From contig JAHBVT010000001.1 of assembly GCA_019637355.1 (NCBI GenBank), positions 1,767,192-1,831,191 on the forward strand: DNA of 64,000 bases, read 5' to 3'. The DNA is from Gemmatimonadaceae bacterium (GTDB lineage: Bacteria; Gemmatimonadota; Gemmatimonadetes; Gemmatimonadales; Gemmatimonadaceae). A program made the translations under genes and the position numbers. The number at the start of each line of letters is the position of its first letter. Position 1 is the first letter of the stretch. The notes below the pieces were generated by a model, which did not search any database, was not told the DNA's origin, and worked only from the letters and a program-made list of their open reading frames with translations. Shown piece by piece: positions 1-64,000 of this stretch.

Positions 1-715
1 GGCGCAGCGGGAAGCCCTGCGCCGGCCGCAGCGGCTCGCCGTTCTGGCCCCACGCGATGAGCGCATCGTCCCAGGCCTTGGCCATCGGCACGGAGCGCGT
101 CATCAAGCACGCGTCGCCGCCTTCGGCGAGGAACCACGTCGCCTCCGGCTTCGCCCCGACTTCGCGCAGCAGCGTCGCCAACGGCACGCCGGTCCACTCG
201 GAGGTCGAGAGCATCCCGGCCACGCGCTGCGCCGTCATATCGGGCTGCGGATCGCGGAACGCGTGCCGGCCGTTCCCCGAACATTCAATGAAGTATGTGC
301 GCGTCACCTGCGGGAATCGCTGCAGGTCCTCGAGCGTGAAGACCACCTCCCGCTCGACGAGGCCGTGGATCATCAGCCGGTGCTTGGCGGGGTCGATGAC
401 CGGGATTCCCGCGTGGTGTCGCTCGAAGTGCAGGTCCGCCGGTGTGAGCGGACCGCTGAGGTCCTGAAGCGGCGTCATCGAGGAGCCGACCGTCATCCCG
501 GTATGTGGTCCGCGCACCGGCTTCACGAACGGCGAGCGTGCCCCGAGCGGACTGGTGGGCAGGCCTTGCAGCTTGGTCGGATCGGCTGGCACCTGCACGT
601 CGGCGGGAGTCGCGGCCTGCGGCGGCGTGGACGCGCCGGCCGTCCCGACGGCGGCCGCGCCCAATGCCGTCGCCGTGCCAGCAATCATCTCTCGGCGCGT
701 CAGCTTACGCGGCAT
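1..715 (-). CDS. soxC: SoxC, molybdopterin subunit of sulfane/sulfite dehydrogenase (partial, 3' end off the window)
   Basis: About 238 codons are visible, and the gene runs off the left edge. The N-terminus has a twin-arginine signal (TRREMIAG, residues 6-13) followed by an alanine/glycine-rich segment, so export by Tat as a folded cofactor protein is expected. The sulfite-oxidase molybdopterin fold is recognisable from FERHHAGIP (97-105), MIHGLV (115-120) and FIECSGNGR (142-150). Cys145 in the last motif is the expected molybdenum ligand. In the Sox pathway SoxC with a diheme cytochrome oxidises protein-bound sulfane sulfur in the periplasm. The cytochrome gene lies 33 bases upstream on the same strand. 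No strong ribosome site precedes the ATG. A plain sulfite dehydrogenase is the main alternative. Confidence 0.85.
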   Translation of the reverse strand, partial: MPRKLTRREMIAGTATALGAAAVGTAGASTPPQAATPADVQVPADPTKLQGLPTSPLGARSPFVKPVRGPHTGMTVGSSMTPLQDLSGPLTPADLHFERHHAGIPVIDPAKHRLMIHGLVEREVVFTLEDLQRFPQVTRTYFIECSGNGRHAFRDPQPDMTAQRVAGMLSTSEWTGVPLATLLREVGAKPEATWFLAEGGDACLMTRSVPMAKAWDDALIAWGQNGEPLRPAQGFPLR

Positions 716-748
716 CGCGGCACTCGGTGGGGGTGGAGTGCATCGCGA

Positions 749-1705
749 TCAGCGGCTGCCGCGGATGCTGGCCGCGCGCGGCGGCACCGGAACGACGGCG
801 CGCGAGGGCGTCGCGCGCGGCAGCAACGGCGGCGGCTTGTACGCGCGGTGGCCGCTGCGCAGGTCGTAGGGCACGTCCTTCGGGTTGCCGCCCACCGGCC
901 AGTCTTCTTCTTTGGCCGGCGAGTCCGGACGCGGCTGGCCGTTGATGTAGGCGGCGAGGTCCCAGGCTTCCTGCTCGGTGAGCGAACCCGGATTGATCTG
1001 CGGCATATTGCGATAGATGAAGGCCGCCACTCGCTCGATGCGCGCCATCGACGCGCCGATCGAGTACGACTTGGGACCCCAGAGCGGCGGCAGTGGGCCC
1101 ATCCCCTCGCCATTCGCGCCGTGGCAGGTGCTGCAGGTCTTCTCCACGTAGAGCTGCTTGCCGCGCACGGAATCCCCTTCGAGTTCCTGCGGCATCTTCG
1201 GCATCGCCGCGGTCGACATATGGTAGCCTGTCGGCACGCCCTCGGAGATGTACGCCATATAGGCGAGCAGGTCTTCCATCTCGCGGCTCTCCTTGGGCAG
1301 CGCGTTGCCGGCCAGCGAGCGCGTGAAGCAGTAGTTGATGCGGTCCGCGAGGTCGATCACCGCGCCGGTGCGCGTCATATACTGCGGGAAGCGCGCGTGC
1401 ACGCCAGTCAGCGAACCGGCGCTGAGCTTGATGCCGTCGTCCTGGTGGCAGGACGTGCAGCGCAGGCCGGAGGTCGCGTACTGCGGCAGCGACTCCGGCG
1501 TGAAGCGCATCAGATAGAGTCCGCGGCGGATCGAAGCGCCCATCGAATCGTTCGGGATGTCGGCCTCGCGCTTCGGTTGCCAACTGGCCTCGGCGAACTG
1601 CACCGCCGCGCTGGCATCGGCGGGCGCAGGGGACTCGGCGCAGGCGGCGAGCGCGACCATCGCGGCAACGGCGGCCAGATGGACGGCGGGGAGGGACCGC
1701 GGCAT
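749..1705 (-). CDS. Diheme cytochrome c of the thiosulfate dehydrogenase (TsdA) type, predicted lipoprotein
   Basis: 318 residues. A short hydrophobic N-terminus ends in the lipobox LAAC (19-22), so the protein is probably anchored to a membrane facing the periplasm. Two haem c sites are present: CTSCH (83-87) and CSTCH (191-195). Between them, INYCFTRS (123-130) resembles the TsdA segment whose Cys serves as an unusual axial haem ligand (Cys126 here), and NMP follows the second haem. TsdA joins two thiosulfates to tetrathionate and passes electrons to haem proteins. With soxC directly downstream it could instead be the electron acceptor for SoxC, in place of the usual SoxD. The start was chosen at the ATG behind GAGGAG. 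An upstream in-frame start would place a hydrophilic stretch before the signal. Confidence 0.75.
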   Translation of the reverse strand: MPRSLPAVHLAAVAAMVALAACAESPAPADASAAVQFAEASWQPKREADIPNDSMGASIRRGLYLMRFTPESLPQYATSGLRCTSCHQDDGIKLSAGSLTGVHARFPQYMTRTGAVIDLADRINYCFTRSLAGNALPKESREMEDLLAYMAYISEGVPTGYHMSTAAMPKMPQELEGDSVRGKQLYVEKTCSTCHGANGEGMGPLPPLWGPKSYSIGASMARIERVAAFIYRNMPQINPGSLTEQEAWDLAAYINGQPRPDSPAKEEDWPVGGNPKDVPYDLRSGHRAYKPPPLLPRATPSRAVVPVPPRAASIRGSR

Positions 1706-1899
1706 CCTGAACTCCTCGAACGAAGGGGGGCGGAGGGCGTTCTGATTGAGCGTACTCCGATACAGTAATATTCGCACCAGTGACTCCGCAAGCACCGTGA
1801 GGGGTATTCCCCTACATCGAGCGGGAAGGCTCCCCGATACTCCGCGACGCGCCCGACGGCGAACGTACCCCCAGACGATTCCCTCACGCAGGAGGCCGT
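1706..1899. promoter_or_regulatory. Divergent intergenic region between the cytochrome/soxC pair and the CBS gene
   Basis: The 194 bases separate two divergently transcribed units and must hold their promoters. The CBS gene has a clear ribosome site (AGGAGG) just before its start. I cannot pick out a convincing -35/-10 pair or operator by eye. Confidence 0.4.
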
Positions 1900-2346
1900 A
1901 TGCTCAAGGTCAAGGACCTGATGACGCGCGACGTACTCACCCTCGCGCCGAACACGTCGATCCGCGAAGCGGCGGAGCAGCTCGCCACCGAGCACGTCAG
2001 CGGTGCACCCGTCGTGCGACTCGGCAAGATCATCGGGATGGTCAGCGCGCGGGACCTCCTCGACTTCATCGCCGCGTTGCCCGCCGACCCCGAGGCCGTC
2101 TCAGGTGGAATGGATCACGGCATCCTCGACGACCACACCGTCGACGAGGCAATGACGCCCGGCCCGCTCACGACGGTCTCGCCGGAGACGCCGGCCAGCC
2201 GCGCGGCCGAGGTGATGAAGGCGGAGCACATCCACCGCCTGCCCGTGGTCGAGGGCGACAAGCTGGTCGGCATCATCTCGACCACCGACCTCGTGAAGGC
2301 GGTCGCGGATCGGAAGCTCAGCTACCGCACCTTCGTGTTTCCCTGA
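1900..2346 (+). CDS. Paired CBS-domain protein
   Basis: 148 residues made almost entirely of two CBS domains, about 8-62 (opening LMTRDVLTL) and 85-140 (opening AMTPGPLTTV). CBS pairs form a Bateman module that binds adenosine nucleotides such as AMP, ATP or SAM and usually controls a partner protein. No enzyme or channel domain is fused here, so it is a stand-alone regulatory module with unknown target. The ATG follows AGGAGGCCGT, a strong ribosome site. It is transcribed alone and ends at a strong hairpin shared with the convergent proline dehydrogenase gene. Confidence 0.85.
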   Translation: MLKVKDLMTRDVLTLAPNTSIREAAEQLATEHVSGAPVVRLGKIIGMVSARDLLDFIAALPADPEAVSGGMDHGILDDHTVDEAMTPGPLTTVSPETPASRAAEVMKAEHIHRLPVVEGDKLVGIISTTDLVKAVADRKLSYRTFVFP

Positions 2347-2363
2347 GCGAAACGCCGCCGTAC

Positions 2364-2407
2364 GACGACGGGAGGTGGCCTACCGTGGCCACCTCCCGTC
2401 CGTCGTC
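2364..2407. terminator. Bidirectional terminator-like hairpin
   Basis: The arms GGAGGTGGCC (2371-2380) and GGCCACCTCC (2387-2396) form a perfect 10-bp stem, extended by GACGAC / GTCGTC flanks. It sits between the converging ends of the CBS gene and proline dehydrogenase. There is no long T tract, which is common for high-GC terminators. Confidence 0.65.
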
Positions 2408-2414
2408 TCGCAGT

Positions 2415-3341
2415 TCACCCAAACATCGAACGCACGACGAACCCGACGTTCGCGGGACGCTCGGCGAGTCGGCGCATATACCAGCGGTACCAGGCCTCGC
2501 CGTAGCTGATCAAGGTCGCGACGGTCTCGCCCTCAGCGCGCAGCATCAACTGCTCGCGCTCACGGATGCCGTACAGCATATGGATCTCGTACGCGCCCGC
2601 GGCAACGCCAATCGCCCGCGCGCGCGCGATGATGCGCCGCAGCAAGGGGACGTCGTGCGTACCGAGAATCGGGATGCAGCTCCCGCGCTTGGCACCGTCG
2701 AGCATCTGCCCGGCGATCTCCTCATAGGCGCGGTCGGTGTCGGCCTTCTTGGGGAATGCCACGGCAGCCGGTTCGGCATACGCGCCTTTGACGAGACGAA
2801 TGCTCGGCGAGAGCGGCAGCAGCGCCTCGACGTCCTTCGGCGTCCGGTACAGATACGCCTGCAGGGCGATGCCGGCCCGGGCGTGTCGCGCGCGAATCAC
2901 GCGGTAGAGCTCCAGCGTCCGGTCCACGGTGCTGGAGTCTTCCATATCCAGCCACAGCGCCGAGCCAGTGGCCTCGGCCTTGTCCGCCAGCGCTGCGCAG
3001 TGCTCGGCGCAGCGCTCCATTGATTGGTCGAAGCCCAGCTGCGTCGGCTTGACGCTCACCTGCGCCGGCAAGCCGCGCGCGCGAATGGCATCGAAGAGTC
3101 CGAGGTAGTGGTCACGCACGGCATCCGCTTCGCGGATGTCCGTCAGCGCCTCGCCCAGCCGCGTGTAGAGGATGCTGCGCCCCGATTGCGCGATGCCGAC
3201 CCCGGCGTCGAGACCATCGGCCATCGTCTCGCCCGGCATAAAGGCGCGCGTGGCGCGGCGCACTATGCGGCTGCGCGTCGCGATGCGGTTGAGCGTGTCG
3301 CTCTTGGCGGCGGCGAGGAGCAGCGAACGTCCGAGTCCCAT
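2415..3341 (-). CDS. Proline dehydrogenase (monofunctional)
   Basis: 308 residues, the usual size for a stand-alone PRODH. The enzyme oxidises L-proline to delta-1-pyrroline-5-carboxylate with FAD, the first step of proline catabolism, normally feeding electrons to quinone. The (beta/alpha)8 FAD-binding motifs are visible: SVKPTQLG (96-103), LDMEDS (131-136), QAYLYRT (161-167) and RLVKGAY (182-188). A late YEIHMLYG probably carries substrate or flavin contacts. No P5C dehydrogenase gene is nearby, so the second step must be encoded elsewhere. The start ATG lies 14 bases after the stop of the upstream secreted protein gene, and its likely ribosome site (TGAGG) overlaps that stop, so the two may be co-translated. 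Confidence 0.88.
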   Translation of the reverse strand: MGLGRSLLLAAAKSDTLNRIATRSRIVRRATRAFMPGETMADGLDAGVGIAQSGRSILYTRLGEALTDIREADAVRDHYLGLFDAIRARGLPAQVSVKPTQLGFDQSMERCAEHCAALADKAEATGSALWLDMEDSSTVDRTLELYRVIRARHARAGIALQAYLYRTPKDVEALLPLSPSIRLVKGAYAEPAAVAFPKKADTDRAYEEIAGQMLDGAKRGSCIPILGTHDVPLLRRIIARARAIGVAAGAYEIHMLYGIREREQLMLRAEGETVATLISYGEAWYRWYMRRLAERPANVGFVVRSMFG

Positions 3342-3355
3342 CTAGCGGTTCGACC

Positions 3356-4222
3356 TCAGTTGCATTGGTAGTACTCCTTGTTGCCGGCCGTCACGAGCGG
3401 ATAGCCGTTGCTGTTGCGGCTGATCACCAGCCGATACGGCTCGAAGGTGCGCCCATCGGCCGAGAGCATCAGGTTGCCGTTCTGAACGCGCCAGAATCCC
3501 TGCGACCCGTCGGTGCTGCGGCCGTAGTATGAGCCGTACTGGTTGTTGACTGCGCTCTCACGCTGCGAGCCGCTGGACACGCGCCCGTCGCGGCTGAACA
3601 CGACGCGCTCCGTCGTCGTCGCGCCCATCTGCTGCGAATACTGCAAGTAGCACCACGGGCTCGAGAGCAGGAGCTGCGCGATCTGCTGGTCGGCCGGCGT
3701 GGTGCCGAGCGAAGCCGGCGTCCCGGCGGCCCCGCTGCCGCCCGCCCCTACCGAGGGGTTCGCGGGATTCGCCGGTGCAGCGGCTGCTCCGGGAGTCGCT
3801 GGTGTCGCTGGCGCTGATGGAGCCGCCGCCACCGCGCTGCTCCGAGTCAGCCGCAGTTCCTGCGCGCTACGCAGGTCCGGCAAGCCGGCGCTGTTGAGGT
3901 CGGCCAGCGCGAGTCCCAACGCTGCGCCCTGCCGCTCGCCGCCGATGAAGAGCGCACCCTCTCGCGCCCGCGCCGATCCATAGAAGCCGCCATCATCCGC
4001 GATCTCGGCCTCCACCGTGAACGTGGCGCCGTTGCCGCTCAACGTCCCAGTGACACGCCGCCCCTCTTGGCGGAGCACCAAGGTGATCTTGCTCCCGTTG
4101 GGCACAGCCGCTTCCCAAGTACCGGCGAAGTCCGCTGCCTGCGCGGCGGCCGGCGCCCCGGGCGCGGCCAACGCCAATCCAATGAGGGAACAGGTCAGCA
4201 GTCGTGCAGCCGGCAGGCGCAT
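3356..4222 (-). CDS. Secreted protein of unknown function
   Basis: 288 residues. A clear Sec signal peptide ends near AAAQA (about residue 27). The first mature domain (about 30-110) begins with FAGTWEA and has a repeating beta pattern, like small lipid- or ligand-binding barrels. An Ala/Pro/Gly-rich low-complexity linker follows (about 130-175). The C-terminal domain is rich in Tyr, Ser and Asn and ends KEYYQCN. Two Cys (one in SPWCYLQY, one near the end) could form a disulfide. I do not recognise the family. The start was chosen at the ATG behind CGGAGCC, because the longer frame adds a non-hydrophobic extension ahead of the signal peptide. Confidence 0.6.
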   Translation of the reverse strand: MRLPAARLLTCSLIGLALAAPGAPAAAQAADFAGTWEAAVPNGSKITLVLRQEGRRVTGTLSGNGATFTVEAEIADDGGFYGSARAREGALFIGGERQGAALGLALADLNSAGLPDLRSAQELRLTRSSAVAAAPSAPATPATPGAAAAPANPANPSVGAGGSGAAGTPASLGTTPADQQIAQLLLSSPWCYLQYSQQMGATTTERVVFSRDGRVSSGSQRESAVNNQYGSYYGRSTDGSQGFWRVQNGNLMLSADGRTFEPYRLVISRNSNGYPLVTAGNKEYYQCN

Positions 4223-4302
4223 CGGAGGCTCCGGGTGAGGGCGCTCAATCATAGCGCCGCCGGGCGCAGTCCGCCCGTGCGCCGGGTCACGGCCCACCGA
4301 GC

Positions 4303-6120
4303 TCAGCCGACGCCGGGGATGCGCGTCAGCTCACGCAGCCGTGCCTCGAGCGCCGCTCGCTGCTCGTCGAGGCGCGCACGCTCCTCGGCGATGCGCGAGA
4401 GCACCTGGCTGCGCGCCGCATCAGCCGCAGAGCGCGCCTCGGCGACCTTGGTCTCCACCAATTGGTCCACGCGCGCGCGCACCTGCTGCTCGGCGCGACG
4501 CACCTCGTCTCCGAGCTGCGCCCGCAGCGCATTGGCCACCGCATCAGCGATGTTGGTGCGCACGCCCATCGTCGGCTTCCTGAGCGTGCCGCCGAGCACC
4601 GCTTCGATCTCCACTGAGTCCACGCGCGCCATCGCGCGCCACAGCGCGTCCTCGACCATCGCCGCACGCGCATCCGTCGGGCGCGCCCGCGTGCTGTCTC
4701 GCTCCCAGGCCACCCGCGGTGCACGCCACAACCAGCGGCCGCTCAGCGCCTCGCCGTTGCGCGTCAGGTTGAGCTGCGAAAGGCCGGTTCCGAGGCGCAC
4801 CTGCCCTCCGAGCCCGCCGAGGGGGAAGTTGGGCAGCGTGATGCCGCTGAAGCGGGCACCCAGCGTGTCGCGCACCGGCTGCTGCCGATGATCGAACAAG
4901 CCGGCAACACGGACATCGCTCGGTCCAACCTGCCCTTCCGAACGCGACAGCGCAAAGGTCGTCGGCGCACCGAAGACCGCAGGCTGCGACGTGAGCCCGA
5001 CAATCTGCGCCGAGTAGTTGCCAGCGCTGGCGCCTTCGCCGCCGAGCGTGAGCGAGAGTTCGCCCAGCCGCATCAGGAAGTTCGGATACACCGCTTCCTT
5101 CGGGAACAGCACCGTCGTGCCCGAGGCCCGCACGCGCGCGGGACCGGGCTGCGTCTGGCGCTGCAACCCGGGCGGCACGTAGCGCTCGGCCCGCTCCGCC
5201 CAGTACAGCACCGATCCCAGCTGTTCGGCGATGAGATCGCTGAACAGCTGCGGCCCGATGCTCGGGACCTCGAAGCTGGGCAGGCGCAGCAGCGAGCGCG
5301 CGTACGCATAGTCCGCGCTGCGCGCCGCCGGGATCGCCTGCAGACGGTCCTGCAAGCCGGCGGCGTTGCCGCGCGTCTCCGCTTCGAAGCCCCGGAGGCG
5401 GTCGTCAATCTGCCCGAGGTCGCGCAGCGTGCGACGCACGTCCGTGACAGCCTGGCGCGCGCCGGCGAGGCCCAAGGTGCGCAGGTTCGCGCTCGCCAGG
5501 CGGTCCGCCAGCGCCTTGGCGGAGTCGATGCTCGGGCGGGGATCGGCGGCCTGCAAGTCGGACAGCAGCTTGCTGCGCGCGGTGTCGGCGTAGGCGATCG
5601 CGTGCTGCGCCTCGCGCAGCGTGGCCAGGGAATCGGCCGAGATCGCTCCGACGTTCACCGACTGCGTCAGCGTCGAGAGCTCCAGCGGCGGGATCTTGAT
5701 CTGCCGCTTGAAGTCCTCGATCACCTGCGAGGCCTCCTCGGCCTCCTTCGGCTTCCGCGGCACCGCGCCGGAGACCTTGCGCGGCGTACCGAAGCGGATG
5801 CCCCGAGCGGCGGCCGTATCAATCACCACCTTGCGTTCCAGCGCTGGCAGGAGCCCCACATCGAACACCAACGCCTCGACTTCGACGAGGTTGGTCATCG
5901 GCGCGCTCGGGTCCGTCACCTGCAGGCCCTCGAGCGCCACGGAGCCGTCGCGGAAGCCGACACGTGCGCGTGCCAAGTCCACCTTTGCGCCCACCGCCGC
6001 CGTGCCGGCGGACTCCACCGCCCACTTCACCGTGCGGTCGGCGAACACGAACGCCCACAATGCGATGAGCCCGAGCACGACGCTCAAGGGCAGCAGGGCC
6101 TTCCACCGGATATAGCTCAT
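4303..6120 (-). CDS. TIGR03545-family protein (membrane-anchored, AsmA-like)
   Basis: 605 residues starting MSYIRWK. One transmembrane helix lies near the N-terminus (about 9-28), followed by a large domain with AsmA/DUF748-like features (a repeated DLARARVGF / VALEGLQV pattern near residues 45-70). Helical segments sit around 150-280, and the C-terminal coiled coil (about 535-600) is rich in Arg, Ala and Glu. It is paired with the TIGR03546 gene immediately upstream: the stop of that gene overlaps this start as ATGA. The two families are known as adjacent partners in other bacteria, but their role is not established; the AsmA resemblance suggests envelope lipid handling. The start was fixed by the overlap. 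Confidence 0.75.
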   Translation of the reverse strand: MSYIRWKALLPLSVVLGLIALWAFVFADRTVKWAVESAGTAAVGAKVDLARARVGFRDGSVALEGLQVTDPSAPMTNLVEVEALVFDVGLLPALERKVVIDTAAARGIRFGTPRKVSGAVPRKPKEAEEASQVIEDFKRQIKIPPLELSTLTQSVNVGAISADSLATLREAQHAIAYADTARSKLLSDLQAADPRPSIDSAKALADRLASANLRTLGLAGARQAVTDVRRTLRDLGQIDDRLRGFEAETRGNAAGLQDRLQAIPAARSADYAYARSLLRLPSFEVPSIGPQLFSDLIAEQLGSVLYWAERAERYVPPGLQRQTQPGPARVRASGTTVLFPKEAVYPNFLMRLGELSLTLGGEGASAGNYSAQIVGLTSQPAVFGAPTTFALSRSEGQVGPSDVRVAGLFDHRQQPVRDTLGARFSGITLPNFPLGGLGGQVRLGTGLSQLNLTRNGEALSGRWLWRAPRVAWERDSTRARPTDARAAMVEDALWRAMARVDSVEIEAVLGGTLRKPTMGVRTNIADAVANALRAQLGDEVRRAEQQVRARVDQLVETKVAEARSAADAARSQVLSRIAEERARLDEQRAALEARLRELTRIPGVG

Positions 6121-6638
6121 TGGGACGGCCATAGCGTGCGGTACATCCCCCAGAGCTTCGAGCCCTGCACCATCTGCACGACCTTCCACTTCTGCACGTG
6201 CGCGTACACGTCGGTCCGGTACCGCGCCACGAGCACACGGAACACGAAGAAGCTCGGTACCAGCAGCACCAGCCACGCGACCAGCGAGCCGATGACGATG
6301 CTGTTGTTCAGCCGTGCCAGCGCCACCACCGGCGTGTTGACCGCCCAGGTGAAGAACGGCGCCAGGGCATCATTCAGGAGCAGCGCCATCCCGAGGCGGT
6401 CAAACAGCGGATCGAGCGCGAAGCCCAGCGGGATCGCAATCGCCCAGCCAAGAAAGACGCCCGGGAACGACAGCGTCGTGAGCATCGCCACCGCCAGCAC
6501 CACGAGGTTGTGCAGCGAGGCCAGCGGCGTGAGGCCGAAGCAGAGCCCGACGGCCATCCCCATCGCGACCTGCCCTGGGGTGCCGTCGGAGTTCAGCGCC
6601 TTGAACAGCGTATGGAGGAACTTGAGGACGAGCATCAT
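6117..6638 (-). CDS. TIGR03546-family membrane protein
   Basis: 173 residues with several hydrophobic helices (about 25-50, 55-80, 95-115 and 120-145). The opening KFLHTLFKALNSDGTPGQ and the following GMAVGLCFGLTP are typical of this small inner-membrane family, related to DUF2062. It is first in a two-gene unit with the TIGR03545 gene, sharing an ATGA overlap. Two ATGs stand in tandem at the start. The second (6635) has the better spacing from AGGAT, so the true protein may be one residue shorter. Function unknown. Confidence 0.78.
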   Translation of the reverse strand: MMLVLKFLHTLFKALNSDGTPGQVAMGMAVGLCFGLTPLASLHNLVVLAVAMLTTLSFPGVFLGWAIAIPLGFALDPLFDRLGMALLLNDALAPFFTWAVNTPVVALARLNNSIVIGSLVAWLVLLVPSFFVFRVLVARYRTDVYAHVQKWKVVQMVQGSKLWGMYRTLWPSQ

Positions 6639-6699
6639 AGATCCTGTATTCTACCCGCTGGCACTTTCCGGGTCCACGCGGGACGGCTAGCATCGTGGG

Positions 6700-8235
6700 A
6701 TGCCGCGCCCTTCCGTGCGTCCCGCCCGCTTCGCCAGACTCGCCCGACTCGCACAACCCGCCGGACTGTCCGCCCTAGCCGTCGCGACCGTCATCGCGCT
6801 CCCGGCCTCCACCATCGCGCAGGTCCCCGCCCCACCGCTGTCGGCCGCCGACTCCGCTCTCGTCTACCGCGTGCTGGTCGCCGAAGACCGCCGGGACGGT
6901 GCGGCGCCTGCCCTCACCGAAGGCGCGGCCCACCGTGATGAACGCATCCGACGCATCGCCGAGCGCGCGCGGGCCCGGATTGCCGACTCGACGTTCGCGC
7001 AGCGCGACCTGCTCGGCGCACCGAGCGGGCGCCCGCTGCCCGTGTGGCCAGAGCCGGAGTGGGCGGGTCGCCTGCGGCAGCTCGGCGGGGCGGCGGGGGA
7101 CTGTGCGCCGGTCATCGCCGCGTTCACCGACTCGGCGGTCCACGTACGGCTCCGCGCGTTCGTCGTGGTACGCCAGCGCACGAGCTGCCACAGCGACACC
7201 GAGGTCCGACGGCATCTCGCGTCGACCGTGGACGCGCTCCCAGCGTCCACAGAGAGCCGCCGCGTGCCCGCGGCGTCCTGGCACGAAGCCGCCGAGGCGC
7301 TGGTCTCGCTGGCCCGCATCGCGCCGACGGACGCGGCGGGGCATATCACTCGCGCCGCGGCGCACGCGCAGCCGCAGCTGCGCATCGCGGCAGCGCAGGC
7401 GGCGGCGCTGGCTCGCGACACCGTCACGCTGCTTCGCCTCGCCCGCGACCCCGACAACAATGTCAGCGAGGCGGCGATCGCAGGCCTCTCGCGCACGGTC
7501 GGTCACGCGGCAGACTCCGTGTACCTCTCGCGCCTCGGCACGTCGGCGGCGCAAGTGAGTCTCGCGGCCGCCACCGCGCTGCGCGGCTCGACGCACCCGG
7601 AGCTCGCGGCGCGCGCGCAGGCGGCGTTGCAGTCCTACGAGCGCCGCAGTTGGGCCTCCGAGCGGGACGTGCGCAACGCGCTCCGCACGCTGCTCGGCCA
7701 GCCGGCGCGTGAGCCCTGGCAACCGTGGAAGGACGAGCCGCTGCCACAGGACGTAGTCGCACTCGCGCTCGGTGCGGAGCGCTACATCGAGGTGACAATG
7801 TCGCGCCGGCACGGTGGGCGCAGCTTCGTCGTGGAACTCCGGGGCGACGTCGCGCCGATTATGGCCGCGCGGGTCTTGGCCAAGGTGCGCGCCGGCGGCT
7901 ACAACGGCACGCGCTGGCACCGAGTGGAGAGCAACTTCGTGATCCAGGGCGGCGGCCCCGACGACAACGAGTACGTGGGCGGCGGGCGCTTCCTCGTGGA
8001 CGAGCTGGGCACCATCGCACACCCGCGCGGCAGCGTGGGAATGAGCACGCGCGGGCACGACACCGGCGACACGCAGTGGTTCATCAACCTGCGCGACAAC
8101 GCACGGCTGATGGGCGCCTACACGGTCTTCGGCGTCGTAGTGACCGGAATGGACGTGGTCGACGACGTGCTTGCCGGGGACGAGATGTACGTACTGCGCG
8201 AGGTCAGCGCGCCGGCGCGTCGAGGCCCGCCCTGA
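6700..8235 (+). CDS. Exported HEAT-repeat protein with C-terminal cyclophilin-type peptidyl-prolyl isomerase domain
   Basis: 511 residues. A signal peptide (about 1-41, ending TIAQV) is followed by about 270 residues of Ala-rich helical repeats resembling HEAT/armadillo units. A cyclophilin domain (about 360-500) carries HRVESNFVIQGG, RGSVGMS, TQWFIN and AYTVFGVV, matching the conserved cyclophilin strands. The expected role is to catalyse cis/trans isomerisation of proline bonds during folding of envelope proteins, with the repeats as a scaffold or client-binding arm. The last 32 bases overlap the end of the convergent marR gene. Confidence 0.8.
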   Translation: MPRPSVRPARFARLARLAQPAGLSALAVATVIALPASTIAQVPAPPLSAADSALVYRVLVAEDRRDGAAPALTEGAAHRDERIRRIAERARARIADSTFAQRDLLGAPSGRPLPVWPEPEWAGRLRQLGGAAGDCAPVIAAFTDSAVHVRLRAFVVVRQRTSCHSDTEVRRHLASTVDALPASTESRRVPAASWHEAAEALVSLARIAPTDAAGHITRAAAHAQPQLRIAAAQAAALARDTVTLLRLARDPDNNVSEAAIAGLSRTVGHAADSVYLSRLGTSAAQVSLAAATALRGSTHPELAARAQAALQSYERRSWASERDVRNALRTLLGQPAREPWQPWKDEPLPQDVVALALGAERYIEVTMSRRHGGRSFVVELRGDVAPIMAARVLAKVRAGGYNGTRWHRVESNFVIQGGGPDDNEYVGGGRFLVDELGTIAHPRGSVGMSTRGHDTGDTQWFINLRDNARLMGAYTVFGVVVTGMDVVDDVLAGDEMYVLREVSAPARRGPP

Positions 8236-8692
8236 CCTCCGCCAACAGGGCAACCAGACGGCGCTGATCGCCTTCGTCGGGGAGGCCACGGCTGACCAGC
8301 TGCGCCGTCTCCTTCACCAGCGTGTCCATCGCGTCGAGCAGCCGCAGTCCCTGCTCGGTGATCACACAATGCACCACCCGGCGGTCGCGGCCCGTGCGGA
8401 GGCGGGCCACGTGGCCCGCCTCCTCCAGCTTGTCCACCACCCGCGTGATGCCGGGTGCCTCTTCCACGAGTCGGTCGCGCACCGCCAACGTGGGGAGGCC
8501 GGCCGGCCCCGCGCCGCGCAGGATGCGCAGCACGTTGTACTGTGCCGGCGAGATGCCATACGGTTCCACGCGCTGGGAGATGGCCCGCCGGACCAACGAG
8601 GCGGTGCGCAGCAGCGCCACCACCGCCTCGTCGGCCAGCGTGTCAAACGGCTTCGATTGCTTGAGTTCGGCCTGCAGGGTGCGCGCGGGCAT
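8204..8692 (-). CDS. MarR-family transcriptional regulator
   Basis: 162 residues with the MarR winged-helix layout: a helix leading to ISPAQYNVLRIL (about 47-58), a recognition region PGITRVVDKLEEAG (about 79-92), and a wing with RDRRVVHCVITEQG (about 101-114). MarR proteins are dimeric repressors released by small ligands or oxidation; the ligand here is unknown. The start lies 9 bases after the stop of the TonB-dependent receptor, so it may be co-transcribed from the TPP-riboswitch-controlled leader. Its 3' end overlaps the cyclophilin gene by 32 bases. Confidence 0.85.
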   Translation of the reverse strand: MPARTLQAELKQSKPFDTLADEAVVALLRTASLVRRAISQRVEPYGISPAQYNVLRILRGAGPAGLPTLAVRDRLVEEAPGITRVVDKLEEAGHVARLRTGRDRRVVHCVITEQGLRLLDAMDTLVKETAQLVSRGLPDEGDQRRLVALLAEVRAGLDAPAR

Positions 8693-8701
8693 AGGCAGAA
8701 G

Positions 8702-10768
8702 CTAGAAGCGGACGGCGACGGTCGCCAACAGGGTGCGCGTGGCGATCGGGAACAGGAAGCGCTGGCCGCCGCTGGTGCGGCCGTCGGCGTAGGCATCGGC
8801 GTTGAGCAGGTTCTGGACCTGCACGCGCAGCGTCGACGCGCCAAGGTGCAGCGCGCCCCCCGCATCCGCCACCGTGAAGCCGGGCAGCATCAGCGCGCGG
8901 TTGCCATCGTTCGCCAAGTGCGATTCGCCGACGTGCCGCAGCGAGAGCATCAGCTCGACAGCATCGCGCGGCGCCCACGCCGCCTGCGCGTTGGCGATCA
9001 CGGCCGGCGTCAGCAACGGGCGCACGTCCCGGAACGTCTCGGACGTCCGCTGGTTGGTGTACTCGGCAATGCGGGCCTGCAGCAGCATCGCGTTTGCGGT
9101 CACCAGCAACGACGGCTGCGCCTGCCAGCGCAGTTCGGACTCGACGCCGAGCCGCGTCGTCCGGCCGACGTTGCGACGCTGCTGCGCGCCGGTGACCGTC
9201 AGCTCGCCGATACGCGCGATCTCGTTGCTGAAGAACATTCCGAAGGCATTGACCGTTGCCTCGAGCGTCCCGCGGCGCCAGCGCGCCCCGAGCTCAACGT
9301 CGGTAAGGCGCTCCGGCTTCACCTGTGTCAGCGGCAGCAACTCAGCGGCCAAGTCGTCGGTGAGGTCATCCTCGCCGGCGAAGAGGTCGATGCGCGCGGG
9401 CTCGCGGCCCGCCTGCCCCACCGACGCAAAGAGCTCCAGCGTCGGGCGCGCACGCAGCGTGACGCCGAGCTTGGGATTCACGAACAGCCAGTCGATCGTG
9501 GGCTCGCCGAAGCTGGCTCCCGGCGTCGGCCGGTAGCGGAACGCGGCGCGGCGCACTTGGATGTCACCGGTCCAGTCCACCCGGCCGCGCGTGATGGTGC
9601 CCTTCACGAACGCCGACTGCTCCTGCTTGAAGCCCGTGTTATCGTAAATGCGGTTCTGCAGGTCGGGCTTGATGTGCAGGTAGTGATCGCGGCTGTAGCT
9701 GCTCGCGTGCGCGCCGGCCGCCACCGCGAAGCCTTCGCCGTCCCAGGTCACGGTCGAGAGCAAGCCGTACCACACGTGGTCCAGCCCGAAGCGCCAGAGC
9801 TCCGGGTCGCCGACGTCCACGTCGAACCAGCCACCGGCGCTGTTGCGGTACCCGGTCGTCGTGAGGCTGAGTCCGGGGCGCTGCACGCGCGTGTATTGCA
9901 GGCTCGCCATTTCCTGATGGAAGTCGTCCTTCTCGCCCGGCGACATCGGATTGAAGCGGCGGTCCGTTGCAAGCTGCGCGGTGCTGGCCGCCACGTAGGC
10001 GCTCTGCAGCTTGGAGCGACCCGCAAAGCCGGTGAACTTCAGGGCATCCCGCTCGCCGAACCAGCCGGCGCTGACGAAGCCCGACTGCGCCTCGTTGCCG
10101 GAGCGGATGCGGTAGCCCTCCGTCTCCTGGGCCGAGACGCGTCCGTAGGCGGCGAAGCCGTTCACGAGGCCGGTGGCGCCTTCGACGCTCACCCGCTGCG
10201 TGCCCCAGCTGCCACCGGTCAGCTGCCCCTCGGCGAACCGGGGCGTCGTGAGCAGCGGCATACTCTCGAAGTCGATGGAGCCGGCGAACGAGGCCGTGCC
10301 GAACGCACTCGAACCCACGCCGCGTTGCACGCGCACCGTGTGCATCGAGTTCATAAAGTCTGGCACGTTGGAGAAGTACAGGACCTGGTCTTCCGGATCG
10401 TTGAGCGGTACGCCGTCCACCGAGATGGCGAGGCGCGTCTGGTCCACGCCGCGCAGGCGGACGTTGCTGTAGCCGGAGAAGCCGCCGGCATCGGAGGCGG
10501 CGGTCACGCCGGTGACGGACTGCAGCGCCAAGGGCGCGTCCTGCCCCACGTAGCTCCGCTCGATGCTGGCGCGGTCCAGGGTGGTCTGCGACGTGGGTGC
10601 CGCGCCGCCCGCGCGCACGGCGCGGATGACGACGGATTCCAGCGTATCGCGTGGAACCGAATCGGTGGCGGGACGGCCCCCCTGTGCGCCGAGCGATGCG
10701 GCGGGCAGGGCGGCCACGAGGCCAAGTGCCGCAACGGCGGCGGTGATGCAACGACGGTCAAACGACAT
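8702..10768 (-). CDS. TonB-dependent outer-membrane receptor, probable thiamine uptake
   Basis: 688 residues. A signal peptide (1 to about 28, ending SLGAQ) precedes a plug domain (about 50-165, with LRGVDQTRLAISVDGVPLND) and a beta-barrel that ends in a C-terminal aromatic (TVAVRF), as outer-membrane proteins do. TonB-dependent receptors pull scarce compounds across the outer membrane using the proton-motive force. The substrate is inferred from the upstream TPP riboswitch: thiamine or a related vitamer. The ATG behind GAGGA was chosen because the longer frame reads back through the leader and lacks a signal peptide. A marR gene follows 9 bases downstream. Confidence 0.85.
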   Translation of the reverse strand: MSFDRRCITAAVAALGLVAALPAASLGAQGGRPATDSVPRDTLESVVIRAVRAGGAAPTSQTTLDRASIERSYVGQDAPLALQSVTGVTAASDAGGFSGYSNVRLRGVDQTRLAISVDGVPLNDPEDQVLYFSNVPDFMNSMHTVRVQRGVGSSAFGTASFAGSIDFESMPLLTTPRFAEGQLTGGSWGTQRVSVEGATGLVNGFAAYGRVSAQETEGYRIRSGNEAQSGFVSAGWFGERDALKFTGFAGRSKLQSAYVAASTAQLATDRRFNPMSPGEKDDFHQEMASLQYTRVQRPGLSLTTTGYRNSAGGWFDVDVGDPELWRFGLDHVWYGLLSTVTWDGEGFAVAAGAHASSYSRDHYLHIKPDLQNRIYDNTGFKQEQSAFVKGTITRGRVDWTGDIQVRRAAFRYRPTPGASFGEPTIDWLFVNPKLGVTLRARPTLELFASVGQAGREPARIDLFAGEDDLTDDLAAELLPLTQVKPERLTDVELGARWRRGTLEATVNAFGMFFSNEIARIGELTVTGAQQRRNVGRTTRLGVESELRWQAQPSLLVTANAMLLQARIAEYTNQRTSETFRDVRPLLTPAVIANAQAAWAPRDAVELMLSLRHVGESHLANDGNRALMLPGFTVADAGGALHLGASTLRVQVQNLLNADAYADGRTSGGQRFLFPIATRTLLATVAVRF

Positions 10769-10903
10769 ACTCGGTGTCCTCGAGGGAAAGAGGGCGCCGC
10801 AGTGACGGACCTCGCCGGGACGCCGGCACTCGTCGCGAAACGACGAAGGCCACGCGCACCCGGCGAGCGGGTGGCGTGGCCCAATGCAGCGGCGCACGAC
10901 ACT
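10769..10903 (-). promoter_or_regulatory. Leader between TPP aptamer and receptor gene (expression platform)
   Basis: On the minus strand this leader holds a GGCCACGC / GCGTGGCC stem and a CGTCG-TTTCG-CGACG hairpin between the aptamer and the GAGGA ribosome site. It could fold in alternative ways when TPP binds. No clear poly-T terminator is seen, so control of translation initiation or Rho-dependent termination are both possible. Confidence 0.4.
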
Positions 10904-10989
10904 CGCCGCACTCCCTACGCCGGTCTAAACCGGGTCAGGTTCCAAGAGACTTTCTCAATCCCGCGGTCGCGGGATACCCCTGGCGGCTG
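10904..10989 (-). ncRNA. TPP (thiamine pyrophosphate) riboswitch, THI element
   Basis: Read on the minus strand, the aptamer contains the diagnostic conserved blocks in order. These are a GGGGTATCCC strand, TTGAGA (10953-10958; the family consensus is CTGAGA), GAACCTGA (10935-10942) and GCGTAGGGA (10912-10920). The closing stem is formed by GCCGC near 10985 and GCGGC at 10905-10909. The riboswitch binds thiamine pyrophosphate and normally switches the downstream gene off. The only gene downstream on this strand is the TonB-dependent receptor, then marR. Confidence 0.9.
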
Positions 10990-11085
10990 TCCGAGAAGGA
11001 ATAGCGCAACCGGACGCGGCGCGCCAGTGCGTGCGCCCGCGCGTGCGGCGGGGCGTGGCCCGTGCGTTCGGCGCACGCGGCGCGA

Positions 11086-12168
11086 CTACGCCGCGTTCAG
11101 CGGCGCCTGCGGGGGCGTCGGACGCTCGACGGTGTGGCCTTCGTCGCCTTCCGGCAATCGTCCGGCCAAGAGCTCGCTGACGGGTCGCGTGGTCTCGAAC
11201 TGCGCGAGCACGATGCGCAGGATGGCCGTGAGCGGCGCGGCGAGCAGCATCCCCACGACGCCCCAGAGCAGGCCCCAGAACACCAGTGCGGCGAGGATCG
11301 TCACCGGACTCAGGTTCAGGTTCTGGCCCATCAGCAGCGGGTCGATGCCGTTGCCGATGATCAGCTGCACCGCCATCGAGAGCACGAAAATCGCGATCAC
11401 CGGCCCGAGCGTCGGGAACTGCACCAGCGCCACCGGAACCGGCAGCAGCGTGGCCACGATGCTGCCGAGGCTCGGGATGAAGTTCAGCACGAAGGTCAAC
11501 ACCGCGAAGACCAGCGCGAGCTCGAGTCCGAAGGCCGTGAGGATGATCCAGATGATCGCGCCGGTCGTCGCCGAGATGAGGAACTTGATGACGAGATAGC
11601 GACGGATGTCCCGATCGATCTGCCGGAACACCGGGTGCTTGATGAGTTGCCGCGTGCGCCCGAGGAGCAGGAAGATCACGAAGAGCATCACCAGCATCCC
11701 GTTCTGCACCAGCGAGACGGCCAGGCGCGGCGCGATCGTCAGCGCGCGCTCGAGCCGCAGGTCGTTGACGCCCGCAACGAGCGCGTCGCGAGTCATCGCC
11801 AAGCCGAGGCGGTCGAGCCAGGCGGTGACTTGCTGCGTGATCGCCAGCAAGCGCGTCTGGTACACGTCGGCCGACTCGATCAGCCCGCGCACCGAGGTCA
11901 GGAAGAGCAGCCCGACGAGGGCGATGGCCGCAGCGACGAGCAACATCACGAGGATCGTCGACAGCCAGCGCGGGATGTGGGCGCGGATCTCGAGGAAGTC
12001 CGCCACCGGCGACACCAGGTAGTACACGATCACCGCCAGCACCAACGGCACCAGCACCGGCCGGGTGAAGGCGAGGCCCACGGCGATCGCGATGCCCGCC
12101 AGCACCACCAGCGAGACGGTCATCAGCGTCGCCTGTTCGTCGTGAAGCGGATTGCGGAGGAGGGCCAT
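11086..12168 (-). CDS. AI-2E family transporter (PerM/TerC-like permease)
   Basis: 360 residues, the usual length for this family, with about seven to eight hydrophobic helices: two near the N-terminus, a soluble stretch around 80-150, then a helical bundle. FLPSLG-type sequence (NFIPSLGSIVATLLPVPVAL) and GNGIDPLLMGQNLNLSP are characteristic. Members export or exchange small molecules; autoinducer-2 was the first proposed substrate, and others act as Na+/H+ antiporters, so the substrate here is open. It follows the P-type ATPase gene by 39 bases on the same strand and may share its transcript. Confidence 0.85.
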   Translation of the reverse strand: MALLRNPLHDEQATLMTVSLVVLAGIAIAVGLAFTRPVLVPLVLAVIVYYLVSPVADFLEIRAHIPRWLSTILVMLLVAAAIALVGLLFLTSVRGLIESADVYQTRLLAITQQVTAWLDRLGLAMTRDALVAGVNDLRLERALTIAPRLAVSLVQNGMLVMLFVIFLLLGRTRQLIKHPVFRQIDRDIRRYLVIKFLISATTGAIIWIILTAFGLELALVFAVLTFVLNFIPSLGSIVATLLPVPVALVQFPTLGPVIAIFVLSMAVQLIIGNGIDPLLMGQNLNLSPVTILAALVFWGLLWGVVGMLLAAPLTAILRIVLAQFETTRPVSELLAGRLPEGDEGHTVERPTPPQAPLNAA

Positions 12169-12207
12169 AGGCGGAAAGTTGGGCGCGGGCCGAACGGGGG
12201 CAAGGGC

Positions 12208-14850
12208 CTAGGCGGCCGCCAGCTCCCGGCGCCGCTTCACGGCCTTGTACAGCTCCATCACCGCCAGCACGCTGAAGGCCAACGCCAGCGGGTACATCCA
12301 CTGCACCGGCTGCAGCGGCTCGAGGCGCAGCAGCCGCTGCGTGAACGGCAGGTACGTGGCCGCCACGTGCAGCGACAATGCTGCCGCTACCCCGCCCACC
12401 AGCACCCAGTTCCGCGACAGCGGCACGCGGAACGCCGAGACCTGCTCCGAGCGGCAGTTGAACACGTGCACGTTCTGCATCAGCACGAACATCATCAGGA
12501 GCTGGTTGCGGGCGCTGGCTTCCGGCATCCCCATCGCCAGCAACGCGTACCAGTAGGCGGCCGTGACCGCCCCCATCGTGACGCCCGAGAGCACCACTTG
12601 GCGGATCATCTGGAAGTTGAAGATCCCCTCCGACGGCGGCCGTGGCGGACGCGCCATCGCGCCCGGTTCCCCGCCCTCGAACGCCAGCGCCACGTCCTGG
12701 ATGCCATTGGTCACGAGGTTGAGCCACAGCAACTGCACCGCGAGCAGCGGCAGCGGCAGCCCCAGCAGCAGCGCGACGACGAACAGCAACACCTCGGCCG
12801 CCCCCATCGAGATCAGCAGGTACGTCACCTTCCGGATGTTGCCGTACGCGAACCGTCCTTCCTCCACGCCCGCCTCGATGGACGCGAAATTGTCGTCGGT
12901 GACGATCAGGGCCGCCGTGTCCTTGGTCACGTCGGAGCCGGACCCCATCGCGATGCCGATGTTGGCCCGCTTGAGCGCCGGCGCGTCGTTGACGCCGTCG
13001 CCCGTCACCGCCACGAAATGGCCTGCCGCCTGCATCGCCTCCACGATGTGCAGCTTCTGGAGGGGCGCGACGCGGGCGAACACGCGGCCGCCGGCCACCA
13101 GCGCGGCCACCCGGGCCTGATCCTGCTGCGCCTCCTGCAGCATCGTGCCGGTCACCACCTGCCCCTCGTGGTCGGCGATGCCGAGGTCCTGCGCAATCGC
13201 GAACGCGGTGCGCGGATGGTCCCCCGTCACCATCGCCACGCTGACGCCGGCCGCGCGGCACTGCGCCACGGCCACGCGCGCCTCGGGACGAGGCGGGTCG
13301 ATCAAGCCGACGAGCCCCAACAGGACCAGCGGCGGCAACGTGCCGTCATCGAAGGGTGCGCCGGCATCGGACGCGAGGCGGCCGCGCGCCACCGCAATGA
13401 ATCGCTCGCCCGCACCCGACATCGCGTCGGCCTGCGCCTCTACAGCTGCCGCGTCGAGCGGCACCAGCCCGTCCACCGTCTGCATATGTGTGCAGCGCGA
13501 CAGCAAGCGCTCCATCGCACCCTTCACCGACACCTCGATGCCGGTGGCGTCCTGGTGGAACGCCGCCGCGTAGGCGCGCTCGGACTCGAAGGGAATCTCG
13601 CCAACGGCGCGCAGGCCCAGCGTCGCCGCCTCCGGCGTCACCGCCAGCTTGCGGCCCAACGCCAGCAGGGCCACATCGACTGCGTCCCCCTCGTACATCC
13701 ACGCGTCGCCGTCCGGCTCGAGGCGCCCCTCATTGCAGCGCACCACCGCCTGCGCCAGGCGCTCCACGGCCGCGCGCTCGGACGCTGAGACCGCTGCGGC
13801 ATCCCGATGCTCGACCTCACCGCTGGCGTTGTACCCCTCGCCGCTCACGTGCAGCGTGGCGCCACCCGGCAAGGCCAGCGAGCGCACCGTCTGGCGGTTC
13901 ACCGTCAGCGTGCCCGTCTTGTCGCTGGCGATCATCGTGCAGCTGCCCAAGCCTTCCACCGCCGTGAGCTTGCGCACGATCACGCGTCGCCGGGCCATCC
14001 GGTTGGTCGCGATGCTGAGCGCCACCGTCACCGCCACCGGCAACCCCTCCGGAATCGCCGAGACCGCCAACGCCACCGCGAGGAAGAACACCTCCGACGG
14101 CGCCACGCCGCGCGAGAGCGCTACCGCCGCCATCCCCGCGCAGGCCGCGACCACGACGATGCTGATCTGCCGGGCGAAGACCTCCATCCGCTGCACCAAC
14201 GGCGACTTGGACGCGGACTCTTCGGCCACGCTGCGCGCGATCTTCCCCACCTCAGTGGCCGTGCCCGTGGCGATCACCACGCCCGTGGCGCGACCCGTCA
14301 GCACGGTCGCACCGGCGAAGGCGTGGTTCCTGCGATCCCCGAGCGGCGCGTCGGCCGCCACCGCATCGGTGCGTTTGCGGATGGGGACCGACTCGCCGGT
14401 GAGAAAGGCTTCGTCCACGTCGAGTCCGCTCACCCGAAGGAGCCGCAGGTCGGCAGGGACCCGATTGCCGGACTCGAGGAGCACGATGTCGCCCGGCACC
14501 AGGTCCTCGGCGGGGATCTGCCGCTCGCGGCCGTCGCGCCGCACCCGGGCCTTCACCTGCAGCAAACCCTGCAGTGCCGCCGCGCTCTGCTCGGCCCGCC
14601 ACTCCTGGAACGCGCCGAGCCCGGCGTTCAGCGCGACCACCACGAGGATGAAGCCGGCATCCACGAAGTCCTGCAGCACCAGCGCCACGGCCGCGGCGGC
14701 CAGCAGGATGTAGATGAGCGGGCTCAGGAACTGGTGCAGCACCACCTGGACGAGCGTGACCTTCGGTGGCGCCGGCAGGGTGTTTGCGCCGTAGCGCGCA
14801 CGCCGCTCGGCGACCTCCGCCTCCGTCAGGCCGCGTTCATCGGGGTGCAC
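12208..14850 (-). CDS. P2-type cation ATPase (Ca2+-transporting type)
   Basis: 880 residues with the full P-type ATPase plan: actuator motif TGES (151-154), membrane motif PEGLP (267-271) as in Ca2+ pumps, phosphorylation site DKTGTLT (Asp310), MVTGDHPRTA and the hinge VTGDGVNDAP. The protein contains N-terminal and C-terminal membrane helices and a cation_ATPase_N region at the start. It uses ATP to move a cation, most likely Ca2+, out of the cytoplasm. A Na+/K+-like specificity cannot be excluded without the M4-M6 residues being modelled. Its first 14 bases overlap the end of the LtaS-like sulfatase gene. Confidence 0.88.
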   Translation of the reverse strand: MHPDERGLTEAEVAERRARYGANTLPAPPKVTLVQVVLHQFLSPLIYILLAAAAVALVLQDFVDAGFILVVVALNAGLGAFQEWRAEQSAAALQGLLQVKARVRRDGRERQIPAEDLVPGDIVLLESGNRVPADLRLLRVSGLDVDEAFLTGESVPIRKRTDAVAADAPLGDRRNHAFAGATVLTGRATGVVIATGTATEVGKIARSVAEESASKSPLVQRMEVFARQISIVVVAACAGMAAVALSRGVAPSEVFFLAVALAVSAIPEGLPVAVTVALSIATNRMARRRVIVRKLTAVEGLGSCTMIASDKTGTLTVNRQTVRSLALPGGATLHVSGEGYNASGEVEHRDAAAVSASERAAVERLAQAVVRCNEGRLEPDGDAWMYEGDAVDVALLALGRKLAVTPEAATLGLRAVGEIPFESERAYAAAFHQDATGIEVSVKGAMERLLSRCTHMQTVDGLVPLDAAAVEAQADAMSGAGERFIAVARGRLASDAGAPFDDGTLPPLVLLGLVGLIDPPRPEARVAVAQCRAAGVSVAMVTGDHPRTAFAIAQDLGIADHEGQVVTGTMLQEAQQDQARVAALVAGGRVFARVAPLQKLHIVEAMQAAGHFVAVTGDGVNDAPALKRANIGIAMGSGSDVTKDTAALIVTDDNFASIEAGVEEGRFAYGNIRKVTYLLISMGAAEVLLFVVALLLGLPLPLLAVQLLWLNLVTNGIQDVALAFEGGEPGAMARPPRPPSEGIFNFQMIRQVVLSGVTMGAVTAAYWYALLAMGMPEASARNQLLMMFVLMQNVHVFNCRSEQVSAFRVPLSRNWVLVGGVAAALSLHVAATYLPFTQRLLRLEPLQPVQWMYPLALAFSVLAVMELYKAVKRRRELAAA

Positions 14851-16774
14851 GGTAGAACGAGTTGTTGATCAGCGAGTTGGCGTAGTGCTGCACATACGCC
14901 AGCAAGCGCAGCCCCAACTCCTCCTCGAGGGCGTCGGGCAGATCCGCTGCTTCATCCCCCGTGTGCTCGCCGCGGTACGCCAGCACGCGCTGCGACCCGC
15001 TCGGCATCCGCTCGAGCACGCCCTCGGGCCGCACGATCCAGTAGGTCTGGTCCGTGGTCAACACGGCCTCTCCGGGCTGCGAGGAGAACAGCGAGCGGCC
15101 GAAGCGCGGCACGCGCTCCGGCCGCACCCCCGCATAGTCGAGGATGGTCGGGAAGAGGTCCACGTGCTGCGTCACCCGATCCGTTTCCAGTGCCGGCAGG
15201 CGCCCCGCCGGGTGGTACAGCAGCGTCGGGACCATATAGCGTCCCAGCGGCGTGTCGTAGCGCGCCGAGCGCAGCGGCGGCGTGTGGTCTCCGGTGATCA
15301 CGAAGAGCGTGTTCTCGAACCACGGCTGCGTACGCGCGGCCTCGAAGAATCGCCGCACCGCGAGGTCCACGTAGGCGACGCTCTGGTGGATCTCACGCGA
15401 ACCCGCCGGGAGGCTAGCGGCGTACTGCGGCGGCACGCGGTACGGGTGGTGCGTGCTGATCGTGAACATCGTCGCGAACCACGGCTCCTGGAACGTGCCG
15501 ACCTGCCGCACCGCGAACTGCAGGGCCTCCTCGTCGTAGAGGCCCCAGTGGCCGTCGAAGGCATCGTCACGCACGTCTTCGGGGAAGCGCTCCAGCGGAT
15601 AGAAGTCGCGCACGCCCGACATCGCCGCGATTGCGTCGAAGTACATCGTGCCCTTCGGCGCGCCGTGGAAGAAGCTGGTGTGGTAACCGGCCTCCTCCAA
15701 GAAGTGGCCCAGCCCGAGCCACTGGTTGCCTTGGTACTCGCTCACGGCGATGCTGCGCCCCATATAGAGCGGCACGCCGAGCAGGATGCTGGGCAGCGCG
15801 TCCATCGAACGGCGCCCGTTGGCGAAGGACTGCGTGTAGAAGGCGCCGTGGCGGCTCAGCGAATCGAGAAAGGGAGTCAGCTCCGGCGCCTCGCGGTCGT
15901 CCCCGCCCCAGAACTCGGTACCGAAGCTCTCGAGGATCAACAACACGACGTTCTGGGCCTGCGGCAGCGGCGACGCCTGCATCCGCTCGGCGAAGCCGTA
16001 GGAGGTCGCCAACAGCGAATCGACGGCAGCATCGCTGGCAAAATGCTGCACCGGCGCCAGTTGCCGCTGCCGCGGCGACTGCAGCATCGTGAACGCCGAG
16101 TTCAGCGTGAGGATGCCGACCTCGTGCGAGCCGCTCTGGAAGGCGTGGATCGGATTGAGCGGCTTCTTCTGCGCGCCGCCACGCGCCGCGAGCACGGTCA
16201 GCGCCAGCACGGCGACGACGGCCGCGGCGCTCCGCAGCAGGCGGCGCGGCATCGGCGCCGCCATCTCCGATCGCTGCTGCGGATAGAACAGCACCAGCGC
16301 CACGAGCAAGCCGAGACCGAGCGCGGTGAGCCCCGCGAAGTTCAGGAACAGCTGGTCCGCCTGCGCCGTGGCTTCGCCCGACAGCGCCCACACGTCCATC
16401 GTCACCCGCGTGCCGGTGAACGGGTAGTAGCCGACGTCGCCCATATTGATCACCGTCGCCGCGCCGTTCACGGCCACGAACAGAGCCTTCAACGAGCGCT
16501 GGTACCACTGCCGCGCCAGCAGCGACGCCGGAACCAGCGAGAGCAGGATGAACGGGATGTTGCTGTATGCGATCGCCGAAGCGTCAAATCGCAGGCCGTG
16601 CACGAAGGCCATCGCCACATCGCTGCCGGCAGCCTTCGCGAAGCTCGCGCGGTGCTCGATGTAGAACACCAGCCGCACCGCCGTGTAGACGGCGGCCACG
16701 AGCGCCAGCCGCGCGAGGAGGATGCCCTCGGGCGACTGCAGCGCGGCAGAGAGGCGGCGGCGAATGGTTTGCAC
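14837..16774 (-). CDS. LTA synthase family membrane sulfatase (phosphoglycerol-transferase-like)
   Basis: 645 residues: about five transmembrane helices (20-40, 72-90, 96-110, 143-165 and 183-198), then a periplasmic alkaline-phosphatase/sulfatase domain. Metal-site elements include LILESFG (Glu282) and the late TGDHTPP. The expected nucleophile position falls in NGRRSMDALPS, giving Ser323 where classical LtaS uses Thr. Relatives transfer phosphoglycerol or phosphoethanolamine groups to envelope glycans or lipids. In a Gram-negative with no teichoic acid genes in view, modification of periplasmic glucans or lipid A/O-glycans is more likely than lipoteichoic acid synthesis. The end overlaps the start of the ATPase gene. 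Confidence 0.82.
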   Translation of the reverse strand: MQTIRRRLSAALQSPEGILLARLALVAAVYTAVRLVFYIEHRASFAKAAGSDVAMAFVHGLRFDASAIAYSNIPFILLSLVPASLLARQWYQRSLKALFVAVNGAATVINMGDVGYYPFTGTRVTMDVWALSGEATAQADQLFLNFAGLTALGLGLLVALVLFYPQQRSEMAAPMPRRLLRSAAAVVAVLALTVLAARGGAQKKPLNPIHAFQSGSHEVGILTLNSAFTMLQSPRQRQLAPVQHFASDAAVDSLLATSYGFAERMQASPLPQAQNVVLLILESFGTEFWGGDDREAPELTPFLDSLSRHGAFYTQSFANGRRSMDALPSILLGVPLYMGRSIAVSEYQGNQWLGLGHFLEEAGYHTSFFHGAPKGTMYFDAIAAMSGVRDFYPLERFPEDVRDDAFDGHWGLYDEEALQFAVRQVGTFQEPWFATMFTISTHHPYRVPPQYAASLPAGSREIHQSVAYVDLAVRRFFEAARTQPWFENTLFVITGDHTPPLRSARYDTPLGRYMVPTLLYHPAGRLPALETDRVTQHVDLFPTILDYAGVRPERVPRFGRSLFSSQPGEAVLTTDQTYWIVRPEGVLERMPSGSQRVLAYRGEHTGDEAADLPDALEEELGLRLLAYVQHYANSLINNSFYRAPR

Positions 16775-16845
16775 CTGTCCGCAATCTGCCCGCTCGGACG
16801 ACGCGATTCAACGCTTCCGCGCCGCCCGAAACGATTCCTACGGCC

Positions 16846-17541
16846 TCAGCTGGCGCGGATGTACAGCGCGCCAGCCGCCCGCTGCGCGTGGAGCACCGCG
16901 AGCACGCCCGACGGTTGCAGCACCACGCCCGGCACCAGCGCGGCGATGGCGCGATCCTTGGCTTCCGCCGGCGGCACACCATCAACGCCTGCCATATGTC
17001 CGGCAATCACTGACAGCGCCAGGTCGCAGGCCAGGACCACGCCACCGCGCCGCATAAACTCGGGCAGCGCGAAGCTCACGTGCGGCTCGCCGAGGCCGTC
17101 CTGCACCCCGAGCAGCGCCGGGTTCCGCGTGGTCGGCTTGTCATCCACCGGATGCGTGGCCTTCGACAGTTCGGCAAGCCCATAGCGATCCCACGCCGAC
17201 TGCCGCATCGCGAGGACGATCGCATTGTGGCGCAGCACGAGTGCCGTAGAGAACTCCGCCGCCGGGATGCCCATCAACTGCGAGTACTGCCCTTCCCAGA
17301 TCGACGCACGCCACACGCCATAGCCGCTCTCGACCTCGGGAACATCGAACACCGTGCGCACGCGACCGCTGAGTCGAGCAGCCCACTGCATATCCCAGGT
17401 CGCGTCGCGCGATGCGTCGGCCGCGAGCGGCATCGCAGCGCCCAGTGTGTCCGGCATCGCGGCCAGCCCGAGGCCCACGCCACCGACGGCCATCGCACCG
17501 CTTGCCACCTTGCCGAGAAACTGCCTGCGATCGGTTTGCAT
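16846..17541 (-). CDS. Tat-exported DsrE-like protein
   Basis: 231 residues. The N-terminus has a twin-arginine signal (DRRQFLGKVA, residues 4-13) and a hydrophobic stretch to about residue 35. The mature part has the layout of the DsrE/DsrF fold, with a C-terminal block of the type ALVPGVVLQPSGVLAVL, in which PSGV and the AQ.AGALYI strand are typical. Cytoplasmic DsrE proteins are sulfur-relay factors. The equivalent Cys (in VVLACDLAL) is present, but an exported version is unusual and its job is unknown. The ATG was chosen 10 codons inside the longest frame because it follows GGAAGGGAA and puts the Arg pair at the right distance from the N-terminus. Confidence 0.65.
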   Translation of the reverse strand: MQTDRRQFLGKVASGAMAVGGVGLGLAAMPDTLGAAMPLAADASRDATWDMQWAARLSGRVRTVFDVPEVESGYGVWRASIWEGQYSQLMGIPAAEFSTALVLRHNAIVLAMRQSAWDRYGLAELSKATHPVDDKPTTRNPALLGVQDGLGEPHVSFALPEFMRRGGVVLACDLALSVIAGHMAGVDGVPPAEAKDRAIAALVPGVVLQPSGVLAVLHAQRAAGALYIRAS

Positions 17542-17612
17542 CAGGTTCCCTTCCGGGTTGGGGGTTCGCACTAGATGCGCGATACCGCCCCGTCACCCGA
17601 CAGGCCCACCGA

Positions 17613-17653
17613 AACGACAACGCGGCATCCGCCCCGGGGGGCCGACGCCGCGT
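17613..17653 (-). terminator. Terminator-like hairpin after tRNA-Met
   Basis: On the minus strand ACGCGGC (17653-17647) pairs with GCCGCGT (17626-17620) and is followed by TGTCGTTT. It lies 14 bases downstream of the tRNA-Met 3' end. Confidence 0.4.
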
Positions 17654-17667
17654 CTGTGTGTCCGACA

Positions 17668-17741
17668 TAGCTGGGGCGGGACTCGAACCCGCGACCCCGG
17701 CATTATGAGTGCCGTGCTCTAACCAGCTGAGCTACCCAGCC
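17668..17741 (-). tRNA. tRNA-Met (CAT), elongator type
   Basis: A 74-base cloverleaf with acceptor GGCTGGG / CCCAGCT (last pair G-T), D-arm GCTCAGCTGGTTAGAGC, anticodon loop CTCATAA (anticodon CAT) and T-arm GCGGGTTCGAGTCCCGC. The sequence resembles elongator tRNA-Met, with a paired position 1-72. A lysidine-modified tRNA-Ile2 also carries CAT, but the overall sequence fits Met better. CCA is not encoded. Confidence 0.9.
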
Positions 17742-17803
17742 TTGGTACGAAAGCCCTGCAATCTACAAGGGGATTCCCCTCCGCTCAAACCCCTGGGAAA
17801 CGA

Positions 17804-17830
17804 CGAGGCGCCCCACGTGGAGGCGCCTCG
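17804..17830 (-). terminator. Terminator-like hairpin after initiator tRNA
   Basis: A perfect 9-bp stem, CGAGGCGCC (17804-17812) with GGCGCCTCG (17822-17830), and a 9-base loop. On the minus strand it follows the initiator tRNA by 10 bases and is followed by TCGTTTCCC. Processing or separate termination of the two tRNAs is likely. Confidence 0.5.
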
Positions 17831-17840
17831 GGTCCTGCAA

Positions 17841-17914
<74 letters not shown>

Positions 17915-18059
17915 GTAGTGGAAGGAAGATACGGGGACCGCGGCCGAAGTTCAAGCGGCAGCGCCAATGCGCAGCTGCCCCCGCGCCGATTGGCAGGCGC
18001 GGACTTCCCTCGCCCTCGCTCCAGCGCGACCTTTTCGCGGTCCCGTCACCCCGGATCCG

Positions 18060-18623
18060 ATGACGCTCACCCGTCGCACCCTCCTGCAGTTGGCCGCACT
18101 CGCGGCCGTGCCGAGCGCCGCAGACGCCGAGCTGCCCGATGCCGACTGGATCCGCGCCGCCCAGGCTCGGCTCGCCGGCAGCCGGCCCCGCCCGCTGCCC
18201 GACGCCGACCGCGCGACAGTCGCCGCGATCGCCGACGCGATCATCCCGCGCACGGAGACGCCGGGCGCACTCGACGTCGGCGCGCCGGAGTTCATCGAAC
18301 TGCTGCTCGCCGAGTGGGTTCCGGAAGCGGAGCGCGAGGCGTTCGCGAACGGCCTCGCTGAACTCGACGAGCGTGCCCGCGAGCTGCACGGGTCGGCCTG
18401 GCCCGGACTCAGCACCGAGGCCGCGACCGCAGAGATCGCGTGGGCCGAAGCGACCGTCGAGCAACCGAGCGCCGGCCAGCGCGCGCTGCGCCGCGTGAAG
18501 AGTTGGACCGTCCACGCCTGGATCACCAGCGAGGTCGTGCAGAAGACGGTGATCCGCACGAACATCACGCCGGGGCGCTACGAAGGCTGCGTGCCCCGTC
18601 CCGCCGTTGGAGGGCGCCGCTGA
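18060..18623 (+). CDS. Gluconate 2-dehydrogenase subunit 3 family protein, Tat-exported
   Basis: 187 residues. It starts with a Tat-type signal (LTRRTLLQLAALAAV) ending near residue 22. The mature region has the subunit-3 pattern, including ATVAAIADAIIPRTETPGA (about 54-72), which is the hallmark of the family. Such subunits are small exported chaperone/anchor partners of GMC flavoproteins that lack their own signal, and carry them through Tat. The next gene is exactly such a flavoprotein and starts in a TGATG overlap with this stop. The start ATG was chosen to place the Arg pair correctly. Confidence 0.82.
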   Translation: MTLTRRTLLQLAALAAVPSAADAELPDADWIRAAQARLAGSRPRPLPDADRATVAAIADAIIPRTETPGALDVGAPEFIELLLAEWVPEAEREAFANGLAELDERARELHGSAWPGLSTEAATAEIAWAEATVEQPSAGQRALRRVKSWTVHAWITSEVVQKTVIRTNITPGRYEGCVPRPAVGGRR

Positions 18624-20311
18624 TGCCACGCCAACAGCGACGCTACGATGCCATCGTCGTCGGATCGGGGATCTCCGGCGGCTGGGCGGCCAAGGAGCTG
18701 ACCGAGCGCGGGATGCAGACGCTCGTGCTCGAGGCCGGCGGCCCGATCGACCCCGCGACGGACTACACGGAGCACGTGCAGTCGTACCAACTCCGCTACC
18801 GTGGCTTCGGCGACCGCAAGGCGCTGGAGCGCCACCAGCCGATCCAGCGCGAGTGCTACGCCTGCGACGAAGCGGGCTCCAAGTTCTTCGTGAACGACCA
18901 CGAGAACCCGTACACCACGCCGGACGACGCGCCGTTCCGCTGGATCCGCGGCCGGCACGTGGGCGGCCGGTCGATTATGTGGGGGCGCCAGGTCTACCGC
19001 TGGAGCGACCTCGACTTCGAGGCCAACGCCCGCGACGGCCACGGCAACGACTGGCCGATCCGCTACGCCGACCTCGCCCCGTGGTACTCGCACGTCGAAC
19101 GATTCATCGGCGTCTCCGGCGCCGCCGAAGGCCTCGACCAGCTGCCCGATGGCGAGTTCCTCCCGCCGATGCAGATGACCTGCGTCGAGCGCGACGCCCG
19201 CGAGAAGATCCTCGGCGCCTTCGGCGGCCAGCGCGTGATGACCATCGGCCGCGCCGCCGTGCTCACGCGCAACCACAACGGACGCGCCGCCTGCCACTAC
19301 TGCGGGCCCTGCGAGCGCGGCTGCATCACGCACTCGTACTTCTCCTCCAACGGCTCCACGCTGCCCGCCGCCGCCGCGACCGGGCGCCTGACGCTGCGTC
19401 CGCATAGCGTCGTCGCCGAGGTGCTGCTCGATGCGCGCAGCGGCAAGGCGCGCGGCGTGCGGGTGATCGACGCCCGCACGATGCAGGAGACCGTCTACGA
19501 GGCACGCGTCATCTTCCTCTGCGCCTCGGCCTTCGAGTCCGTGCGCATCCTGATGCACTCGACGAGCGGCACGCATCCGCAGGGGATGGGCAACGCCAGC
19601 GGTACGCTCGGCAAGTACATAATGGACCACCATATGCTCTGGGGTGCCGGCGGCGTGATGCCGGGCTTCGAGGACCGCGTCACCGCCGGGCGTCGACCCA
19701 ACGGCATCTACGTCGCACGCTTCCGCAACACGAAGGCGTCGCGGCCCAGCGCAGACTTCCTGCGCGGTTACGGGATGCAGGGCGGCTCGGGCCGTTCGGC
19801 ATTCCGCGGCGCCGGCAGCGGACCGGAGTACAAGCAGCGCCTGCTCAACGAGCTCGGCCCGTGGACGCTCTCCATCAACGGATGGGGCGAGCAGTTGCCG
19901 AACGCGGCCAATCACCTCGCGCTGGACCCGACCGTCAAGGACAAGTGGGGCATCCCTGCCCTGCGCATCACCTGCAAGTGGGGCGACAACGAGCGCGCGA
20001 TGATGCGCGATATGACCACCAGCGCCGTCGAGATGCTCGAAGCCGCCGGCGCCCGCGACATCTGGCAGAACCGGCCGGACGTGCCACCGGGGCTCTGCAT
20101 CCACGAGATGGGCGGCGCACGGATGTCGCGCACGCCCGGTGACGGCGTACTCAACCGCGACAACCAGCTCTGGGAAGTGCCGAACGTGTTCGTGACCGAT
20201 GGCGCCTGTATGGCCAGCAGCGCCTGCCAGAATCCCAGCATCACCTATATGGCGTTGACGGCGCGGGCCGCCGCCGGCGCCGTCGACAAGATCCGCCGAG
20301 GAGAGCTATGA
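18623..20311 (+). CDS. GMC-family FAD oxidoreductase (sugar/glycoside dehydrogenase-like)
   Basis: 562 residues. The N-terminal FAD-binding motif is GSGISGG (14-20). GMC hallmarks follow: FRWIRGRHVGGRSIMWG in the first third, a Cys-rich CHYCGPCERGC segment near residue 230, and the C-terminal FVTDGACM... NPSITYMALTARAA. The Cys-rich part may bind a cluster or form disulfides. There is no signal peptide, so export would rely on the Tat partner encoded just upstream. Relatives oxidise gluconate or the 3-OH of glucosides in the periplasm. This gene overlaps its upstream and downstream neighbours (TGATG and ATGA), so the three products are made together. Confidence 0.85.
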   Translation: MPRQQRRYDAIVVGSGISGGWAAKELTERGMQTLVLEAGGPIDPATDYTEHVQSYQLRYRGFGDRKALERHQPIQRECYACDEAGSKFFVNDHENPYTTPDDAPFRWIRGRHVGGRSIMWGRQVYRWSDLDFEANARDGHGNDWPIRYADLAPWYSHVERFIGVSGAAEGLDQLPDGEFLPPMQMTCVERDAREKILGAFGGQRVMTIGRAAVLTRNHNGRAACHYCGPCERGCITHSYFSSNGSTLPAAAATGRLTLRPHSVVAEVLLDARSGKARGVRVIDARTMQETVYEARVIFLCASAFESVRILMHSTSGTHPQGMGNASGTLGKYIMDHHMLWGAGGVMPGFEDRVTAGRRPNGIYVARFRNTKASRPSADFLRGYGMQGGSGRSAFRGAGSGPEYKQRLLNELGPWTLSINGWGEQLPNAANHLALDPTVKDKWGIPALRITCKWGDNERAMMRDMTTSAVEMLEAAGARDIWQNRPDVPPGLCIHEMGGARMSRTPGDGVLNRDNQLWEVPNVFVTDGACMASSACQNPSITYMALTARAAAGAVDKIRRGEL

Positions 20312-21192
20312 GCGAGTCCCGCCGCAGCGCCATCACCAAGGGCCTGGGCGCGGTGGCGGCGCTGGCCGCCGCACCGGTGGCGTCACTGGCCGCCACCGAC
20401 GGCGAGGCGCTGTCGCAGCAAACCGCGCGTCGCACGCCGCCGTACAAGCAGAGCGTCGCGCGCTGGTGCTTTGGGAATATGCCCCTGCCCGATCTCTGCT
20501 CCGAAGCCAAGCGCATCGGCCTCGATGGCATCGACCTGCTCAGCGAGAACGAGTGGGACGTCCCGCGGCAGCACGGTCTGGTATGCACCGTGGCCAACGG
20601 CCCCGGCCCCATCGCCGACGGATGGAACCGCCCCGATCTGCACGACCGGCTCGTTGCCGAGAGCGAGCGACTGCTGCCCTTGGTGGCGCGCGCTGGGATT
20701 GCACAGATGATCGTCTTCTCCGGAAACCGACGCGGGATGTCCGACGGCGAGGGCATCGCCAACTGCGTCGCCGGTCTGCGGCGCATCCTCCCCACGGCCG
20801 AACGCCTCGGCGTCACGCTCGTGATGGAAATGCTCAACAGCAAGGTGGACCACCGGGACTACCACGCCGACCGCACCGAATGGGCGGCCGAGGTCGCGAA
20901 GGGCCTCGGCTCAGAGCGCTTCAAGCTCCTCTACGACATCTACCATATGCAGATTATGGAAGGCGATGTCATCCGGACGATCGAGAAGCACAAAGCGATA
21001 ATCGGGCACTACCACACCGCGGGAAACCCGGGCCGGCACGAGATCGACGGGACGCAGGAGTTGTTCTACCCGCGCATCGCGCAGGCCATCGCCGCCACCG
21101 GATTCACGGGCTTCGTCGCGCACGAGTTCATTCCGACCAGTGACCCGCTCGCCAAGCTGACGCAGGCGCATCGCATCTTCGCCTCGGTCTGA
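20308..21192 (+). CDS. Tat-exported TIM-barrel sugar isomerase/lyase (hydroxypyruvate-isomerase/AP-endonuclease-2 family)
   Basis: 294 residues. A Tat signal (SRRSAITKGLGAVAAL) runs to about residue 28. The barrel shows WCFGNM at its start, VMEMLNSKVDH (mid), LLYDIYHMQIMEGD, IGHYHTAGNPGRHEIDG and FVAHEF, all typical of the xylose-isomerase-like superfamily with Glu/Asp/His metal ligands. Because it is exported and coupled to a GMC dehydrogenase, its substrate is more likely an oxidised sugar in the periplasm than cytoplasmic hydroxypyruvate. A 3-keto-glycoside isomerase or lyase is a reasonable guess. The ATG overlaps the stop of the flavoprotein gene (ATGA). Confidence 0.8.
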   Translation: MSESRRSAITKGLGAVAALAAAPVASLAATDGEALSQQTARRTPPYKQSVARWCFGNMPLPDLCSEAKRIGLDGIDLLSENEWDVPRQHGLVCTVANGPGPIADGWNRPDLHDRLVAESERLLPLVARAGIAQMIVFSGNRRGMSDGEGIANCVAGLRRILPTAERLGVTLVMEMLNSKVDHRDYHADRTEWAAEVAKGLGSERFKLLYDIYHMQIMEGDVIRTIEKHKAIIGHYHTAGNPGRHEIDGTQELFYPRIAQAIAATGFTGFVAHEFIPTSDPLAKLTQAHRIFASV

Positions 21193-21200
21193 GGCCGGCC

Positions 21201-21539
21201 CTACTCCGGATCCGCGAACCGATAGAGGACTTCGCCGGGCTTCACCATCCCGAACTCCTCGCGGGCGATGCGTTCCTGGGTGGCGGGGTCGGTCTCGACC
21301 AATCGCTTGTAGACGACCAGCGAGTCCACGCGTCGTTGCAGCGAGTCGACGATGGCCTGTGACTCCGCGAGCTTGCGCTTCTGCGTGAAGAGGTCGGTGG
21401 TGCCGTACTCCCCGCCCTGCACCGCAAAGCTCAGCGCGGCGAGCGCCATCGCCGCCAGCACGACCCGGGTGGCGATCCACCCGGGGGTGCGTGGCGCGGA
21501 CGGACCGCTAGGAGCGCTGCGGCGGCGAGGCGTCGCCAT
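21201..21539 (-). CDS. FtsB/DivIC-like septum formation initiator
   Basis: 112 residues. A basic, Pro-rich N-terminus is followed by one transmembrane helix (about 22-42), a coiled coil (about 52-80, with LAESQAIVDSLQRRVDSL), and the conserved end IAREEFGMVKPGEVLYRF typical of FtsB/DivIC. The protein bridges FtsL and FtsQ in the divisome. It follows eno by 20 bases on the same strand, a common arrangement. Its stop faces the end of the TIM-barrel gene with 8 bases between. Confidence 0.88.
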   Translation of the reverse strand: MATPRRRSAPSGPSAPRTPGWIATRVVLAAMALAALSFAVQGGEYGTTDLFTQKRKLAESQAIVDSLQRRVDSLVVYKRLVETDPATQERIAREEFGMVKPGEVLYRFADPE

Positions 21540-21559
21540 CGAATGTCAGCGTGCGGCGA

Positions 21560-22960
<1,401 letters not shown>

Positions 22961-23698
22961 TCAGGTCGCACCTGGGGAGACCCCGACGCCGTACTGCTCG
23001 GCGAGGCAGCGCCGCATCGCCTCGTGGGTGCGCTCGGCGAGGGCGTCGCGGTCGTCGTAGTTCATCCCGGCGGTCTCGATGGGCTCGAGGAAGTGTACGT
23101 GGATGGTGCCTGGAGTTACGCGAAACCGGCCCTTGGGCTGCACCTCGAGCTGGCCGTACACCACCACCGGGACGATCGGCGCCTGCGCTTGGATGGCGAG
23201 CACAAAGGGGCCCTTCTTGAACGGGCGAAGGGGGTACGCGTTGCCACGCGTGCCCTCGGGGTACACCGCGACCGAGGCGCCCATATCCACGCGCTTGGTG
23301 GCGAGGGTGTACGAGCCGAAGGCCGCCTTGCGGTTGCTCCGCTCGATCGGGACCATCCCGGCGGCCAACATCGCCTTGCCGAAGAGCGGGATGCGGAAGA
23401 GCTCGGCCTTGGCCACGAACTTCACCCAACGCAGCGTCGCGGCGATTACCAGCACATCGTAGTTCGCGACGTGGTTGACGGCGAAGATGTGCCGTGCCCC
23501 GAGCTTCCGCTCCGGGTTGTGCTGCACGATCCGCACACCGCTCACCCGGAGAGTGATGCGCGCCCAGAGGCGGGGCGCGATGTCGTACGGCGAGCCGATG
23601 CCGTCCTTGACGCGGAACAGCGCCGCCAGGAGCACCCACGAACCGAAGATGGCCGTGGACACCAGCAGCGAAACCAGCACCAGTGCCGCCCGCATCAT
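22961..23698 (-). CDS. 1-acyl-sn-glycerol-3-phosphate acyltransferase (PlsC-like)
   Basis: 245 residues. An N-terminal membrane helix (about 2-25) precedes the acyltransferase block NHVANYD (the H-x4-D catalytic motif), a second motif near GMVPIERSNRKAAF, and PEGTRG. These are the four standard PlsC motifs. The enzyme transfers a fatty acyl group to lysophosphatidate to make phosphatidate at the inner membrane. The start overlaps the thiL stop (ATGATG/ATGA), and a second ATG one codon in is also possible. Confidence 0.88.
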   Translation of the reverse strand: MMRAALVLVSLLVSTAIFGSWVLLAALFRVKDGIGSPYDIAPRLWARITLRVSGVRIVQHNPERKLGARHIFAVNHVANYDVLVIAATLRWVKFVAKAELFRIPLFGKAMLAAGMVPIERSNRKAAFGSYTLATKRVDMGASVAVYPEGTRGNAYPLRPFKKGPFVLAIQAQAPIVPVVVYGQLEVQPKGRFRVTPGTIHVHFLEPIETAGMNYDDRDALAERTHEAMRRCLAEQYGVGVSPGAT

Positions 23699-24639
23699 CG
23701 CGTGAAATGGTCGTGCGCGCTCGGCAGTGCCGCGGGGCGACCACCACGCTCGGCGCGCACTTCGCCGGCGCCACGAGGCGCTTCGACGCGTCCGATGGCG
23801 GTCAGCGGCAGTCCGAGGTGCTCTGCGGAGAATCGCGCGACATCCATCGCCGCGGCCGCGATCAGCAGCTCGTACTCCTCGCCGCTGCGCAGCGCGTCGT
23901 CAGCGCTCGCACCGGCGATGCACGGGATCGCGTCGAGGTCGAGCACGCAGTCGACACCGCTGGCGGCCGCGAGATGCGCGACGTCGCCAGCGAGGCCGTC
24001 TGAGAGATCGATCGCCGCCGACGCGCCCTGTGCCGACAGCCAGAGCCCCGCGTCGAGGCGCGCGGCGGGGCGCGCAAAGCGCGCGCGGGCATCGGCGTCG
24101 GGAGAGTCACCGCGCTCCCACGCCGCCAGCGCGCGCCCGGGTCCGCCGAGCGTGCCCGTCACATAGAGCCGGTCACCGGGGCGCGCTCCGGCGCGCGAGA
24201 GCGGCCGTGCTGAGTGCCCGAGCACGGTGATGGCCAGCGCCAAGCGGTCCCCGTCCGTCACGTCCCCGCCGACGATCGGCGCCCCCGCACCCTGCGTGGC
24301 CGCGGCGATTCCTCCCGCGAGACCCGAGAGCTGGTCGCGCCAATCGCGCGGCACGGTCAGGGCCAGCAACACACCGAGCGGTGCGGCACCCATCGCCGCC
24401 AGATCGCTCAGCGCCGCCTGCGTCGCGCGCCAGCCGATCTCCTCGGGCGTCAGCCAGGCGCGGCGGAAGTGCACGTCCTCGACGGTCGCGTCGGTGCTCA
24501 CGACGAGGCGCGAACCGGGCGGCAGGTCGAGGACGGCGCCGTCGTCGCCGACGCCCTCGGCGGCCGAGCCCCACTGTGCAAGCAAGGCGCGCACGGCGTC
24601 GAACTCCTTGCCGGGGCCCATCGTCAGGTGGCGATTCAT
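23695..24639 (-). CDS. thiL: Thiamine-monophosphate kinase
   Basis: 314 residues. ThiL motifs are clear: GVGDDGAVLDLP, STDATVEDVHFR, DLAAMGAAP and GGDVTDGDRLALAITVLG. The PurM-like fold continues to a C-terminal ISL-type region (AIDLSDGLAGD). It phosphorylates thiamine monophosphate to thiamine pyrophosphate, the ligand of the riboswitch at about 10.9 kb, so uptake and activation of the vitamin are both encoded in this window. Its start overlaps the stop of nnr by 4 bases. A second in-frame ATG six codons downstream is an alternative start. Confidence 0.93.
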   Translation of the reverse strand: MNRHLTMGPGKEFDAVRALLAQWGSAAEGVGDDGAVLDLPPGSRLVVSTDATVEDVHFRRAWLTPEEIGWRATQAALSDLAAMGAAPLGVLLALTVPRDWRDQLSGLAGGIAAATQGAGAPIVGGDVTDGDRLALAITVLGHSARPLSRAGARPGDRLYVTGTLGGPGRALAAWERGDSPDADARARFARPAARLDAGLWLSAQGASAAIDLSDGLAGDVAHLAAASGVDCVLDLDAIPCIAGASADDALRSGEEYELLIAAAAMDVARFSAEHLGLPLTAIGRVEAPRGAGEVRAERGGRPAALPSAHDHFTR

Positions 24640-26174
24640 CGGGCGTGTCCGGCCGCCGGCAATTCCGCGAGCACGTCTGCGGCCAGCGGCGGCGAGTCGA
24701 GCCGCCAGGCCTCGCGCAACGCGACGACCACATCCTCCAGCGACGTCCCGCGCACCGAACCCTGTGACGCCGCGAACTCACCGGCACGCCCGTGGATCCA
24801 GGCGCCGCTTGCCGCCGCGGCAAACGCGTCGCCCGTCTGCGCGAGCAGGGTCGCGACGATGCCCGCGAGCACGTCCCCGCTGCCCGCTGTGCCCAGTGTT
24901 GGACTGCCGCTCGCGCTCACCGCCACACGGCCGTCCGGCGAAGAGATGACGCTCGGCACGCCCTTGAGGATCACCGTCGCGCCAAGCTGCTTGGCCAGTT
25001 CAGTCCCAACCTCGAAGCGCGCCGCGCTGACAGTGGCCACGTCGCGACGCAACAGCCGGCCCGCTTCCACGGGATGCGGCGTGACGATCGCGGGACGCGC
25101 ACCGAGCAATGAGCCCAAGGTGCGCGGCTCGCCTTCGAACACATTCAACGCGTCCGCGTCGAGCACCACCGGCCCCTGCCACTCCACCAGCAGGCGCTCA
25201 ATGAGCGCTCGCGTCATCGCCGTCCGACCGAGTCCAGGACCGAGTAGCAGGCAGTGCGTCCAGCCGAGCACGCGGCCTTGGTCCTCGGCAGTCACCGGCC
25301 AGCGCGCGGCCATCGTCTCCGGCAGCGCCGCCTGCACCACCGGCACATTCGTGGGCGCCACCAACAACTGCACCATCCCGATCCCGCTGCGCATCGCGCC
25401 ACGTGCGGCGAGCATCGGCGCGCCGGCCATTCCCTCGCCGCCGCCGACGACCGCGAGTCGGCGTCGTACACCCTTGTGCGCGTCCGCGGGAATCGGCGGA
25501 ATCGCCGCACGCACGAAGGCTTCGTCCACCAGCGTCGGTGCGCCATCGCCAATCGCCGCGTGTTCGCCGAGCCCGATGTCCAGGCACGCGATCGCGCCGG
25601 CTTCGTCGCGGCGCAGCAGAAGGCCGCGTTTCACCGTCCCGAACGTGAGCGTGGCGTCGGCGCGCACGCAGCGGCCACCCGCCCCAGTGGTGGCATCAAT
25701 GCCGCTCGGCGCATCCAGCGCGACGACTACGGCGCCATTCGCGCGGTGCTGCGCGATCAGTTCAAGATGCGGCCAGAACGATTCGCGCAGCTCGCCCGAT
25801 GCGCCGGTGCCGAGCAAGCCATCCACGACGACCGCCGGCCGCGCAGGGTCGTGCGCCTCGGCCAGCCGTGGCCGCACGTCGCCCCTCGCGCGCGTGGCGT
25901 CGTTCGTGGACGGCGGAGCCGCTTCGACGACGCCGACGGGACAGCCCGCCGCCGCCAATACGCCCGCCACGACCCAGGCATCGCCACCGTTGTTGCCCGC
26001 GCCGGCGACGCACAGCGCCCCGTCGGTGCGGACGGCCGGATAGTGCGAGAGAATCCAGCGCGCGGCCGCGCCACCCGCGGCCTGCATCAACGCGTACGAG
26101 GGCGTGCCGGCGGCGATCGCCGCCGCGTCGCGCGCCGCCGCCTCGGCCGCCGTGGTGACGCGCACGGGCATCAT
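24636..26174 (-). CDS. nnr: Bifunctional NAD(P)H-hydrate epimerase / ADP-dependent (S)-NAD(P)H-hydrate dehydratase
   Basis: 512 residues, the usual fused length. The N-terminal epimerase half (about 1-205) has VAGAGNNGGDAWVVAGVL. The C-terminal ribokinase-like dehydratase half (about 225-500) has GGGEGMAGAPMLAARGAMRSG, LGPGLGR and the nucleotide-site GTAGSGDVLAGIVATLL. Together they repair hydrated NADH and NADPH. The gene overlaps thiL downstream by 4 bases, and the thiL-plsC overlap follows, so the three are one translation unit. Two start ATGs stand in tandem. Confidence 0.92.
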   Translation of the reverse strand: MMPVRVTTAAEAAARDAAAIAAGTPSYALMQAAGGAAARWILSHYPAVRTDGALCVAGAGNNGGDAWVVAGVLAAAGCPVGVVEAAPPSTNDATRARGDVRPRLAEAHDPARPAVVVDGLLGTGASGELRESFWPHLELIAQHRANGAVVVALDAPSGIDATTGAGGRCVRADATLTFGTVKRGLLLRRDEAGAIACLDIGLGEHAAIGDGAPTLVDEAFVRAAIPPIPADAHKGVRRRLAVVGGGEGMAGAPMLAARGAMRSGIGMVQLLVAPTNVPVVQAALPETMAARWPVTAEDQGRVLGWTHCLLLGPGLGRTAMTRALIERLLVEWQGPVVLDADALNVFEGEPRTLGSLLGARPAIVTPHPVEAGRLLRRDVATVSAARFEVGTELAKQLGATVILKGVPSVISSPDGRVAVSASGSPTLGTAGSGDVLAGIVATLLAQTGDAFAAAASGAWIHGRAGEFAASQGSVRGTSLEDVVVALREAWRLDSPPLAADVLAELPAAGHAR

Positions 26175-26196
26175 CGCTGCGCGGCGGGCCGACGCC

Positions 26197-26583
26197 TCAG
26201 GCGTCGACGGGCGTCGTCCACGGGTAGGCGTGGTCGAACGCCTCGTGGAAGTCGAACGCCCCGATGAACTCGTCCTTGCTGTCCTGCGGCTGGCTCATCA
26301 GCAGGCCGGTATCGACTAGGGCAAAGACGATCTCGCCGATGTCGGTGGCGCTGTGCACGCCCCAGTGCTCGAGTACCGTGCGCGCCAGCACGCCGTAGCG
26401 CGCCAGCGCGAGGTCGCGGCAACCGTGCGCCAGTTCGCGGCCCGTGAGGTGGCGGCGCTCCGGCAACTGCTGCTGCACGTACTCCAGCGCCGCCAGCACG
26501 AACAGGTACGCGCGCTCGTCATACCGCGATTCGCGCAGGCGAATGCGGTCGAAGACTCCGTCGCGGAAGGCGAGTTCAGGCAT
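26197..26583 (-). CDS. Minf_1886-family conserved hypothetical protein
   Basis: 128 residues, soluble, all-helical by pattern. The run YLFVLAALEYVQQQLPERRHLTGRELAHGCRDLALARYG, the later VLEHWGV and the acidic ending KDEFIGAFDFHEAFDHAYPW match a small conserved family first named from Methylacidiphilum. No enzyme motif is visible and the function is unknown. The start lies 5 bases after the glyA stop and the stop 22 bases before nnr, so it probably belongs to the same leftward transcript. Confidence 0.75.
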   Translation of the reverse strand: MPELAFRDGVFDRIRLRESRYDERAYLFVLAALEYVQQQLPERRHLTGRELAHGCRDLALARYGVLARTVLEHWGVHSATDIGEIVFALVDTGLLMSQPQDSKDEFIGAFDFHEAFDHAYPWTTPVDA

Positions 26584-26588
26584 CGCCG

Positions 26589-27866
26589 CTAAAGATACAG
26601 CGGAAAGTCGGCGGTCATCGCGTGCACTTCTTCCTTCACCGCCGCGAGCACCGACGCGTCGTCCGGCGCCGCGAGCACGCGGTCGATCAGCGCCGCGATG
26701 TGCACCATCTCCGTCTCGCGCATTCCGCGCGTGGTCACCGCCGGCGTGCCGATGCGGATGCCGCTGGTCACGAACGGCGACTGCGTCTCCTTGGGCACGG
26801 TGTTCTTGTTGACGGTGATGCCTGCCTTGTCCAGCGCCTGCTCGGCCAGCTTGCCGGTGAGCGTCGCGCCACGCGGCCGGAGGTCGCAGAGCATCAAGTG
26901 GTTGTCGGTGCCGCCGGAGACCACGTGCACCTTCCGGGCCATCAGTGCCTCGGCCAGCGCCTGCGCGTTGCGCACCACCTGCGTGCAGTACGTCTTGAAC
27001 TCGGGGCGCAGCGCCTCGTAGAAGGCGACGGCCTTGGCCGCGATGACGTGCTCCAGCGGACCGCCCTGCGTCCCCGGAAACATCGCCTTATCGATGGTCT
27101 TCGCGTGTTCGGCCTTGCAGAGGATCAACCCGCCGCGCGGCCCGCGCAGCGTCTTGTGCGTGGTCGTCGTCACCACGTCGGCGTACGGAATCGGGCTCGG
27201 ATACACGCCGGCAGCCGCGAGACCGGCGAAGTGCGCCATATCCACCATAAAGATCGCGCCGACTTCCTTCGCCGCCGCGGCGAACTGCTCGTAGTCGAGC
27301 ACGCGCGAGTACGCCGAGTACCCAGCGATGATCAGCTTGGGCTTCTCGGCCCGCGCGATCTCGCGCATCCGCGCGTAGTCGATGATGCCGTTGTCGTCCA
27401 CGCCGTAGTGCACGGCGCGGTAGTTGAGGCCGGAGAAGTTCACCGGCGAGCCGTGCGTGAGGTGGCCGCCCTGCGAGAGGTCGAGCCCCAGCACCGTGTC
27501 GCCGGGCTTGAGGAAGGCCAGATATACCGCGGCGTTGGCCGTCGCGCCGGAGTGCGGCTGCACGTTCGCGTGGTCGGCGCCGAAGAGCTGCTTGGCGCGG
27601 TCGATCGCCAGCTGCTCGACCTTATCCACGACCTCGCATCCGCCATAGTAGCGCTTGCCGGGCAGGCCTTCGGCATACTTGTTCGTCAGCGCCGAGCCCA
27701 TCGCCTCGAGCACCGCCGGCGAGACGAAGTTCTCGCTGGCAATCAGCTCCAGCCCTTCGCTCTGCCGCTTGGTCTCCTCGGCGATCAGCGCCGCGATCTC
27801 GGGGTCGGTGCCGAGCAGCATCTGCCCCGGCAAGCGCCGGTCCCACGCGTTCCAGCCTGGCTTCAC
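26589..27866 (-). CDS. glyA: Serine hydroxymethyltransferase
   Basis: 425 residues. SHMT signatures: [20 protein letters not shown], the product-binding [12 protein letters not shown], and the PLP-lysine motif [14 protein letters not shown]. The enzyme makes glycine and 5,10-methylene-tetrahydrofolate from serine. I chose the GTG at 27866 because it overlaps the rpiB stop (GTGA) and follows GGGGGA at good spacing. The ATG 15 codons inside (MLLGTDPEI) would give a protein matching the common N-terminus and cannot be excluded. Confidence 0.94.
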
Positions 27867-28324
27867 TTGTCCCCCGACGGTTCGTGGCCCGTGGCCTCGA
27901 TCTTGTCCACCCGCTTCTGGTGTCGCCCGCCCTCGAAGGGCGTCTCCAGCCAGGTCTTGAGGATCTGCACGCCGTCCTCCTCGCTCACGAAGCGCGCCGG
28001 CAGGACGAGGACGTTGGCGTCGTTGTGCTGCCGCGCCAGCGCCGCGATCTCCGGCGCCCAGGCCACCGCCGCGCGCACGCCGTGGTGCCGGTTGGCCGCA
28101 TAGCTCATCCCGAGCCCCGTGCCGCAGAGCAGCACGCCGCGCGTCGCCCTGCCCGTCTCCACCTGCTCGGCGAGCGGATGCGCGTAGTCCGGATAGTCGG
28201 TGGATGCCGGCGAATCCGTGCCGAGGTCTTCCACCTCATAACCCATTTCGCGAAGGGCGCGGCTCAGGTGCTGCTTGAGCTCGTACCCGGCGTGGTCCGA
28301 AGCGATCGGGATGCGCTCGGCCAC
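27863..28324 (-). CDS. rpiB: Ribose-5-phosphate isomerase B
   Basis: 153 residues of the LacAB/RpiB family: [14 protein letters not shown] at the start (Asp/His near the phosphate site), [24 protein letters not shown] (catalytic Cys and anion hole), then [14 protein letters not shown]. It interconverts ribose 5-phosphate and ribulose 5-phosphate. The stop overlaps the glyA start, coupling the two. Upstream, 1 base separates it from the leucine dehydrogenase stop. Confidence 0.92.
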
Positions 28325-28325
28325 T

Positions 28326-29402
28326 TCAGCTCTTCCGCGGCCACTGCGGCCAGGTGCGCATCATCCCGTGCACGGCGGCGATGCGCTGTTCGGCGAGCTT
28401 GTCGGCCGCCAGGTAGGTGAGCATCCCGTGGTCCTTGGCGATCTGATAGACGCCGAGCACCGTGTCGTAGATCTCGTCAGCCTTGCGCAACGCGCGCTCG
28501 CGCGACCACCCGGCCACCTCGCTGTACACGTTGATCACGCCACCGGCGTTGGCGACGAAGTCCGGCGTGTAGAAGATGCCGCGCTTCTCCAGCGCCTCGC
28601 CGTGCTTCTCCGGCTCGAGCAGCTGGTTGTTGGCACCACCGCAGACGATCTCCACCTTGAGCTTGGGGATGGTGTCGTCGTTGATGATCGCGCCGAGTGC
28701 GCAGGGCGCGAAGATGTCGGCCTTCTCGGCGTAGATGGCATCGCCCTCCACCGCCTTGGCACTGAACTCGTCGACGATCTTCTTGACCCGCTCGGGGCGG
28801 ATGTCGGTGACGATCAACTTGGCGCCCACCGCCTTCAGCTCGCGGCAGAGATACGTGCCGACGTTGCCGAGGCCCTGCACCAGCACCGTCTTGCCCTCGA
28901 GCGACGCCGAGCCCCAGCGCTGCTTGGCCGAGGCCTCGATGGCGCGGAACACGCCGCGCGCCGTCACCGGCGACGGGTCGCCCGACTTGTTGGCGAGTCC
29001 CGCGACGTACTCCGTCTCCATATGCACGAAGTCCATATCGCTGGTGCTCGTCCCGACGTCCTCGGCCGTCACGTAGCGTCCGCCCAGCGACTCCACGAAG
29101 CGCCCGTGCGCCCGGAAGATCATCTCGCGATTCGTCGTGCGGTTGTCACCGATGATGACCGACTTGCCGCCGCCGAGGTTCAGGCCGGCGACGGCGTTCT
29201 TGTAGGTCATCCCGCGCGCGAGGCGTAGCGCGTCGACGATGGCTTCCTCGTCGGAGGCGTACTGCCAGAAACGCGTCCCGCCGAGCGCCGGCCCGAGCGT
29301 GGTGTCGTGGATGGCGATGATGCCGCGGTAGCCGGCACTCTCGTCGGCGCACAGGACGAGTTGCTCGTGGCCGAGCTTTGCAATCGTATCGAAGAGCTTC
29401 AT
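28326..29402 (-). CDS. Leucine (branched-chain amino acid) dehydrogenase
   Basis: 358 residues. It matches the Leu/Phe/Val dehydrogenase group: GHEQLVLCADE, TTLGPALGGTRFW, LRLARGMTYKNAVAGLNLGGGKSVI (catalytic Lys within GGGKS), the NAD fold GLGNVG, and CGGANNQL. It deaminates leucine, isoleucine and valine to 2-oxo acids with NAD. The start ATG (MKLFDTIAKLG) is one of only three CATG sites I found in the window. A longer frame would read through the inverted repeat just upstream. Next to acyl-CoA dehydrogenase, HBD and thiolase, it suggests branched-chain amino acid breakdown. Confidence 0.9.
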   Translation of the reverse strand: MKLFDTIAKLGHEQLVLCADESAGYRGIIAIHDTTLGPALGGTRFWQYASDEEAIVDALRLARGMTYKNAVAGLNLGGGKSVIIGDNRTTNREMIFRAHGRFVESLGGRYVTAEDVGTSTSDMDFVHMETEYVAGLANKSGDPSPVTARGVFRAIEASAKQRWGSASLEGKTVLVQGLGNVGTYLCRELKAVGAKLIVTDIRPERVKKIVDEFSAKAVEGDAIYAEKADIFAPCALGAIINDDTIPKLKVEIVCGGANNQLLEPEKHGEALEKRGIFYTPDFVANAGGVINVYSEVAGWSRERALRKADEIYDTVLGVYQIAKDHGMLTYLAADKLAEQRIAAVHGMMRTWPQWPRKS

Positions 29403-29409
29403 GGTATTT

Positions 29410-29500
29410 GACGGATGACGGATGACGGATGCCAACTACGGGAACACAAAGGACGCTGCGGACGCACGGATGCTGACGCATCCGTCATCCGTCATCCGTC
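29410..29500. repeat. Inverted repeat built of GACGGAT heptamers (copy 1)
   Basis: The left arm 29410-29432 is three GACGGAT units plus GC. The right arm 29478-29500 is its perfect 23-base reverse complement, with a 45-base loop. The element sits between the acyl-CoA dehydrogenase stop and the leucine dehydrogenase start, 8 bases from the latter. The right arm is identical to those at 32896-32918 and 46596-46618. Confidence 0.92.
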
Positions 29501-29505
29501 CAGTC

Positions 29506-30669
29506 TCACACACCGGCGCTGACCGCACGCCCGATCACAATGCGCTGCACCTCAGAAGTCCCTTCATAGATCTCCGTGACCTTCGCATCCCGGAAATACC
29601 TCTCCACCGGATACTCCTTCACGTAGCCGTAGCCGCCGAAGACCTGGATCGCCTGCGTCGTGACCCACATCGCCGTCTCCGACGCGAAGAGCTTGCACAT
29701 CGAGGCCTCGGCGTCCACGGCGGCGCCGGAGTCCTTGGCGGCGGCGGTGGCGTGCAGCATCGTCCGCGCCGCCGTGATGCGCGTGGCCATATCGGCCAGC
29801 TTGAACTGTACGCCCTGGAACTCGGCGATCGGCTTGCCGAACTGCTTGCGCTCGTTGGCATAGGCCGCCGCCGCCTCGAAGGCCGCACGGGCGATGCCGA
29901 TGGCCTGCGCCGCGATGCCGAGCCGGCCGTGCACCAGCGACTGCATCGCGTAGATGAAGCCCATCCCTTCCGCGCCGAGCATCCGGTCGCCGGACACGCG
30001 CATATTGTCGAAGGTCAGCGTGACCGTCGGCGAGGCGCGCATCCCAAGCTTGTCTTCCTTCTTGCCGACGTGGAAGCCCTCGAGGTCCGGCGTCAGGATG
30101 AAGGCCGAGATGCCCTTGGAGCGGCGATGCTGCTCCGGCGTATCGGTGCGGATCATCGCGATGACCACGCCCGCGTGCGTCCCGCTGGTGATCCAGGCCT
30201 TGGAGCCGTTGACGATCCAATCGTCGCCGTCGCGCACGGCCTGGCAGCGGATGGCCGAGGCGTCCGAGCCGGCATCGGCCTCGGAGAGCGCGAACGCACC
30301 GAGCATCTCGCCGCGCGCCAGCGGCGCGAGGAAGCGGCGTTTCTGCGCCTCGGTGCCGTGCGTGTTGAGCATCTGCGTCGGCAGCGAGTTGTGCACCGAC
30401 ATCATCACGCCCACGCTGGCATCCGCGGCGGCGATTTCCTCGAGCGCCATCAGGTAGCTCTTGGCATCGAGGCCAAGTCCGCCGTACTGCTCGGGCAGCA
30501 GCATTCCGAGGAAGCCGAGCTCGCCCAGTTTGCCCACCAGCGAGGGTTCGAAGTGCGCGTCGCGGTCCCACTTCGCCGCGTACGGCCGCAGGTGCTCGTC
30601 GGCGAAGGCGCGGGCGGTGTCGACGATCGCAGCCTGCTCCTCCGTCATCGCGACCAGTCCGCGATACAT
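29506..30669 (-). CDS. Acyl-CoA dehydrogenase (short-chain/butyryl type)
   Basis: 387 residues, the standard length. FAD and substrate motifs: PEQYGGLGLD, SEADAGSDASAIRC, WIVNGSKAWITSG, and the C-terminal VTEIYEGTSEVQRIVIGR whose Glu is the usual catalytic base in short-chain enzymes. The enzyme forms the 2,3-double bond in acyl-CoA and hands electrons to ETF. I chose the ATG at 30669, behind a weak GAGG. The frame extends further upstream into the previous gene without family-like sequence. It lies between hydroxybutyryl-CoA dehydrogenase and leucine dehydrogenase on the same strand. Confidence 0.88.
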   Translation of the reverse strand: MYRGLVAMTEEQAAIVDTARAFADEHLRPYAAKWDRDAHFEPSLVGKLGELGFLGMLLPEQYGGLGLDAKSYLMALEEIAAADASVGVMMSVHNSLPTQMLNTHGTEAQKRRFLAPLARGEMLGAFALSEADAGSDASAIRCQAVRDGDDWIVNGSKAWITSGTHAGVVIAMIRTDTPEQHRRSKGISAFILTPDLEGFHVGKKEDKLGMRASPTVTLTFDNMRVSGDRMLGAEGMGFIYAMQSLVHGRLGIAAQAIGIARAAFEAAAAYANERKQFGKPIAEFQGVQFKLADMATRITAARTMLHATAAAKDSGAAVDAEASMCKLFASETAMWVTTQAIQVFGGYGYVKEYPVERYFRDAKVTEIYEGTSEVQRIVIGRAVSAGV

Positions 30670-30700
30670 CGTTGCCTCGGTAGCCACGCCGGTCACCGAC

Positions 30701-31564
<864 letters not shown>

Positions 31565-31586
31565 CCGTGAAAAATAGCGGATTCGC

Positions 31587-31606
31587 CCGTCATCCGTCAT
31601 CCGTCC
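31587..31606. repeat. Half-element of the GACGGAT repeat family (copy 2)
   Basis: The sequence contains two and a half heptamers (CCGTCATCCGTCATCCGTC core) in the 44-base gap between thiolase and hydroxybutyryl-CoA dehydrogenase. Only the right-arm half is present. A lone CATCCGT at 31562-31568 may be a remnant of the other side. Confidence 0.75.
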
Positions 31607-31608
31607 AG

Positions 31609-32820
31609 CTACACACGCTCCACCGAGAGCGCCACCGCATTGCCGCCTCCCAAACACAGCGTCGCCATCCCGGTCCGCTTGCCCTGCGCCGTGAGCGCGT
31701 GCAGCAGCGTCACGAGAATGCGCGCGCCCGACGCCCCGATGGGGTGCCCCAGCGCAATCGCGCCGCCGTGCACGTTGACGCGGTCCCAGGCCCAGCCGAG
31801 CCCGTCGCCGTCGGCCAGCGACTGCGAGGCGAAGGCCTCGTTGGCCTCGATGAGGTCGTAGTCGCCGATTTTCGCGCCCGTCTTCGCCATCAGGTTGTTC
31901 ACCGCCACGATGGGCGCGAAGAACAGGTCCTGCGGATCGCCGCCGCCCGACGCGTAGCCGGTGATGCGGGCGAGGATCGGCAGGCCGTGCGCCTTCGCGT
32001 AGGCTTCGCTCGCGACGACGACGGCAGCCGCGCCGTCGTTGAGTCCCGGCGCGTTGCCCGCCGTCACCGTGAGCTCCTCGGGCTTCATATCCTTGGGCGC
32101 ATCCTTGCCGAAGGCCGGCTTCAGCTTGGCCAGCACGTCGAGCGAGGTGTCCTTGCGCGGCCCCTCATCGGTGTCCACGACCACCGGCTTCTTGCCCGCG
32201 ATCTCCACCGGCACGATCTCGCCCTTGAAGGCGCCGGATTCGATCGCCGCCACCGCCTTCTGGTGCGACTGCAGCGCGAACTCGTCCTGCCGCGCCCGCG
32301 TGATGCCGGCCTTCTTGGCCGTGTACTCGGCGTGGCCGCCCATATGGCGGTCGTAGAACGAGCACCACAGCCCGTCGTTGATGAGCAAGTCGGCCATCGT
32401 CTGCGCGCCGAACTTCACGCCGCTGCGCATCCCGCGCACGAGGTGCGGCGCGTTGCTCATCGACTCCATCCCGCCCGCCACCAGCAGTTGCTCGTCGCCA
32501 GCACGGATCGCCTGCGCCGCCTGCATCACCGCCTGCAGGCCAGAGCCGCACACCTTATTGATGGTGACCGCCGGTACGCTGCCGGGGATGCCCGCCTTGA
32601 TCATCGCCTGCCGCGCCGGCGCCTGCCCCACCCCGCCCTGCAGCACGTTGCCCATAATCACCTCGCCGATCTGCGCGGCGTCGATGCCGGCACGCTTCAC
32701 GGCTTCGCGGATGGCGATGGCGCCGAGTTCGGGCGCGCTCAGCGCGGAGAGGCCACCGAGGAAGCGGCCGATGGGCGTGCGGGTGGCGCTGACGAGGACT
32801 GGAGTTCTATCGAGCGACAT
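31609..32820 (-). CDS. Acetyl-CoA acetyltransferase (thiolase)
   Basis: 403 residues. Thiolase signatures are all present: [13 protein letters not shown], the nucleophile [46 protein letters not shown] and the second Cys in [10 protein letters not shown] (commonly CxGGGQ). It condenses two acetyl-CoA or cleaves acetoacetyl-CoA. The start is the ATG of MSLDRTPVL, since the upstream frame extension runs through the heptamer repeat. It is the first gene of the thiolase, hbd, acyl-CoA dehydrogenase, leucine dehydrogenase series. Confidence 0.93.
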
Positions 32821-32833
32821 AGACAGGAATCCT

Positions 32834-32918
32834 GACGGATGACGAATGACGGACGCTGGAACGGCAGAGGGGACGGTTGCGGCGCAGATGCCGAGGCATC
32901 CGTCATCCGTCATCCGTC
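32834..32918. repeat. Inverted repeat built of GACGGAT heptamers (copy 3)
   Basis: The right arm 32896-32918 is identical to copy 1. The left arm (32834-32854) is degenerate: GACGGAT, GACGAAT, GACGGAC. The element lies between the end of the small secreted protein gene and the start of thiolase, 13 bases from the thiolase start. Confidence 0.85.
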
Positions 32919-32951
32919 CCCTACCAAACTAACCACTCGCTCAAACTGCGC

Positions 32952-33446
32952 TTACCTGTACCGCCTCGACGAGTTAAACCCCACCGTCGCACCGATGCTC
33001 GGCAGCAGCGCGATCACATTCGCCGCCGCCCAGCGCATCCCGGTGCTCATTCCCTCGCGGGGGCGCTCGGCGGGCCCGAGCAGCGCACGCGAGAGGCCCC
33101 ACGCGGCGACGAAGCCCACGCCCGTCCCGAGGTAGGTGGCCGAGAAGTCGCCGGTCTGGTCGCCGATATTGCCGATGCCGTAGACCGTGCCCGCAGTGGC
33201 CAGTCCGGCAGCCGCGACGCCGCTGACGAGCCCGATGCGCCGGATGGTGACGTCGTTCTCGGCGCCCGCCAAGTCGCTGAGCCGCTCGCCGACGAAGCGA
33301 CCAACGAGGAAACCGCCGATGCCGGCATAGGTCCCGGCCACGAGCTCACCGGTGACGCGGCCGGGGTTGAGCGGGGGCCGCGCCTGCTGCGCGGCCGCAG
33401 CGCCGGGCAGCACGAGGCCGAGGACGAGCGCGAGGCGGCGCATCAT
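32952..33446 (-). CDS. Small exported/membrane protein of unknown function
   Basis: 164 residues. The signal peptide is MMRRLALVLGLVLPGAAAAQQ, cut after AAA. The rest alternates Gly/Ala-rich hydrophobic stretches (about 36-52, 72-92, 100-122 and 135-150) with short polar turns and ends NSSRRYR. This could be a small multi-pass or glycine-zipper envelope protein. I do not recognise a family. The ATG overlaps the thrS stop (GCATGATG), so it is translationally coupled to thrS. That junction contains one of the three CATG sites. Confidence 0.65.
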   Translation of the reverse strand: MMRRLALVLGLVLPGAAAAQQARPPLNPGRVTGELVAGTYAGIGGFLVGRFVGERLSDLAGAENDVTIRRIGLVSGVAAAGLATAGTVYGIGNIGDQTGDFSATYLGTGVGFVAAWGLSRALLGPAERPREGMSTGMRWAAANVIALLPSIGATVGFNSSRRYR

Positions 33447-35422
33447 GCGGGGCCGGCCGCGGCCGGCGCCAGTGCGCGCGTGCGGATCTCGTCGGTGATG
33501 CGCGAGAGGAAGGCGTCCACCGAGACGACCTCTTGCTTCTTGCCGGCGCCGCGGACGCGCACGGCCACCTGTCCGGCTTCGGCCTCGCGCTTTCCGCACA
33601 CCGCCATATAGGGGACCTTCATCATCTCGCCGTCCCGGATCCGATAGTTGAGGGTATCGCTGCGGTCGTCGCAGACCGCACGGACGCCCGCCGCACGAAG
33701 TTTCGCGGCCACGTCCGTGGCATACCCCGCCACGTCGTCGGAGATCGGCAGCACCCGGACCTGTTCCGGGGCCAGCCAGACCGGGAAGGCGCCGGCGAAG
33801 TGCTCGATGAGGATGGCGATGAAGCGCTCGAAGCTGCCGCTGACCGCGCGGTGGATCACCACCGGCCGATGGGCGGCGTTGTCCTCGCCGGTGTAGCTGA
33901 GGTCGAAGCGCTCGGGCGCATTGTAGTCGAGCTGGATGGTGCCCAGCTGCCACGCCCGGCCGATGGAGTCGGTCACGTCGAAGTCGATCTTCGGGCCGTA
34001 GAAGGCGCCATCGCCTTCCTTGAGCTCGTACGCCCGGCCGGTGCTCTCCAGCGCCGCGCGCAGCGCCGCCTCGGCACGGTCCCAGAGTTCGTCGGAGCCG
34101 ATGCGCTGCTCCGGCCGCGTCGCGAACTTGAGCTTGGCCGTCAGGCCGAAGGTGTCGTAGTACGAGAGGATGAAGTCCATCAGGAACTTCACCTCGTCGG
34201 CGATCTGGTCCTCGCGCAGGTACACGTGGCAGTCGTCCTGCGCGAACTGCCGCACGCGCGTGAGGCCCGAGAGCGCGCCCGAGAGCTCGTTGCGGTGCAG
34301 CACGTCGAAGGTCACGAAGCGCTTCGGCAGCTCGCGGTACGAGTGCTTACTCGCGGCGTAGTACAGATGGTGCGAGGGGCAGTTCATCGGCTTGAGCGAC
34401 ATACTCAGCGCTTCGTCGGCGCTGGCGCCCGCCTCCGCCTGCTCCTTGTCCCAGACGAGGAACATATTCTCGCGGTACTTGCCCCAGTGCCCCGACTGCT
34501 CCCACAGCTTCTTGGTGTAGAGCAGCGGCGTCTTGATCTCGAGGAAGGCTTCCTGCTGCCGCTCGCGGACGAAGCCCTCGAGCGCGTTCCACATCGTCGT
34601 GCCGCGCGGGGTCCAGAACGCCGCACCGGGGGCGTGCGGGAAGAACTGGAACAGATCCAGTTGGCGGCCGAGCACGCGGTGGTCGCGCTTCTTGGCCTCC
34701 TCGAGGTTGTGCAGGTGCGACTCGAGCTCGTCCTTCTTGAAGAAGGCCGTGGCGTAGATGCGCTGCAGCATCTGCCGCTTCTCGTCGCCGCGCCAATAGG
34801 CACCGGCCGCGCTCAGCAGCTTGAAGTGCTTGAGGTACGAGGTGTCCGGCACGTGCGGCCCGCGGCACAGGTCCGTGAAGGGGCCGTCGGTGTAGGTCGA
34901 GATGACCTCGCTGGGGTCGGTGAAGTCGTCGAGACGCTCGAGCTTGAGCGGATCGTCGGCGAACACCTTCCGCGCCTCCTCCTGCGTGACCTCGGCGCGC
35001 ACGAACGGATACTTCTCGGCGATCACCTTGTGCATCTCGGCTTCGAAGGCCGCGAGGTCTTCAGGTGTGAACGGCTTGGCGACCTCGAAGTCATAGTAGA
35101 AGCCGTCGTCGATGGCGGGGCCGAAGCCGATCTTGGCCTCCGGACGCAGGCGCCGCACCGCCGTCGCAAGGATGTGCGCACCCGAGTGCCGCAGCACCGC
35201 CAGCGCGCGCGGGTCCTTGTCGGTGAGCACCTGGAAGGCGCCGCCGCGCCGCAGGGGCGTCATCAGGTCCTGGATCTCGCCGTCCACGGCTACGGCGATG
35301 GCCGCCTTCAGCAGGCCGGGGCCGATGCTCGCCACCACCTCGCGGGCCAGCGTGCCCGGTGTCACTTCACGCGTCTTTCCGTCCGGCAGCGTGAGGACGA
35401 TCTGCTCCGCCACCGCGCTCAT
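33443..35422 (-). CDS. thrS: Threonyl-tRNA synthetase
   Basis: 659 residues, full length. The order is an N-terminal TGS domain (about 5-70), the editing domain opening LRHSGAHILATAV (about 78-90), the class II core with TPRGTTMWN and the zinc Cys in SLKPMNCPSHHL, LSGLTRVRQFAQDD, and the C-terminal anticodon-binding domain after VLPISDD. The first ATG giving a TGS start (MSAVAEQIVLTLPDG) is used. It overlaps the stop of a 54-residue gene upstream (ATGA). Confidence 0.96.
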   Translation of the reverse strand: MSAVAEQIVLTLPDGKTREVTPGTLAREVVASIGPGLLKAAIAVAVDGEIQDLMTPLRRGGAFQVLTDKDPRALAVLRHSGAHILATAVRRLRPEAKIGFGPAIDDGFYYDFEVAKPFTPEDLAAFEAEMHKVIAEKYPFVRAEVTQEEARKVFADDPLKLERLDDFTDPSEVISTYTDGPFTDLCRGPHVPDTSYLKHFKLLSAAGAYWRGDEKRQMLQRIYATAFFKKDELESHLHNLEEAKKRDHRVLGRQLDLFQFFPHAPGAAFWTPRGTTMWNALEGFVRERQQEAFLEIKTPLLYTKKLWEQSGHWGKYRENMFLVWDKEQAEAGASADEALSMSLKPMNCPSHHLYYAASKHSYRELPKRFVTFDVLHRNELSGALSGLTRVRQFAQDDCHVYLREDQIADEVKFLMDFILSYYDTFGLTAKLKFATRPEQRIGSDELWDRAEAALRAALESTGRAYELKEGDGAFYGPKIDFDVTDSIGRAWQLGTIQLDYNAPERFDLSYTGEDNAAHRPVVIHRAVSGSFERFIAILIEHFAGAFPVWLAPEQVRVLPISDDVAGYATDVAAKLRAAGVRAVCDDRSDTLNYRIRDGEMMKVPYMAVCGKREAEAGQVAVRVRGAGKKQEVVSVDAFLSRITDEIRTRALAPAAAGPA

Positions 35423-35583
35423 CGCGGACTCCCGTCCAGCAGGGTCGGCACGCTGTGGCCGAAGCGCAGGGCCAACACCAGCCCCGTCCCCAAGGTCGCG
35501 GAGAACGCGAGCCAGAGGAGGACGGCGCGCCAGGACAGGCGCGGCGCGTCGGGCACGGCAGCAGAGGACTTGGGGGTACGCAT
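35419..35583 (-). CDS. Small single-pass membrane peptide upstream of thrS
   Basis: 54 residues with one transmembrane helix (about 18-42, opening WRAVLLWLAFSATLG) after a short Pro/Ser N-terminus. Third codon positions are strongly G/C, like the neighbouring genes, which supports real coding. The stop overlaps the thrS start as ATGA. No ribosome site of note precedes the ATG. There is no recognisable family, and the same spot could act as a leader peptide for thrS. An upstream start is not available. Confidence 0.55.
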   Translation of the reverse strand: MRTPKSSAAVPDAPRLSWRAVLLWLAFSATLGTGLVLALRFGHSVPTLLDGSPR

Positions 35584-35614
35584 CTAATGAAACGGCGGGA
35601 GGACGAGAGATACA

Positions 35615-35637
35615 CCGCGATGCTTGCCGCATCGCGG
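35615..35637 (-). promoter_or_regulatory. Perfect hairpin/operator-like palindrome in the thrS leader region
   Basis: CCGCGATGC (35615-35623) and GCATCGCGG (35629-35637) form a 9-bp perfect stem with a 5-base loop, 31 bases upstream of the small gene that precedes thrS and about 70 bases upstream of the divergent BON-protein gene. It may be an operator or an RNA leader element; threonyl-tRNA synthetases are often autoregulated by leader structure. Confidence 0.45.
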
Positions 35638-35709
35638 TCAATCGGTCACGTTCAAGCTAGCGGTGGGCCCCCGCACCCGCCACGGATTCCCCTCTCACCA
35701 TCGCCGACA

Positions 35710-36375
35710 ATGCGCGTGATCGAAGTCGACGCCGAGGAACGCAGCGATCGCTGGCTGCTCTGGCTGCTGGCCGGGACGGCCATCGGCGTGACGGCCGGCG
35801 TCCTAGTCGCCGAGCGCTACAGCGGCCGCCGCCCGAGCACCAAGGGCCTCCTGCGCCGCCTCCGCAGCCTGGCCAAGCTGGCCGGTGCGCAGTGGGCACC
35901 GATGGTGGACGTCGCGCTCGAACTCAAGGAGATGTGGGAAGAGCGTCGAGCCGGCCGCCCCAGCGCCGGGCACGCGGCCAGCGAGGAGCACGACGACTTC
36001 GAGGACGACGTGGATGCGCTCGACCTCGAGGACGAGGACGAGTACGAGGAGGCTAGCCCGCCGTTCGCCGATCTCGAAGACGACGCCGAAGACGAAGAAG
36101 ACGAAGAAGAAGACGACGACAACGACGATGGCGCAGACGACGAGGAAGAGGACGACGACTCCGAACTCGGCGCCCGCGTCCTCGAGGCCTTCGTGAACGA
36201 CCCCGTGCTCGCGGAGCGACCGGTAGAGATCGAGGCCGATGACGACGCGGGGGAGATCCTGCTCTTCGGACAGGTGCGCAGCCCACGCGAGGTCTCGCAC
36301 GCGGTGACCATCGCGCGCGGCGTGCCGGGCGTCCGGCGCGTCCGCCAGCGGCTCAGCGTCCGCGGACGGCGGTAG
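35710..36375 (+). CDS. Membrane-anchored acidic protein with C-terminal BON domain
   Basis: 221 residues: one transmembrane helix (about 15-33), a basic segment (about 42-55), then a very acidic low-complexity stretch of Asp/Glu (about 96-155). A C-terminal BON-like domain (about 155-218) carries LEAFVNDPVLAERPVEIEA, GEILLFGQV and RGVPGVRRVRQRL. BON domains are thought to bind phospholipid surfaces. The acidic run is in frame with good codon use, so it is not a frameshift artefact. Divergent to thrS. Confidence 0.65.
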   Translation: MRVIEVDAEERSDRWLLWLLAGTAIGVTAGVLVAERYSGRRPSTKGLLRRLRSLAKLAGAQWAPMVDVALELKEMWEERRAGRPSAGHAASEEHDDFEDDVDALDLEDEDEYEEASPPFADLEDDAEDEEDEEEDDDNDDGADDEEEDDDSELGARVLEAFVNDPVLAERPVEIEADDDAGEILLFGQVRSPREVSHAVTIARGVPGVRRVRQRLSVRGRR

Positions 36376-36408
36376 AAGCCGAGGGTGGGCGTGGGCTATC
36401 TTTCATAG

Positions 36409-39177
36409 ATGCCCGAGACGCCCGCCCCCGCGCCTGACTTCCCCACCCACTTCGATTTCGCCGCCGCCGAACCCGCGCTGACCAGCGCCTGGGAAGCGGC
36501 CGGCCTGTTCAAGGCAGACGCCGACCGCACGACGCGCCTCGGCGGCGATCGCGATCCGTTCACCGTCCTCATCCCGCCGCCGAACGTGACGGCGGTGCTG
36601 CACGTCGGCCACGGTCTCAACAACACGGTGCAGGACGTGCTCATCCGCTGGCGCCGGATGGCCGGTGACGAGGCACTCTGGCTCCCCGGCACCGACCACG
36701 CCGGCATCGCCACGCAGAACGTCGTCGAGAAGCTCCTCGCCAAGGAAGGCAAGACGCGCTTCGACCTCGGCCGGGAGGCCTTCGTGAAGCGCACCGAGCA
36801 GTTCGTCGAGGAGACGGGCGGCATCATCCTGCAGCAGCTCAAGGCCATCGGCGCGTCGGCGGACTTCTCGCGCACGGCCTACACGCTCTCGCCGGGACTC
36901 TCGCACGCCGTGCGCGAGACCTTCGTCCGACTGTACGAAAAGGGTTTGGTCTACCGCGGTCACCGCGTCATCCACTGGTGCCCGCGTTGCCTCACCTCGC
37001 TCTCGGACGAAGAAGCCGAGTTCCACGACAGCGAAGGCGCGCTGCACCACATCCGCTACGCGCTGGCGGACAACGCCGCGCAGGGCATCACCATCGCGAC
37101 GACGCGGCCCGAGACCATCCTCGCCGACGTCGCCATCGCCGTGCATCCCGACGACGAGCGCTACGCGGCGCTGGTGGGCAAGGAAGCGTGCATCCCGCTC
37201 ACGGGCATCCGCATCCCCGTCATCGCCGACAGCTACGTGGAGAAGGACTTCGGCACCGGCGCGCTCAAAATCACGCCGGCGCACGACGCCAATGACTTCG
37301 AGGTCGGCAAGCGCCACGGGCTCGCGATGCCGGTGGTCATCACGCCCACCGGGAAGATCGGCGCGCTGAACTCGGACGATGCGCACCGCATCCCGTCGTC
37401 GCTGGACGGGCTCGACCGCTTCGAGGCGCGCAAGGCGATCGTGAAGCAGCTCGAGGCCGCTGGCGCGCTCGTCAAGGTGGAGCGGCACGCCAACGCCATC
37501 CGCCGCTGCTACCGCTGCGACACCGTCGTGGAGCCGCGGCTCTCGGACCAGTGGTTCGTGAAGATGGCGCCGCTGGCCGCCCCCGCCCTGCAGGCGGTGA
37601 AGGACGGCACCGTGCGCCTGCTCCCCGAGAAGTGGGAGAAGGTCTACATCAACTGGCTCGAGGGCATCCGCGACTGGAACATCTCGCGGCAGCTCTGGTG
37701 GGGCCATCGCGTCCCCGTGTGGACCTGCGCCAACGGACACAGCCAGGCCTACCGCGAGGACCCGCGCGCCTGCGCCAGTTGCGGCGACACCACGCTCGAG
37801 CAGGACCCCGACGTGCTCGACACCTGGTTCTCGTCCTGGCTCTGGCCGATCAGCACGATGGGCTGGCCGAACGAGAACCCCAAGGACCTGAAGGCCTTCT
37901 TCCCCAGCGACGTGCTCGTCACCGCGCCCGAGATCCTGTTCTTCTGGGTCGCGCGGATGATTATGTCGGGCTACGAGTTCGAGGGGCGCGCGCCCTTCCA
38001 CACGGTGTACCTGCACGGCACGGTGCGCGATATGCAGCACCGCAAGATGTCCAAGTCGCTGGGTAACGGCATCGACCCGCTCGACGTGGTGGAACGCTAC
38101 GGGGCCGACGCGTTGCGCTGGACGCTCATCCAGGGAATGGGCCTCGGCGTGGACGTGATGCTCGACCACACCGACCTCGACAAGTCGTTCGCGCCGGGTC
38201 GCAACTTCGCGACGAAGCTCTGGAACATCGGGCGCTTCCTGCTGCTGCAGGTCGGCGACGAACCCGTGGGCGCGCTTGCCGACGTCGAGGCCGCCGCGCT
38301 GCGACTGGAGGATCGTTGGATTCTCGGGCGGCTCGACGCCGCCATCGCCGAGTGCGATGCGGCGCTGGGCCCCGCGCGCCCCAGCGGTGCGCAGTGGCCG
38401 GAGCAGCAGCGCCAGCAGGGAATGCGCCTCGACGCCTACGCCGAGGCCGCGCGCCGCTTCGTGTGGAACGAGCTCGCGGACTGGTATGTGGAGGCCGTAA
38501 AGCCGCGACTCGCCCAGCCGGGCGCGGACCGCGAGGTCGCGCGCCGGGTATTGGTGCACGTGTTCGACCACGGCCTGCGCTTGCTGCACCCGATTATGCC
38601 CTTCGTGACGGAGTCGCTGTGGCAGCGGCTGCCGTCCCAGACCCCCGGCGCCTTCCTCGCCGTCGCCGCGTGGCCGCGCGCCCGCGCCGCGGGCGCCGAT
38701 GCGGGCCTCACCTTCGACGCCGTACGCGAAGCCATCGACGCCATCCGCGGCTTGCGCGCCGAGTACGGCGTGCAACCGGGCACGCCGATCGTGGCGCACG
38801 TGGCGCAGGGCAGCGGCGACGCTGCGGCCCTCGACGCGCTGCTGGCCAGCCAGGCGCTGGTCAGCCGACTCGCGCGCTGCGAACTCCAGCGCGACGCCGC
38901 GCCGGCCGCCGCCGCCGCGCACGCCGTGCTCGGCAGCAAGCTCGAGCTCACGTTGCCACTCGCCGGAATGGTGGACCTCGCCAAGGAGCGCGCGCGCCTC
39001 GAAACTGAGCGCGCGGGTCTGGTCAAGCAGCTCGACGCGCTGCGTGGACGGCTCGGCAACGAGAAGTTCACCGCCAAGGCGCCGGCGGCCGTCGTCGAGG
39101 CCGAGCGGGCCAAGGAACGCGAGTGGGCGGCACGCGCCGCACAACTCGACCAGAAGATCGCGGAGCTCGCCAGCTGA
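36409..39177 (+). CDS. valS: Valyl-tRNA synthetase
   Basis: 922 residues. Class I motifs: PPPNVTAVLHVGHGLN (HIGH type, about 59-74), PGTDHAGIATQ, editing region TTRPETILADVA, and KMSKSLGN (KMSKS type). The anticodon-binding domain and the C-terminal coiled coil (about 860-922) are present. It charges tRNA-Val and edits mischarged Thr. The stop overlaps the next gene start by one base (TGATG). No good ribosome site precedes the ATG. Confidence 0.97.
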   Translation: MPETPAPAPDFPTHFDFAAAEPALTSAWEAAGLFKADADRTTRLGGDRDPFTVLIPPPNVTAVLHVGHGLNNTVQDVLIRWRRMAGDEALWLPGTDHAGIATQNVVEKLLAKEGKTRFDLGREAFVKRTEQFVEETGGIILQQLKAIGASADFSRTAYTLSPGLSHAVRETFVRLYEKGLVYRGHRVIHWCPRCLTSLSDEEAEFHDSEGALHHIRYALADNAAQGITIATTRPETILADVAIAVHPDDERYAALVGKEACIPLTGIRIPVIADSYVEKDFGTGALKITPAHDANDFEVGKRHGLAMPVVITPTGKIGALNSDDAHRIPSSLDGLDRFEARKAIVKQLEAAGALVKVERHANAIRRCYRCDTVVEPRLSDQWFVKMAPLAAPALQAVKDGTVRLLPEKWEKVYINWLEGIRDWNISRQLWWGHRVPVWTCANGHSQAYREDPRACASCGDTTLEQDPDVLDTWFSSWLWPISTMGWPNENPKDLKAFFPSDVLVTAPEILFFWVARMIMSGYEFEGRAPFHTVYLHGTVRDMQHRKMSKSLGNGIDPLDVVERYGADALRWTLIQGMGLGVDVMLDHTDLDKSFAPGRNFATKLWNIGRFLLLQVGDEPVGALADVEAAALRLEDRWILGRLDAAIAECDAALGPARPSGAQWPEQQRQQGMRLDAYAEAARRFVWNELADWYVEAVKPRLAQPGADREVARRVLVHVFDHGLRLLHPIMPFVTESLWQRLPSQTPGAFLAVAAWPRARAAGADAGLTFDAVREAIDAIRGLRAEYGVQPGTPIVAHVAQGSGDAAALDALLASQALVSRLARCELQRDAAPAAAAAHAVLGSKLELTLPLAGMVDLAKERARLETERAGLVKQLDALRGRLGNEKFTAKAPAAVVEAERAKEREWAARAAQLDQKIAELAS

Positions 39178-40541
39178 TGCAGGCCTCCGTGGCGCGACGC
39201 CTGTTCCTGCCCTGCGCCATTGCGGCGACGGCGGTGGGCATCGCCTGCGCCTCGCCGGGAATGCCGCCCGGCGGCCCGCCCGACACCGAGGTGCCGGAGC
39301 TGGTGCGCATCGTCCCGGACTCGAATGCGGTGAACGTGCGCGCGCCGGCGGTGCTGCTGCAGTTCGACGAAGTCGTCAACGAACGCTCCACGGGCACGGG
39401 GCCGGCCACGCCCGGCAGCACCAACTCGCTCACGACGGTGGTCACGCTCTCGCCGAGCGACGGCCGCGATCAAGTTACCTGGCGCCGCACGGCGCTGGAG
39501 ATCCGCCCGCGCGGCGGCTTCCGCCCCAACACCGCGTACCGTGTCTCGATCCTACCCGGACTCGCCGACATCCGCGGCAACCGCCGCGAGGAGCCGATTG
39601 AGTTCGTCTTCTCCACCGGGCCGACGCTCGCCACGAGCGAGATCCACGGCGTGCTCTGGGATTGGACCACCGGCAAGGCGGCGATCGGCGCGCTGGTCGA
39701 GGCCTCGCGTCCGAGCGACTCGCTGTTCCGCTGGACTGCGCGCACCGATTCGCTGGGCCGGTTCCGCGTGCGCGACCTGACGCCCGGGGAGTATCGGCTG
39801 CGGGCCTGGGTGGACGCCAACAACGACCGGCAAATCTCGTTCCGCGAGATCTCAGACACCGCGCACGTCCAGCTCGCGGAGCGCGCGGAGCTCGATCTCT
39901 ACGCCTTCGTGCGCGACACGCTGCCGCCACGCTTCGAGACCGTCGAGATGGTGGATTCCACGGCCATCCGCGTGCGCTTCGATCGCGGGATCCTGCTCGA
40001 CTGGGACGGGCGCGGCGTCACGCTGCAGCGCGAAGACTCGTCGCACATCGAGGTCACGCAGGCCTTCGTGCCGGCGGCGCGCTTCGACTCGCTGCGCCGC
40101 GAGGCACGGGCCGCGGCCGACTCTGCCGAGCAGGCGGCGGGCGACACGACGGTGCTGGCCGCGGGTGATTCGCAACCCGCAGGGCGTCCCGCCGCGCTGG
40201 CCCCGGCGGCTGCCGCGACCGACACCGCCGCCGCGGACACGACCGCCGCGGACACCGCCGCGACCGATACCGTTCCCCGCCCCGTGTTCGGCCGCAGCGT
40301 GCCCGAGATGAGCTGGGTGCTCCCGCTCGACACGCCGCTCTCGCCGGGCGCGTATCGTCTGCGCGTCACGGGCGCCACGGGCCTCAACGGCCGCAGCGCC
40401 GACACCGACCGCGAGATCCGCGTACGCCCACCGCCGCCCCGTCCCGCCGCCGACAGCACAGCCGCAGACACTTCGGCCGCCCGCCGCGACACCACGCCAC
40501 GCGCACCGGCTGCGGCGCGGCCCGCTCGGCCCACGCCGTGA
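39177..40541 (+). CDS. Ig-like (SbsA/Big_5-type) domain predicted lipoprotein
   Basis: 454 residues. The N-terminal signal ends near GIACASP, a slightly non-standard lipobox. A Big_5/SbsA-like Ig domain (about 40-140) begins with PELVRIVPDSNAVNV and contains PNTAYRVSILPGLADIRGN. A carboxypeptidase-regulatory-like beta domain (about 150-235) follows. An Ala/Asp/Thr-rich low-complexity linker (about 345-365) and a Pro-rich tail come after. It is probably a surface or periplasmic adhesive/structural protein. The start overlaps the valS stop, and its end overlaps the gmhB start (GTGA). Confidence 0.7.
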   Translation: MQASVARRLFLPCAIAATAVGIACASPGMPPGGPPDTEVPELVRIVPDSNAVNVRAPAVLLQFDEVVNERSTGTGPATPGSTNSLTTVVTLSPSDGRDQVTWRRTALEIRPRGGFRPNTAYRVSILPGLADIRGNRREEPIEFVFSTGPTLATSEIHGVLWDWTTGKAAIGALVEASRPSDSLFRWTARTDSLGRFRVRDLTPGEYRLRAWVDANNDRQISFREISDTAHVQLAERAELDLYAFVRDTLPPRFETVEMVDSTAIRVRFDRGILLDWDGRGVTLQREDSSHIEVTQAFVPAARFDSLRREARAAADSAEQAAGDTTVLAAGDSQPAGRPAALAPAAAATDTAAADTTAADTAATDTVPRPVFGRSVPEMSWVLPLDTPLSPGAYRLRVTGATGLNGRSADTDREIRVRPPPPRPAADSTAADTSAARRDTTPRAPAAARPARPTP

Positions 40542-41098
40542 GCGTCGCCACGCGGCCGGTGGCCTTCCTCGACCGCGACGGTACGCTCATCCGCGACGCG
40601 CACTACCTCCGCGACCCTGCGTTGGTGGAGCTGCTCGACGGCGTGCCCGCTGCCCTGCGCGCGCTCGCCGACGCCGGCTACGCCAGCGTTGTCGTTACGA
40701 ACCAATCGGGTATCGCGCGCGGCTTGCTCTCGGAGCAAGACTACGTCACCGTCCGCGACCGGCTCGACGCACTGCTCGCCGGCGAGGGCGTGAGGCTCAC
40801 GGCCAGCTATCACTGCCCGCACCACCCGGAACTCAGCGGCTCCTGTGACTGCCGGAAGCCGGGCACGCGCCTGCATCGCCTCGCGGCGGCGGAACACGGG
40901 CTCGACCTCGCCCGCGCCATCTACATCGGTGACCGCTGGCGCGATATCGCCCCCGCGCGCGAACTCGGCGGCGTCGGCATCTTGGTGCCGAGCCCGGACA
41001 CGCCGCCGGACGAAATCGAGCGTGCGCGCACCGAGGCGCAGGTGGCGCCCTCGCTTCGCGACGCCGTCGCGCTCGTTCTCCCCCCCGCGGCGCGGTAA
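40538..41098 (+). CDS. gmhB: D-glycero-beta-D-manno-heptose 1,7-bisphosphate 7-phosphatase (HAD family)
   Basis: 186 residues. HAD motif I is FLDRDGTL (10-17). The zinc loop has CPHHPELSGSCDCRKPG, and the later GDRWRDIAPA holds motif IV. This set is typical of GmhB, which removes the 7-phosphate in ADP-heptose synthesis for LPS inner core; related histidinol-phosphate phosphatases share it. The GTG start overlaps the stop of the Ig-like gene. Confidence 0.85.
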   Translation: MSVATRPVAFLDRDGTLIRDAHYLRDPALVELLDGVPAALRALADAGYASVVVTNQSGIARGLLSEQDYVTVRDRLDALLAGEGVRLTASYHCPHHPELSGSCDCRKPGTRLHRLAAAEHGLDLARAIYIGDRWRDIAPARELGGVGILVPSPDTPPDEIERARTEAQVAPSLRDAVALVLPPAAR

Positions 41099-41107
41099 GT
41101 TCTCCCC

Positions 41108-41791
41108 GTGACGACGCCCCGTGCCCGACTCGCCGTACTCGCCTCCGGCAGCGGCAGCAACCTCCAGGCGATCCGCGACGATCTCGTCGCCCGTGGAGAC
41201 GCCGCGCGCGTGGAGCTGGCGCTGGTGGTCTCGGACCGACGCGCTGCCGGTGCGCTCGACCGGGCCCGAGGCTGGAACGTCCCAGCGTTGCATCTGCCCC
41301 GCGAGCAGGACGCAACGCTTGACGGGCGGCTCGCCGAGCACGGCATCACGCTGGTCGCGTTAGCTGGATACCTGCGCCTCGTGCCCGCTGGCGTAGTGCA
41401 GCGCTTCCACGGCCGGATGCTGAACGTGCATCCCGCCCTGCTGCCGGCCTTCGGTGGACCGGGGATGTACGGCCGCCACGTGCACGAGGCGGTGATCGCG
41501 GCGGGCGCCCGCATCTCTGGCCCGACCGTGCACTTCGTGAGCGCCCAGTACGACGAGGGCGCAATCATCGCGCAGTGGCCGGTGCCGGTGCAGCCGGACG
41601 ACAGCGCCGATACGCTCGCCGCGCGCGTGCTCGCCGCCGAGCATCGGCTCTACCCCTGGTGCGTCCACGCGGTCGCCGCGGGCGAGATCTCGCTCGGCGC
41701 CGATGGCCGCGTGCACGGCAGCATCCCATTCGACTTCGCACGCTTCGCCGCCGTCCCGGGCGAGCGTCACCCGTTCAACACCACCGCCTGA
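41108..41791 (+). CDS. purN: Phosphoribosylglycinamide formyltransferase
   Basis: 227 residues. PurN motifs: VLASGSGSNLQAI at the start, VVSDRRAAGALDRA, LVALAGYLRLVP, the catalytic LNVHPALLPAF (Asn and His), and SGPTVHFVSAQYDEGAIIAQ. It adds the first formyl group in purine synthesis, using 10-formyl-tetrahydrofolate. The start is GTG, 9 bases after gmhB. purH follows 16 bases downstream. Confidence 0.94.
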   Translation: MTTPRARLAVLASGSGSNLQAIRDDLVARGDAARVELALVVSDRRAAGALDRARGWNVPALHLPREQDATLDGRLAEHGITLVALAGYLRLVPAGVVQRFHGRMLNVHPALLPAFGGPGMYGRHVHEAVIAAGARISGPTVHFVSAQYDEGAIIAQWPVPVQPDDSADTLAARVLAAEHRLYPWCVHAVAAGEISLGADGRVHGSIPFDFARFAAVPGERHPFNTTA

Positions 41792-41807
41792 TTTCCCGGA
41801 CGTCTCG

Positions 41808-43340
41808 ATGCCCGCTGCCCTGCTTTCCGTTTCCGACAAGACTGGCCTGGTGGAATTCGCCAGCGGCCTCCAGGCCCTCGGCTTCACGCTGCTCTCCACC
41901 GGTGGCACCGCAAAGGCGCTGCGCAGCGTCGGCCTCGCCGTCACCGACGTCAGCGACGTGACACAGTTCCCCGAGATGCTCGATGGACGCGTGAAGACGC
42001 TGCATCCGGCCGTGCACGGCGGTCTGCTCGCGCGCCGCGACCTTCCGGCGCATATGGCCGCCATCGCCGAGCACGGCATCGCGCCGATTGACCTCGTCTG
42101 CGTGAACCTCTACCCGTTCCGCGAGACGGCGGCGAAGAAGGGCCTCGCGCCCGAAGACGTAATCGAGCAGATCGACATCGGCGGTCCATCGATGCTGCGC
42201 TCGGCGGCCAAGAACTTCGCCGCCGTGACGGTGGTGGTGGACCCCGCCGACTACACCCGGGTGCTCGAGGCACTGACCAACGGCGGCGACGCGCTGGCGA
42301 TGCGCCGCGAGCTGGCTGAGAAGGTGTATGCCCACACCGCGACCTACGATGCGGCGATTGCGTCGTGGTTCGCGGCGCAGCGGGGCGAGCGCTTCCCCGA
42401 ACGGCTGGCAATGGGCTTCGAGCGCGCGCAGACGCTGCGCTATGGCGAGAATCCCGGGCAGGCGGCCGCCTTCTACGTGACGCAGCGCGACGAAGGCCTG
42501 GGCGCGCTGCGCCAGCACGGCGGCAAGGAGCTGAGCTTCAACAACCTGCTGGACCTCGAGGGGGCGATGCTCGCCATCGATCCCTTCGGCGGCGAGACCG
42601 CCTGCGCCATCATCAAGCACACAACGCCCTGCGGGCTCGCGACCGGTACCACGGCGCTCGAGGCCTACCAGAAGGCCTTGGCTTGCGACCCCGTCTCGGC
42701 GTTCGGCAGCGTCATCGCCTTCAGTGTGCCGGTGGACGAAGCGGCGGCACAGGCGGTGGCGTCGTTGTTCGTGGAGTGCCTGATCGCGCCGGCGTTCACA
42801 CCCGAGGCGCTGACCATCCTCGGCGCCAAGAAGAACCTCCGCGTGCTCGAGGGCAGCGCCAAGATGAGCGCCAGCTCCCTCGACGTGAAGGGCGTGCGCG
42901 GCGGCGTGCTGGTGCAGGAGCGGATGACCGGCGCGCTCGACGACCGGGGCTGGCGCGTGATGACCAAGCGGCAGCCCAGCAGCGACGAGATGCGCGACCT
43001 GCTCTTCGCCTGGCGGGCCGTGGCCAGCGTGAAGTCCAACGCCATCGTGCTGGCCCGCGACGGCGCGACGATCGGCATCGGCGCCGGCCAGATGAGCCGC
43101 GTGGACGCCGCCTTCCTCGCGGTGCACAAGGCGCGCGCCGCCCAGCACGACCCCAAGGGCGCGGCCCTGGGCAGCGACGCCTTCTTCCCCTTCCGCGACG
43201 GCGTGGACCAAGCGGCCGCGGCCGGGGTACGCGCCATCGTCCAACCGGGCGGCTCGGTGCGCGACGACGAGGTCGTGGCCGCCGCCGACGAGCACGGCAT
43301 CGCGATGGTGTTTACGGGGCAAAGGACGTTTAGGCACTAG
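41808..43340 (+). CDS. purH: Bifunctional AICAR transformylase / IMP cyclohydrolase
   Basis: 510 residues, normal for PurH. The N-terminal MGS-like cyclohydrolase domain (about 1-195) has LLSTGGTAKAL, LDGRVKTLHPAVHGG and IDIGGPSMLRSAAKN. The C-terminal transformylase has LRYGENPGQAAAFY, CAIIKHTTPCG and FPFRDGVDQAAAAGV. It carries out the last two steps to IMP. The ATG at 41808 fits the family N-terminus; the frame extends upstream only as a shadow of purN. An inverted repeat follows. Confidence 0.96.
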   Translation: MPAALLSVSDKTGLVEFASGLQALGFTLLSTGGTAKALRSVGLAVTDVSDVTQFPEMLDGRVKTLHPAVHGGLLARRDLPAHMAAIAEHGIAPIDLVCVNLYPFRETAAKKGLAPEDVIEQIDIGGPSMLRSAAKNFAAVTVVVDPADYTRVLEALTNGGDALAMRRELAEKVYAHTATYDAAIASWFAAQRGERFPERLAMGFERAQTLRYGENPGQAAAFYVTQRDEGLGALRQHGGKELSFNNLLDLEGAMLAIDPFGGETACAIIKHTTPCGLATGTTALEAYQKALACDPVSAFGSVIAFSVPVDEAAAQAVASLFVECLIAPAFTPEALTILGAKKNLRVLEGSAKMSASSLDVKGVRGGVLVQERMTGALDDRGWRVMTKRQPSSDEMRDLLFAWRAVASVKSNAIVLARDGATIGIGAGQMSRVDAAFLAVHKARAAQHDPKGAALGSDAFFPFRDGVDQAAAAGVRAIVQPGGSVRDDEVVAAADEHGIAMVFTGQRTFRH

Positions 43341-43346
43341 CAGGAC

Positions 43347-43421
43347 TGGAGACGGGGGACTTGAGACGTGAGACCGCATCTCAATTCTCAAGTCTCACGT
43401 CTCAAGTCTCCCGTCTCCAGC
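43347..43421. repeat. Long imperfect inverted repeat made of GAGACG-like units
   Basis: The arms 43347-43375 and 43393-43421 are 29 bases each, complementary except for one position, with a 17-base loop. The arm is itself internally repetitive (ggAGACGgg, tGAGACGtGAGAC). It lies between purH and the DUF2723 gene and has no T tract. It resembles the heptamer inverted repeats in design but uses a different unit. It could end purH transcription. Confidence 0.85.
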
Positions 43422-43461
43422 CTCCGCACCCTACCTTTGAAGATTCCCCAAAGCCCGACCA

Positions 43462-45744
43462 ATGAGCGAGACCCTCGACTACCGCCCGTCCTACTTCGCC
43501 GCAGCCGTCGCGGCCGTGCTGACCTTCCTCCTGTACCTCATCACGCTCTCGCCCGAGACGGCGATGTGGGACACGAGCGAATACATCGCGGCGGCGTATA
43601 CGCTGGGCCTGCCGCACCCGCCGGGGAACCCGTTCTTCGTGCTGGTCGGGCGCGTCTTCACCATCCTGCCGATCGCGCCCAACGTCGCGATGCGCGTGAA
43701 CCTGCTGGCGGCGCTGTCCTCGGCGGTCTCGGCCGGGATGTGGTTCCTCATCACCGAGCGTGTGCTCGTGGGTTGGTTCGAGAAGCGCTGGCAGCGCGTG
43801 ATGGGCGGTGCGCTGGCGGTGCTGATCGGCGCGACGGCGTTCACGGTGTGGAGCAACTCGGTGGTCAACGAGAAGGTCTACACCTTCTCGCTGGTGGGCC
43901 TGGCCGTCTGCGCGTGGCTGATCGTGCGCTGGTGCGACGAACCCGACGCCCCGGGCGCCAACAAGTTGCTGATCCTCGTGGCCTACCTCTGCGGCCTGGG
44001 CTATGCCAACCATATGGCCGGGATGCTCGTGGCCCCGGCGGCGCTGATCGCCGTGCTGTACCGCAAGCCGGCGGTGCTGATGCAATGGCGGCTGATCGCG
44101 GCCTGCGTCGGCGCGCTGATCCTCGGCGCGACGCCGTTCGCGACGCAGCCAATTCGTGCGGCACACAACCCGCCGATCAACGAAGGCGAGCCCACGGCCT
44201 GCCGTGAGGGCCTGAAGCTCTCGTGCACGCTCTCGAAGGGCACGTACACCGCCTTTATGTACAACTTCAACCGCGGGCAGTACGGCAAGCCCTCGGTGAC
44301 GGAGCGGATGGCGCCGTTCACGGCGCAGGTCGGAATGTGGTGGCTGTACTTCAAGTGGCAGTGGGTGCGCGACGCCGCTGGCGAGCGTCCGGGCCTGCAG
44401 GGCGGATTGGCGGCCATTTTCCTCCTGCTCGGCATCATCGGCGGCTGGGTGCACTACCGACGCGACCCCCGAAGTTTCGCGTTCTTCGGGCCGCTGATGC
44501 TCACGCTCACGCTCGGACTCATCTACTACCTGAACTTCCGGTACGGTGCCTCCCAGTCGCCGGAACTCGGGATGAACGTGGACCGCGAGGTCCGCGACCG
44601 TGACTACTTCTATCTCTGGTCCTTCTCGGCCTGGTCCGTATGGGCCGCGCTGGGGCTGGTGTACGTGTGGGAGTCGATCGCGGTGGTCATCGGCCGCGAG
44701 CGCGTGACCGTCGGCAAGGAGAGCTACGACCTGCCGACCAACAGGGGCTGGGCGCTGGGCGCTCCGATCCTGCTCATCGCGTTCATCCCGCTGGTCGCCA
44801 ACTGGACGGCCGCCTCGCGTGCCGGCCAGACCGACACCGCCGACGTCGCCATCGATATGCTCAACTCGGTGGAGCCCTACGGCATCCTCGTGACCGTCGG
44901 CGACAACGACACCTTCCCGCTCTGGTACGCGCAGGAAGTGCTCGGCATCCGCAAGGATGTCACCGTCGCCAACACCTCGCTGCTGAACACCGACTGGTAC
45001 ACGCGCCAACTCATCCGTCGCGAGGTCTTCGAGTATGACCAGGCCAACGGCCCGGCCGCGTTCCGCGACGGAGAGTGGACCAAGCCCGCAGGCCCGATCC
45101 TCAAGATGACGCTGGAGGACGCCGACCTCGTCCCGGTGTACCAGGAGCTGCGCACGCCGCAGCGCTTCACCAAGGGCGAGCTCGTCGCCACGCTGGAGCC
45201 GCAGGTGCTGTCGCGCGCCGACATCCTCGTGCTGCGGATGATTCTCGACAACGACCACCGGGCGGTGCACTTCAGCCGCACCTCCGGCGGGCTGGCCGAA
45301 CAGCTCGGCCTTCGCGAGTACGTCGTGATTCAGGGGCACACGCGGAAGCTGTTGCCGCGGCGCGCGACCGAAACCGAGAGCATCGTCCGCGTGCCGGGAA
45401 CCGGCTTGGTGGACGTCACGCGTTCCGCCGCGCTGTGGAACGAGTTCCGCGCGCCGGCCTCGCTGGCCAACCGCAGTATGTGGGTCGACCAGCCCAGCAT
45501 CGGCCTGCCGGGCCTGGTCGTGAACACCGGCATCATCACGGCCGCGGCGATGGAGCGCGCCGGTCACGAGGCGGCGGCAGACTCGGTGAACGACCAAGTG
45601 CGTGCGATCGCGACGGCGATGGGCTTCGCGGACCTGGTGGCGCAGATGCAGGCGACGCGGCAGCCGCGCATCGCGCCGGGCTCGGATATGCTCCAGTCGT
45701 TCCCTGTGCCGGGGGCGGACAGCCCGGCCGGGCGGCGCCCCTAA
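43462..45744 (+). CDS. DUF2723 multi-pass membrane protein (O-mannosyltransferase-like)
   Basis: 760 residues. An early WDTSEYIAAAYTLGLPHPPGNPFF segment (about residues 36-60) is the signature of DUF2723 and includes the Asp/Glu pair and HPPG. About ten transmembrane helices follow to residue 480, then a large periplasmic part (about 480-740) with GDNDTFPLWYAQEVLGIRKDV. The family belongs to the GT-C/PMT-like superfamily and is thought to transfer sugars from lipid carriers to proteins or glycans. Its end overlaps the convergent hypothetical gene by 4 bases. Confidence 0.82.
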   Translation: MSETLDYRPSYFAAAVAAVLTFLLYLITLSPETAMWDTSEYIAAAYTLGLPHPPGNPFFVLVGRVFTILPIAPNVAMRVNLLAALSSAVSAGMWFLITERVLVGWFEKRWQRVMGGALAVLIGATAFTVWSNSVVNEKVYTFSLVGLAVCAWLIVRWCDEPDAPGANKLLILVAYLCGLGYANHMAGMLVAPAALIAVLYRKPAVLMQWRLIAACVGALILGATPFATQPIRAAHNPPINEGEPTACREGLKLSCTLSKGTYTAFMYNFNRGQYGKPSVTERMAPFTAQVGMWWLYFKWQWVRDAAGERPGLQGGLAAIFLLLGIIGGWVHYRRDPRSFAFFGPLMLTLTLGLIYYLNFRYGASQSPELGMNVDREVRDRDYFYLWSFSAWSVWAALGLVYVWESIAVVIGRERVTVGKESYDLPTNRGWALGAPILLIAFIPLVANWTAASRAGQTDTADVAIDMLNSVEPYGILVTVGDNDTFPLWYAQEVLGIRKDVTVANTSLLNTDWYTRQLIRREVFEYDQANGPAAFRDGEWTKPAGPILKMTLEDADLVPVYQELRTPQRFTKGELVATLEPQVLSRADILVLRMILDNDHRAVHFSRTSGGLAEQLGLREYVVIQGHTRKLLPRRATETESIVRVPGTGLVDVTRSAALWNEFRAPASLANRSMWVDQPSIGLPGLVVNTGIITAAAMERAGHEAAADSVNDQVRAIATAMGFADLVAQMQATRQPRIAPGSDMLQSFPVPGADSPAGRRP

Positions 45745-46115
45745 GTTGGCTCGCTGACGCCCGCGGCGAGCGCGTCCACCCACGGACGCGCCGTCGCGAG
45801 CGTCTCGTGCACTTCCTCGAGGGCGATGCGCACGGCGGCGGCATCCTGCGCCGCCGCCGCGGCCTCCGCGTGCTCGCAGGCGGCGACCACATCCAGCACC
45901 CCCACCTGCTCCGCGCTGATGCGCAGCACGCGCGCGCCTTCGACGACGCTGTCGTACGCCCGCGAATCGGCAAGGCGGTCCAGCCAGGCCGCCTGCGCGG
46001 CAGCGAAGTCGCTGAAGGCGCCCATCATCCCGCGTAGCAGTTCGTCGCCACCCGCGGAACGGATGGCGCCGAGGGCGGGTTGGGAGTTGCGCGGGGGCTG
46101 GGGAAGGTCGGACAC
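45741..46115 (-). CDS. Small helical protein, possibly a degenerate Hpt domain
   Basis: 124 residues, all helical by pattern. The stretch AxxLRISAEQVG (about 61-72), then LDVVAACEHAEAA, lines up with the Hpt core in which AHxLKGSAxxxG carries the phosphorylated His. Here the His position is Arg62. If the fold is right it cannot take a phosphate at that site. The similarity is weak, and it may simply be an unrelated four-helix protein. The start is GTG, with no convincing ribosome site. Confidence 0.45.
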   Translation of the reverse strand: MSDLPQPPRNSQPALGAIRSAGGDELLRGMMGAFSDFAAAQAAWLDRLADSRAYDSVVEGARVLRISAEQVGVLDVVAACEHAEAAAAAQDAAAVRIALEEVHETLATARPWVDALAAGVSEPT

Positions 46116-46259
46116 GGAGGGGCTCGCGGTGGCGGAACGGCGGGGCGTGCCTGTCTGATACGCGCCGCGACACGATTGCGATGAACCGCGCGGCAGGCAA
46201 GAGCCAGCTCGGCCCGAGGCTAGCCCAGCCCCTCACGGGCGTGTTAGGATGCACCCATC
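46116..46259. promoter_or_regulatory. Intergenic region upstream of the tRNA-Ser genes
   Basis: 144 bases between the hypothetical gene (reading left) and the first tRNA-Ser (reading right). It must hold promoters for both. I see no clear element by eye apart from short GC-rich stretches. Confidence 0.3.
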
Positions 46260-46342
46260 GGAGGGTTGGCAGAATGGCTATTGCAGCGGTCTTGAAAACC
46301 GCCGTCCGCAAGGACTTACAGGTTCGAATCCTGTACCCTCCG
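46260..46342 (+). tRNA. tRNA-Ser (TGA)
   Basis: 83 bases. Acceptor GGAGGGT / ACCCTCC with G73, anticodon loop CTTGAAA (anticodon TGA), variable arm with CGTCCGCAAGGACTT, and T-arm ACAGGTTCGAATCCTGT. The long variable arm and G73 are serine identity features. Confidence 0.92.
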
Positions 46343-46400
46343 TTGCCTTGATTCACCCACAGCAAGCGGCGAGATTACGAGACTTCGGGGCGACCCGAGA

Positions 46401-46491
46401 GGAGACGTGGCCGAGAGGCTGAAGGCGGCGGTTTGCTAAACCGTTATACGGGGTTAAACCCGTATCGAGGGTTCGAATCCCTCCGTCTCCG
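46401..46491 (+). tRNA. tRNA-Ser (GCT)
   Basis: 91 bases. Acceptor GGAGACG / CGTCTCC with G73, anticodon loop TTGCTAA (anticodon GCT), long variable arm TACGGGGTTAAACCCGTA, and T-arm GAGGGTTCGAATCCCTC. It lies 58 bases after tRNA-Ser(TGA). Confidence 0.93.
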
Positions 46492-46549
46492 TGGAAATCG
46501 GCCCGCATCGGATCTTGGTCCGGGCGGGCTGGTTTCGTTTCTGCGACTG

Positions 46550-46618
46550 GACGGATGACGGAGGACGGATGCCGACTCCGCGCGCTTCGTATGTAGCATC
46601 CGTCATCCGTCATCCGTC
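46550..46618. repeat. Inverted repeat built of GACGGAT heptamers (copy 4)
   Basis: The left arm 46550-46572 (GACGGAT, GACGGAG, GACGGAT, GC) and right arm 46596-46618 are complementary except for one position, with a 23-base loop. The right arm is identical to copies 1 and 3. It lies between tRNA-Ser(GCT) and gltX, 32 bases from the gltX start. Confidence 0.9.
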
Positions 46619-46649
46619 GAGAGTTCATCCGTCCTCGAACCGGCACCAC

Positions 46650-48101
46650 GTGTCCACTCCGCGCCTCAGATTCGCCCCCAGCCCCACCGGCTACCTCCAC
46701 GTCGGCGGTGCCCGCACCGCGCTCTTCAACTGGCTCCTCGCCCGCAAGCTCGGCGGCCAGTTCCTGCTGCGAGTCGAGGACACGGACAAGGCGCGCTCCA
46801 CCGACGAGTCCACGCGCGCCATCTTCGAGGGCCTGCGCTGGCTGGGGCTCGACTGGGACGAAGAGGTGGTGTTTCAGGGGGCGAACCTCGAGCGGCACCG
46901 CGCCGATGCGCAGCGCCTGCTCGACGCCGGCAAGGCCTACCGCTGCTTCTGCACCACCGAGGAGCTGGCCGAGCGCCGGGCGGCCGCGGAGGCCGCCGGC
47001 GGCGCCTTCAGCTACGACCGTCGCTGCGACAAGCTGCCGCAGGACGAGATCGCGCGCCGCGTCGCCGCCGGAACGCCCTTCGTGCTGCGCTTCCGTGTGC
47101 CCGACGGCGAGACGGCTTGGGAGGACCTGGTCCACGGCCGCATCAGCTTCCCGAACAAGGACATCGACGACTTCGTCATCCTGCGCTCGGACGCCACGCC
47201 GATCTACAACCACGCCGTGGTCTCCGACGACATCGCGATGCGCATCACGCTGGTGATGCGCGGCGACGACCACATCTCCAACACGCCCAAGCAGATCCTG
47301 CTGTACGAGGCCCTCGGCGCGGCGCTGCCGCAGTTCGCGCACCTGCCGATGATCCACGGCACCGACGGCAAGAAGCTCTCCAAGCGCCACGGCGCCACGG
47401 CCGTCGGCGACTACCAGCACAAGGGCATCCTGCCGCAGGCGATGGTGAACTTCCTCGCCCTGCTCGGTTGGTCGCCGGGCGGGGACTTCGACGAAGTGAT
47501 GACCCGCGAGCGGCTGGTCGAGGCCTTCAGCGCCGACGGCCTGCTCAAGAAGGCCGCGGTGTTCGATCCGGCCAAGCTGGAGTGGATGAACGGGCAGCAC
47601 CTCGCGCGGATGCCGATCGCCGAAGCCGCGGCCTTGCTGCGCGGTCCGCTGGTGGCGGCCGGCCTCACCAGCGAGGACTGGCTCGACGCCAACGCGGCGT
47701 GGTACCACAAGCTGCTCGAGCTGCTGCGCGTGCGTGCGCGGCTCACCGATGAACTCGTGGCGCAGGCCAAGCCCTACTTCAGCGACGATTTCGCCTACGA
47801 GGCCGACGCCGTCGCCAAGCAGTGGAAGGACCCTGTCCTCGCGCAGTCGCTGCTCGAGGCCTGCGGCGACGCCCTGCGCGCGCTGGAGCCCTTCGACGAA
47901 GCGACGATGGAGCCGGCGATGCGCGCGCTCGCCGAGTCCAAGGGCGTCGGCGCGGGGAAACTCCTGCAGCCGCTGCGCGTGGCGTTGGTCGGGTCGGCGG
48001 CTTCGCCGGGCATCTTCGAGGTGATGGCCCTGCTCGGCCGCGAGCGCACGCTGGCGCGCATCGCCCGCGCGGTCGCGCATCTGGGTAGGTCCGCCGGCTA
48101 G
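46650..48101 (+). CDS. gltX: Glutamyl-tRNA synthetase
   Basis: 483 residues. Class I motifs: RFAPSPTGYLHVGGARTA (HIGH type), RVEDTDKARS, and KKLSKRHGATAV (KMSKS type), then a helical anticodon domain. The start is the GTG of VSTPRLRFAPSP. The frame runs back to the tRNA-Ser, but that part reads through the heptamer repeat and is not protein-like for the family. The next gene starts 4 bases after the stop. Confidence 0.95.
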   Translation: MSTPRLRFAPSPTGYLHVGGARTALFNWLLARKLGGQFLLRVEDTDKARSTDESTRAIFEGLRWLGLDWDEEVVFQGANLERHRADAQRLLDAGKAYRCFCTTEELAERRAAAEAAGGAFSYDRRCDKLPQDEIARRVAAGTPFVLRFRVPDGETAWEDLVHGRISFPNKDIDDFVILRSDATPIYNHAVVSDDIAMRITLVMRGDDHISNTPKQILLYEALGAALPQFAHLPMIHGTDGKKLSKRHGATAVGDYQHKGILPQAMVNFLALLGWSPGGDFDEVMTRERLVEAFSADGLLKKAAVFDPAKLEWMNGQHLARMPIAEAAALLRGPLVAAGLTSEDWLDANAAWYHKLLELLRVRARLTDELVAQAKPYFSDDFAYEADAVAKQWKDPVLAQSLLEACGDALRALEPFDEATMEPAMRALAESKGVGAGKLLQPLRVALVGSAASPGIFEVMALLGRERTLARIARAVAHLGRSAG

Positions 48102-48105
48102 GCCG

Positions 48106-48741
48106 ATGGACGCCCCGCGTGCGCCGCTGACGGCGGTCGAGCAGGACGTCTGGCAGTTCCTGCTGGACCACCTGGCCCAACACTCGTTCCAGCCCAGCGT
48201 CCGCGAGATCGCGCGGCACTTCCGCATCCCGTCCACGCGGACGGTCTCGGACTTGATCGAGTCGCTGGAGCGCAAAGGTTACCTGCACCGCAGGCCCGGG
48301 CGGTCGCGCGGCGTGGTGCTCGCGGGCTTCGTCGGGGCTGGCGGCACGCAACCGGTGCCCGTGGTGCACTTCACGCTCAGCGGCGCGCCGGAGACCGAGC
48401 GGCATCTCACGCTGGACCGCGCGCTGGTGCCTTCGGCGGATGCGTACCTCGTGCGAGCCAACGCCGAGGAGGCACCGCGCCACGCGGTGCGCGAGGGCGA
48501 CTTGCTCTTGGTCCTGCCGGAAGCGCGCGTGCCAGAGGAGAACCCGGTGGTGGCGCGGATCGGATCGCGCGTCCTCGTGCGCACCTTGGTCCGCCGCGGC
48601 ACCACACTGTTGCTGCTCGCACCGGCGCCCGGGATGCGCGACATCGAGCTGCGCGACGAGGACGACTTCAGGATTCTCGGTCCGCTCGCGCTGGTGCTGC
48701 GGAGCACCGCCGCCGGCTCCGGCGACACCGCCGCGGACTGA
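48106..48741 (+). CDS. LexA-like transcriptional regulator with degenerate protease domain
   Basis: 211 residues. The N-terminal LexA DNA-binding winged helix (about 8-65) is clear: LTAVEQDVWQFL, QPSVREIARHF, VSDLIESLERKGYLHR. The C-terminal half has the LexA/S24 fold outline, but the nucleophile site (VRGDSM in LexA) reads VRANAE, placing Ala120 at the Ser position, and the general-base Lys is Arg159 (LVRTLVRR). Self-cleavage is therefore unlikely. It may be a non-cleavable regulator or may sense ligand or partner by another route. It follows gltX by 4 bases. Confidence 0.75.
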   Translation: MDAPRAPLTAVEQDVWQFLLDHLAQHSFQPSVREIARHFRIPSTRTVSDLIESLERKGYLHRRPGRSRGVVLAGFVGAGGTQPVPVVHFTLSGAPETERHLTLDRALVPSADAYLVRANAEEAPRHAVREGDLLLVLPEARVPEENPVVARIGSRVLVRTLVRRGTTLLLLAPAPGMRDIELRDEDDFRILGPLALVLRSTAAGSGDTAAD

Positions 48742-48756
48742 GCGGGCTGCGCCGCC

Positions 48757-49656
48757 TCAGTCCGGCTGCGGGTCGCCGGCTTGCGGGGTCGGCCGCTGCT
48801 GCGCCTCGCGCTGGGCCTGGCGCTCCCGCTCGCGACGTTCGCGCAAGGCCTTCACCGCGCGGTCGAACTCATCGTCGCGCATCTGCCGTGCCGACTGCGT
48901 CTGGATCTCGGCTCGCATCGCATCCAGCCGGCGCGCCCGCTCCATCGCAATCGGATTCGCCTGCACGTTGTTCAGCGCGAACATCGAGAGCAGCGGCGTC
49001 GGGATGGAGAAGTTGCCCAGGCGGATCGCCTGCTGGTCCATTCCCCACTTCTTGCCGCCGAGGTCGAAGGTCCAGTCGCCCGGCCGCCGCGCGTCCTCCG
49101 GGTGGTAGCGCGCCAGGGAGTCGGCGTAGGCGAGGATGCTGCGCTCGAGCATCAGCCGCAGCGTGTCGGCGCGGGTCAGCGGGACGATCGGCGCGACGAC
49201 CACGTCGCCGGGCTTCACCCAGAGGCGCTGGTCGGTGAACGTGGGCCGCAGGCCGCGGATCGGCCCACCGTCGCCGATGAGGTCGCCGTAGCCGCCGCCT
49301 GCGCCAGCATCGCGCGACGGTGCGGCCGGCACACCCGTGGGCGCCTCGGTCGGCGCGATGATCGGCGGCGGCGCCTCGGCGGGCGGCTCCTCGGTGATCG
49401 GCCGATTGTCACCGCCCGAGCGCGGGGCCTCACGATTGGCTTCGCCATCCGTCGGCAACTGCACCTCGAAGCGAATCACCTCGGGCACGATCGCTCGACC
49501 GCTGTCGTCGCGCAGCCAGTCGTAGGCCACGGGCACGAGGAAGGCCGGCACCACGATGCCGAGGAGCAGCAACTGCAGCACGAAGGCGGTCGCCGACGCA
49601 CGGGGGTCGGCCGAGCGCCGCTTCGGCAGCAGGGAGACACCCTTCCTCGGCTTCAC
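48757..49656 (-). CDS. Membrane-anchored proline-rich protein of unknown function
   Basis: 299 residues. One transmembrane helix (about 24-48) is followed by a Pro/Ala/Glu-rich linker (about 75-120), then a mixed region with FTDQRLWVKPGDVV and a Lys/Arg/Gln-rich helical tail (about 250-299). The layout recalls TonB-like proteins, but the TonB C-terminal motif is absent. It is the last gene of the long leftward overlap chain, starting in an ATGA overlap with the fumarylacetoacetase-family gene. I do not recognise a family. Confidence 0.6.
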   Translation of the reverse strand: MKPRKGVSLLPKRRSADPRASATAFVLQLLLLGIVVPAFLVPVAYDWLRDDSGRAIVPEVIRFEVQLPTDGEANREAPRSGGDNRPITEEPPAEAPPPIIAPTEAPTGVPAAPSRDAGAGGGYGDLIGDGGPIRGLRPTFTDQRLWVKPGDVVVAPIVPLTRADTLRLMLERSILAYADSLARYHPEDARRPGDWTFDLGGKKWGMDQQAIRLGNFSIPTPLLSMFALNNVQANPIAMERARRLDAMRAEIQTQSARQMRDDEFDRAVKALRERRERERQAQREAQQRPTPQAGDPQPD

Positions 49657-50267
49657 GCCTCGGCCACCACCGGATTGCGCACGCGGCTCCAGCCGACCAC
49701 CTCGACCTCCACTTCGTCGCCGGGCTGCAGCGGCTTCACGCCGGCCGGCGTCCCCGTCGCGACTACGTCGCCGGGTTCGAGCGTCATCGACTGCGAGATG
49801 TACGACAGCAGCTCAGCGATCGGAAACACCATCTCGCTGGCCTGGCCGCGCTGGCACTCCTCGCCGTTCACGCGCGTCACCACCGTCAGCGCATTGAGGT
49901 CCACCGCGCCGCGGCGCTCCTCGCCGATCGGGCAGAAGGTGTCGGAGCCCTTCGCGCGCCACCACTGCGCGTCGGCCTTCTGCCAATCGCGCGCTGAGAC
50001 GTCGTTTACCGCGACGATGCCGCGCACCGCGCGCGCGGCCTCCGCCGCACTCGCCTTCCGGAGCGTCGTGCCAATGACCACGCCGATCTCGCCCTCGAAG
50101 TCCACGCGGCCGGCATCGCGGGGCAGCACGATCGCGTCCCCGCTGGCGATCACCGTGGACGGTGGCTTCAGGAAGATGAGCGGGACCGTGGAGACCGCGT
50201 TGCCAAGCTCCTTGGCGTGCTCGCGATACGTGCGCCCCGCGCAGACGATCTTGGATGGGCGGCTCAT
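49653..50267 (-). CDS. Fumarylacetoacetate hydrolase family protein
   Basis: 204 residues, the size of the short FAH-fold enzymes. Motifs: KIVCAGRTYREHAKELG at the start, FLKPPSTVIASGD, VDFEGEIGVVIG (metal-binding Glu residues), VNDVSARDWQ, the conserved SQSMTLEPGDVVATGTPAGV. The family hydrolyses or decarboxylates beta-dicarbonyl acids with a divalent metal; acylpyruvase and oxaloacetate tautomerase activities are known. Start and stop overlap both neighbours by 4 bases. Confidence 0.85.
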   Translation of the reverse strand: MSRPSKIVCAGRTYREHAKELGNAVSTVPLIFLKPPSTVIASGDAIVLPRDAGRVDFEGEIGVVIGTTLRKASAAEAARAVRGIVAVNDVSARDWQKADAQWWRAKGSDTFCPIGEERRGAVDLNALTVVTRVNGEECQRGQASEMVFPIAELLSYISQSMTLEPGDVVATGTPAGVKPLQPGDEVEVEVVGWSRVRNPVVAEA

Positions 50268-52762
50268 CTAGGCAATGTACCCTCATAGAAGGCGCGGAGT
50301 TCGTCCCGGAGCATCGCCCAGGGGCCCTGCAGGCGCGTGGCGGGCGGCAGTCCCTCGGTGAGCCGGCGCCCGTAGCCCTTGGTCACCACGCGCGGATCGC
50401 AGATCACGACGGCACCGCGATCGGTGGCGGTGCGGATGAGCCGCCCGAAGCCCTGCTTGAGCCGCAGCGCCGCGTGCGGGATCATATACTCGGCGAAGGC
50501 GTCGCCGCCGGCAGCCTCGATGGCCTCGCACTGCGCCGCCGTCATCGGCTCGGTGGGCACGCGGAAGGGAATCTTCGCAATGACCATCCCGCGCAGCGCG
50601 CGACCGGGCACGTCGACGCCTTCCCAGAAGCTCGCGGTGCCGATGAGCACGGCATCGCCGTGCTCACGGAAGCGTCGCAGCAGTTCGTCGCGCGGCGCCT
50701 CGCCGTGCACGAGCAGCGGATGCGCCGCCTCGGCGCCGGCCGCGCGGAGCACCGCCGCCGCCTCGCGCACGTCACGATGGCTCGTGAACAGGACGAAGAC
50801 GCCACCCCCCGCCGCCGCAATCACGTCCTGCGTCGCCTCGAGCGTGCGCTTCAGGTGCCCCGGTCCGTCGGCGTTTGGCGCCGGGAAGTCGCTAGGGATC
50901 AGCAGCATCGCCTGGCGCGGGTAGTCGAACGGCGACGCCAACGAGGCCGTCACCGGCTCGAGTTCTTCGTCGTCGAGCCCGAGCCGCCGCGTGATGAAGT
51001 CGAAGCCGTCGCCCACCGAGAGCGTGGCGCTGGTCACGATGGCCGTCTCGACGCGGCGGAAGAGGTCCTCGCGCAGGATCGGTGCGAGGTCCAACGGCAC
51101 GGCCGTCGCGCCGACGTTGCGTTCGCTACCACGCAGTTCGAGCCAGCGCACGCGCGGCGCGCCGTCGCGGCCCGGCCGCAGCGCCGCGCGCAGCGCGTCG
51201 CTGGCCGTCTGCAGCCGCCGCGTCACGCCGCGCACTTCGTTGAGCAGCGGGGCCAGTTCCTCGGCCTTGGCCTCGTCGCTCTCCAAGCGGTCGCGCACCA
51301 TCCGCAGGCCGTCGCCCAGCAGATCCACCTCAGCGAGCAGGTCGTCCAGCGCCACGCCGAGTCCCGCCTGCCACACCGGTTCGTCGTCAAAGCTGTCGGT
51401 GAGTCGCACCACCGATTCGCTGCGCCCGCGCATCCACTCGCCGAGCAAGTCGCAGAGTTCGGCACTCTTCGTGCGCGCCGTCTGCAGCGACGGGACGAGC
51501 CGGGCGCGGACGAGGTCGAGGCTCGCCACCGAGTACAGGTCCTTGCTCGAGGAGAGCTTCCGCTCCAGTGCCGGCAGCAATCCCTTGCCCCGCCGTTCGA
51601 GGCGCGAGAACAGGCGTTCGAGCCCGCGCCGTGAGACCTGCTGCCCCAAGTGCGCGGCCGCCGCATCCTCGAGGTGATGGCCTTCGTCGATCACCAGTCG
51701 CTTGTAGGCCGGCAACACCGCCGCCTCGTCCCAGCGTCCGGAGGCGCGCCGCACCGCGATGTCCGCCATCAGCAGGTGATGGTTCACGACGACCACATCC
51801 GCCTGCGCCGCGGCGCGCCGCGCCTTGAACACGAAGCAGGGATCGAAGTGCGGGCACTTGAGTCGCGTGCAGAGGTCGCCCTCGGCCGCGACTTCGTCCC
51901 ACACCTCGCTGCGCGGCGGCACCGGCAAGTCCGCCAGCGAACCATCCTGCGTCTTCTCCGCCCAGTCCTCCAGCATCCCGAGGTCCGCCGAGGCGTCGTC
52001 TTCGAAGAGTACCGGCGCCTGGAGGCGCGCCTGCTCGAGGCGCTGCAGGCAGAGGTAGTTCTTCCACCCCTTGAGCAGCGCGAAGCGCACCGGCTGGTCC
52101 TTCAGCGCCTGCTTGAGGAACGGCAGGTCCTTGGCGGTAAGCTGTTCCTGCAGGGTGATGGTGTTGGTCGAGACCACCGTGCGCTCGCCGCTCTCGGCGG
52201 CCCAGCGCAGCGCCGGCACCAGGTACCCCAGCGACTTACCCACGCCCGTGCCGGCCTCGAGCAGACCGACGCCCCCGCGCGTGTAGAGCTGCGCGATCAA
52301 GCGCGCCATCTCGCGCTGGCTGGGGCGATCCTCGTAGCGGCCCAGCGTGGCGGCAATCGGTCCGCCGGGCCCGAGCGCGCCGGCGACGTCGCCGGGCTCC
52401 AGGTGAGCCGGCTCGGCCTGCCGCGGCACCTCGACGACCACGTACAGCCGCGAGGCGTCGTTGTCGGTGATGGCGAAGCCGATGCCGTCATCGTGCATCC
52501 GCGCGGCGACGGCGAGGTCGGCATCGCTCGGCTCCAGCAGGCCACTCGGATGGTTGTGCAGGAGCAGTTCGCCGCGATTGGCGAAGCCCGGCAGCGCGAG
52601 CACGCTGGCCACGTCACCGCGAGCCGCGACGCGGGCCGTCTGTATCACGCCGGCGTCATTGACGGTGCAGACGAAGCAGACCTCGCGGCCGCCGGCGAGG
52701 CGGATGGCCGAGCGAACGGCGGCGGCGGCGCCCGGGGCGAGGCGCCCGGTCTCGCCGCTCAC
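50264..52762 (-). CDS. JAMM/RadC-like domain fused to DinG-type iron-sulfur DNA helicase
   Basis: 832 residues. Residues about 24-112 form a RadC-like JAMM domain: Glu27 in GREV, then HNHPSG (69-74) with Ser79 and Asp82, fulfilling the full HxHPx6SxxD zinc pattern. From about 145 a DinG/XPD superfamily-2 helicase begins: Walker A GTGVGKS (171-177), four Cys for the 4Fe-4S cluster (238, 298, 303, 309), and DEGH (359-362). C-terminal helicase motifs include SFWEGVDVPG and QGFGRLIRT. The helicase is expected to unwind 5' overhang or R-loop DNA. The role of the JAMM part is unknown. The gene overlaps its neighbours by 4 bases at both ends. Confidence 0.85.
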   Translation of the reverse strand: MSGETGRLAPGAAAAVRSAIRLAGGREVCFVCTVNDAGVIQTARVAARGDVASVLALPGFANRGELLLHNHPSGLLEPSDADLAVAARMHDDGIGFAITDNDASRLYVVVEVPRQAEPAHLEPGDVAGALGPGGPIAATLGRYEDRPSQREMARLIAQLYTRGGVGLLEAGTGVGKSLGYLVPALRWAAESGERTVVSTNTITLQEQLTAKDLPFLKQALKDQPVRFALLKGWKNYLCLQRLEQARLQAPVLFEDDASADLGMLEDWAEKTQDGSLADLPVPPRSEVWDEVAAEGDLCTRLKCPHFDPCFVFKARRAAAQADVVVVNHHLLMADIAVRRASGRWDEAAVLPAYKRLVIDEGHHLEDAAAAHLGQQVSRRGLERLFSRLERRGKGLLPALERKLSSSKDLYSVASLDLVRARLVPSLQTARTKSAELCDLLGEWMRGRSESVVRLTDSFDDEPVWQAGLGVALDDLLAEVDLLGDGLRMVRDRLESDEAKAEELAPLLNEVRGVTRRLQTASDALRAALRPGRDGAPRVRWLELRGSERNVGATAVPLDLAPILREDLFRRVETAIVTSATLSVGDGFDFITRRLGLDDEELEPVTASLASPFDYPRQAMLLIPSDFPAPNADGPGHLKRTLEATQDVIAAAGGGVFVLFTSHRDVREAAAVLRAAGAEAAHPLLVHGEAPRDELLRRFREHGDAVLIGTASFWEGVDVPGRALRGMVIAKIPFRVPTEPMTAAQCEAIEAAGGDAFAEYMIPHAALRLKQGFGRLIRTATDRGAVVICDPRVVTKGYGRRLTEGLPPATRLQGPWAMLRDELRAFYEGTLPR

Positions 52763-54018
52763 GTCTTCAGCGGCCGCTTCCGTGCGGCGGGGAACAGCAC
52801 GTTGTTGAGGATCAGCCGGTAGCCCGGCGAGTTGGGATGCAGCGCCAGGTCAGTCGGCGGCGCGCCGATGGCGTGCTGCGGATCCTCGGGGTCGTGCCCC
52901 CCTAGGTACGTGAACGTGCCGCGCCCGTAGCTGCCGTGGATGTACTTCACCCAGGGCGCGCCTTCCTCGTGCGCCAGGACGGTGATGCCGGGCTTGAGCG
53001 TGCGGCGCGTGAACGACGTCGTCACGCCGTAGTAGTCGCGCAGCACGTTGCGGTGGTTCTGCACCAGCATCGTGGCGACGGGGTCGAACTTGGCCGAGAA
53101 GCCGAAGAGCGTGAACGTCCCCAGCGGCTGACGGCGCGACGGCACGTTCACCTGGTGGCCGTCGATGTCGCTCATCGCGTTCACGCCGCCGCCGAACTCC
53201 AGCCGCGCGCCCTCGGTGGCGAAGGTGCGGTCCCAGCGCAGCTTCGTCTCCGCATCGGGATCCATCGGCGTGCCGTCGGTGCTCGCGCCGGCGATGTCCA
53301 CTTGGAAGGCGGCGATCGCGAGTTCGATGGTCTCGGTGGCGCCGCACATCGCGAAGAGGAACCCGCCCCGCTCCACGAAGGCGCGCAGCCGGTCGGCCAC
53401 GGTCTTCTTGAGCGTGGGGATGTCGGCAAGGTTGAAGCGCCGCGCCATCTGCAGGTCGCGCTCGCGCGCCTGCTGGAACCACGGCGCGTCGCGGAAGCCG
53501 AGGTACAGCTTGTGCTGCTGTCCCGTGAAGTCCTCGTGATGCAGATGAATCCAGTCAAACTGCGACAGGTCCGTGGAGAGGACGTCGTCGTCCCAGATGT
53601 TCGTGTACGGGATGCCGGCGTAGGTGAGCGCGAGCGTCACGGCGTCGTCCCAGGGCATCGCCTGCGGCGGCGAGTACACGGCGATGCGCGGCGCCTTGTC
53701 CAGCGGCACGGCGTCCATATTCCCGTCGGCGATCTCGCGCCGGATCGCGGCCACACGCCCTTCGTCGAGCGGCTCGAAGCTCACGCCCGCCAGCAAGGCC
53801 GAGCGCCGCAGGCCCGGCAGGTCCGGAATCAGGAAGCTGCCGCCGCGATAGTTGAGCAACCACTCGCTGCGCACGCCATCCGTCAGCGCACCGAAGGTCA
53901 GCCCATATGCCTTGAGGTGATTCGCCTGCGCGTCGTCCATCGGCACGAGCAGATGCTGCGCACGCAGCGGCAGCGCGGCGCAGATCGCCACGAACGCGAG
54001 AAGCAGAGCGCGCCTCAT
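52759..54018 (-). CDS. Secreted protein with GATase1/ThuA-like fold (often labelled asparagine synthetase B)
   Basis: 419 residues with a signal peptide (about 1-20, ending PLRAQ). The mature start LLVPMDDAQANHLKAYG and LLNYRGGSFLIPD are the hallmarks of a family often named asparagine synthetase B, yet no AsnB domain exists. GGFLFAMCGATET (about 225) looks like a nucleophile-elbow region of class-I amidotransferase-like folds. C-terminal residues include YGRGTFTYLGGHDPED. Function unknown; it is in an overlap chain with a TPR protein and DUF4159/DUF4175 genes. Confidence 0.7.
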   Translation of the reverse strand: MRRALLLAFVAICAALPLRAQHLLVPMDDAQANHLKAYGLTFGALTDGVRSEWLLNYRGGSFLIPDLPGLRRSALLAGVSFEPLDEGRVAAIRREIADGNMDAVPLDKAPRIAVYSPPQAMPWDDAVTLALTYAGIPYTNIWDDDVLSTDLSQFDWIHLHHEDFTGQQHKLYLGFRDAPWFQQARERDLQMARRFNLADIPTLKKTVADRLRAFVERGGFLFAMCGATETIELAIAAFQVDIAGASTDGTPMDPDAETKLRWDRTFATEGARLEFGGGVNAMSDIDGHQVNVPSRRQPLGTFTLFGFSAKFDPVATMLVQNHRNVLRDYYGVTTSFTRRTLKPGITVLAHEEGAPWVKYIHGSYGRGTFTYLGGHDPEDPQHAIGAPPTDLALHPNSPGYRLILNNVLFPAARKRPLKT

Positions 54019-55709
54019 CGGCCGGCTCGGTCGGAAGGAAGGGCGTCGAGCTCGCGCCGCGCCTGCGGCACCAGCGCGCTGCCCGGATACTCCAGGATCA
54101 CGTGTTCAAACTGCAACCGCGCGCCGCGCACGTCGCCGCGGCGCCGCAGGAGCCGTCCCCACTCCAGCCGCGCCTCAGGCGCCTCGGGCGCGGCGGCATA
54201 GCTCTCGGCCACGCGCGTCCACAGCGGCAGCGCCCGCGCATCGGCGCCGCGTGCGGTTTCCAGGCGCGCGGCCATCGTGACCAACAGCGACGAAGCATCC
54301 GCCAACGACTCCGCCGCCTGCGTGAAGTAGCGGACGGCCGCGGCGGTGTCACCGCGGGCCAACGCCAGGAAGGCATCGCCGGCCTGCGTCGACCGCTCCG
54401 CGCGCGTGCGCGAGAGCAGGGCCAGCGCGGCCACCGCTTCCGGCGCGGTGACATCGCCGAAACGCAGGCTGCGCCGCGCCGTCACGAGGTCGCCGTCGAA
54501 CAGTGCCAGCCAGCCGCCCACGGCATCGTCCGCATCCAGTGGCGCCTCGGCGAGCGCGGCCCGCGCGCGCGCCACGTTGCCCGAGCGCACCCAGGCCCAG
54601 GCGATCGTCCGCTGGAATGCGCGCGCCTGCGCACCCAGTTGCGGCGCGGCCTCGGCGAGCACGCGTTCGGCTTCCTCGCCGCGTCCGAGCCGCGCGAGCG
54701 CCTCGAGCTCCACCCCGACCAGCTCCGGACGCATTGGCCCGCCCGGGCCACGTGCCGCGCGCACCAGGCGCAGCGCGACCTCGGGTTCGTTGGAGCGCAT
54801 CGCGGCGACGGCACCGCGTTGCGCCGTGCCCACCAGCGGCTTCGCCCGATGCATCGCCACGAGCGCGTCGCGCGCCGCAGCCCAGGCCTGCACGCGCTCG
54901 GCCTCCTCGGCGAACTCTCCCCACACGAACACTGTCGTGTCGCTCGGCGGCAGCGCCTGCAGCACCTGCCAGCCCGTGAGCGGTGCACCCCAGCCGAGTT
55001 CCAGCAGCGCCATCGCCAGGCGAGCCCCAATCGGGGCATCGGACGTCACCAACGCTGCGCGCAGCGAATCGCGCTGCTCCACCGGCGCCGGCGAAAGCGA
55101 GAACACCGCCGCCGATTCGAAGTACGGCTGGTCACGCATCGTCTCGCGCCACGCTTCGGCGGCGGCGCTCCAGCGCCCCAATGCGGCGCGCATCTGCGCC
55201 GCCTCGAGCAGCAGTTCGCGCGTGCCGCCCAGCGTGGCGGTCGCTTCCTGCAACACCGAATCCGCGGCGGCCGCGCGACTGTTGTAGATGAGGATGCGGG
55301 CGTAGTCGCGGAACGGCGCGACGTCGCGCGGGCGCAGGGCACGCCACTCGCGGAACGCCGAGTCGGCCCGCTCATCGCGACCGAGTACCACCAAGGTGCG
55401 GAGTTGGGCGCCACGGAGCTGCGCGTCGGCGGGCGTCAGCGGGATCAGCGAATCCAGCAGCGGCACGAGGCGCGCTTCTTCACCCGTCATCGTGTACACG
55501 CGCTCCAACCCGAGCACGCCCGGCACCACGGCGCCGGCGTCGATGACCTCGATCCACGCGGCACGCGCCTGTTCGTAGCGCCCGCCGTTCTCGTGATCGA
55601 TGGCGCGCGCGATTAGCGGCGCGGTGGGATTGCCCAGCGGGCGCTGCTGCGCCGGCAGCGACACCGCAGCGCTCAGCACCAGCGCAAGACCGATGACACC
55701 CCACCTCAC
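54015..55709 (-). CDS. Secreted TPR-like repeat protein
   Basis: 564 residues. A signal peptide (about 1-21, ending SLPAQQ) precedes repeated Ala/Arg/Leu-rich helical hairpins of TPR style throughout, with a more standard TPR near the C-terminus (EARLEWGRLLRRRGDVRGARLQFEHVILEYPGS). It is probably a periplasmic scaffold. It overlaps its neighbours by 4 bases at both ends, between the DUF4175 gene and the ThuA-like gene. Confidence 0.72.
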   Translation of the reverse strand: MRWGVIGLALVLSAAVSLPAQQRPLGNPTAPLIARAIDHENGGRYEQARAAWIEVIDAGAVVPGVLGLERVYTMTGEEARLVPLLDSLIPLTPADAQLRGAQLRTLVVLGRDERADSAFREWRALRPRDVAPFRDYARILIYNSRAAAADSVLQEATATLGGTRELLLEAAQMRAALGRWSAAAEAWRETMRDQPYFESAAVFSLSPAPVEQRDSLRAALVTSDAPIGARLAMALLELGWGAPLTGWQVLQALPPSDTTVFVWGEFAEEAERVQAWAAARDALVAMHRAKPLVGTAQRGAVAAMRSNEPEVALRLVRAARGPGGPMRPELVGVELEALARLGRGEEAERVLAEAAPQLGAQARAFQRTIAWAWVRSGNVARARAALAEAPLDADDAVGGWLALFDGDLVTARRSLRFGDVTAPEAVAALALLSRTRAERSTQAGDAFLALARGDTAAAVRYFTQAAESLADASSLLVTMAARLETARGADARALPLWTRVAESYAAAPEAPEARLEWGRLLRRRGDVRGARLQFEHVILEYPGSALVPQARRELDALPSDRAGR

Positions 55710-58700
55710 GGAGTCCCCCCAGCGTTCAGGCGGCGGAAGTACTCGATCACCACGCGACGGTCCTCCGGGCTCAGCCCGCGCAACTCTTCCCAGGTCGGCA
55801 CGCGATAGCGATCCGCCGCGGCGCCACTCGCACGGCCGTCCGGCGTGACGCGCGTAGACTCGCGCGCAGCCCGCGCCTCGCGCCGTTGGCTTTCGTCGCG
55901 CTGATCCTGCTCCAGCGAACGGCCGGCGTCGAGCATCCGGCGCAGCAACTGCTCCTGGCGCGCCTTGGTCGTCGGGTCCACGGCGCCTTGGTCCAGCGCC
56001 GCGGCCAGCGCGCGCGCTTCACGCGCCATCTCCTGCGCACGTCCGGTGGGGTCGGCGTCGCTGAGGTCGTCGAGCTGCCGCGCCACTTCGCGCTGCGATC
56101 GCGCCAGCTCGCGGGCCTGCGCGCGCGCGGCTTCGCCCTGCCCGTCACGCCCGTCCTGCGGTTGTCCAGTGGGCAGCAAGCTCTGCATCTGCGCGTTGAG
56201 TCCGCCCTGCTGCTGCGCCAGCTCCTGCATCTGCTTCAGCATCTCGGCCATCCCGGTGGCGCTGCGGCTGTCGGCCGCGCGCTCGCGATCACGCGTCAAC
56301 TGCGCCGCCGCCTGCCGCAATGCATCCGCCGACTCCCGCATCGCCTGCTCGGTCTGGCCGCGCCGCCCTTCGGCCGCCTCGCGCGAGGCCTGCGCCGAGC
56401 GCTGCCGCGCGCGCTCCATCAACTCCCGCGAGCGCGGGGAGACCAGGGCCGAACGCCGTGACTCGTCCTCGAGGCGCTGCTGCGCGGCCTGCACGCCCTG
56501 CTGCAGCGCCGACTGTTGCGCACGCAGGCTGGCCTCGGTGTTGTCGGCGCGCGCCTGCTGCGCGAGCTGGTCCTGCTCGCGGGCGAGCTGCATCATCTCC
56601 TGCACCGACTGGTCCAGCGCCGAGGTCAGCTCGGCTTTCCACTCGCCGACTTGGCGCTCGCGGGCCTCGCCCAGCGCCTCGGCCGCGCGCTGCATCGCGT
56701 CCGAGGCCTGCTGCGCGTTGGCGGCGGCGTTGCGCGGGTCCTGCCCCGCCTGCTGCATCGCCTGCGCGGCGGCCTGCGCCTGCCGTGCGCCTTCGTTGGT
56801 CCGCTCGGCACCGGTCTGCGCGTTGGCCTGCTCCAGCCGCTGCGCCAACTGCTCGGCCTGCTCGGCCAGCGCCTTGGAGCGCTGCTGCATCGCCGCCGCT
56901 TCCTCCGGCGTCGGCGGACGCCGCTGCGCCGAGTCCGCGAGCGCCCGCTGCTCTTCGGCGAGTTCCTGGCCGCGGTCGGCGAGCGTCTGCATCTGGCCTT
57001 CGAGCGCCGCACGGCGCAGCATCTCGGCGCTGCGTTCGAGTTGCTCGCGCATCCGCTGCTGGGCCTGCGCCAGCTCCTGCAACGACTGCCGCGTGCGCGC
57101 GCCATCCAGTTGCTGCGTGGCCGACTCCAGGCGTTGCATCGCCGCCAGCATCTCCGGCGTCATCGCTTCGCGCATCAGGCGCTGGGCTTCCTGCAACTGC
57201 TGCTGCAACGCGGGATCCAGCGCACCTGCCTGCCGCAGCCGCTCCTCCAACTGCCGCGCCGCTTCCTCAAGGTTCTGCACCTGCTGCTGCAGCTCATGCT
57301 GCTGCTCGCCGATCTCTCGCGCACGCTCGGCGCCTTCGTAGCCCAGCGGCTCGCGCGGCTGGCCGGAGTTCGATTCACCCGCGCGCGGTTGCCCCGCCGG
57401 CACGCCCTGCTGCTGGCCTTGCTGCTGCGCCTGCTGCTGCGCCTGTCCGATCGGCGGCTGCTCACGCGCCGCCTCGGCGCCGCGCTCGCCGCGCGAACGC
57501 GCCTCGTTGGCCGTGCGCTCGGCCAGCGCGGCCTGGGCCTTCGCGGCCGCATCGGCGGCGGCGACTGCCTCGGCGGCCGCTTCATCGGCGGCCGTACGCG
57601 CCTGCTCCGCCGTCGGCACGCGCAGCAGCACCGGCGCGCTCACCGCGCGGCGTTCGCCCGGGGCCGCATCGCGCGCTACCAGCGTCACCTCGAGTCCATC
57701 GCCTGGCTGCAGCGCAAAGTCAGCCAGCGCCAGCACCGCACTGCCGCTCCACAGAGTCTCGCGCGGCGTGGCGAGTTCCCGCAGCTGCGGCGGCGCATCG
57801 GAATCCACGCGGCGCAGCCGCAGCGCGACCTCGGCCAGTCCGTAGTCATCCTGCGCAAGCAGCTCCAACGCGATGCTCGCATCAGCCGCCACGAAGCGCT
57901 CGCCTACCGGCGCAAGGATCTCCACGCGCGGCAGCGAGTCCTCCACGACGTCGATCTCCAGCGGCAGCGGCAGGTCCTCCACCACCTGCGCCGTGCCCAG
58001 CACCTCCCAGCGCCACTGCGCGCGCTGTCGCGGAATCAGCGCGCCGGCAAAGCGCACGCCGTTCACCGCCGGCAGTACCACGCGCGCGCCGTCGCTGACG
58101 AGCACCGCCGATTCCAGGGCCTGCGACGAGCGGCCCGTAATCTCGAGCCGCGTGCCCGCGGGCACACGCAACGGTTCGTCCGCCGGCAGCGATTCGTCGC
58201 CGCGGCCGAGGTACGCCGGGTAGCGGGCGCGGATGGCGACGTCACCGACGAAGGGGCGATCGACCACCGCGATGTCGACCGAATCCCGACCGGCGCGACC
58301 GTCCAGCGCGACGACGACGAGATCCGCCGAGACCGACGTGATCTCGATCGTCGCCGAGCCCGCGGCATCGACTTCGAGCCAGGTCTCCCGCCAGTCAGCA
58401 CCGAGCGTGCGCCAGCGGACTTCGACCGCGCGGCGGCCCGGCGCGTCCACCGTGAGGCGCAGGTCCGCGCCGCGCGTGATACGCGTCGGCGCGTCAACGA
58501 TCGCGAGCGGCCCCACGAGGTTGCCGCGCCAGGCGCCCAGCGGATTCAGCAGCGCGTGCCAGCCATCGGCACGGCGCGCGTACGACGTGGACGCCAGCAG
58601 CAGCACCTGCCCCAGCGCGACGACCGACAGCACCGCCGCGCGCTGCAAACGACGCCGCAGGCGCGGCGCCGGCCGCGACTCAGCCGCCGCCAGCGCCGCC

Positions 58701-59062
58701 GACGCCTGTGCCACCGCGAGGTCCGCGAACACACCGCTGCCTTCGACCTCGAGCACGCCCACCAGCGCGCCGCGCCGCAGGCCTTGCTCGCGCTCGATGG
58801 CCGCCGCCACCGCGCGCGGCTCCGCGCGCGCCGCCAGCCGACGCCGCAAGAAGCCACCCAATGCCACCGCCGCAGCGAGCGCAAGCACCCACGCCAGCAG
58901 CGGCAGAATGCGCGGCGCGATGAGCCAGCCGCCGTCGGCGAGCCACGCCGCCGCCGATGTCAGCGCGCCCACCAGCACCGTAAGCGGCAGCAGCGTGCCC
59001 GCCAACCACGCGCGCCGGCGCAGGCGCTGTACCTCGGCGTGCACCACGTGCAGCGAACTCAT
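55706..59062 (-). CDS. DUF4175-family large coiled-coil membrane protein
   Basis: 1118 residues. Two transmembrane helices (about 20-42 and 50-70) are followed by a beta-rich periplasmic region (about 150-460) and then a very long helical region (about 480-1060) rich in Gln, Ala, Arg and Glu, with repeated QQ-runs and heptad spacing. The short C-terminal YRVPTWEELRGLSPEDRRVVIEYFRRL is conserved in DUF4175 relatives. Function unknown. It follows the DUF4159 gene in an ATGA overlap. One of the three CATG sites (57295) lies in its Gln-rich part. Confidence 0.75.
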   Translation of the reverse strand: MSSLHVVHAEVQRLRRRAWLAGTLLPLTVLVGALTSAAAWLADGGWLIAPRILPLLAWVLALAAAVALGGFLRRRLAARAEPRAVAAAIEREQGLRRGALVGVLEVEGSGVFADLAVAQASAALAAAESRPAPRLRRRLQRAAVLSVVALGQVLLLASTSYARRADGWHALLNPLGAWRGNLVGPLAIVDAPTRITRGADLRLTVDAPGRRAVEVRWRTLGADWRETWLEVDAAGSATIEITSVSADLVVVALDGRAGRDSVDIAVVDRPFVGDVAIRARYPAYLGRGDESLPADEPLRVPAGTRLEITGRSSQALESAVLVSDGARVVLPAVNGVRFAGALIPRQRAQWRWEVLGTAQVVEDLPLPLEIDVVEDSLPRVEILAPVGERFVAADASIALELLAQDDYGLAEVALRLRRVDSDAPPQLRELATPRETLWSGSAVLALADFALQPGDGLEVTLVARDAAPGERRAVSAPVLLRVPTAEQARTAADEAAAEAVAAADAAAKAQAALAERTANEARSRGERGAEAAREQPPIGQAQQQAQQQGQQQGVPAGQPRAGESNSGQPREPLGYEGAERAREIGEQQHELQQQVQNLEEAARQLEERLRQAGALDPALQQQLQEAQRLMREAMTPEMLAAMQRLESATQQLDGARTRQSLQELAQAQQRMREQLERSAEMLRRAALEGQMQTLADRGQELAEEQRALADSAQRRPPTPEEAAAMQQRSKALAEQAEQLAQRLEQANAQTGAERTNEGARQAQAAAQAMQQAGQDPRNAAANAQQASDAMQRAAEALGEARERQVGEWKAELTSALDQSVQEMMQLAREQDQLAQQARADNTEASLRAQQSALQQGVQAAQQRLEDESRRSALVSPRSRELMERARQRSAQASREAAEGRRGQTEQAMRESADALRQAAAQLTRDRERAADSRSATGMAEMLKQMQELAQQQGGLNAQMQSLLPTGQPQDGRDGQGEAARAQARELARSQREVARQLDDLSDADPTGRAQEMAREARALAAALDQGAVDPTTKARQEQLLRRMLDAGRSLEQDQRDESQRREARAARESTRVTPDGRASGAAADRYRVPTWEELRGLSPEDRRVVIEYFRRLNAGGTP

Positions 59063-59796
59063 CGCCCCACTCCGCTGGTCACGGCGTAGACGAACAGGTT
59101 CACGCCCATTCGCAGCGCCTGCTCGTGCAGTTCGGGCGGATCGTCCGGATACGTGCCGACGTCCTCCCAGCCGTTCCCGAGGTCGGCTTCGTGCGTGTAG
59201 TACACAGCGAGGCGGTCGCCGATGAAGATCCCGAAGCCGCGCGGCGCCGCGCCGTCGTGCTCGTGGATCTTCGGGACGCCCTGCGGGAACGCGTACACGA
59301 TGCGGTAGATCGGATGATCCAGCGGCACGTCCACGAGCTCGCGGTCCGGGAACACGCGGGCGATCTCGCGGCGGAACGCGGCGTCGAGGCCGTAGTTGTC
59401 GTCCGCGTGCAGGAAGCCGCCCTGCAGCAGGTAGGCGCGCAGCCGCTCGACTTCACGGTCGCTGAAGCGGATCTGGCCGTGCCCGGTCAGGTGCAGGAAG
59501 GGATGGTCCCAGAGCTTCTCGTCGGTGAGACGGACGCGCTGCTCCTGCGGCTCCACATCCAGCGTGGTGCGCGCGCGGATGGCGCGGATCAGGTTCGGCA
59601 GGCTCGAGGGATTCGCGTACCAGTCGTCGCCGTCGTACTGCAGGCGCGCGACGCTGAGGCGCACGGATTTCGCTGGCGCAGCTGAAGCATCGGCCGCGGC
59701 CATCGGCGCAGGAGCAGGCGCCGCCGCCAGCGCCGCCAGCGTCCCGAGCGCCAGCGCCCCGAGCGCCGCGAAGCGGAGCCCCCGCGTCCGTCGCAT
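59059..59796 (-). CDS. DUF4159-domain exported protein
   Basis: 245 residues. A hydrophobic signal segment (about 8-32) precedes the DUF4159 domain (about 45-240) with RLQYDGDDWYANPSSLPNLI, TGHGQIRFSDREVERLRAYL and GGFLHADDNYG. The domain belongs to the GATase1-like folds but lacks an obvious nucleophile Cys. DUF4159 genes commonly sit beside large coiled-coil membrane proteins, as here. The ATG used is 1 base into the rsmI stop; a GTG one codon upstream would give a 4-base overlap. Confidence 0.75.
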   Translation of the reverse strand: MRRTRGLRFAALGALALGTLAALAAAPAPAPMAAADASAAPAKSVRLSVARLQYDGDDWYANPSSLPNLIRAIRARTTLDVEPQEQRVRLTDEKLWDHPFLHLTGHGQIRFSDREVERLRAYLLQGGFLHADDNYGLDAAFRREIARVFPDRELVDVPLDHPIYRIVYAFPQGVPKIHEHDGAAPRGFGIFIGDRLAVYYTHEADLGNGWEDVGTYPDDPPELHEQALRMGVNLFVYAVTSGVGR

Positions 59797-60635
59797 CACG
59801 CCTCGTGCGCCAGACGGTACGCGACGTTCCGCGACGCCCCCGCCGCGAGCAGCGCCTGCTGGATCTCGCGCGCGCCCTTGCCCGCCGCCCGCAGCTCGGC
59901 GGCGCGCGCGCGCAGGGCGCCTTCGTCTGGGGCGCCGTCCGGCGCCCCGTCCAGCACAATCACGATCTCGCCTCGCGGTTCGTGGTCTGCGTAGTACGCA
60001 GCGAGCTCGGCCACCGTTCCCCGCCGGAACTCCTCGTACTGCTTGGTCAGCTCGCGGGCGACCACCGTTGCCCGCTCGCCCGCCCCGGCCGCCGCCAGAT
60101 CCGCCAACGTCGCCGCCAGCCGCGAGGGCGCCTCGTACAGCACCGCCGTGTGCGCCAGCGCCACCACCTCGCCCAGCACCCGCGTGCGCTCACCGCCCTT
60201 GCGCGGCAGGAAGCCGAAGAACGTGAATCGACCGGTCGCCAGTCCCGCGCCAGCCAGCGCCGCCAGCAGCGCCGAGGCACCCGGCACCGCCGAGACCTGC
60301 ACGCCCGCCGCGATGGCGGCCTGCACAAGGCGAAGGCCCGGGTCGCTGAGCAGCGGCGTGCCCGCGTCGCTCACGAGGGCCAGCGACTCGCCCGCCACCA
60401 GGCGCGCCACGAGGCCGGGCGTCGCCTGCGCCTCGTTGTGCTCGTGGTAGGCGAGCAACGGCGTGCGGATCGCGAAGCGCTCGCAGAGCACGCGCGTGTG
60501 CCGCGTGTCCTCGGCCAGCACGGCCGCCACCTGCTGCAGGACCTCCACCGCCCGCGGGGTCATATCCCCGAGGTTGCCGATCGGCGTGCTGACGATGTAC
60601 AGGGTCCCGGGAGTGGAGGCGCCGTCGGCGCTCAC
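59796..60635 (-). CDS. rsmI: 16S rRNA 2'-O-ribose C1402 methyltransferase
   Basis: 279 residues of the tetrapyrrole-methylase fold: LYIVSTPIGNLGDMTPRAV, VLAEDTRHTRVL, YHEHNE, LVSDAGTPLLSDPG, VPGASALLAALAGAGL and YEAPSRL. RsmI methylates C1402 in the decoding site of 16S rRNA using SAM. Start taken as the GTG overlapping the upstream stop (GTGA); another GTG one codon earlier has similar support from GAAGGTGAA. It is the second gene in the overlap chain. Confidence 0.92.
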   Translation of the reverse strand: MSADGASTPGTLYIVSTPIGNLGDMTPRAVEVLQQVAAVLAEDTRHTRVLCERFAIRTPLLAYHEHNEAQATPGLVARLVAGESLALVSDAGTPLLSDPGLRLVQAAIAAGVQVSAVPGASALLAALAGAGLATGRFTFFGFLPRKGGERTRVLGEVVALAHTAVLYEAPSRLAATLADLAAAGAGERATVVARELTKQYEEFRRGTVAELAAYYADHEPRGEIVIVLDGAPDGAPDEGALRARAAELRAAGKGAREIQQALLAAGASRNVAYRLAHEA

Positions 60636-61612
60636 CACTTCACCTTCCACGGCAGGGCGTCGAACAGCCCGGCCGCCTGGAACACGTGCCGCCGCGAGGC
60701 GGTGAGGTCGTGCAGCACATCCTCGGGCGTGGTGTCGTCGGGCGCGGCGGCCCAGAGAATGTCGGCGATCCACGCCGCAATCGCCTTGGTCAGCGTCGCC
60801 GCATCGGTCACCGGATCCTTGAGCGTGGGCAGGTTGGGCGAGAAGCGCTCGAGCGTGCCGTGCTGCGCCACCAGCGCGCGGCGCGCACCTTCCGTCACCT
60901 CCGCCGCCGACGCCTTGCCGCCCTGCTGCAGCCGCGCAATCAGCGCACCGATCAACTCGCGGTACGCCTGGATGAGTGCCGGCGAGGCCTGCGCCGGCAG
61001 CGGTGGCGGAGGCGTCCACAGGCGCACCGTCGGCGGCGAAGCGAGCACGCGGCCCTCGAGCAGCGTGCGCAACAGCATCGTCACGTCGCCGGGGCGCGGA
61101 TCCACGAAGTACCCGCGCGCGGGCCGGCCACCGGCCAGCGCCACGTAGTTCACCGCGCCGTCGGCGATGACTTCCAGCGCGCCGTCGTGCATCGTGCCGT
61201 CGAGATAGCCAAGCAACGCCGTCGCATCGGTGGGCACCAGTTCCCGCGGCAAGTGTTCCGGCTCGCCCACCTGCGTCGCGAACATCAGGTCGAGTTGCTC
61301 GTCGGTGGCTTCGTGGAAGCAGATGCTGCCGTACTCGGCGGCCGTGGGCACGCGACCGATCGCATCACTGATCGCCACCGGCACAAAGCGCCGGCCGTCG
61401 GTGCTCGAGGTGGCGTTCACCACTTCGCCGCCCTCCATATAGAGGACGATCAGTTCTTCCGGCATCCACACGGCCACGTAGCCGGACACCCGCGCCGACC
61501 GGTCGCGCTTGGCGTCCGTCAGCAGGTTGCGTAGATGCACGTACGCCAAGCGGGTCCGTTGCAGCAGGACCCGCTTGGCGGGGTATCGAATGGCGTCGCG
61601 GAGCGGGGGCAT
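60632..61612 (-). CDS. Conserved hypothetical protein, possible PATAN/DUF4388-like N-terminus
   Basis: 326 residues with no signal peptide or membrane helix. The opening HLRNLLTDAKRDRSARVSGYVAV, then LIVLYMEGGEVVNAT, resembles the small beta domain found in DUF4388/PATAN proteins, which sense or adapt signalling proteins. The middle is mixed; the C-terminal half is helical (YRELIGALIARL...). The start is the ATG of MPPLRDAIRYPAK. It follows trxA by 16 bases and overlaps rsmI by 4. Confidence 0.55.
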   Translation of the reverse strand: MPPLRDAIRYPAKRVLLQRTRLAYVHLRNLLTDAKRDRSARVSGYVAVWMPEELIVLYMEGGEVVNATSSTDGRRFVPVAISDAIGRVPTAAEYGSICFHEATDEQLDLMFATQVGEPEHLPRELVPTDATALLGYLDGTMHDGALEVIADGAVNYVALAGGRPARGYFVDPRPGDVTMLLRTLLEGRVLASPPTVRLWTPPPPLPAQASPALIQAYRELIGALIARLQQGGKASAAEVTEGARRALVAQHGTLERFSPNLPTLKDPVTDAATLTKAIAAWIADILWAAAPDDTTPEDVLHDLTASRRHVFQAAGLFDALPWKVKW

Positions 61613-61628
61613 CCGGACGAGTCGGGAC

Positions 61629-61955
61629 TCAGGCCGCGTGCTGCTCGAACTTCGCCGCCAACGCCGGCTTCGGCACGGCACCGATCACCTGGTCCACCAG
61701 CTTGCCGTCCTTGAAGAACAGCAGCGTGGGGATCGAGCGCACCTGGAAGCGCATCGCCGTCTTCTGGTTCGCGTCCACGTCCAGCTTGGTCACCTTCACG
61801 CGACCGGCGAACTCCTCGCTCAGTTGTTCGAGAATCGGGGCGATCATCCGGCAGGGACCGCACCACGTGGCCCAGAAATCCACCACGGCCAAGCCCTGGT
61901 GCTGCTCCACTTCGCTCGCGAACGACTCGTCCGTCACCGTCACCGTCTTCGACAT
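61629..61955 (-). CDS. trxA: Thioredoxin
   Basis: 108 residues, standard thioredoxin 1 size. Active site WCGPC (about 31-35) sits within VVDFWATWCGPCRM; the conserved KLDVDANQ, RSIPTLLFFKDGK (cis-Pro) and late VGAVPK region follow. It reduces protein disulfides using thioredoxin reductase. The ATG has GGAGAGAG before it. It is the first gene in a leftward run of ten. Confidence 0.95.
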   Translation of the reverse strand: MSKTVTVTDESFASEVEQHQGLAVVDFWATWCGPCRMIAPILEQLSEEFAGRVKVTKLDVDANQKTAMRFQVRSIPTLLFFKDGKLVDQVIGAVPKPALAAKFEQHAA

Positions 61956-62059
61956 CGGCTCTCTCTCCAGGGGTCGAGGCGCCGGTGCCAAGTGCCCGGA
62001 CGCCATAGTAATGTTAGCGGCATTGGGTCCGAAGTGCGCCCCCTCCGGAATTGCCGATT
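61956..62059. promoter_or_regulatory. Divergent promoter region between trxA and methylmalonyl-CoA epimerase
   Basis: 104 bases that must contain the start signal for the ten-gene leftward run and for the rightward epimerase gene. It holds an AT-richer patch (TAGTAATGTTAG, near 62006-62017) that could be a -10 region in either direction. Confidence 0.4.
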
Positions 62060-62470
62060 ATGTCCAGCCCGTTCCCGCGCGGCACCCGCATCTCCCACCT
62101 CGGCATCGCCGTCGAGTCACTCGAAGGCATCCTGCCGTTCTACCGCGACATCCTTGGGATGCCCGAGGTCCCGCTGGACGACGCCGACGGCGCACGCATC
62201 GCTGCCGTTGCCGCCGGTGACGCACTCGTGGAACTGCTGGAGCCGGAGAAATCCGACTCCCCCATCGGGAAGTTCCTCGCCAAGCGTGGGCCCGGCATCC
62301 ATCACATTTGTTTCGCGGTGGACGATCTCGACGGAATGCTCGCGCGCTGCAAGGCTCACGGCATCCAGCTCATCGACGAGACGCCGCGCATCGGGGCCGA
62401 AGGCAAGCGCATCGCCTTCCTGCACCCCAAGTCCACCGCCGGCGTGCTGGTCGAGCTCTCCGAATACTGA
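62060..62470 (+). CDS. mce: Methylmalonyl-CoA epimerase
   Basis: 136 residues of the vicinal-oxygen-chelate fold. Metal ligands: His in HLGIAVES (about 13), Glu in ALVELLEPE, His in GIHHICFAVDD, and Glu in LVELSEY at the end. The length and pattern fit methylmalonyl-CoA epimerase, which acts between propionyl-CoA carboxylase and mutase. With branched-chain amino acid dehydrogenase in this window it is consistent with valine/isoleucine catabolism. I use the ATG; a TTG three codons earlier is possible. Confidence 0.88.
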   Translation: MSSPFPRGTRISHLGIAVESLEGILPFYRDILGMPEVPLDDADGARIAAVAAGDALVELLEPEKSDSPIGKFLAKRGPGIHHICFAVDDLDGMLARCKAHGIQLIDETPRIGAEGKRIAFLHPKSTAGVLVELSEY

Positions 62471-62505
62471 GACGGGGGTGCCGCCCGTCGGCGGCACCCC
62501 CGTCT
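62470..62505. terminator. Bidirectional terminator-like hairpin
   Basis: A perfect 16-bp stem (AGACGGGGGTGCCGCC with its complement) and a 4-base loop CGTC, directly after the epimerase stop (the stop's final base is in the stem). It separates the converging epimerase and lipoprotein genes. No T tract. Confidence 0.75.
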
Positions 62506-62525
62506 GGACAGCGCGTTCCGACGCC

Positions 62526-62984
62526 TCAGGGCACCGGACGCGTCACCGGCTCGGCATTGCAGATCTCGCGGGCCGGACGCAGGTCGATGTCCTCCACGAA
62601 CCAGCGACCGCTGCGGGAGTTCTTCACCGTCGTAAAGGGAATCGTCGCGCTGCGGCTACCACGCACCGTCTCCACCCGGTGGATCACGCGGCCCGCCTCT
62701 CCCAACTGGGCCGCGCCGATGCGAGATTCATCGTGGCGCACGTGGCAGACGATGATCAGCAAGCGGCGCTCCAGCTCGGCCCGATCCACGCGGTCCCGCG
62801 TCAGCGACTCCTCGTTCCCCCACACCATCGACATCGCCTGCAGGTCCTGTCGGCGCGACGCTTCCACAAACAGCATCACGGCCTCGGTCGACGTCGCGCC
62901 CCCGGCAGTATTGGACGCCACCGCACGGGGACGGCACCCCAGGCTGCCCAGCACGAGTACCAACGCGATTCCCAGACGTCTCAC
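62526..62984 (-). CDS. Small predicted lipoprotein of unknown function
   Basis: 152 residues. Signal [17 protein letters not shown] has a near-standard lipobox (SLGC). The mature part (about 30-140) has an alpha+beta pattern similar to small NTF2-like secreted domains: [32 protein letters not shown], and [11 protein letters not shown] Cys pair (in IVCHVRH and REICNAE) may form a disulfide. Not assigned to a family. It is divergent from pdxJ with 38 bases between. Confidence 0.6.
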
Positions 62985-63022
62985 GGCTTCAGCTCCCGAT
63001 CTCGAGTAAGGTTCCGGTCCTA

Positions 63023-63748
63023 ATGGTCCGACAACGGCTCTACATCAACATCGATCACGTCGCGACGCTGCGGCAGGCCCGACGGGCGGCATACCCCGAT
63101 CCGGTCGCCGCGGCCCGCGTCTGCGAGGACGCCGGCGCCGATGGCATCACCGTGCACCTGCGTGAGGACCGTCGACATATCCAAGACGCAGATGTCGAGG
63201 CGCTCGCAACGGCGGCCCGCAGCCCCGTCAACCTGGAGATGGCCGCCACCACCGAGATGACCGCCATCGCCCTGCGCCTGAACCCGCATCAGGTCACCCT
63301 CGTCCCCGAGAAGCGCGAGGAGATCACCACCGAAGGCGGGCTGGACCTCTTCGCCGACCCCGCGCGCCTCGAGGCCACGCTCGCCGCACTCAGCACCGCC
63401 GGCATCCGCGCTTCGCTCTTCATTGACCCCGATCCGCGGCAGATCGCTCGCGCCGCCGAGCTCAAGGTGCCCGCCATCGAGCTGCACACCGGCCGCTACT
63501 GCCACCATCCGGAGGACCCGCAGCACCTCGCGGCCCTGCGTGCGGCAGCAACGCAGGCCGCGGGTCTCAGGCTCGCCGTGCACGCCGGCCACGGCCTCAC
63601 GCTCGACAACGTCGGGCCGGTGGCCGCGATCCCCGAATGCGAGGAACTCAACATCGGCCACGCCATCGTCAGCCACGCCGTGTTCGTCGGGCTGGCCGAG
63701 GCCGTGCGCGCGATGCGTCGCGCGATGGACGCGGCGCGCCCCCGTTGA
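63023..63748 (+). CDS. pdxJ: Pyridoxine 5'-phosphate synthase
   Basis: 241 residues, standard length. It starts with [15 protein letters not shown], followed by [55 protein letters not shown] and [12 protein letters not shown]. All are typical PdxJ barrel segments. It makes pyridoxine 5'-phosphate in the DXP-dependent route to vitamin B6. Confidence 0.96.
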
Positions 63749-63797
63749 CCCGCACCCACCCCTCGGCGCACCTTACCCGCCACTATATGGAGACGCG

Positions 63798-64000
63798 ATG
63801 ACCGGCGGGTTGCTCGACTTCTTCACCCTCGAGGCCAGCGAGTACGTCGAACAGCTCGACGGGCTCGTCTCGCGCGCGACGGCAGCTCCGCCGGACGGCG
63901 AGAGCTTCGTGCGCGCCGTACGGGCGCTGCGCGGCAGCGCGACGATGGCCAAGGTCACCGGCATCGCCAACCTGGCGCAGGCACTCGAACGCCTCGCCCG
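63798..64000 (+). CDS. Hpt-domain-like protein (partial, runs off the window) with Arg in place of the phosphorylated His
   Basis: 67 codons are visible. The N-terminal four-helix pattern and RALRGSATMAKVTGIANLAQALE (residues 42-64) match Hpt domains of CheA type, in which the first residue of this block is the phosphorylated His followed by TLKGSA. Here that residue is Arg42, so phosphotransfer by this domain is unlikely. The ATG follows GGAG at good spacing, 49 bases after pdxJ. What follows the domain is outside the window. Confidence 0.6.
   Translation, partial: MTGGLLDFFTLEASEYVEQLDGLVSRATAAPPDGESFVRAVRALRGSATMAKVTGIANLAQALERLA

Follow-up and report, generated by a model that had tools for sequence, protein, structure and literature searches.

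Which of nine consecutive genes belong together when all are joined by 4-base stop/start overlaps, and does their coupling tie envelope proteins to an rRNA methylase and a helicase? The question was raised by a 64,000-nucleotide stretch of a Gemmatimonadaceae genome (hereafter the window; contig JAHBVT010000001.1, positions 1,767,192 to 1,831,191), in which ten open frames, all on the minus strand, comprise trxA and the nine genes of the overlap run (48757–61612). As the preliminary description had stated, all eight junctions of the run overlap by 4 bases as ATGA or GTGA (PATAN-like>rsmI, rsmI>DUF4159, DUF4159>DUF4175, DUF4175>TPR, TPR>ThuA, ThuA>DinG, DinG>FAH and FAH>proline-rich), the rsmI/DUF4159 junction can also be read as a 1-base overlap, and 16 bases separate the trxA stop from the next ATG. 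The resulting 13-kb unit is flanked on one side by mce, which is divergent and starts at 62060, and on the other by lexA, which is convergent and stops at 48741. Its genes, in reading direction, are as follows.

61629..61955, minus strand: trxA, thioredoxin, first gene of the unit (Pfam Thioredoxin, 114.6 bits; in 35/40 relatives' loci)
60632..61612, minus strand: 326-residue protein, earlier labelled PATAN-like (in 12/40 relatives' loci)
59796..60635, minus strand: rsmI, 16S rRNA (cytidine1402-2'-O)-methyltransferase (TIGR00096, 226.1 bits, above the equivalog cut-off of 167.9)
59059..59799, minus strand: DUF4159 protein, 246 residues, module gene 1 (PF13709, 226.9 bits, above the curated cut-off of 25.9)
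55706..59062, minus strand: large DUF4175-like protein, 1118 residues, module gene 2 (PF13779, 24.3 bits, below the cut-off of 27.3)
54015..55709, minus strand: TPR protein, 564 residues, module gene 3 (weak TPR_2/TPR_6 and YbgF-type matches below cut-offs; place conserved in 39/40 loci)
52759..54018, minus strand: ThuA-like, class I glutamine-amidotransferase-like protein with an export leader, 419 residues, module gene 4 (in 134/150 Gemmatimonadota genomes)
50264..52762, minus strand: DinG/YoaA-type helicase with an N-terminal RadC-like JAMM domain (HNHPSG) (PF13307, 148.8 bits)
49653..50267, minus strand: fumarylacetoacetate hydrolase (FAH) family protein (PF01557, 222.8 bits; in 27/40 loci)
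48757..49656, minus strand: last gene, encoding a proline-rich protein whose N-terminus has a hydrophobic stretch (in 30/40 loci)

The PATAN-like label found no support for the 326-residue protein, which had no match in Pfam or NCBIfam and no PDB match beyond chance. The proline-rich protein likewise matched nothing in Pfam or NCBIfam. The helicase matched RadC at 22.2 bits against a cut-off of 22.1 and the DinG/YoaA equivalog models below their cut-offs, and 30 of the 33 DinG rows aligned carry the HNHP[ST]G motif.

The background frequency of such overlaps was estimated from the window and 18 stretches of 20 kb from the same genome using a simple gene caller of our own, so that gene calls and start choices are ours. 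Overlaps of 4 bases occurred in 76/252 co-directional pairs (30%), in 29 runs of one, 13 of two, three of three, one of four and one of eight. Under independence, each genome should hold about 0.09 runs of at least eight, a figure to be read bearing in mind that the window was selected as notable, not at random. The eight consecutive overlaps, with the next-longest run at four, are the outlier of the sample and unusual, but not extraordinary. A sigma-70 promoter scan returned no sites in the region, which carries little weight at ~72% GC; a terminator scan was uninformative, with one terminator-like site, fewer than the shuffled mean; and Rfam matches in the window were solely tRNAs and a TPP riboswitch, outside the gene unit.

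The true signal lies in the gene order, which was compared in 40 loci from the 134 ThuA-bearing Gemmatimonadota genomes, chosen for spread and long contigs. The string trxA-rsmI-DUF4159-DUF4175-TPR-ThuA-like-DinG was found together in 32 of them, and the four genes DUF4159, DUF4175-like, TPR and ThuA (hereafter the module) in 33. DUF4159 was present in 33/40 loci and missing from the fetched ThuA loci of families f7, f8, f9 and of G034; a genome-wide search located window-type DUF4159 in 20/20 genomes, which comprised those with DUF4159-less loci and controls. In a further search of 41 genomes, DUF4159 was found in 38 (all except G159, G163 and G170). Among the relatives, a 4-base start was available at 89/140 junctions from rsmI to ThuA; the ThuA-DinG-FAH-proline-rich junctions were much looser (21/86), and towards the 3' end the overlaps of the run look like ordinary compaction. 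Beyond Gemmatimonadota, the best 80 of 592 ThuA-like relatives were surveyed. Eight of these loci, in which no ThuA was called (L135, L136, L144, L151, L159, L166, L167, L178), were left out with their neighbourhoods, and low-GC loci were annotated with a longest-ORF finder only, by which genes may be split or missed. The order DUF4159-DUF4175-like-(one or two genes)-ThuA recurs in KSB1, Neomarinimicrobiota, Eisenbacteria and three other loci (L124, L125, L126, L130, L137 and L168 in all), so that the module order extends across several phyla. Numerous further phyla have the envelope genes at sites away from rsmI and DinG.

Fifteen of the 16 ThuA-less Gemmatimonadota genomes also lack window-type DUF4175 and DUF4159, the sixteenth being a broken contig; in these 15, two programs found at most weaker DUF4159 matches (<=92 bits vs 219–356 for the window type). 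All 16 retain rsmI, which now adjoins DinG in three module-less genomes (L184, L189, L190). Of 118 Bacteroidota, 83 have all of DUF4159, DUF4175 and ThuA, 34 have none of the three, one has a weaker-scoring pair only, and none has ThuA alone (ThuA vs DUF4159, Fisher p 7e-29 with related genomes counted as independent). The distance between ThuA and DUF4159 is 20 kb or less in 3/83 of the bearing genomes, so that the two are mostly unlinked. On an rsmI tree, from which fragments shorter than 180 residues were omitted and in which G130 was counted as module-bearing and the short fragment G011 has a long branch, module presence needs five changes, three of them forced by starred branches. On a SprA tree of 26 Bacteroidota, for which 18 of the 20 SprA genomes with the module were used (G276 and G303 were omitted because the best match was split), four changes are needed and three are forced. 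Both are single-gene trees, and their change counts do not separate gain from loss. DUF4159, the DUF4175-like gene and ThuA are present or absent together even when unlinked, independently of rsmI; the TPR gene was followed as a family within Gemmatimonadota only. As the four module genes tend to be retained or lost jointly across distant bacterial groups, they probably constitute one envelope machine.

This pattern bears on two other accounts of the locus. The overlaps and the order could reflect plain genome compaction and shared inheritance with no common function, as suggested by the genomic overlap rate and by the flanking housekeeping genes, which are likewise conserved in order. However, compaction explains neither why three mostly unlinked genes are all present or all absent in 117/118 Bacteroidota, through several separate events, nor why the module was lost as a block while its flanks were kept, and we consider this account improbable. 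Conversely, the whole 13-kb run could be a single pathway in which rigid co-translation links envelope building with rRNA methylation and DNA repair. Eight overlaps in a row and the long conserved order from trxA and rsmI to DinG favour such a pathway, as does the placement of DUF4159 after rsmE, which encodes another 16S rRNA methyltransferase, at a distance of at most ~200 bases on the same strand in 16/57 other DUF4159 loci. Against it, the module is lost where rsmI is kept, the 3' junctions are loose, the genes are scattered in Bacteroidota, and RsmE is a different enzyme, with none in 40/57 loci and one further instance at 1.3 kb; a single pathway thus appears very improbable. The interpretation given in the preliminary description is therefore supported in part: the order is conserved, contrary to the outcome that would have refuted it, but obligatory matched production of the envelope proteins with the methylase and the helicase is unsupported because the module is lost as a block with rsmI retained and because the genes lie apart in many phyla.

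The module proteins were analysed individually. The DUF4159 protein has a solved relative (4i66, E 3.7e-12) and, judged by the look of their N-termini, both it and the TPR protein are putatively exported. The large protein is termed DUF4175-like because its PF13779 score lies under the cut-off; the match covers residues 282–472 only, and the assignment combines it with our own profile (A3), which finds the protein in Bacteroidota. Its AlphaFold2 model (pLDDT 79.3, pTM 0.50) has predicted N-terminal helices, which are a probable membrane anchor, approximately three Ig-like domains (185–482) and a long helical tail. A Foldseek search with this model returned generic Ig/FN3 sandwiches. The ThuA-like family is ~50% identical between phyla among the best 80 of 592 relatives. 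At E 0.01, neither Pfam nor NCBIfam has a family that the window's protein matches, and PDB sequences were matched only at chance level (A1 profile). Its predicted structure (pLDDT 87.5, pTM 0.88) resembles GATase1, ThuA and GH42-domain chains over residues 108–415 (Z 10–12.7), which places it, as a prediction, in the class I glutamine amidotransferase-like superfamily by fold. In the model, C225 is located between strand 220–224 and helix 226–236; C225, H375 and E378 are invariant in 29/29 rows, and fold and conservation together suggest Cys/His/Glu catalysis. An HxHHED motif (158–163), invariant except for one row at position 160, could equally be a metal site. RR-x-F/W (Tat-like) leaders were found in 8/38 called ThuA orthologues.

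Taken together, we infer with a probability of roughly two in three that DUF4159, the DUF4175-like protein, the TPR protein and the ThuA-like protein form one cell-envelope assembly, encoded within a conserved Gemmatimonadota string whose flanks (trxA, rsmI, DinG and the FAH family gene) are housekeeping genes. In this assembly, the DUF4175-like protein would act as inner-membrane anchor and scaffold through its helices, Ig-like domains and helical tail, with the DUF4159 and TPR proteins as exported partners. The ThuA-like protein would be an exported enzyme acting on an envelope substrate via Cys225, His375 and Glu378 in its glutamine-amidotransferase fold. The 4-base overlaps would most likely couple translation by termination-reinitiation, and coupling inside the module would help to match the amounts of the complex members. 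In this context, PMC10666635 reports that genes for subunits of heteromeric complexes show short overlaps more often than others. More tentatively, and at somewhat less than even odds, DUF4159, the DUF4175-like and the ThuA-like proteins, with the TPR partner, may be the core of an undescribed envelope machine inherited from an ancestor common to Gemmatimonadota, Bacteroidota, KSB1, Zixibacteria, Neomarinimicrobiota and relatives, in which the exported Cys-dependent amidotransferase-like enzyme would modify a component of the envelope peculiar to these bacteria, and which would have been lost whole several times.

Three uncharacterised proteins can thereby be tested as one system, whose presence and absence form a pattern over two large phyla, and one of them, the ThuA-like protein, lacks a Pfam or NCBIfam model despite its conservation. 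Identifying the substrate of the enzyme would put a name to an envelope chemistry shared by a whole superphylum. In the open-access full texts searched by these names, DUF4159 did not turn up, and DUF4175 did in one paper. Bacteroidota relatives of the ThuA-like protein presumably carry the name 'asparagine synthetase B'; an open-access search with this name and the signature proteins found nothing on the family.

Among known systems, type IX secretion or the gliding machinery might include the module, as its phylum range is similar and SprA was found in 20/20 module-bearing Bacteroidota tested. SprA matches were accepted up to E 0.001, some below the family's cut-off, in 80 chosen genomes (Bacteroidota, 35/35 ThuA-less and 20/83 ThuA-bearing; Gemmatimonadota, 10/16 ThuA-less and 15/134 ThuA-bearing). 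However, SprA also occurs in 8/35 module-less Bacteroidota and 7/10 module-less Gemmatimonadota, is found in only 8/15 module-bearing Gemmatimonadota, and has no match in the window's genome. This distribution contradicts an obligate link, and membership in that system is scarcely credible.

The envelope assembly proposed here can further be compared with individual proteins and with coupled gene pairs. The ThuA-like protein shares its predicted fold with ThuA/GATase1 structures 1t0b, 2gk3 and 3rht (Z 12.2, 11.8 and 11.4; rmsd 3.4–3.7; 193–209 residues aligned), including the candidate catalytic residues, a Cys between strand and helix and a His and Glu near the end, but differs in its 9–11% identity, an extra N-terminal part (20–107), the export leader and the HxHHED-type motif. 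The -4 overlaps of termination-reinitiation coupled gene pairs are reportedly the subject of one further study. All eight junctions here have the 4-base stop/start overlap of the kind described for such pairs in PMC10666635; the run differs from known pairs in comprising eight overlaps in one unit, and its coupling is a prediction from these overlaps. AdvA of Acinetobacter baumannii, a DUF4175-annotated essential cell-division protein according to PMC7481262, is likened to the window's protein by the DUF4175 name only.

A further close parallel is with MoxR-DUF58-BatA (Bat/aerotolerance-type) clusters, which have DUF4159 in common with the module. The module could itself be of the MoxR/Bat type, relying on MoxR, DUF58 and VWA components that are encoded at other sites and also serve other clusters. 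Two other DUF4159 genes of the same genome each lie in a MoxR, DUF58 and BatA-like cluster adjoining a gene for 656–704 residues, classed as a DUF4175 relative by position; the genome has five MoxR genes above 200 bits, and DUF58 and BatA were matched in the L074 cluster. Conversely, none of the ten unit genes matches MoxR (AAA_3), DUF58 or VWA in Pfam, a MoxR label appeared only near L146 among the module neighbourhoods plotted for other phyla, and the cluster-type DUF4159 copies score 152 and 172 bits vs 227 for the window type. Identity with these clusters is thus unlikely, if less so than the other alternatives. The module, which has TPR and ThuA-like proteins instead of MoxR, DUF58 and VWA, most likely encodes a periplasmic enzyme complex anchored in the membrane, and is related to, yet distinct from, the MoxR/Bat clusters.

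Frames read in the window gave ten genes on the minus strand, from trxA (61955) to the gene for a proline-rich protein (48757), flanked by opposite-strand genes that we take, by eye, to be mce (upstream) and lexA (downstream). Overlaps of exactly four bases were found at eight junctions of this unit. Pfam and NCBIfam searches at E 0.01 gave no family for the protein first labelled 'PATAN-like' or for the ThuA-like and proline-rich proteins; the other assignments were as follows.

Genes of the unit with family assignments
61955 (start of unit), minus strand: thioredoxin (trxA), identity checked against Pfam/NCBIfam
in unit, minus strand: RsmI, identity checked against Pfam/NCBIfam
in unit, minus strand: DUF4159, identity checked against Pfam/NCBIfam
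in unit, minus strand: DUF4175-like, score slightly below the Pfam cut-off
in unit, minus strand: TPR protein, weak match
50264-52762, minus strand: DinG/YoaA-type helicase with a RadC-like JAMM domain fused at its front, Pfam/NCBIfam
in unit, minus strand: FAH-family protein, identity checked against Pfam/NCBIfam

An alignment of 33 DinG rows from across the phylum (the window and 32 relatives) showed the motif HNHP[ST]G in 30 of them. Elsewhere in the window, a TPP riboswitch was detected at 10894-10991 on the minus strand (59.1 bits, cut-off 54.3). Four-base overlaps occurred in 76/252 same-strand neighbour pairs sampled from the source genome, and -4 and -1 are described as the commonest junction types among prokaryotes generally (PMC10666635). 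The run of eight is uncommon in this genome, since about 0.09 would be expected per genome with junctions taken as independent, and the next-longest run in the sample was four.

The ThuA-like gene was present in 134 of 150 genomes drawn from the whole phylum Gemmatimonadota, and 40 of these loci were fetched, picked for spread over genera and families with long contigs favoured. With the window proteins as tblastn queries, the four-gene module (DUF4159, DUF4175-like, TPR and ThuA-like) was complete in 33/40 loci, and rsmI and the module were co-located in 32/40, the same 32 also carrying DinG and trxA, which bears out the preliminary description of a conserved run. Among these relatives, a four-base start was available at 89/140 junctions from rsmI to ThuA and at just 21/86 downstream of ThuA (p 1e-8, a rough guide only, the genomes being related). 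The FAH/proline-rich interval measured about 1.2 kb in several relatives, space for one additional gene; ORFs of 391-394 aa were seen in this interval. In one locus (L062), a 398-aa gene lay immediately 3' of ThuA; its best models were LL-diaminopimelate aminotransferase, with scores under cut-offs. In the deepest family (f9; L063, L072, L073), TPR-ThuA was followed by what we take, by eye, to be a murE-like gene, with polysaccharide-flippase-like genes nearby and, in L063, also a mraY-like gene. A four-base overlap joined ThuA to a flippase-like gene in an Ignavibacteria locus (L176).

All 16 Gemmatimonadota genomes missing the ThuA-like gene retained rsmI. In 15 of them the window's DUF4175-like protein found no match, and DUF4159 matches were at most weaker ones (≤92 bits, against 219-356 bits for window-type copies across the phylum, the scores coming from two programs). 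The sixteenth, G130, carries both genes on a contig ending within the DUF4175-like gene. One rsmI locus was fetched from each of 15 ThuA-less genomes (G094 left out). DinG followed rsmI directly in L184 (four-base overlap), L189 and L190, and after two other called ORFs in L192 and L193. The next gene was FAH in L182 and L183, the proline-rich gene in L195, and an ORF of 347-412 aa without identity in L185-L188, where neither DinG nor FAH was found within the fetched stretch; L194 belongs to G130, and neither L191 nor L196 was complete enough for this reading. An rsmI tree of 51 rows showed five changes in module presence, one being the doubtful genome G011; three were forced by well-supported branches. 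The proposal that the rRNA methylase and helicase share in the function of the envelope genes is probably wrong. As a separate observation, rsmE, another 16S rRNA methyltransferase gene, directly preceded DUF4159 on the same strand, within about 200 bases at most, in 16/57 checked DUF4159 loci (L199, L202-L204, L210, L211, L217-L222, L224, L229, L242, L246), the place that rsmI holds in Gemmatimonadota.

The strongest test of joint inheritance came from co-occurrence in 118 Bacteroidota genomes, where DUF4159 was found in 84, ThuA-like in 83 and DUF4175-like in 84. This trio was complete in 83 and wholly absent in 34; in G266, ThuA was missing and the DUF4159/DUF4175 pair that remained scored lower (181 and 72.5 bits). 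Linkage does not explain the coinciding sets, because ThuA and DUF4159 lay within 20 kb in only 3/83 trio-bearing genomes. In a tree of the type IX secretion marker SprA from 26 of these genomes, all SprA-bearing, trio presence changed four times (three forced), and SprA distribution does not track the trio. That the envelope genes belong together, as first proposed, is upheld by their joint presence and absence.

The best 80 ThuA-like relatives (46-83% identity) had record titles naming, among others, Gemmatimonadota, Bacteroidota, KSB1, Calditrichaeota, Zixibacteria, Eisenbacteria, Neomarinimicrobiota, Cloacimonadota, WOR-3, Latescibacterota, Kapabacteria and Chlorobiota/Ignavibacteria. DUF4159 was found in 38/41 genomes searched via ThuA-like loci of other phyla, and the order DUF4159, DUF4175-like, one or two genes, ThuA recurred in KSB1, Neomarinimicrobiota, Eisenbacteria and three further loci. 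A locus titled Sphingomonadales (L141) is probably a misassigned MAG contig, its neighbourhood being Flavobacteriales-like and matching a Crocinitomicaceae locus (L169).

The predicted ThuA-like model was good (pLDDT 87.5, pTM 0.88) and matched class I amidotransferase/ThuA-like chains (Z 10-12.7). It places Cys225 between strand and helix, where the nucleophile of that fold likewise sits, and C225, H375, D376, E378, H158, H161, E162 and D163 were invariant in 29/29 rows. Leaders of the Tat-like RR-x-F/W type, the only type counted, were present in 8/38 called orthologues (L048, L053-L058, L064), a hint at possible export of the protein in a folded state or together with a cofactor. The DUF4175-like model, of low overall confidence (pTM 0.50), has helices at its N-terminus, followed by about three Ig-like domains and then a long tail of helices; a solved relative of DUF4159 is 4i66. 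Alongside the observed overlaps, gene order and joint presence and absence, we infer that the module products would form a periplasmic, inner-membrane-anchored enzyme complex.

The source genome holds two further DUF4159 genes, each in a cluster that also encodes MoxR, DUF58 and a BatA-like protein, and in both clusters a 656-704-aa protein occupies the DUF4175 position; the Pfam check covered one cluster (L074) and two proteins of the other (L075). Classification of the window set as a MoxR/Bat cluster was rejected because it lacks the defining features of that cluster. The window set carries the TPR and ThuA-like proteins instead of the ATPase/VWA half, and looks like a separate branch of the MoxR/Bat theme.

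Follow-up and report, generated by a model that had tools for sequence, protein, structure and literature searches.

Cheng 2025 (PMC11981726) distinguishes ten subgroups of DinG, one of which is named RadC-like DinG. As described there, with Desulfuromonas soudanensis as an example, these proteins carry an N-terminal RadC-like domain with a conserved E/H/H/D site and a YoaA-like iron–sulphur (FeS) helicase, and are found in genomes without HolC. A DALI search with the RadC-like domain returned metalloproteases and no nucleases, and the article states that there is as yet no research on RadC-like DinG. The text consulted mentions neither Gemmatimonadota nor members in which the JAMM domain is missing or degenerate. 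We met the term itself in Cheng 2025 only.

Several other systems share parts of this architecture. YoaA of E. coli has a similar helicase but no JAMM domain, and acts with HolC. E. coli DinG has the same helicase fold and 4Fe-4S cysteines. The S. aureus protein (SaDinG) also bears an additional N-terminal enzyme domain, but this is a DEDD exonuclease instead of a JAMM peptidase fold, and its FeS domain is a pseudo-FeS domain. RadC (YicR/UPF0758) has the JAMM signature HNHPSG...PSxxD, but begins with a UPF0758_N domain (PF20582) and has no helicase. In the JAMM/MPN+ motif EXnH(S/T/N)HX7SXXD, the glutamate is the predicted acid/base, the histidines and the aspartate bind zinc, and the serine stabilises the intermediate; in AfJAMM and Csn5, the motif residues bind zinc and are required for isopeptidase activity, and the Ser/Thr that separates the histidines is known to be replaceable by asparagine (PMC300881).

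Here, we describe a protein of this kind, JAMM-DinG, encoded in a 64,000-nucleotide stretch of a Gemmatimonadaceae genome (the window). Its 832-aa frame starts with GTG, is free of internal stops on translation, and contains the following features, listed with its neighbours:

50264..52762, minus strand: JAMM-DinG ('RadC-like DinG') gene; open frame and translation, with orthologues found in 56 of 61 relatives and, phylum-wide, in 125 of 150 genomes
52427..52693, minus strand: RadC-type JAMM domain, residues 24-112; Pfam RadC in 37 of 37 homologues, model m5ef25f54ea1a, Foldseek matches to RadC 2qlc and JAMM/MPN
52682..52684, minus strand: Glu27, the residue predicted to act as general acid/base in the JAMM site; invariant in both cross-phylum alignments, motif from PMC300881
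52550..52558, minus strand: His69-Asn70-His71, the histidines being predicted zinc ligands; invariant in both cross-phylum alignments
52517..52528, minus strand: Ser79...Asp82, predicted oxyanion serine and third zinc ligand; invariant, HxHx7SxxD spacing exact
52343..52426, minus strand: poorly conserved linker, residues 113-140; mean column conservation 0.55 (38 Gemmatimonadota proteins)
50267..52342, minus strand: DinG/YoaA-type superfamily-2 helicase, residues 141-832; NCBIfam YoaA 580 bits, Foldseek DinG 6fwr 4.8e-43, full model pLDDT 91.2
52232..52252, minus strand: Walker A GTGVGKS, residues 171-177; kept across the 38 Gemmatimonadota proteins, except V174 (I in 3)
52049..52051, minus strand: Cys238, first 4Fe-4S cysteine; 100% in 38 Gemmatimonadota proteins
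51836..51871, minus strand: Cys298, Cys303 and Cys309, the other 4Fe-4S cysteines; 100% in 38 Gemmatimonadota proteins
51677..51688, minus strand: DEGH motif II, residues 359-362; D359 and E360 invariant in the cross-phylum alignment
50342..50827, minus strand: Helicase_C_2, motor domain 2; Pfam PF13307, 148.8 bits
52759..54018, minus strand: upstream neighbour, 419 aa, 4-base overlap with the JAMM-DinG start; no Pfam match
49653..50267, minus strand: downstream neighbour of the FAA-hydrolase family, 4-base overlap; Pfam PF01557, 222.8 bits

The N-terminal domain matches the Pfam RadC family (PF04002) at residues 66-91, barely above threshold in the full protein (22.2 bits, cut-off 22.1) and at 27.7 bits for the N-domain alone; all 37 homologous N-domains match as well. 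Profile comparison with RadC gives an hhalign probability of 96, and the JAMM-domain profile matches 2qlc at 8e-8. The full-length RadC profiles NF000642 and TIGR00608 score 20.6 and 16.2 bits against cut-offs of 180 and 133.85, and Pfam gave no match to UPF0758_N in the protein. The spacing of the JAMM/MPN+ motif is exact, which is new beyond the earlier account of RadC-like DinG, and when residues 1-140 were shuffled 200,000 times, H[NST]Hx7SxxD arose in 5 cases. E27, H69, N70, H71, P72, G74, S79 and D82 are invariant in alignments reaching other phyla, among them the 37-sequence N-domain alignment. Among 38 Gemmatimonadota proteins, mean conservation is 0.79 for the JAMM domain, 0.74 for the helicase and lower for the linker, so that the JAMM domain is conserved as strongly as the motor to which it is joined.

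By profile, the helicase is nearer to YoaA than to DinG: the top NCBIfam profile is YoaA (NF053712; 580.2 bits, under its equivalog cut-off of 680), followed by the DinG profiles NF005981 (451.1 bits, cut-off 789) and NF008729 (421.3 bits, cut-off 598), which likewise stay below their equivalog cut-offs. E. coli YoaA is also closer on the helicase tree than E. coli DinG. Across 49 proteins from several phyla, C303 and C309 are invariant and C298 is kept in at least 90%. The AlphaFold2 model of the N-domain (pLDDT 88.8) retrieves RadC 2qlc first in Foldseek, then CSN5, AfJAMM, BRCC36 and Rpn11, and VIA-align places it near BubCD (Z 10.4), a Caldiarchaeum Rpn11 homologue (9.7) and CSN5 (9.5). 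The full model (pTM 0.85) retrieves E. coli DinG with ssDNA (6fwr), then SaDinG, CasDinG and XPD. The N-domain is thus predicted to adopt a JAMM fold and the remainder a DinG fold.

Protein searches found JAMM-DinG in 56 of the 61 related genomes, and with the helicase part alone as query, 125 of the 150 Gemmatimonadota genomes were matched. In the Gemmatimonadota groups f7, f8, g5 and g7, all or several genomes are without a helicase match at E 1e-20. In a JAMM-domain scan of GTDB genomes, 327 matches were confirmed; the best 80 lie in Gemmatimonadota, Spirochaetota, Geobacter and other deltaproteobacteria, Hydrogenedentota, Latescibacterota, Riflebacteria, Dadabacteria and unplaced bacteria. 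Almost all readable matches have JAMM and helicase with constant motif spacing; as the scan query included the motif, its retention can be demonstrated by the helicase-only search and not by the scan alone. The fusion is present throughout Gemmatimonadota; outside it, at least six further phylum-level groups have it too. In the window's genome, the protein is the single DinG-family match, beside one separate full RadC (L021), and in 9 of 10 genomes of other phyla the fused helicase is likewise the sole one. JAMM-DinG appears to be near-universal in Gemmatimonadota, apparently as the only DinG-family helicase there, which adds new distribution data. A search for HolC in the window's genome gave at best 14.7 bits (cut-off 25.4); its absence there is likewise a new observation.

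The window protein thus has the N-terminal RadC-like domain, E27/H69/H71/D82, the FeS cysteines, the motor motifs and the HolC-less genome of RadC-like DinG. We put at about 0.97 the probability that it is a chromosomal, housekeeping-type RadC-like DinG: a 4Fe-4S superfamily-2 DNA helicase with an N-terminal RadC-type JAMM zinc-peptidase-like domain. The preliminary description had named both domains together with their zinc, catalytic, Walker A, cysteine and DEGH residues, all of which are in place, and had called for an architecture search, a structure prediction and a phylogeny. The JAMM domain, the complete 4Fe-4S helicase and the reality of their fusion are all borne out. The description knew of no JAMM version of DinG, but Cheng 2025 (PMC11981726) had already defined the subgroup, which makes the protein one more representative of a type already on record.

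An association with defence or mobile elements was considered and rejected: PADLOC hits fall on the DinG helicase part only, and the phage and plasmid matches listed are confined to residues 142-827; that none of those listed carries the fusion is new. The locus is chromosomal. The gene overlaps both neighbours by 4 bases and belongs to a minus-strand run of six overlapping genes (48757-59062). Relatives of the 419-aa neighbour, the start of which resembles a signal peptide, adjoin JAMM-DinG in 48 Gemmatimonadota loci, mostly immediately upstream, and the FAA-hydrolase-family gene keeps its position in many relatives. This neighbourhood is conserved phylum-wide within Gemmatimonadota only and differs in other phyla, so it was set aside as a clue to function. 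Concerning SOS control, no E. coli-type box was found for JAMM-DinG; a single GAACN4GTTC occurs at 51608, within the gene. On the opposite strand, lexA (48106-48741, plus strand) begins 5 bases past gltX, with which it is probably cotranscribed, and converges on the end of the gene run; lying so close behind gltX, it offers no promoter region for an SOS-box comparison.

Natural variants of the fusion exist, and as JAMM-less and dead-site forms they are new data on RadC-like DinG. The N termini of loci L124-L193 were inspected, the later ones picked partly for shortness or distance, so that the proportions of variants are not a fair sample; the majority carry the complete JAMM motif. The motif is absent before the helicase in eight of these loci (L154-L159, L176 and L193) and in L042, which still lies downstream of the usual upstream gene. 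In L177 and L178, the JAMM domain is retained but its ligands are gone, leaving a dead active site. Both come from one genus (G149 and G137), with genomes of about 2.0 Mb that lack standalone RadC; they represent one event at most, and may hint that a substrate is shared. Outside Gemmatimonadota, L209 (G235) encodes a DinG-type helicase with an apparently degenerate JAMM domain, in which RVRPGSDLRPEPAEED replaces HNHPSG...PSxxD. Standalone RadC as a functional substitute follows no clear rule: JAMM-less genomes mostly keep RadC, the two pseudo-JAMM genomes do not have it, and in G181 and G182 an intact JAMM-DinG occurs without a separate RadC. The Gemmatimonadota orthologues with a missing or dead JAMM domain indicate that the helicase is able to work without it.

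To account for the JAMM-less Gemmatimonadota rows, the helicase tree needs at least three changes. The fused proteins are separated (SH-aLRT 99) from a clade of standalone YoaA-type proteins that includes E. coli YoaA. Very long branches leading to E. coli DinG and L213 leave the root unsure. The tree is compatible with a single fusion followed by later losses, but does not prove it.

How might the two domains work together? In animals, the XPD-family helicase FANCJ unfolds crosslinked proteins by running into them, which lets the protease SPRTN cleave them (PMC12279946). JAMM-DinG could be a one-chain counterpart of this pair. The helicase would load where a stalled fork or a gap offers single-stranded DNA, translocate 5'->3' as its family is taken to do, and meet a DNA-bound or crosslinked protein, which it would strip or unfold; the tethered JAMM domain, presumably hydrolysing with zinc like other family members, would then cut the blocking protein. 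A DNA-bound protein as the substrate is itself something we infer. The likeness is one of working only: FANCJ and SPRTN are two chains that both act on DNA-bound proteins, SPRTN is a metalloprotease but not a JAMM protease, and the system is not homologous.

We tentatively favour delivery of a JAMM zinc peptidase by the helicase to proteins that block DNA, and regard as somewhat more doubtful the specific version of a single-chain bacterial machine whose XPD/FANCJ-family helicase passes DNA-bound or crosslinked proteins on to the JAMM zinc protease of the same chain. Both domains, their intact active sites and their co-conservation are observed. The exact invariant motif, the peptidase-like fold matches, the co-conservation of JAMM and helicase, the DinG/XPD structural matches, the FANCJ/SPRTN precedent, a chromosomal locus with phylum-conserved neighbours and the restriction of the listed phage and plasmid matches to the helicase speak for the favoured mechanism. 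Against it count the orthologues with no or a dead JAMM domain, and the genes adjoining JAMM-DinG, none of which hints at DNA-protein crosslinks. The papers cited here on JAMM and RadC-like DinG name no peptidase activity for any RadC-type JAMM domain; RadC had no assigned function as of 2003 (PMC300881), and Cheng 2025 (PMC11981726) describes its function as seemingly unrelated to DNA repair. All three points likewise weigh against the mechanism.

A peptidase need not be a general one. The JAMM domain might be a specific (iso)peptidase that cuts one replisome or repair partner, or JAMM-DinG itself, and so switches the helicase on or off, as Csn5, Rpn11 and PfJAMM1 are specific isopeptidases (PMC300881 and PMC11981726). 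With HolC absent, both here and, according to Cheng 2025, in other organisms with RadC-like DinG, the coupling of YoaA to HolC is missing and a different regulator is plausible; the window's genome also has a separate E1-like/JAB module. However, no conserved partner was found beside the gene across phyla, and the JAB protein of that module is distant from the JAMM domain of JAMM-DinG (hhalign probability 2.8, against 96 for RadC), and we consider such a switch rather unlikely. To much the same degree we doubt that the domain is a zinc-binding module that recognises DNA or protein and steers the helicase without hydrolysis. The pseudo-JAMM domains of L177, L178 and L209 suggest that the fold can be useful without catalysis, and RadC has no established activity in PMC300881 or PMC11981726; the non-ligand glutamate (the predicted acid/base) and the oxyanion serine are, however, as invariant as the ligands, and the DALI search of Cheng 2025 (PMC11981726) gave no likeness to nucleases. 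Steering of this kind would fit the preliminary description, which tied RadC-like domains to R-loop or branched-DNA processing; that link is unsupported, since the domain resembles RadC and JAMM (iso)peptidases rather than nucleases, also in Cheng's DALI search.

Of the rivals concerning function, a nuclease or other nucleic-acid hydrolase is the least likely, and we hold it to be improbable. With it, the protein would parallel the exonuclease-DinG of Firmicutes, and the 3'-5' exonuclease domain of S. aureus DinG, which is active, does occupy the same N-terminal position (PMC12345164). Both fold and motif, however, point to JAMM peptidases and not to a DnaQ exonuclease, and the papers cited here mention no JAMM nuclease. 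An artefact of assembly or gene calling, or an oddity of a single genome, is refuted by the recurrence of the fusion in related, phylum-wide and GTDB genomes; dozens of independent genomes show the frame uninterrupted and the motifs at constant spacing, no point in favour of an artefact was found, and its chance is close to nil.

What RadC-type JAMM domains do is a long-standing question, and here one whose active site is complete comes firmly joined to a DNA motor. If the roadblock mechanism holds, feeding proteins to the domain would be its first biochemical role, and if the peptidase reading is right, bacteria of many phyla would possess a dedicated protease-helicase against protein roadblocks. 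Orthologues without JAMM, or with a dead one, are natural controls that make its function testable by standard biochemistry.

The E1-like/JAB module lies about 39 kb past the window's end (L023:1315-3067, G000:C1), where two overlapping genes encode an E1-like ThiF protein of 399 aa and a Prok-JAB protein of 206 aa with the motif HSHPEPDPHPSPTD. The pair is a bacterial ubiquitin-like E1/JAB module and matches the E1-E2 and JAB models of PADLOC.
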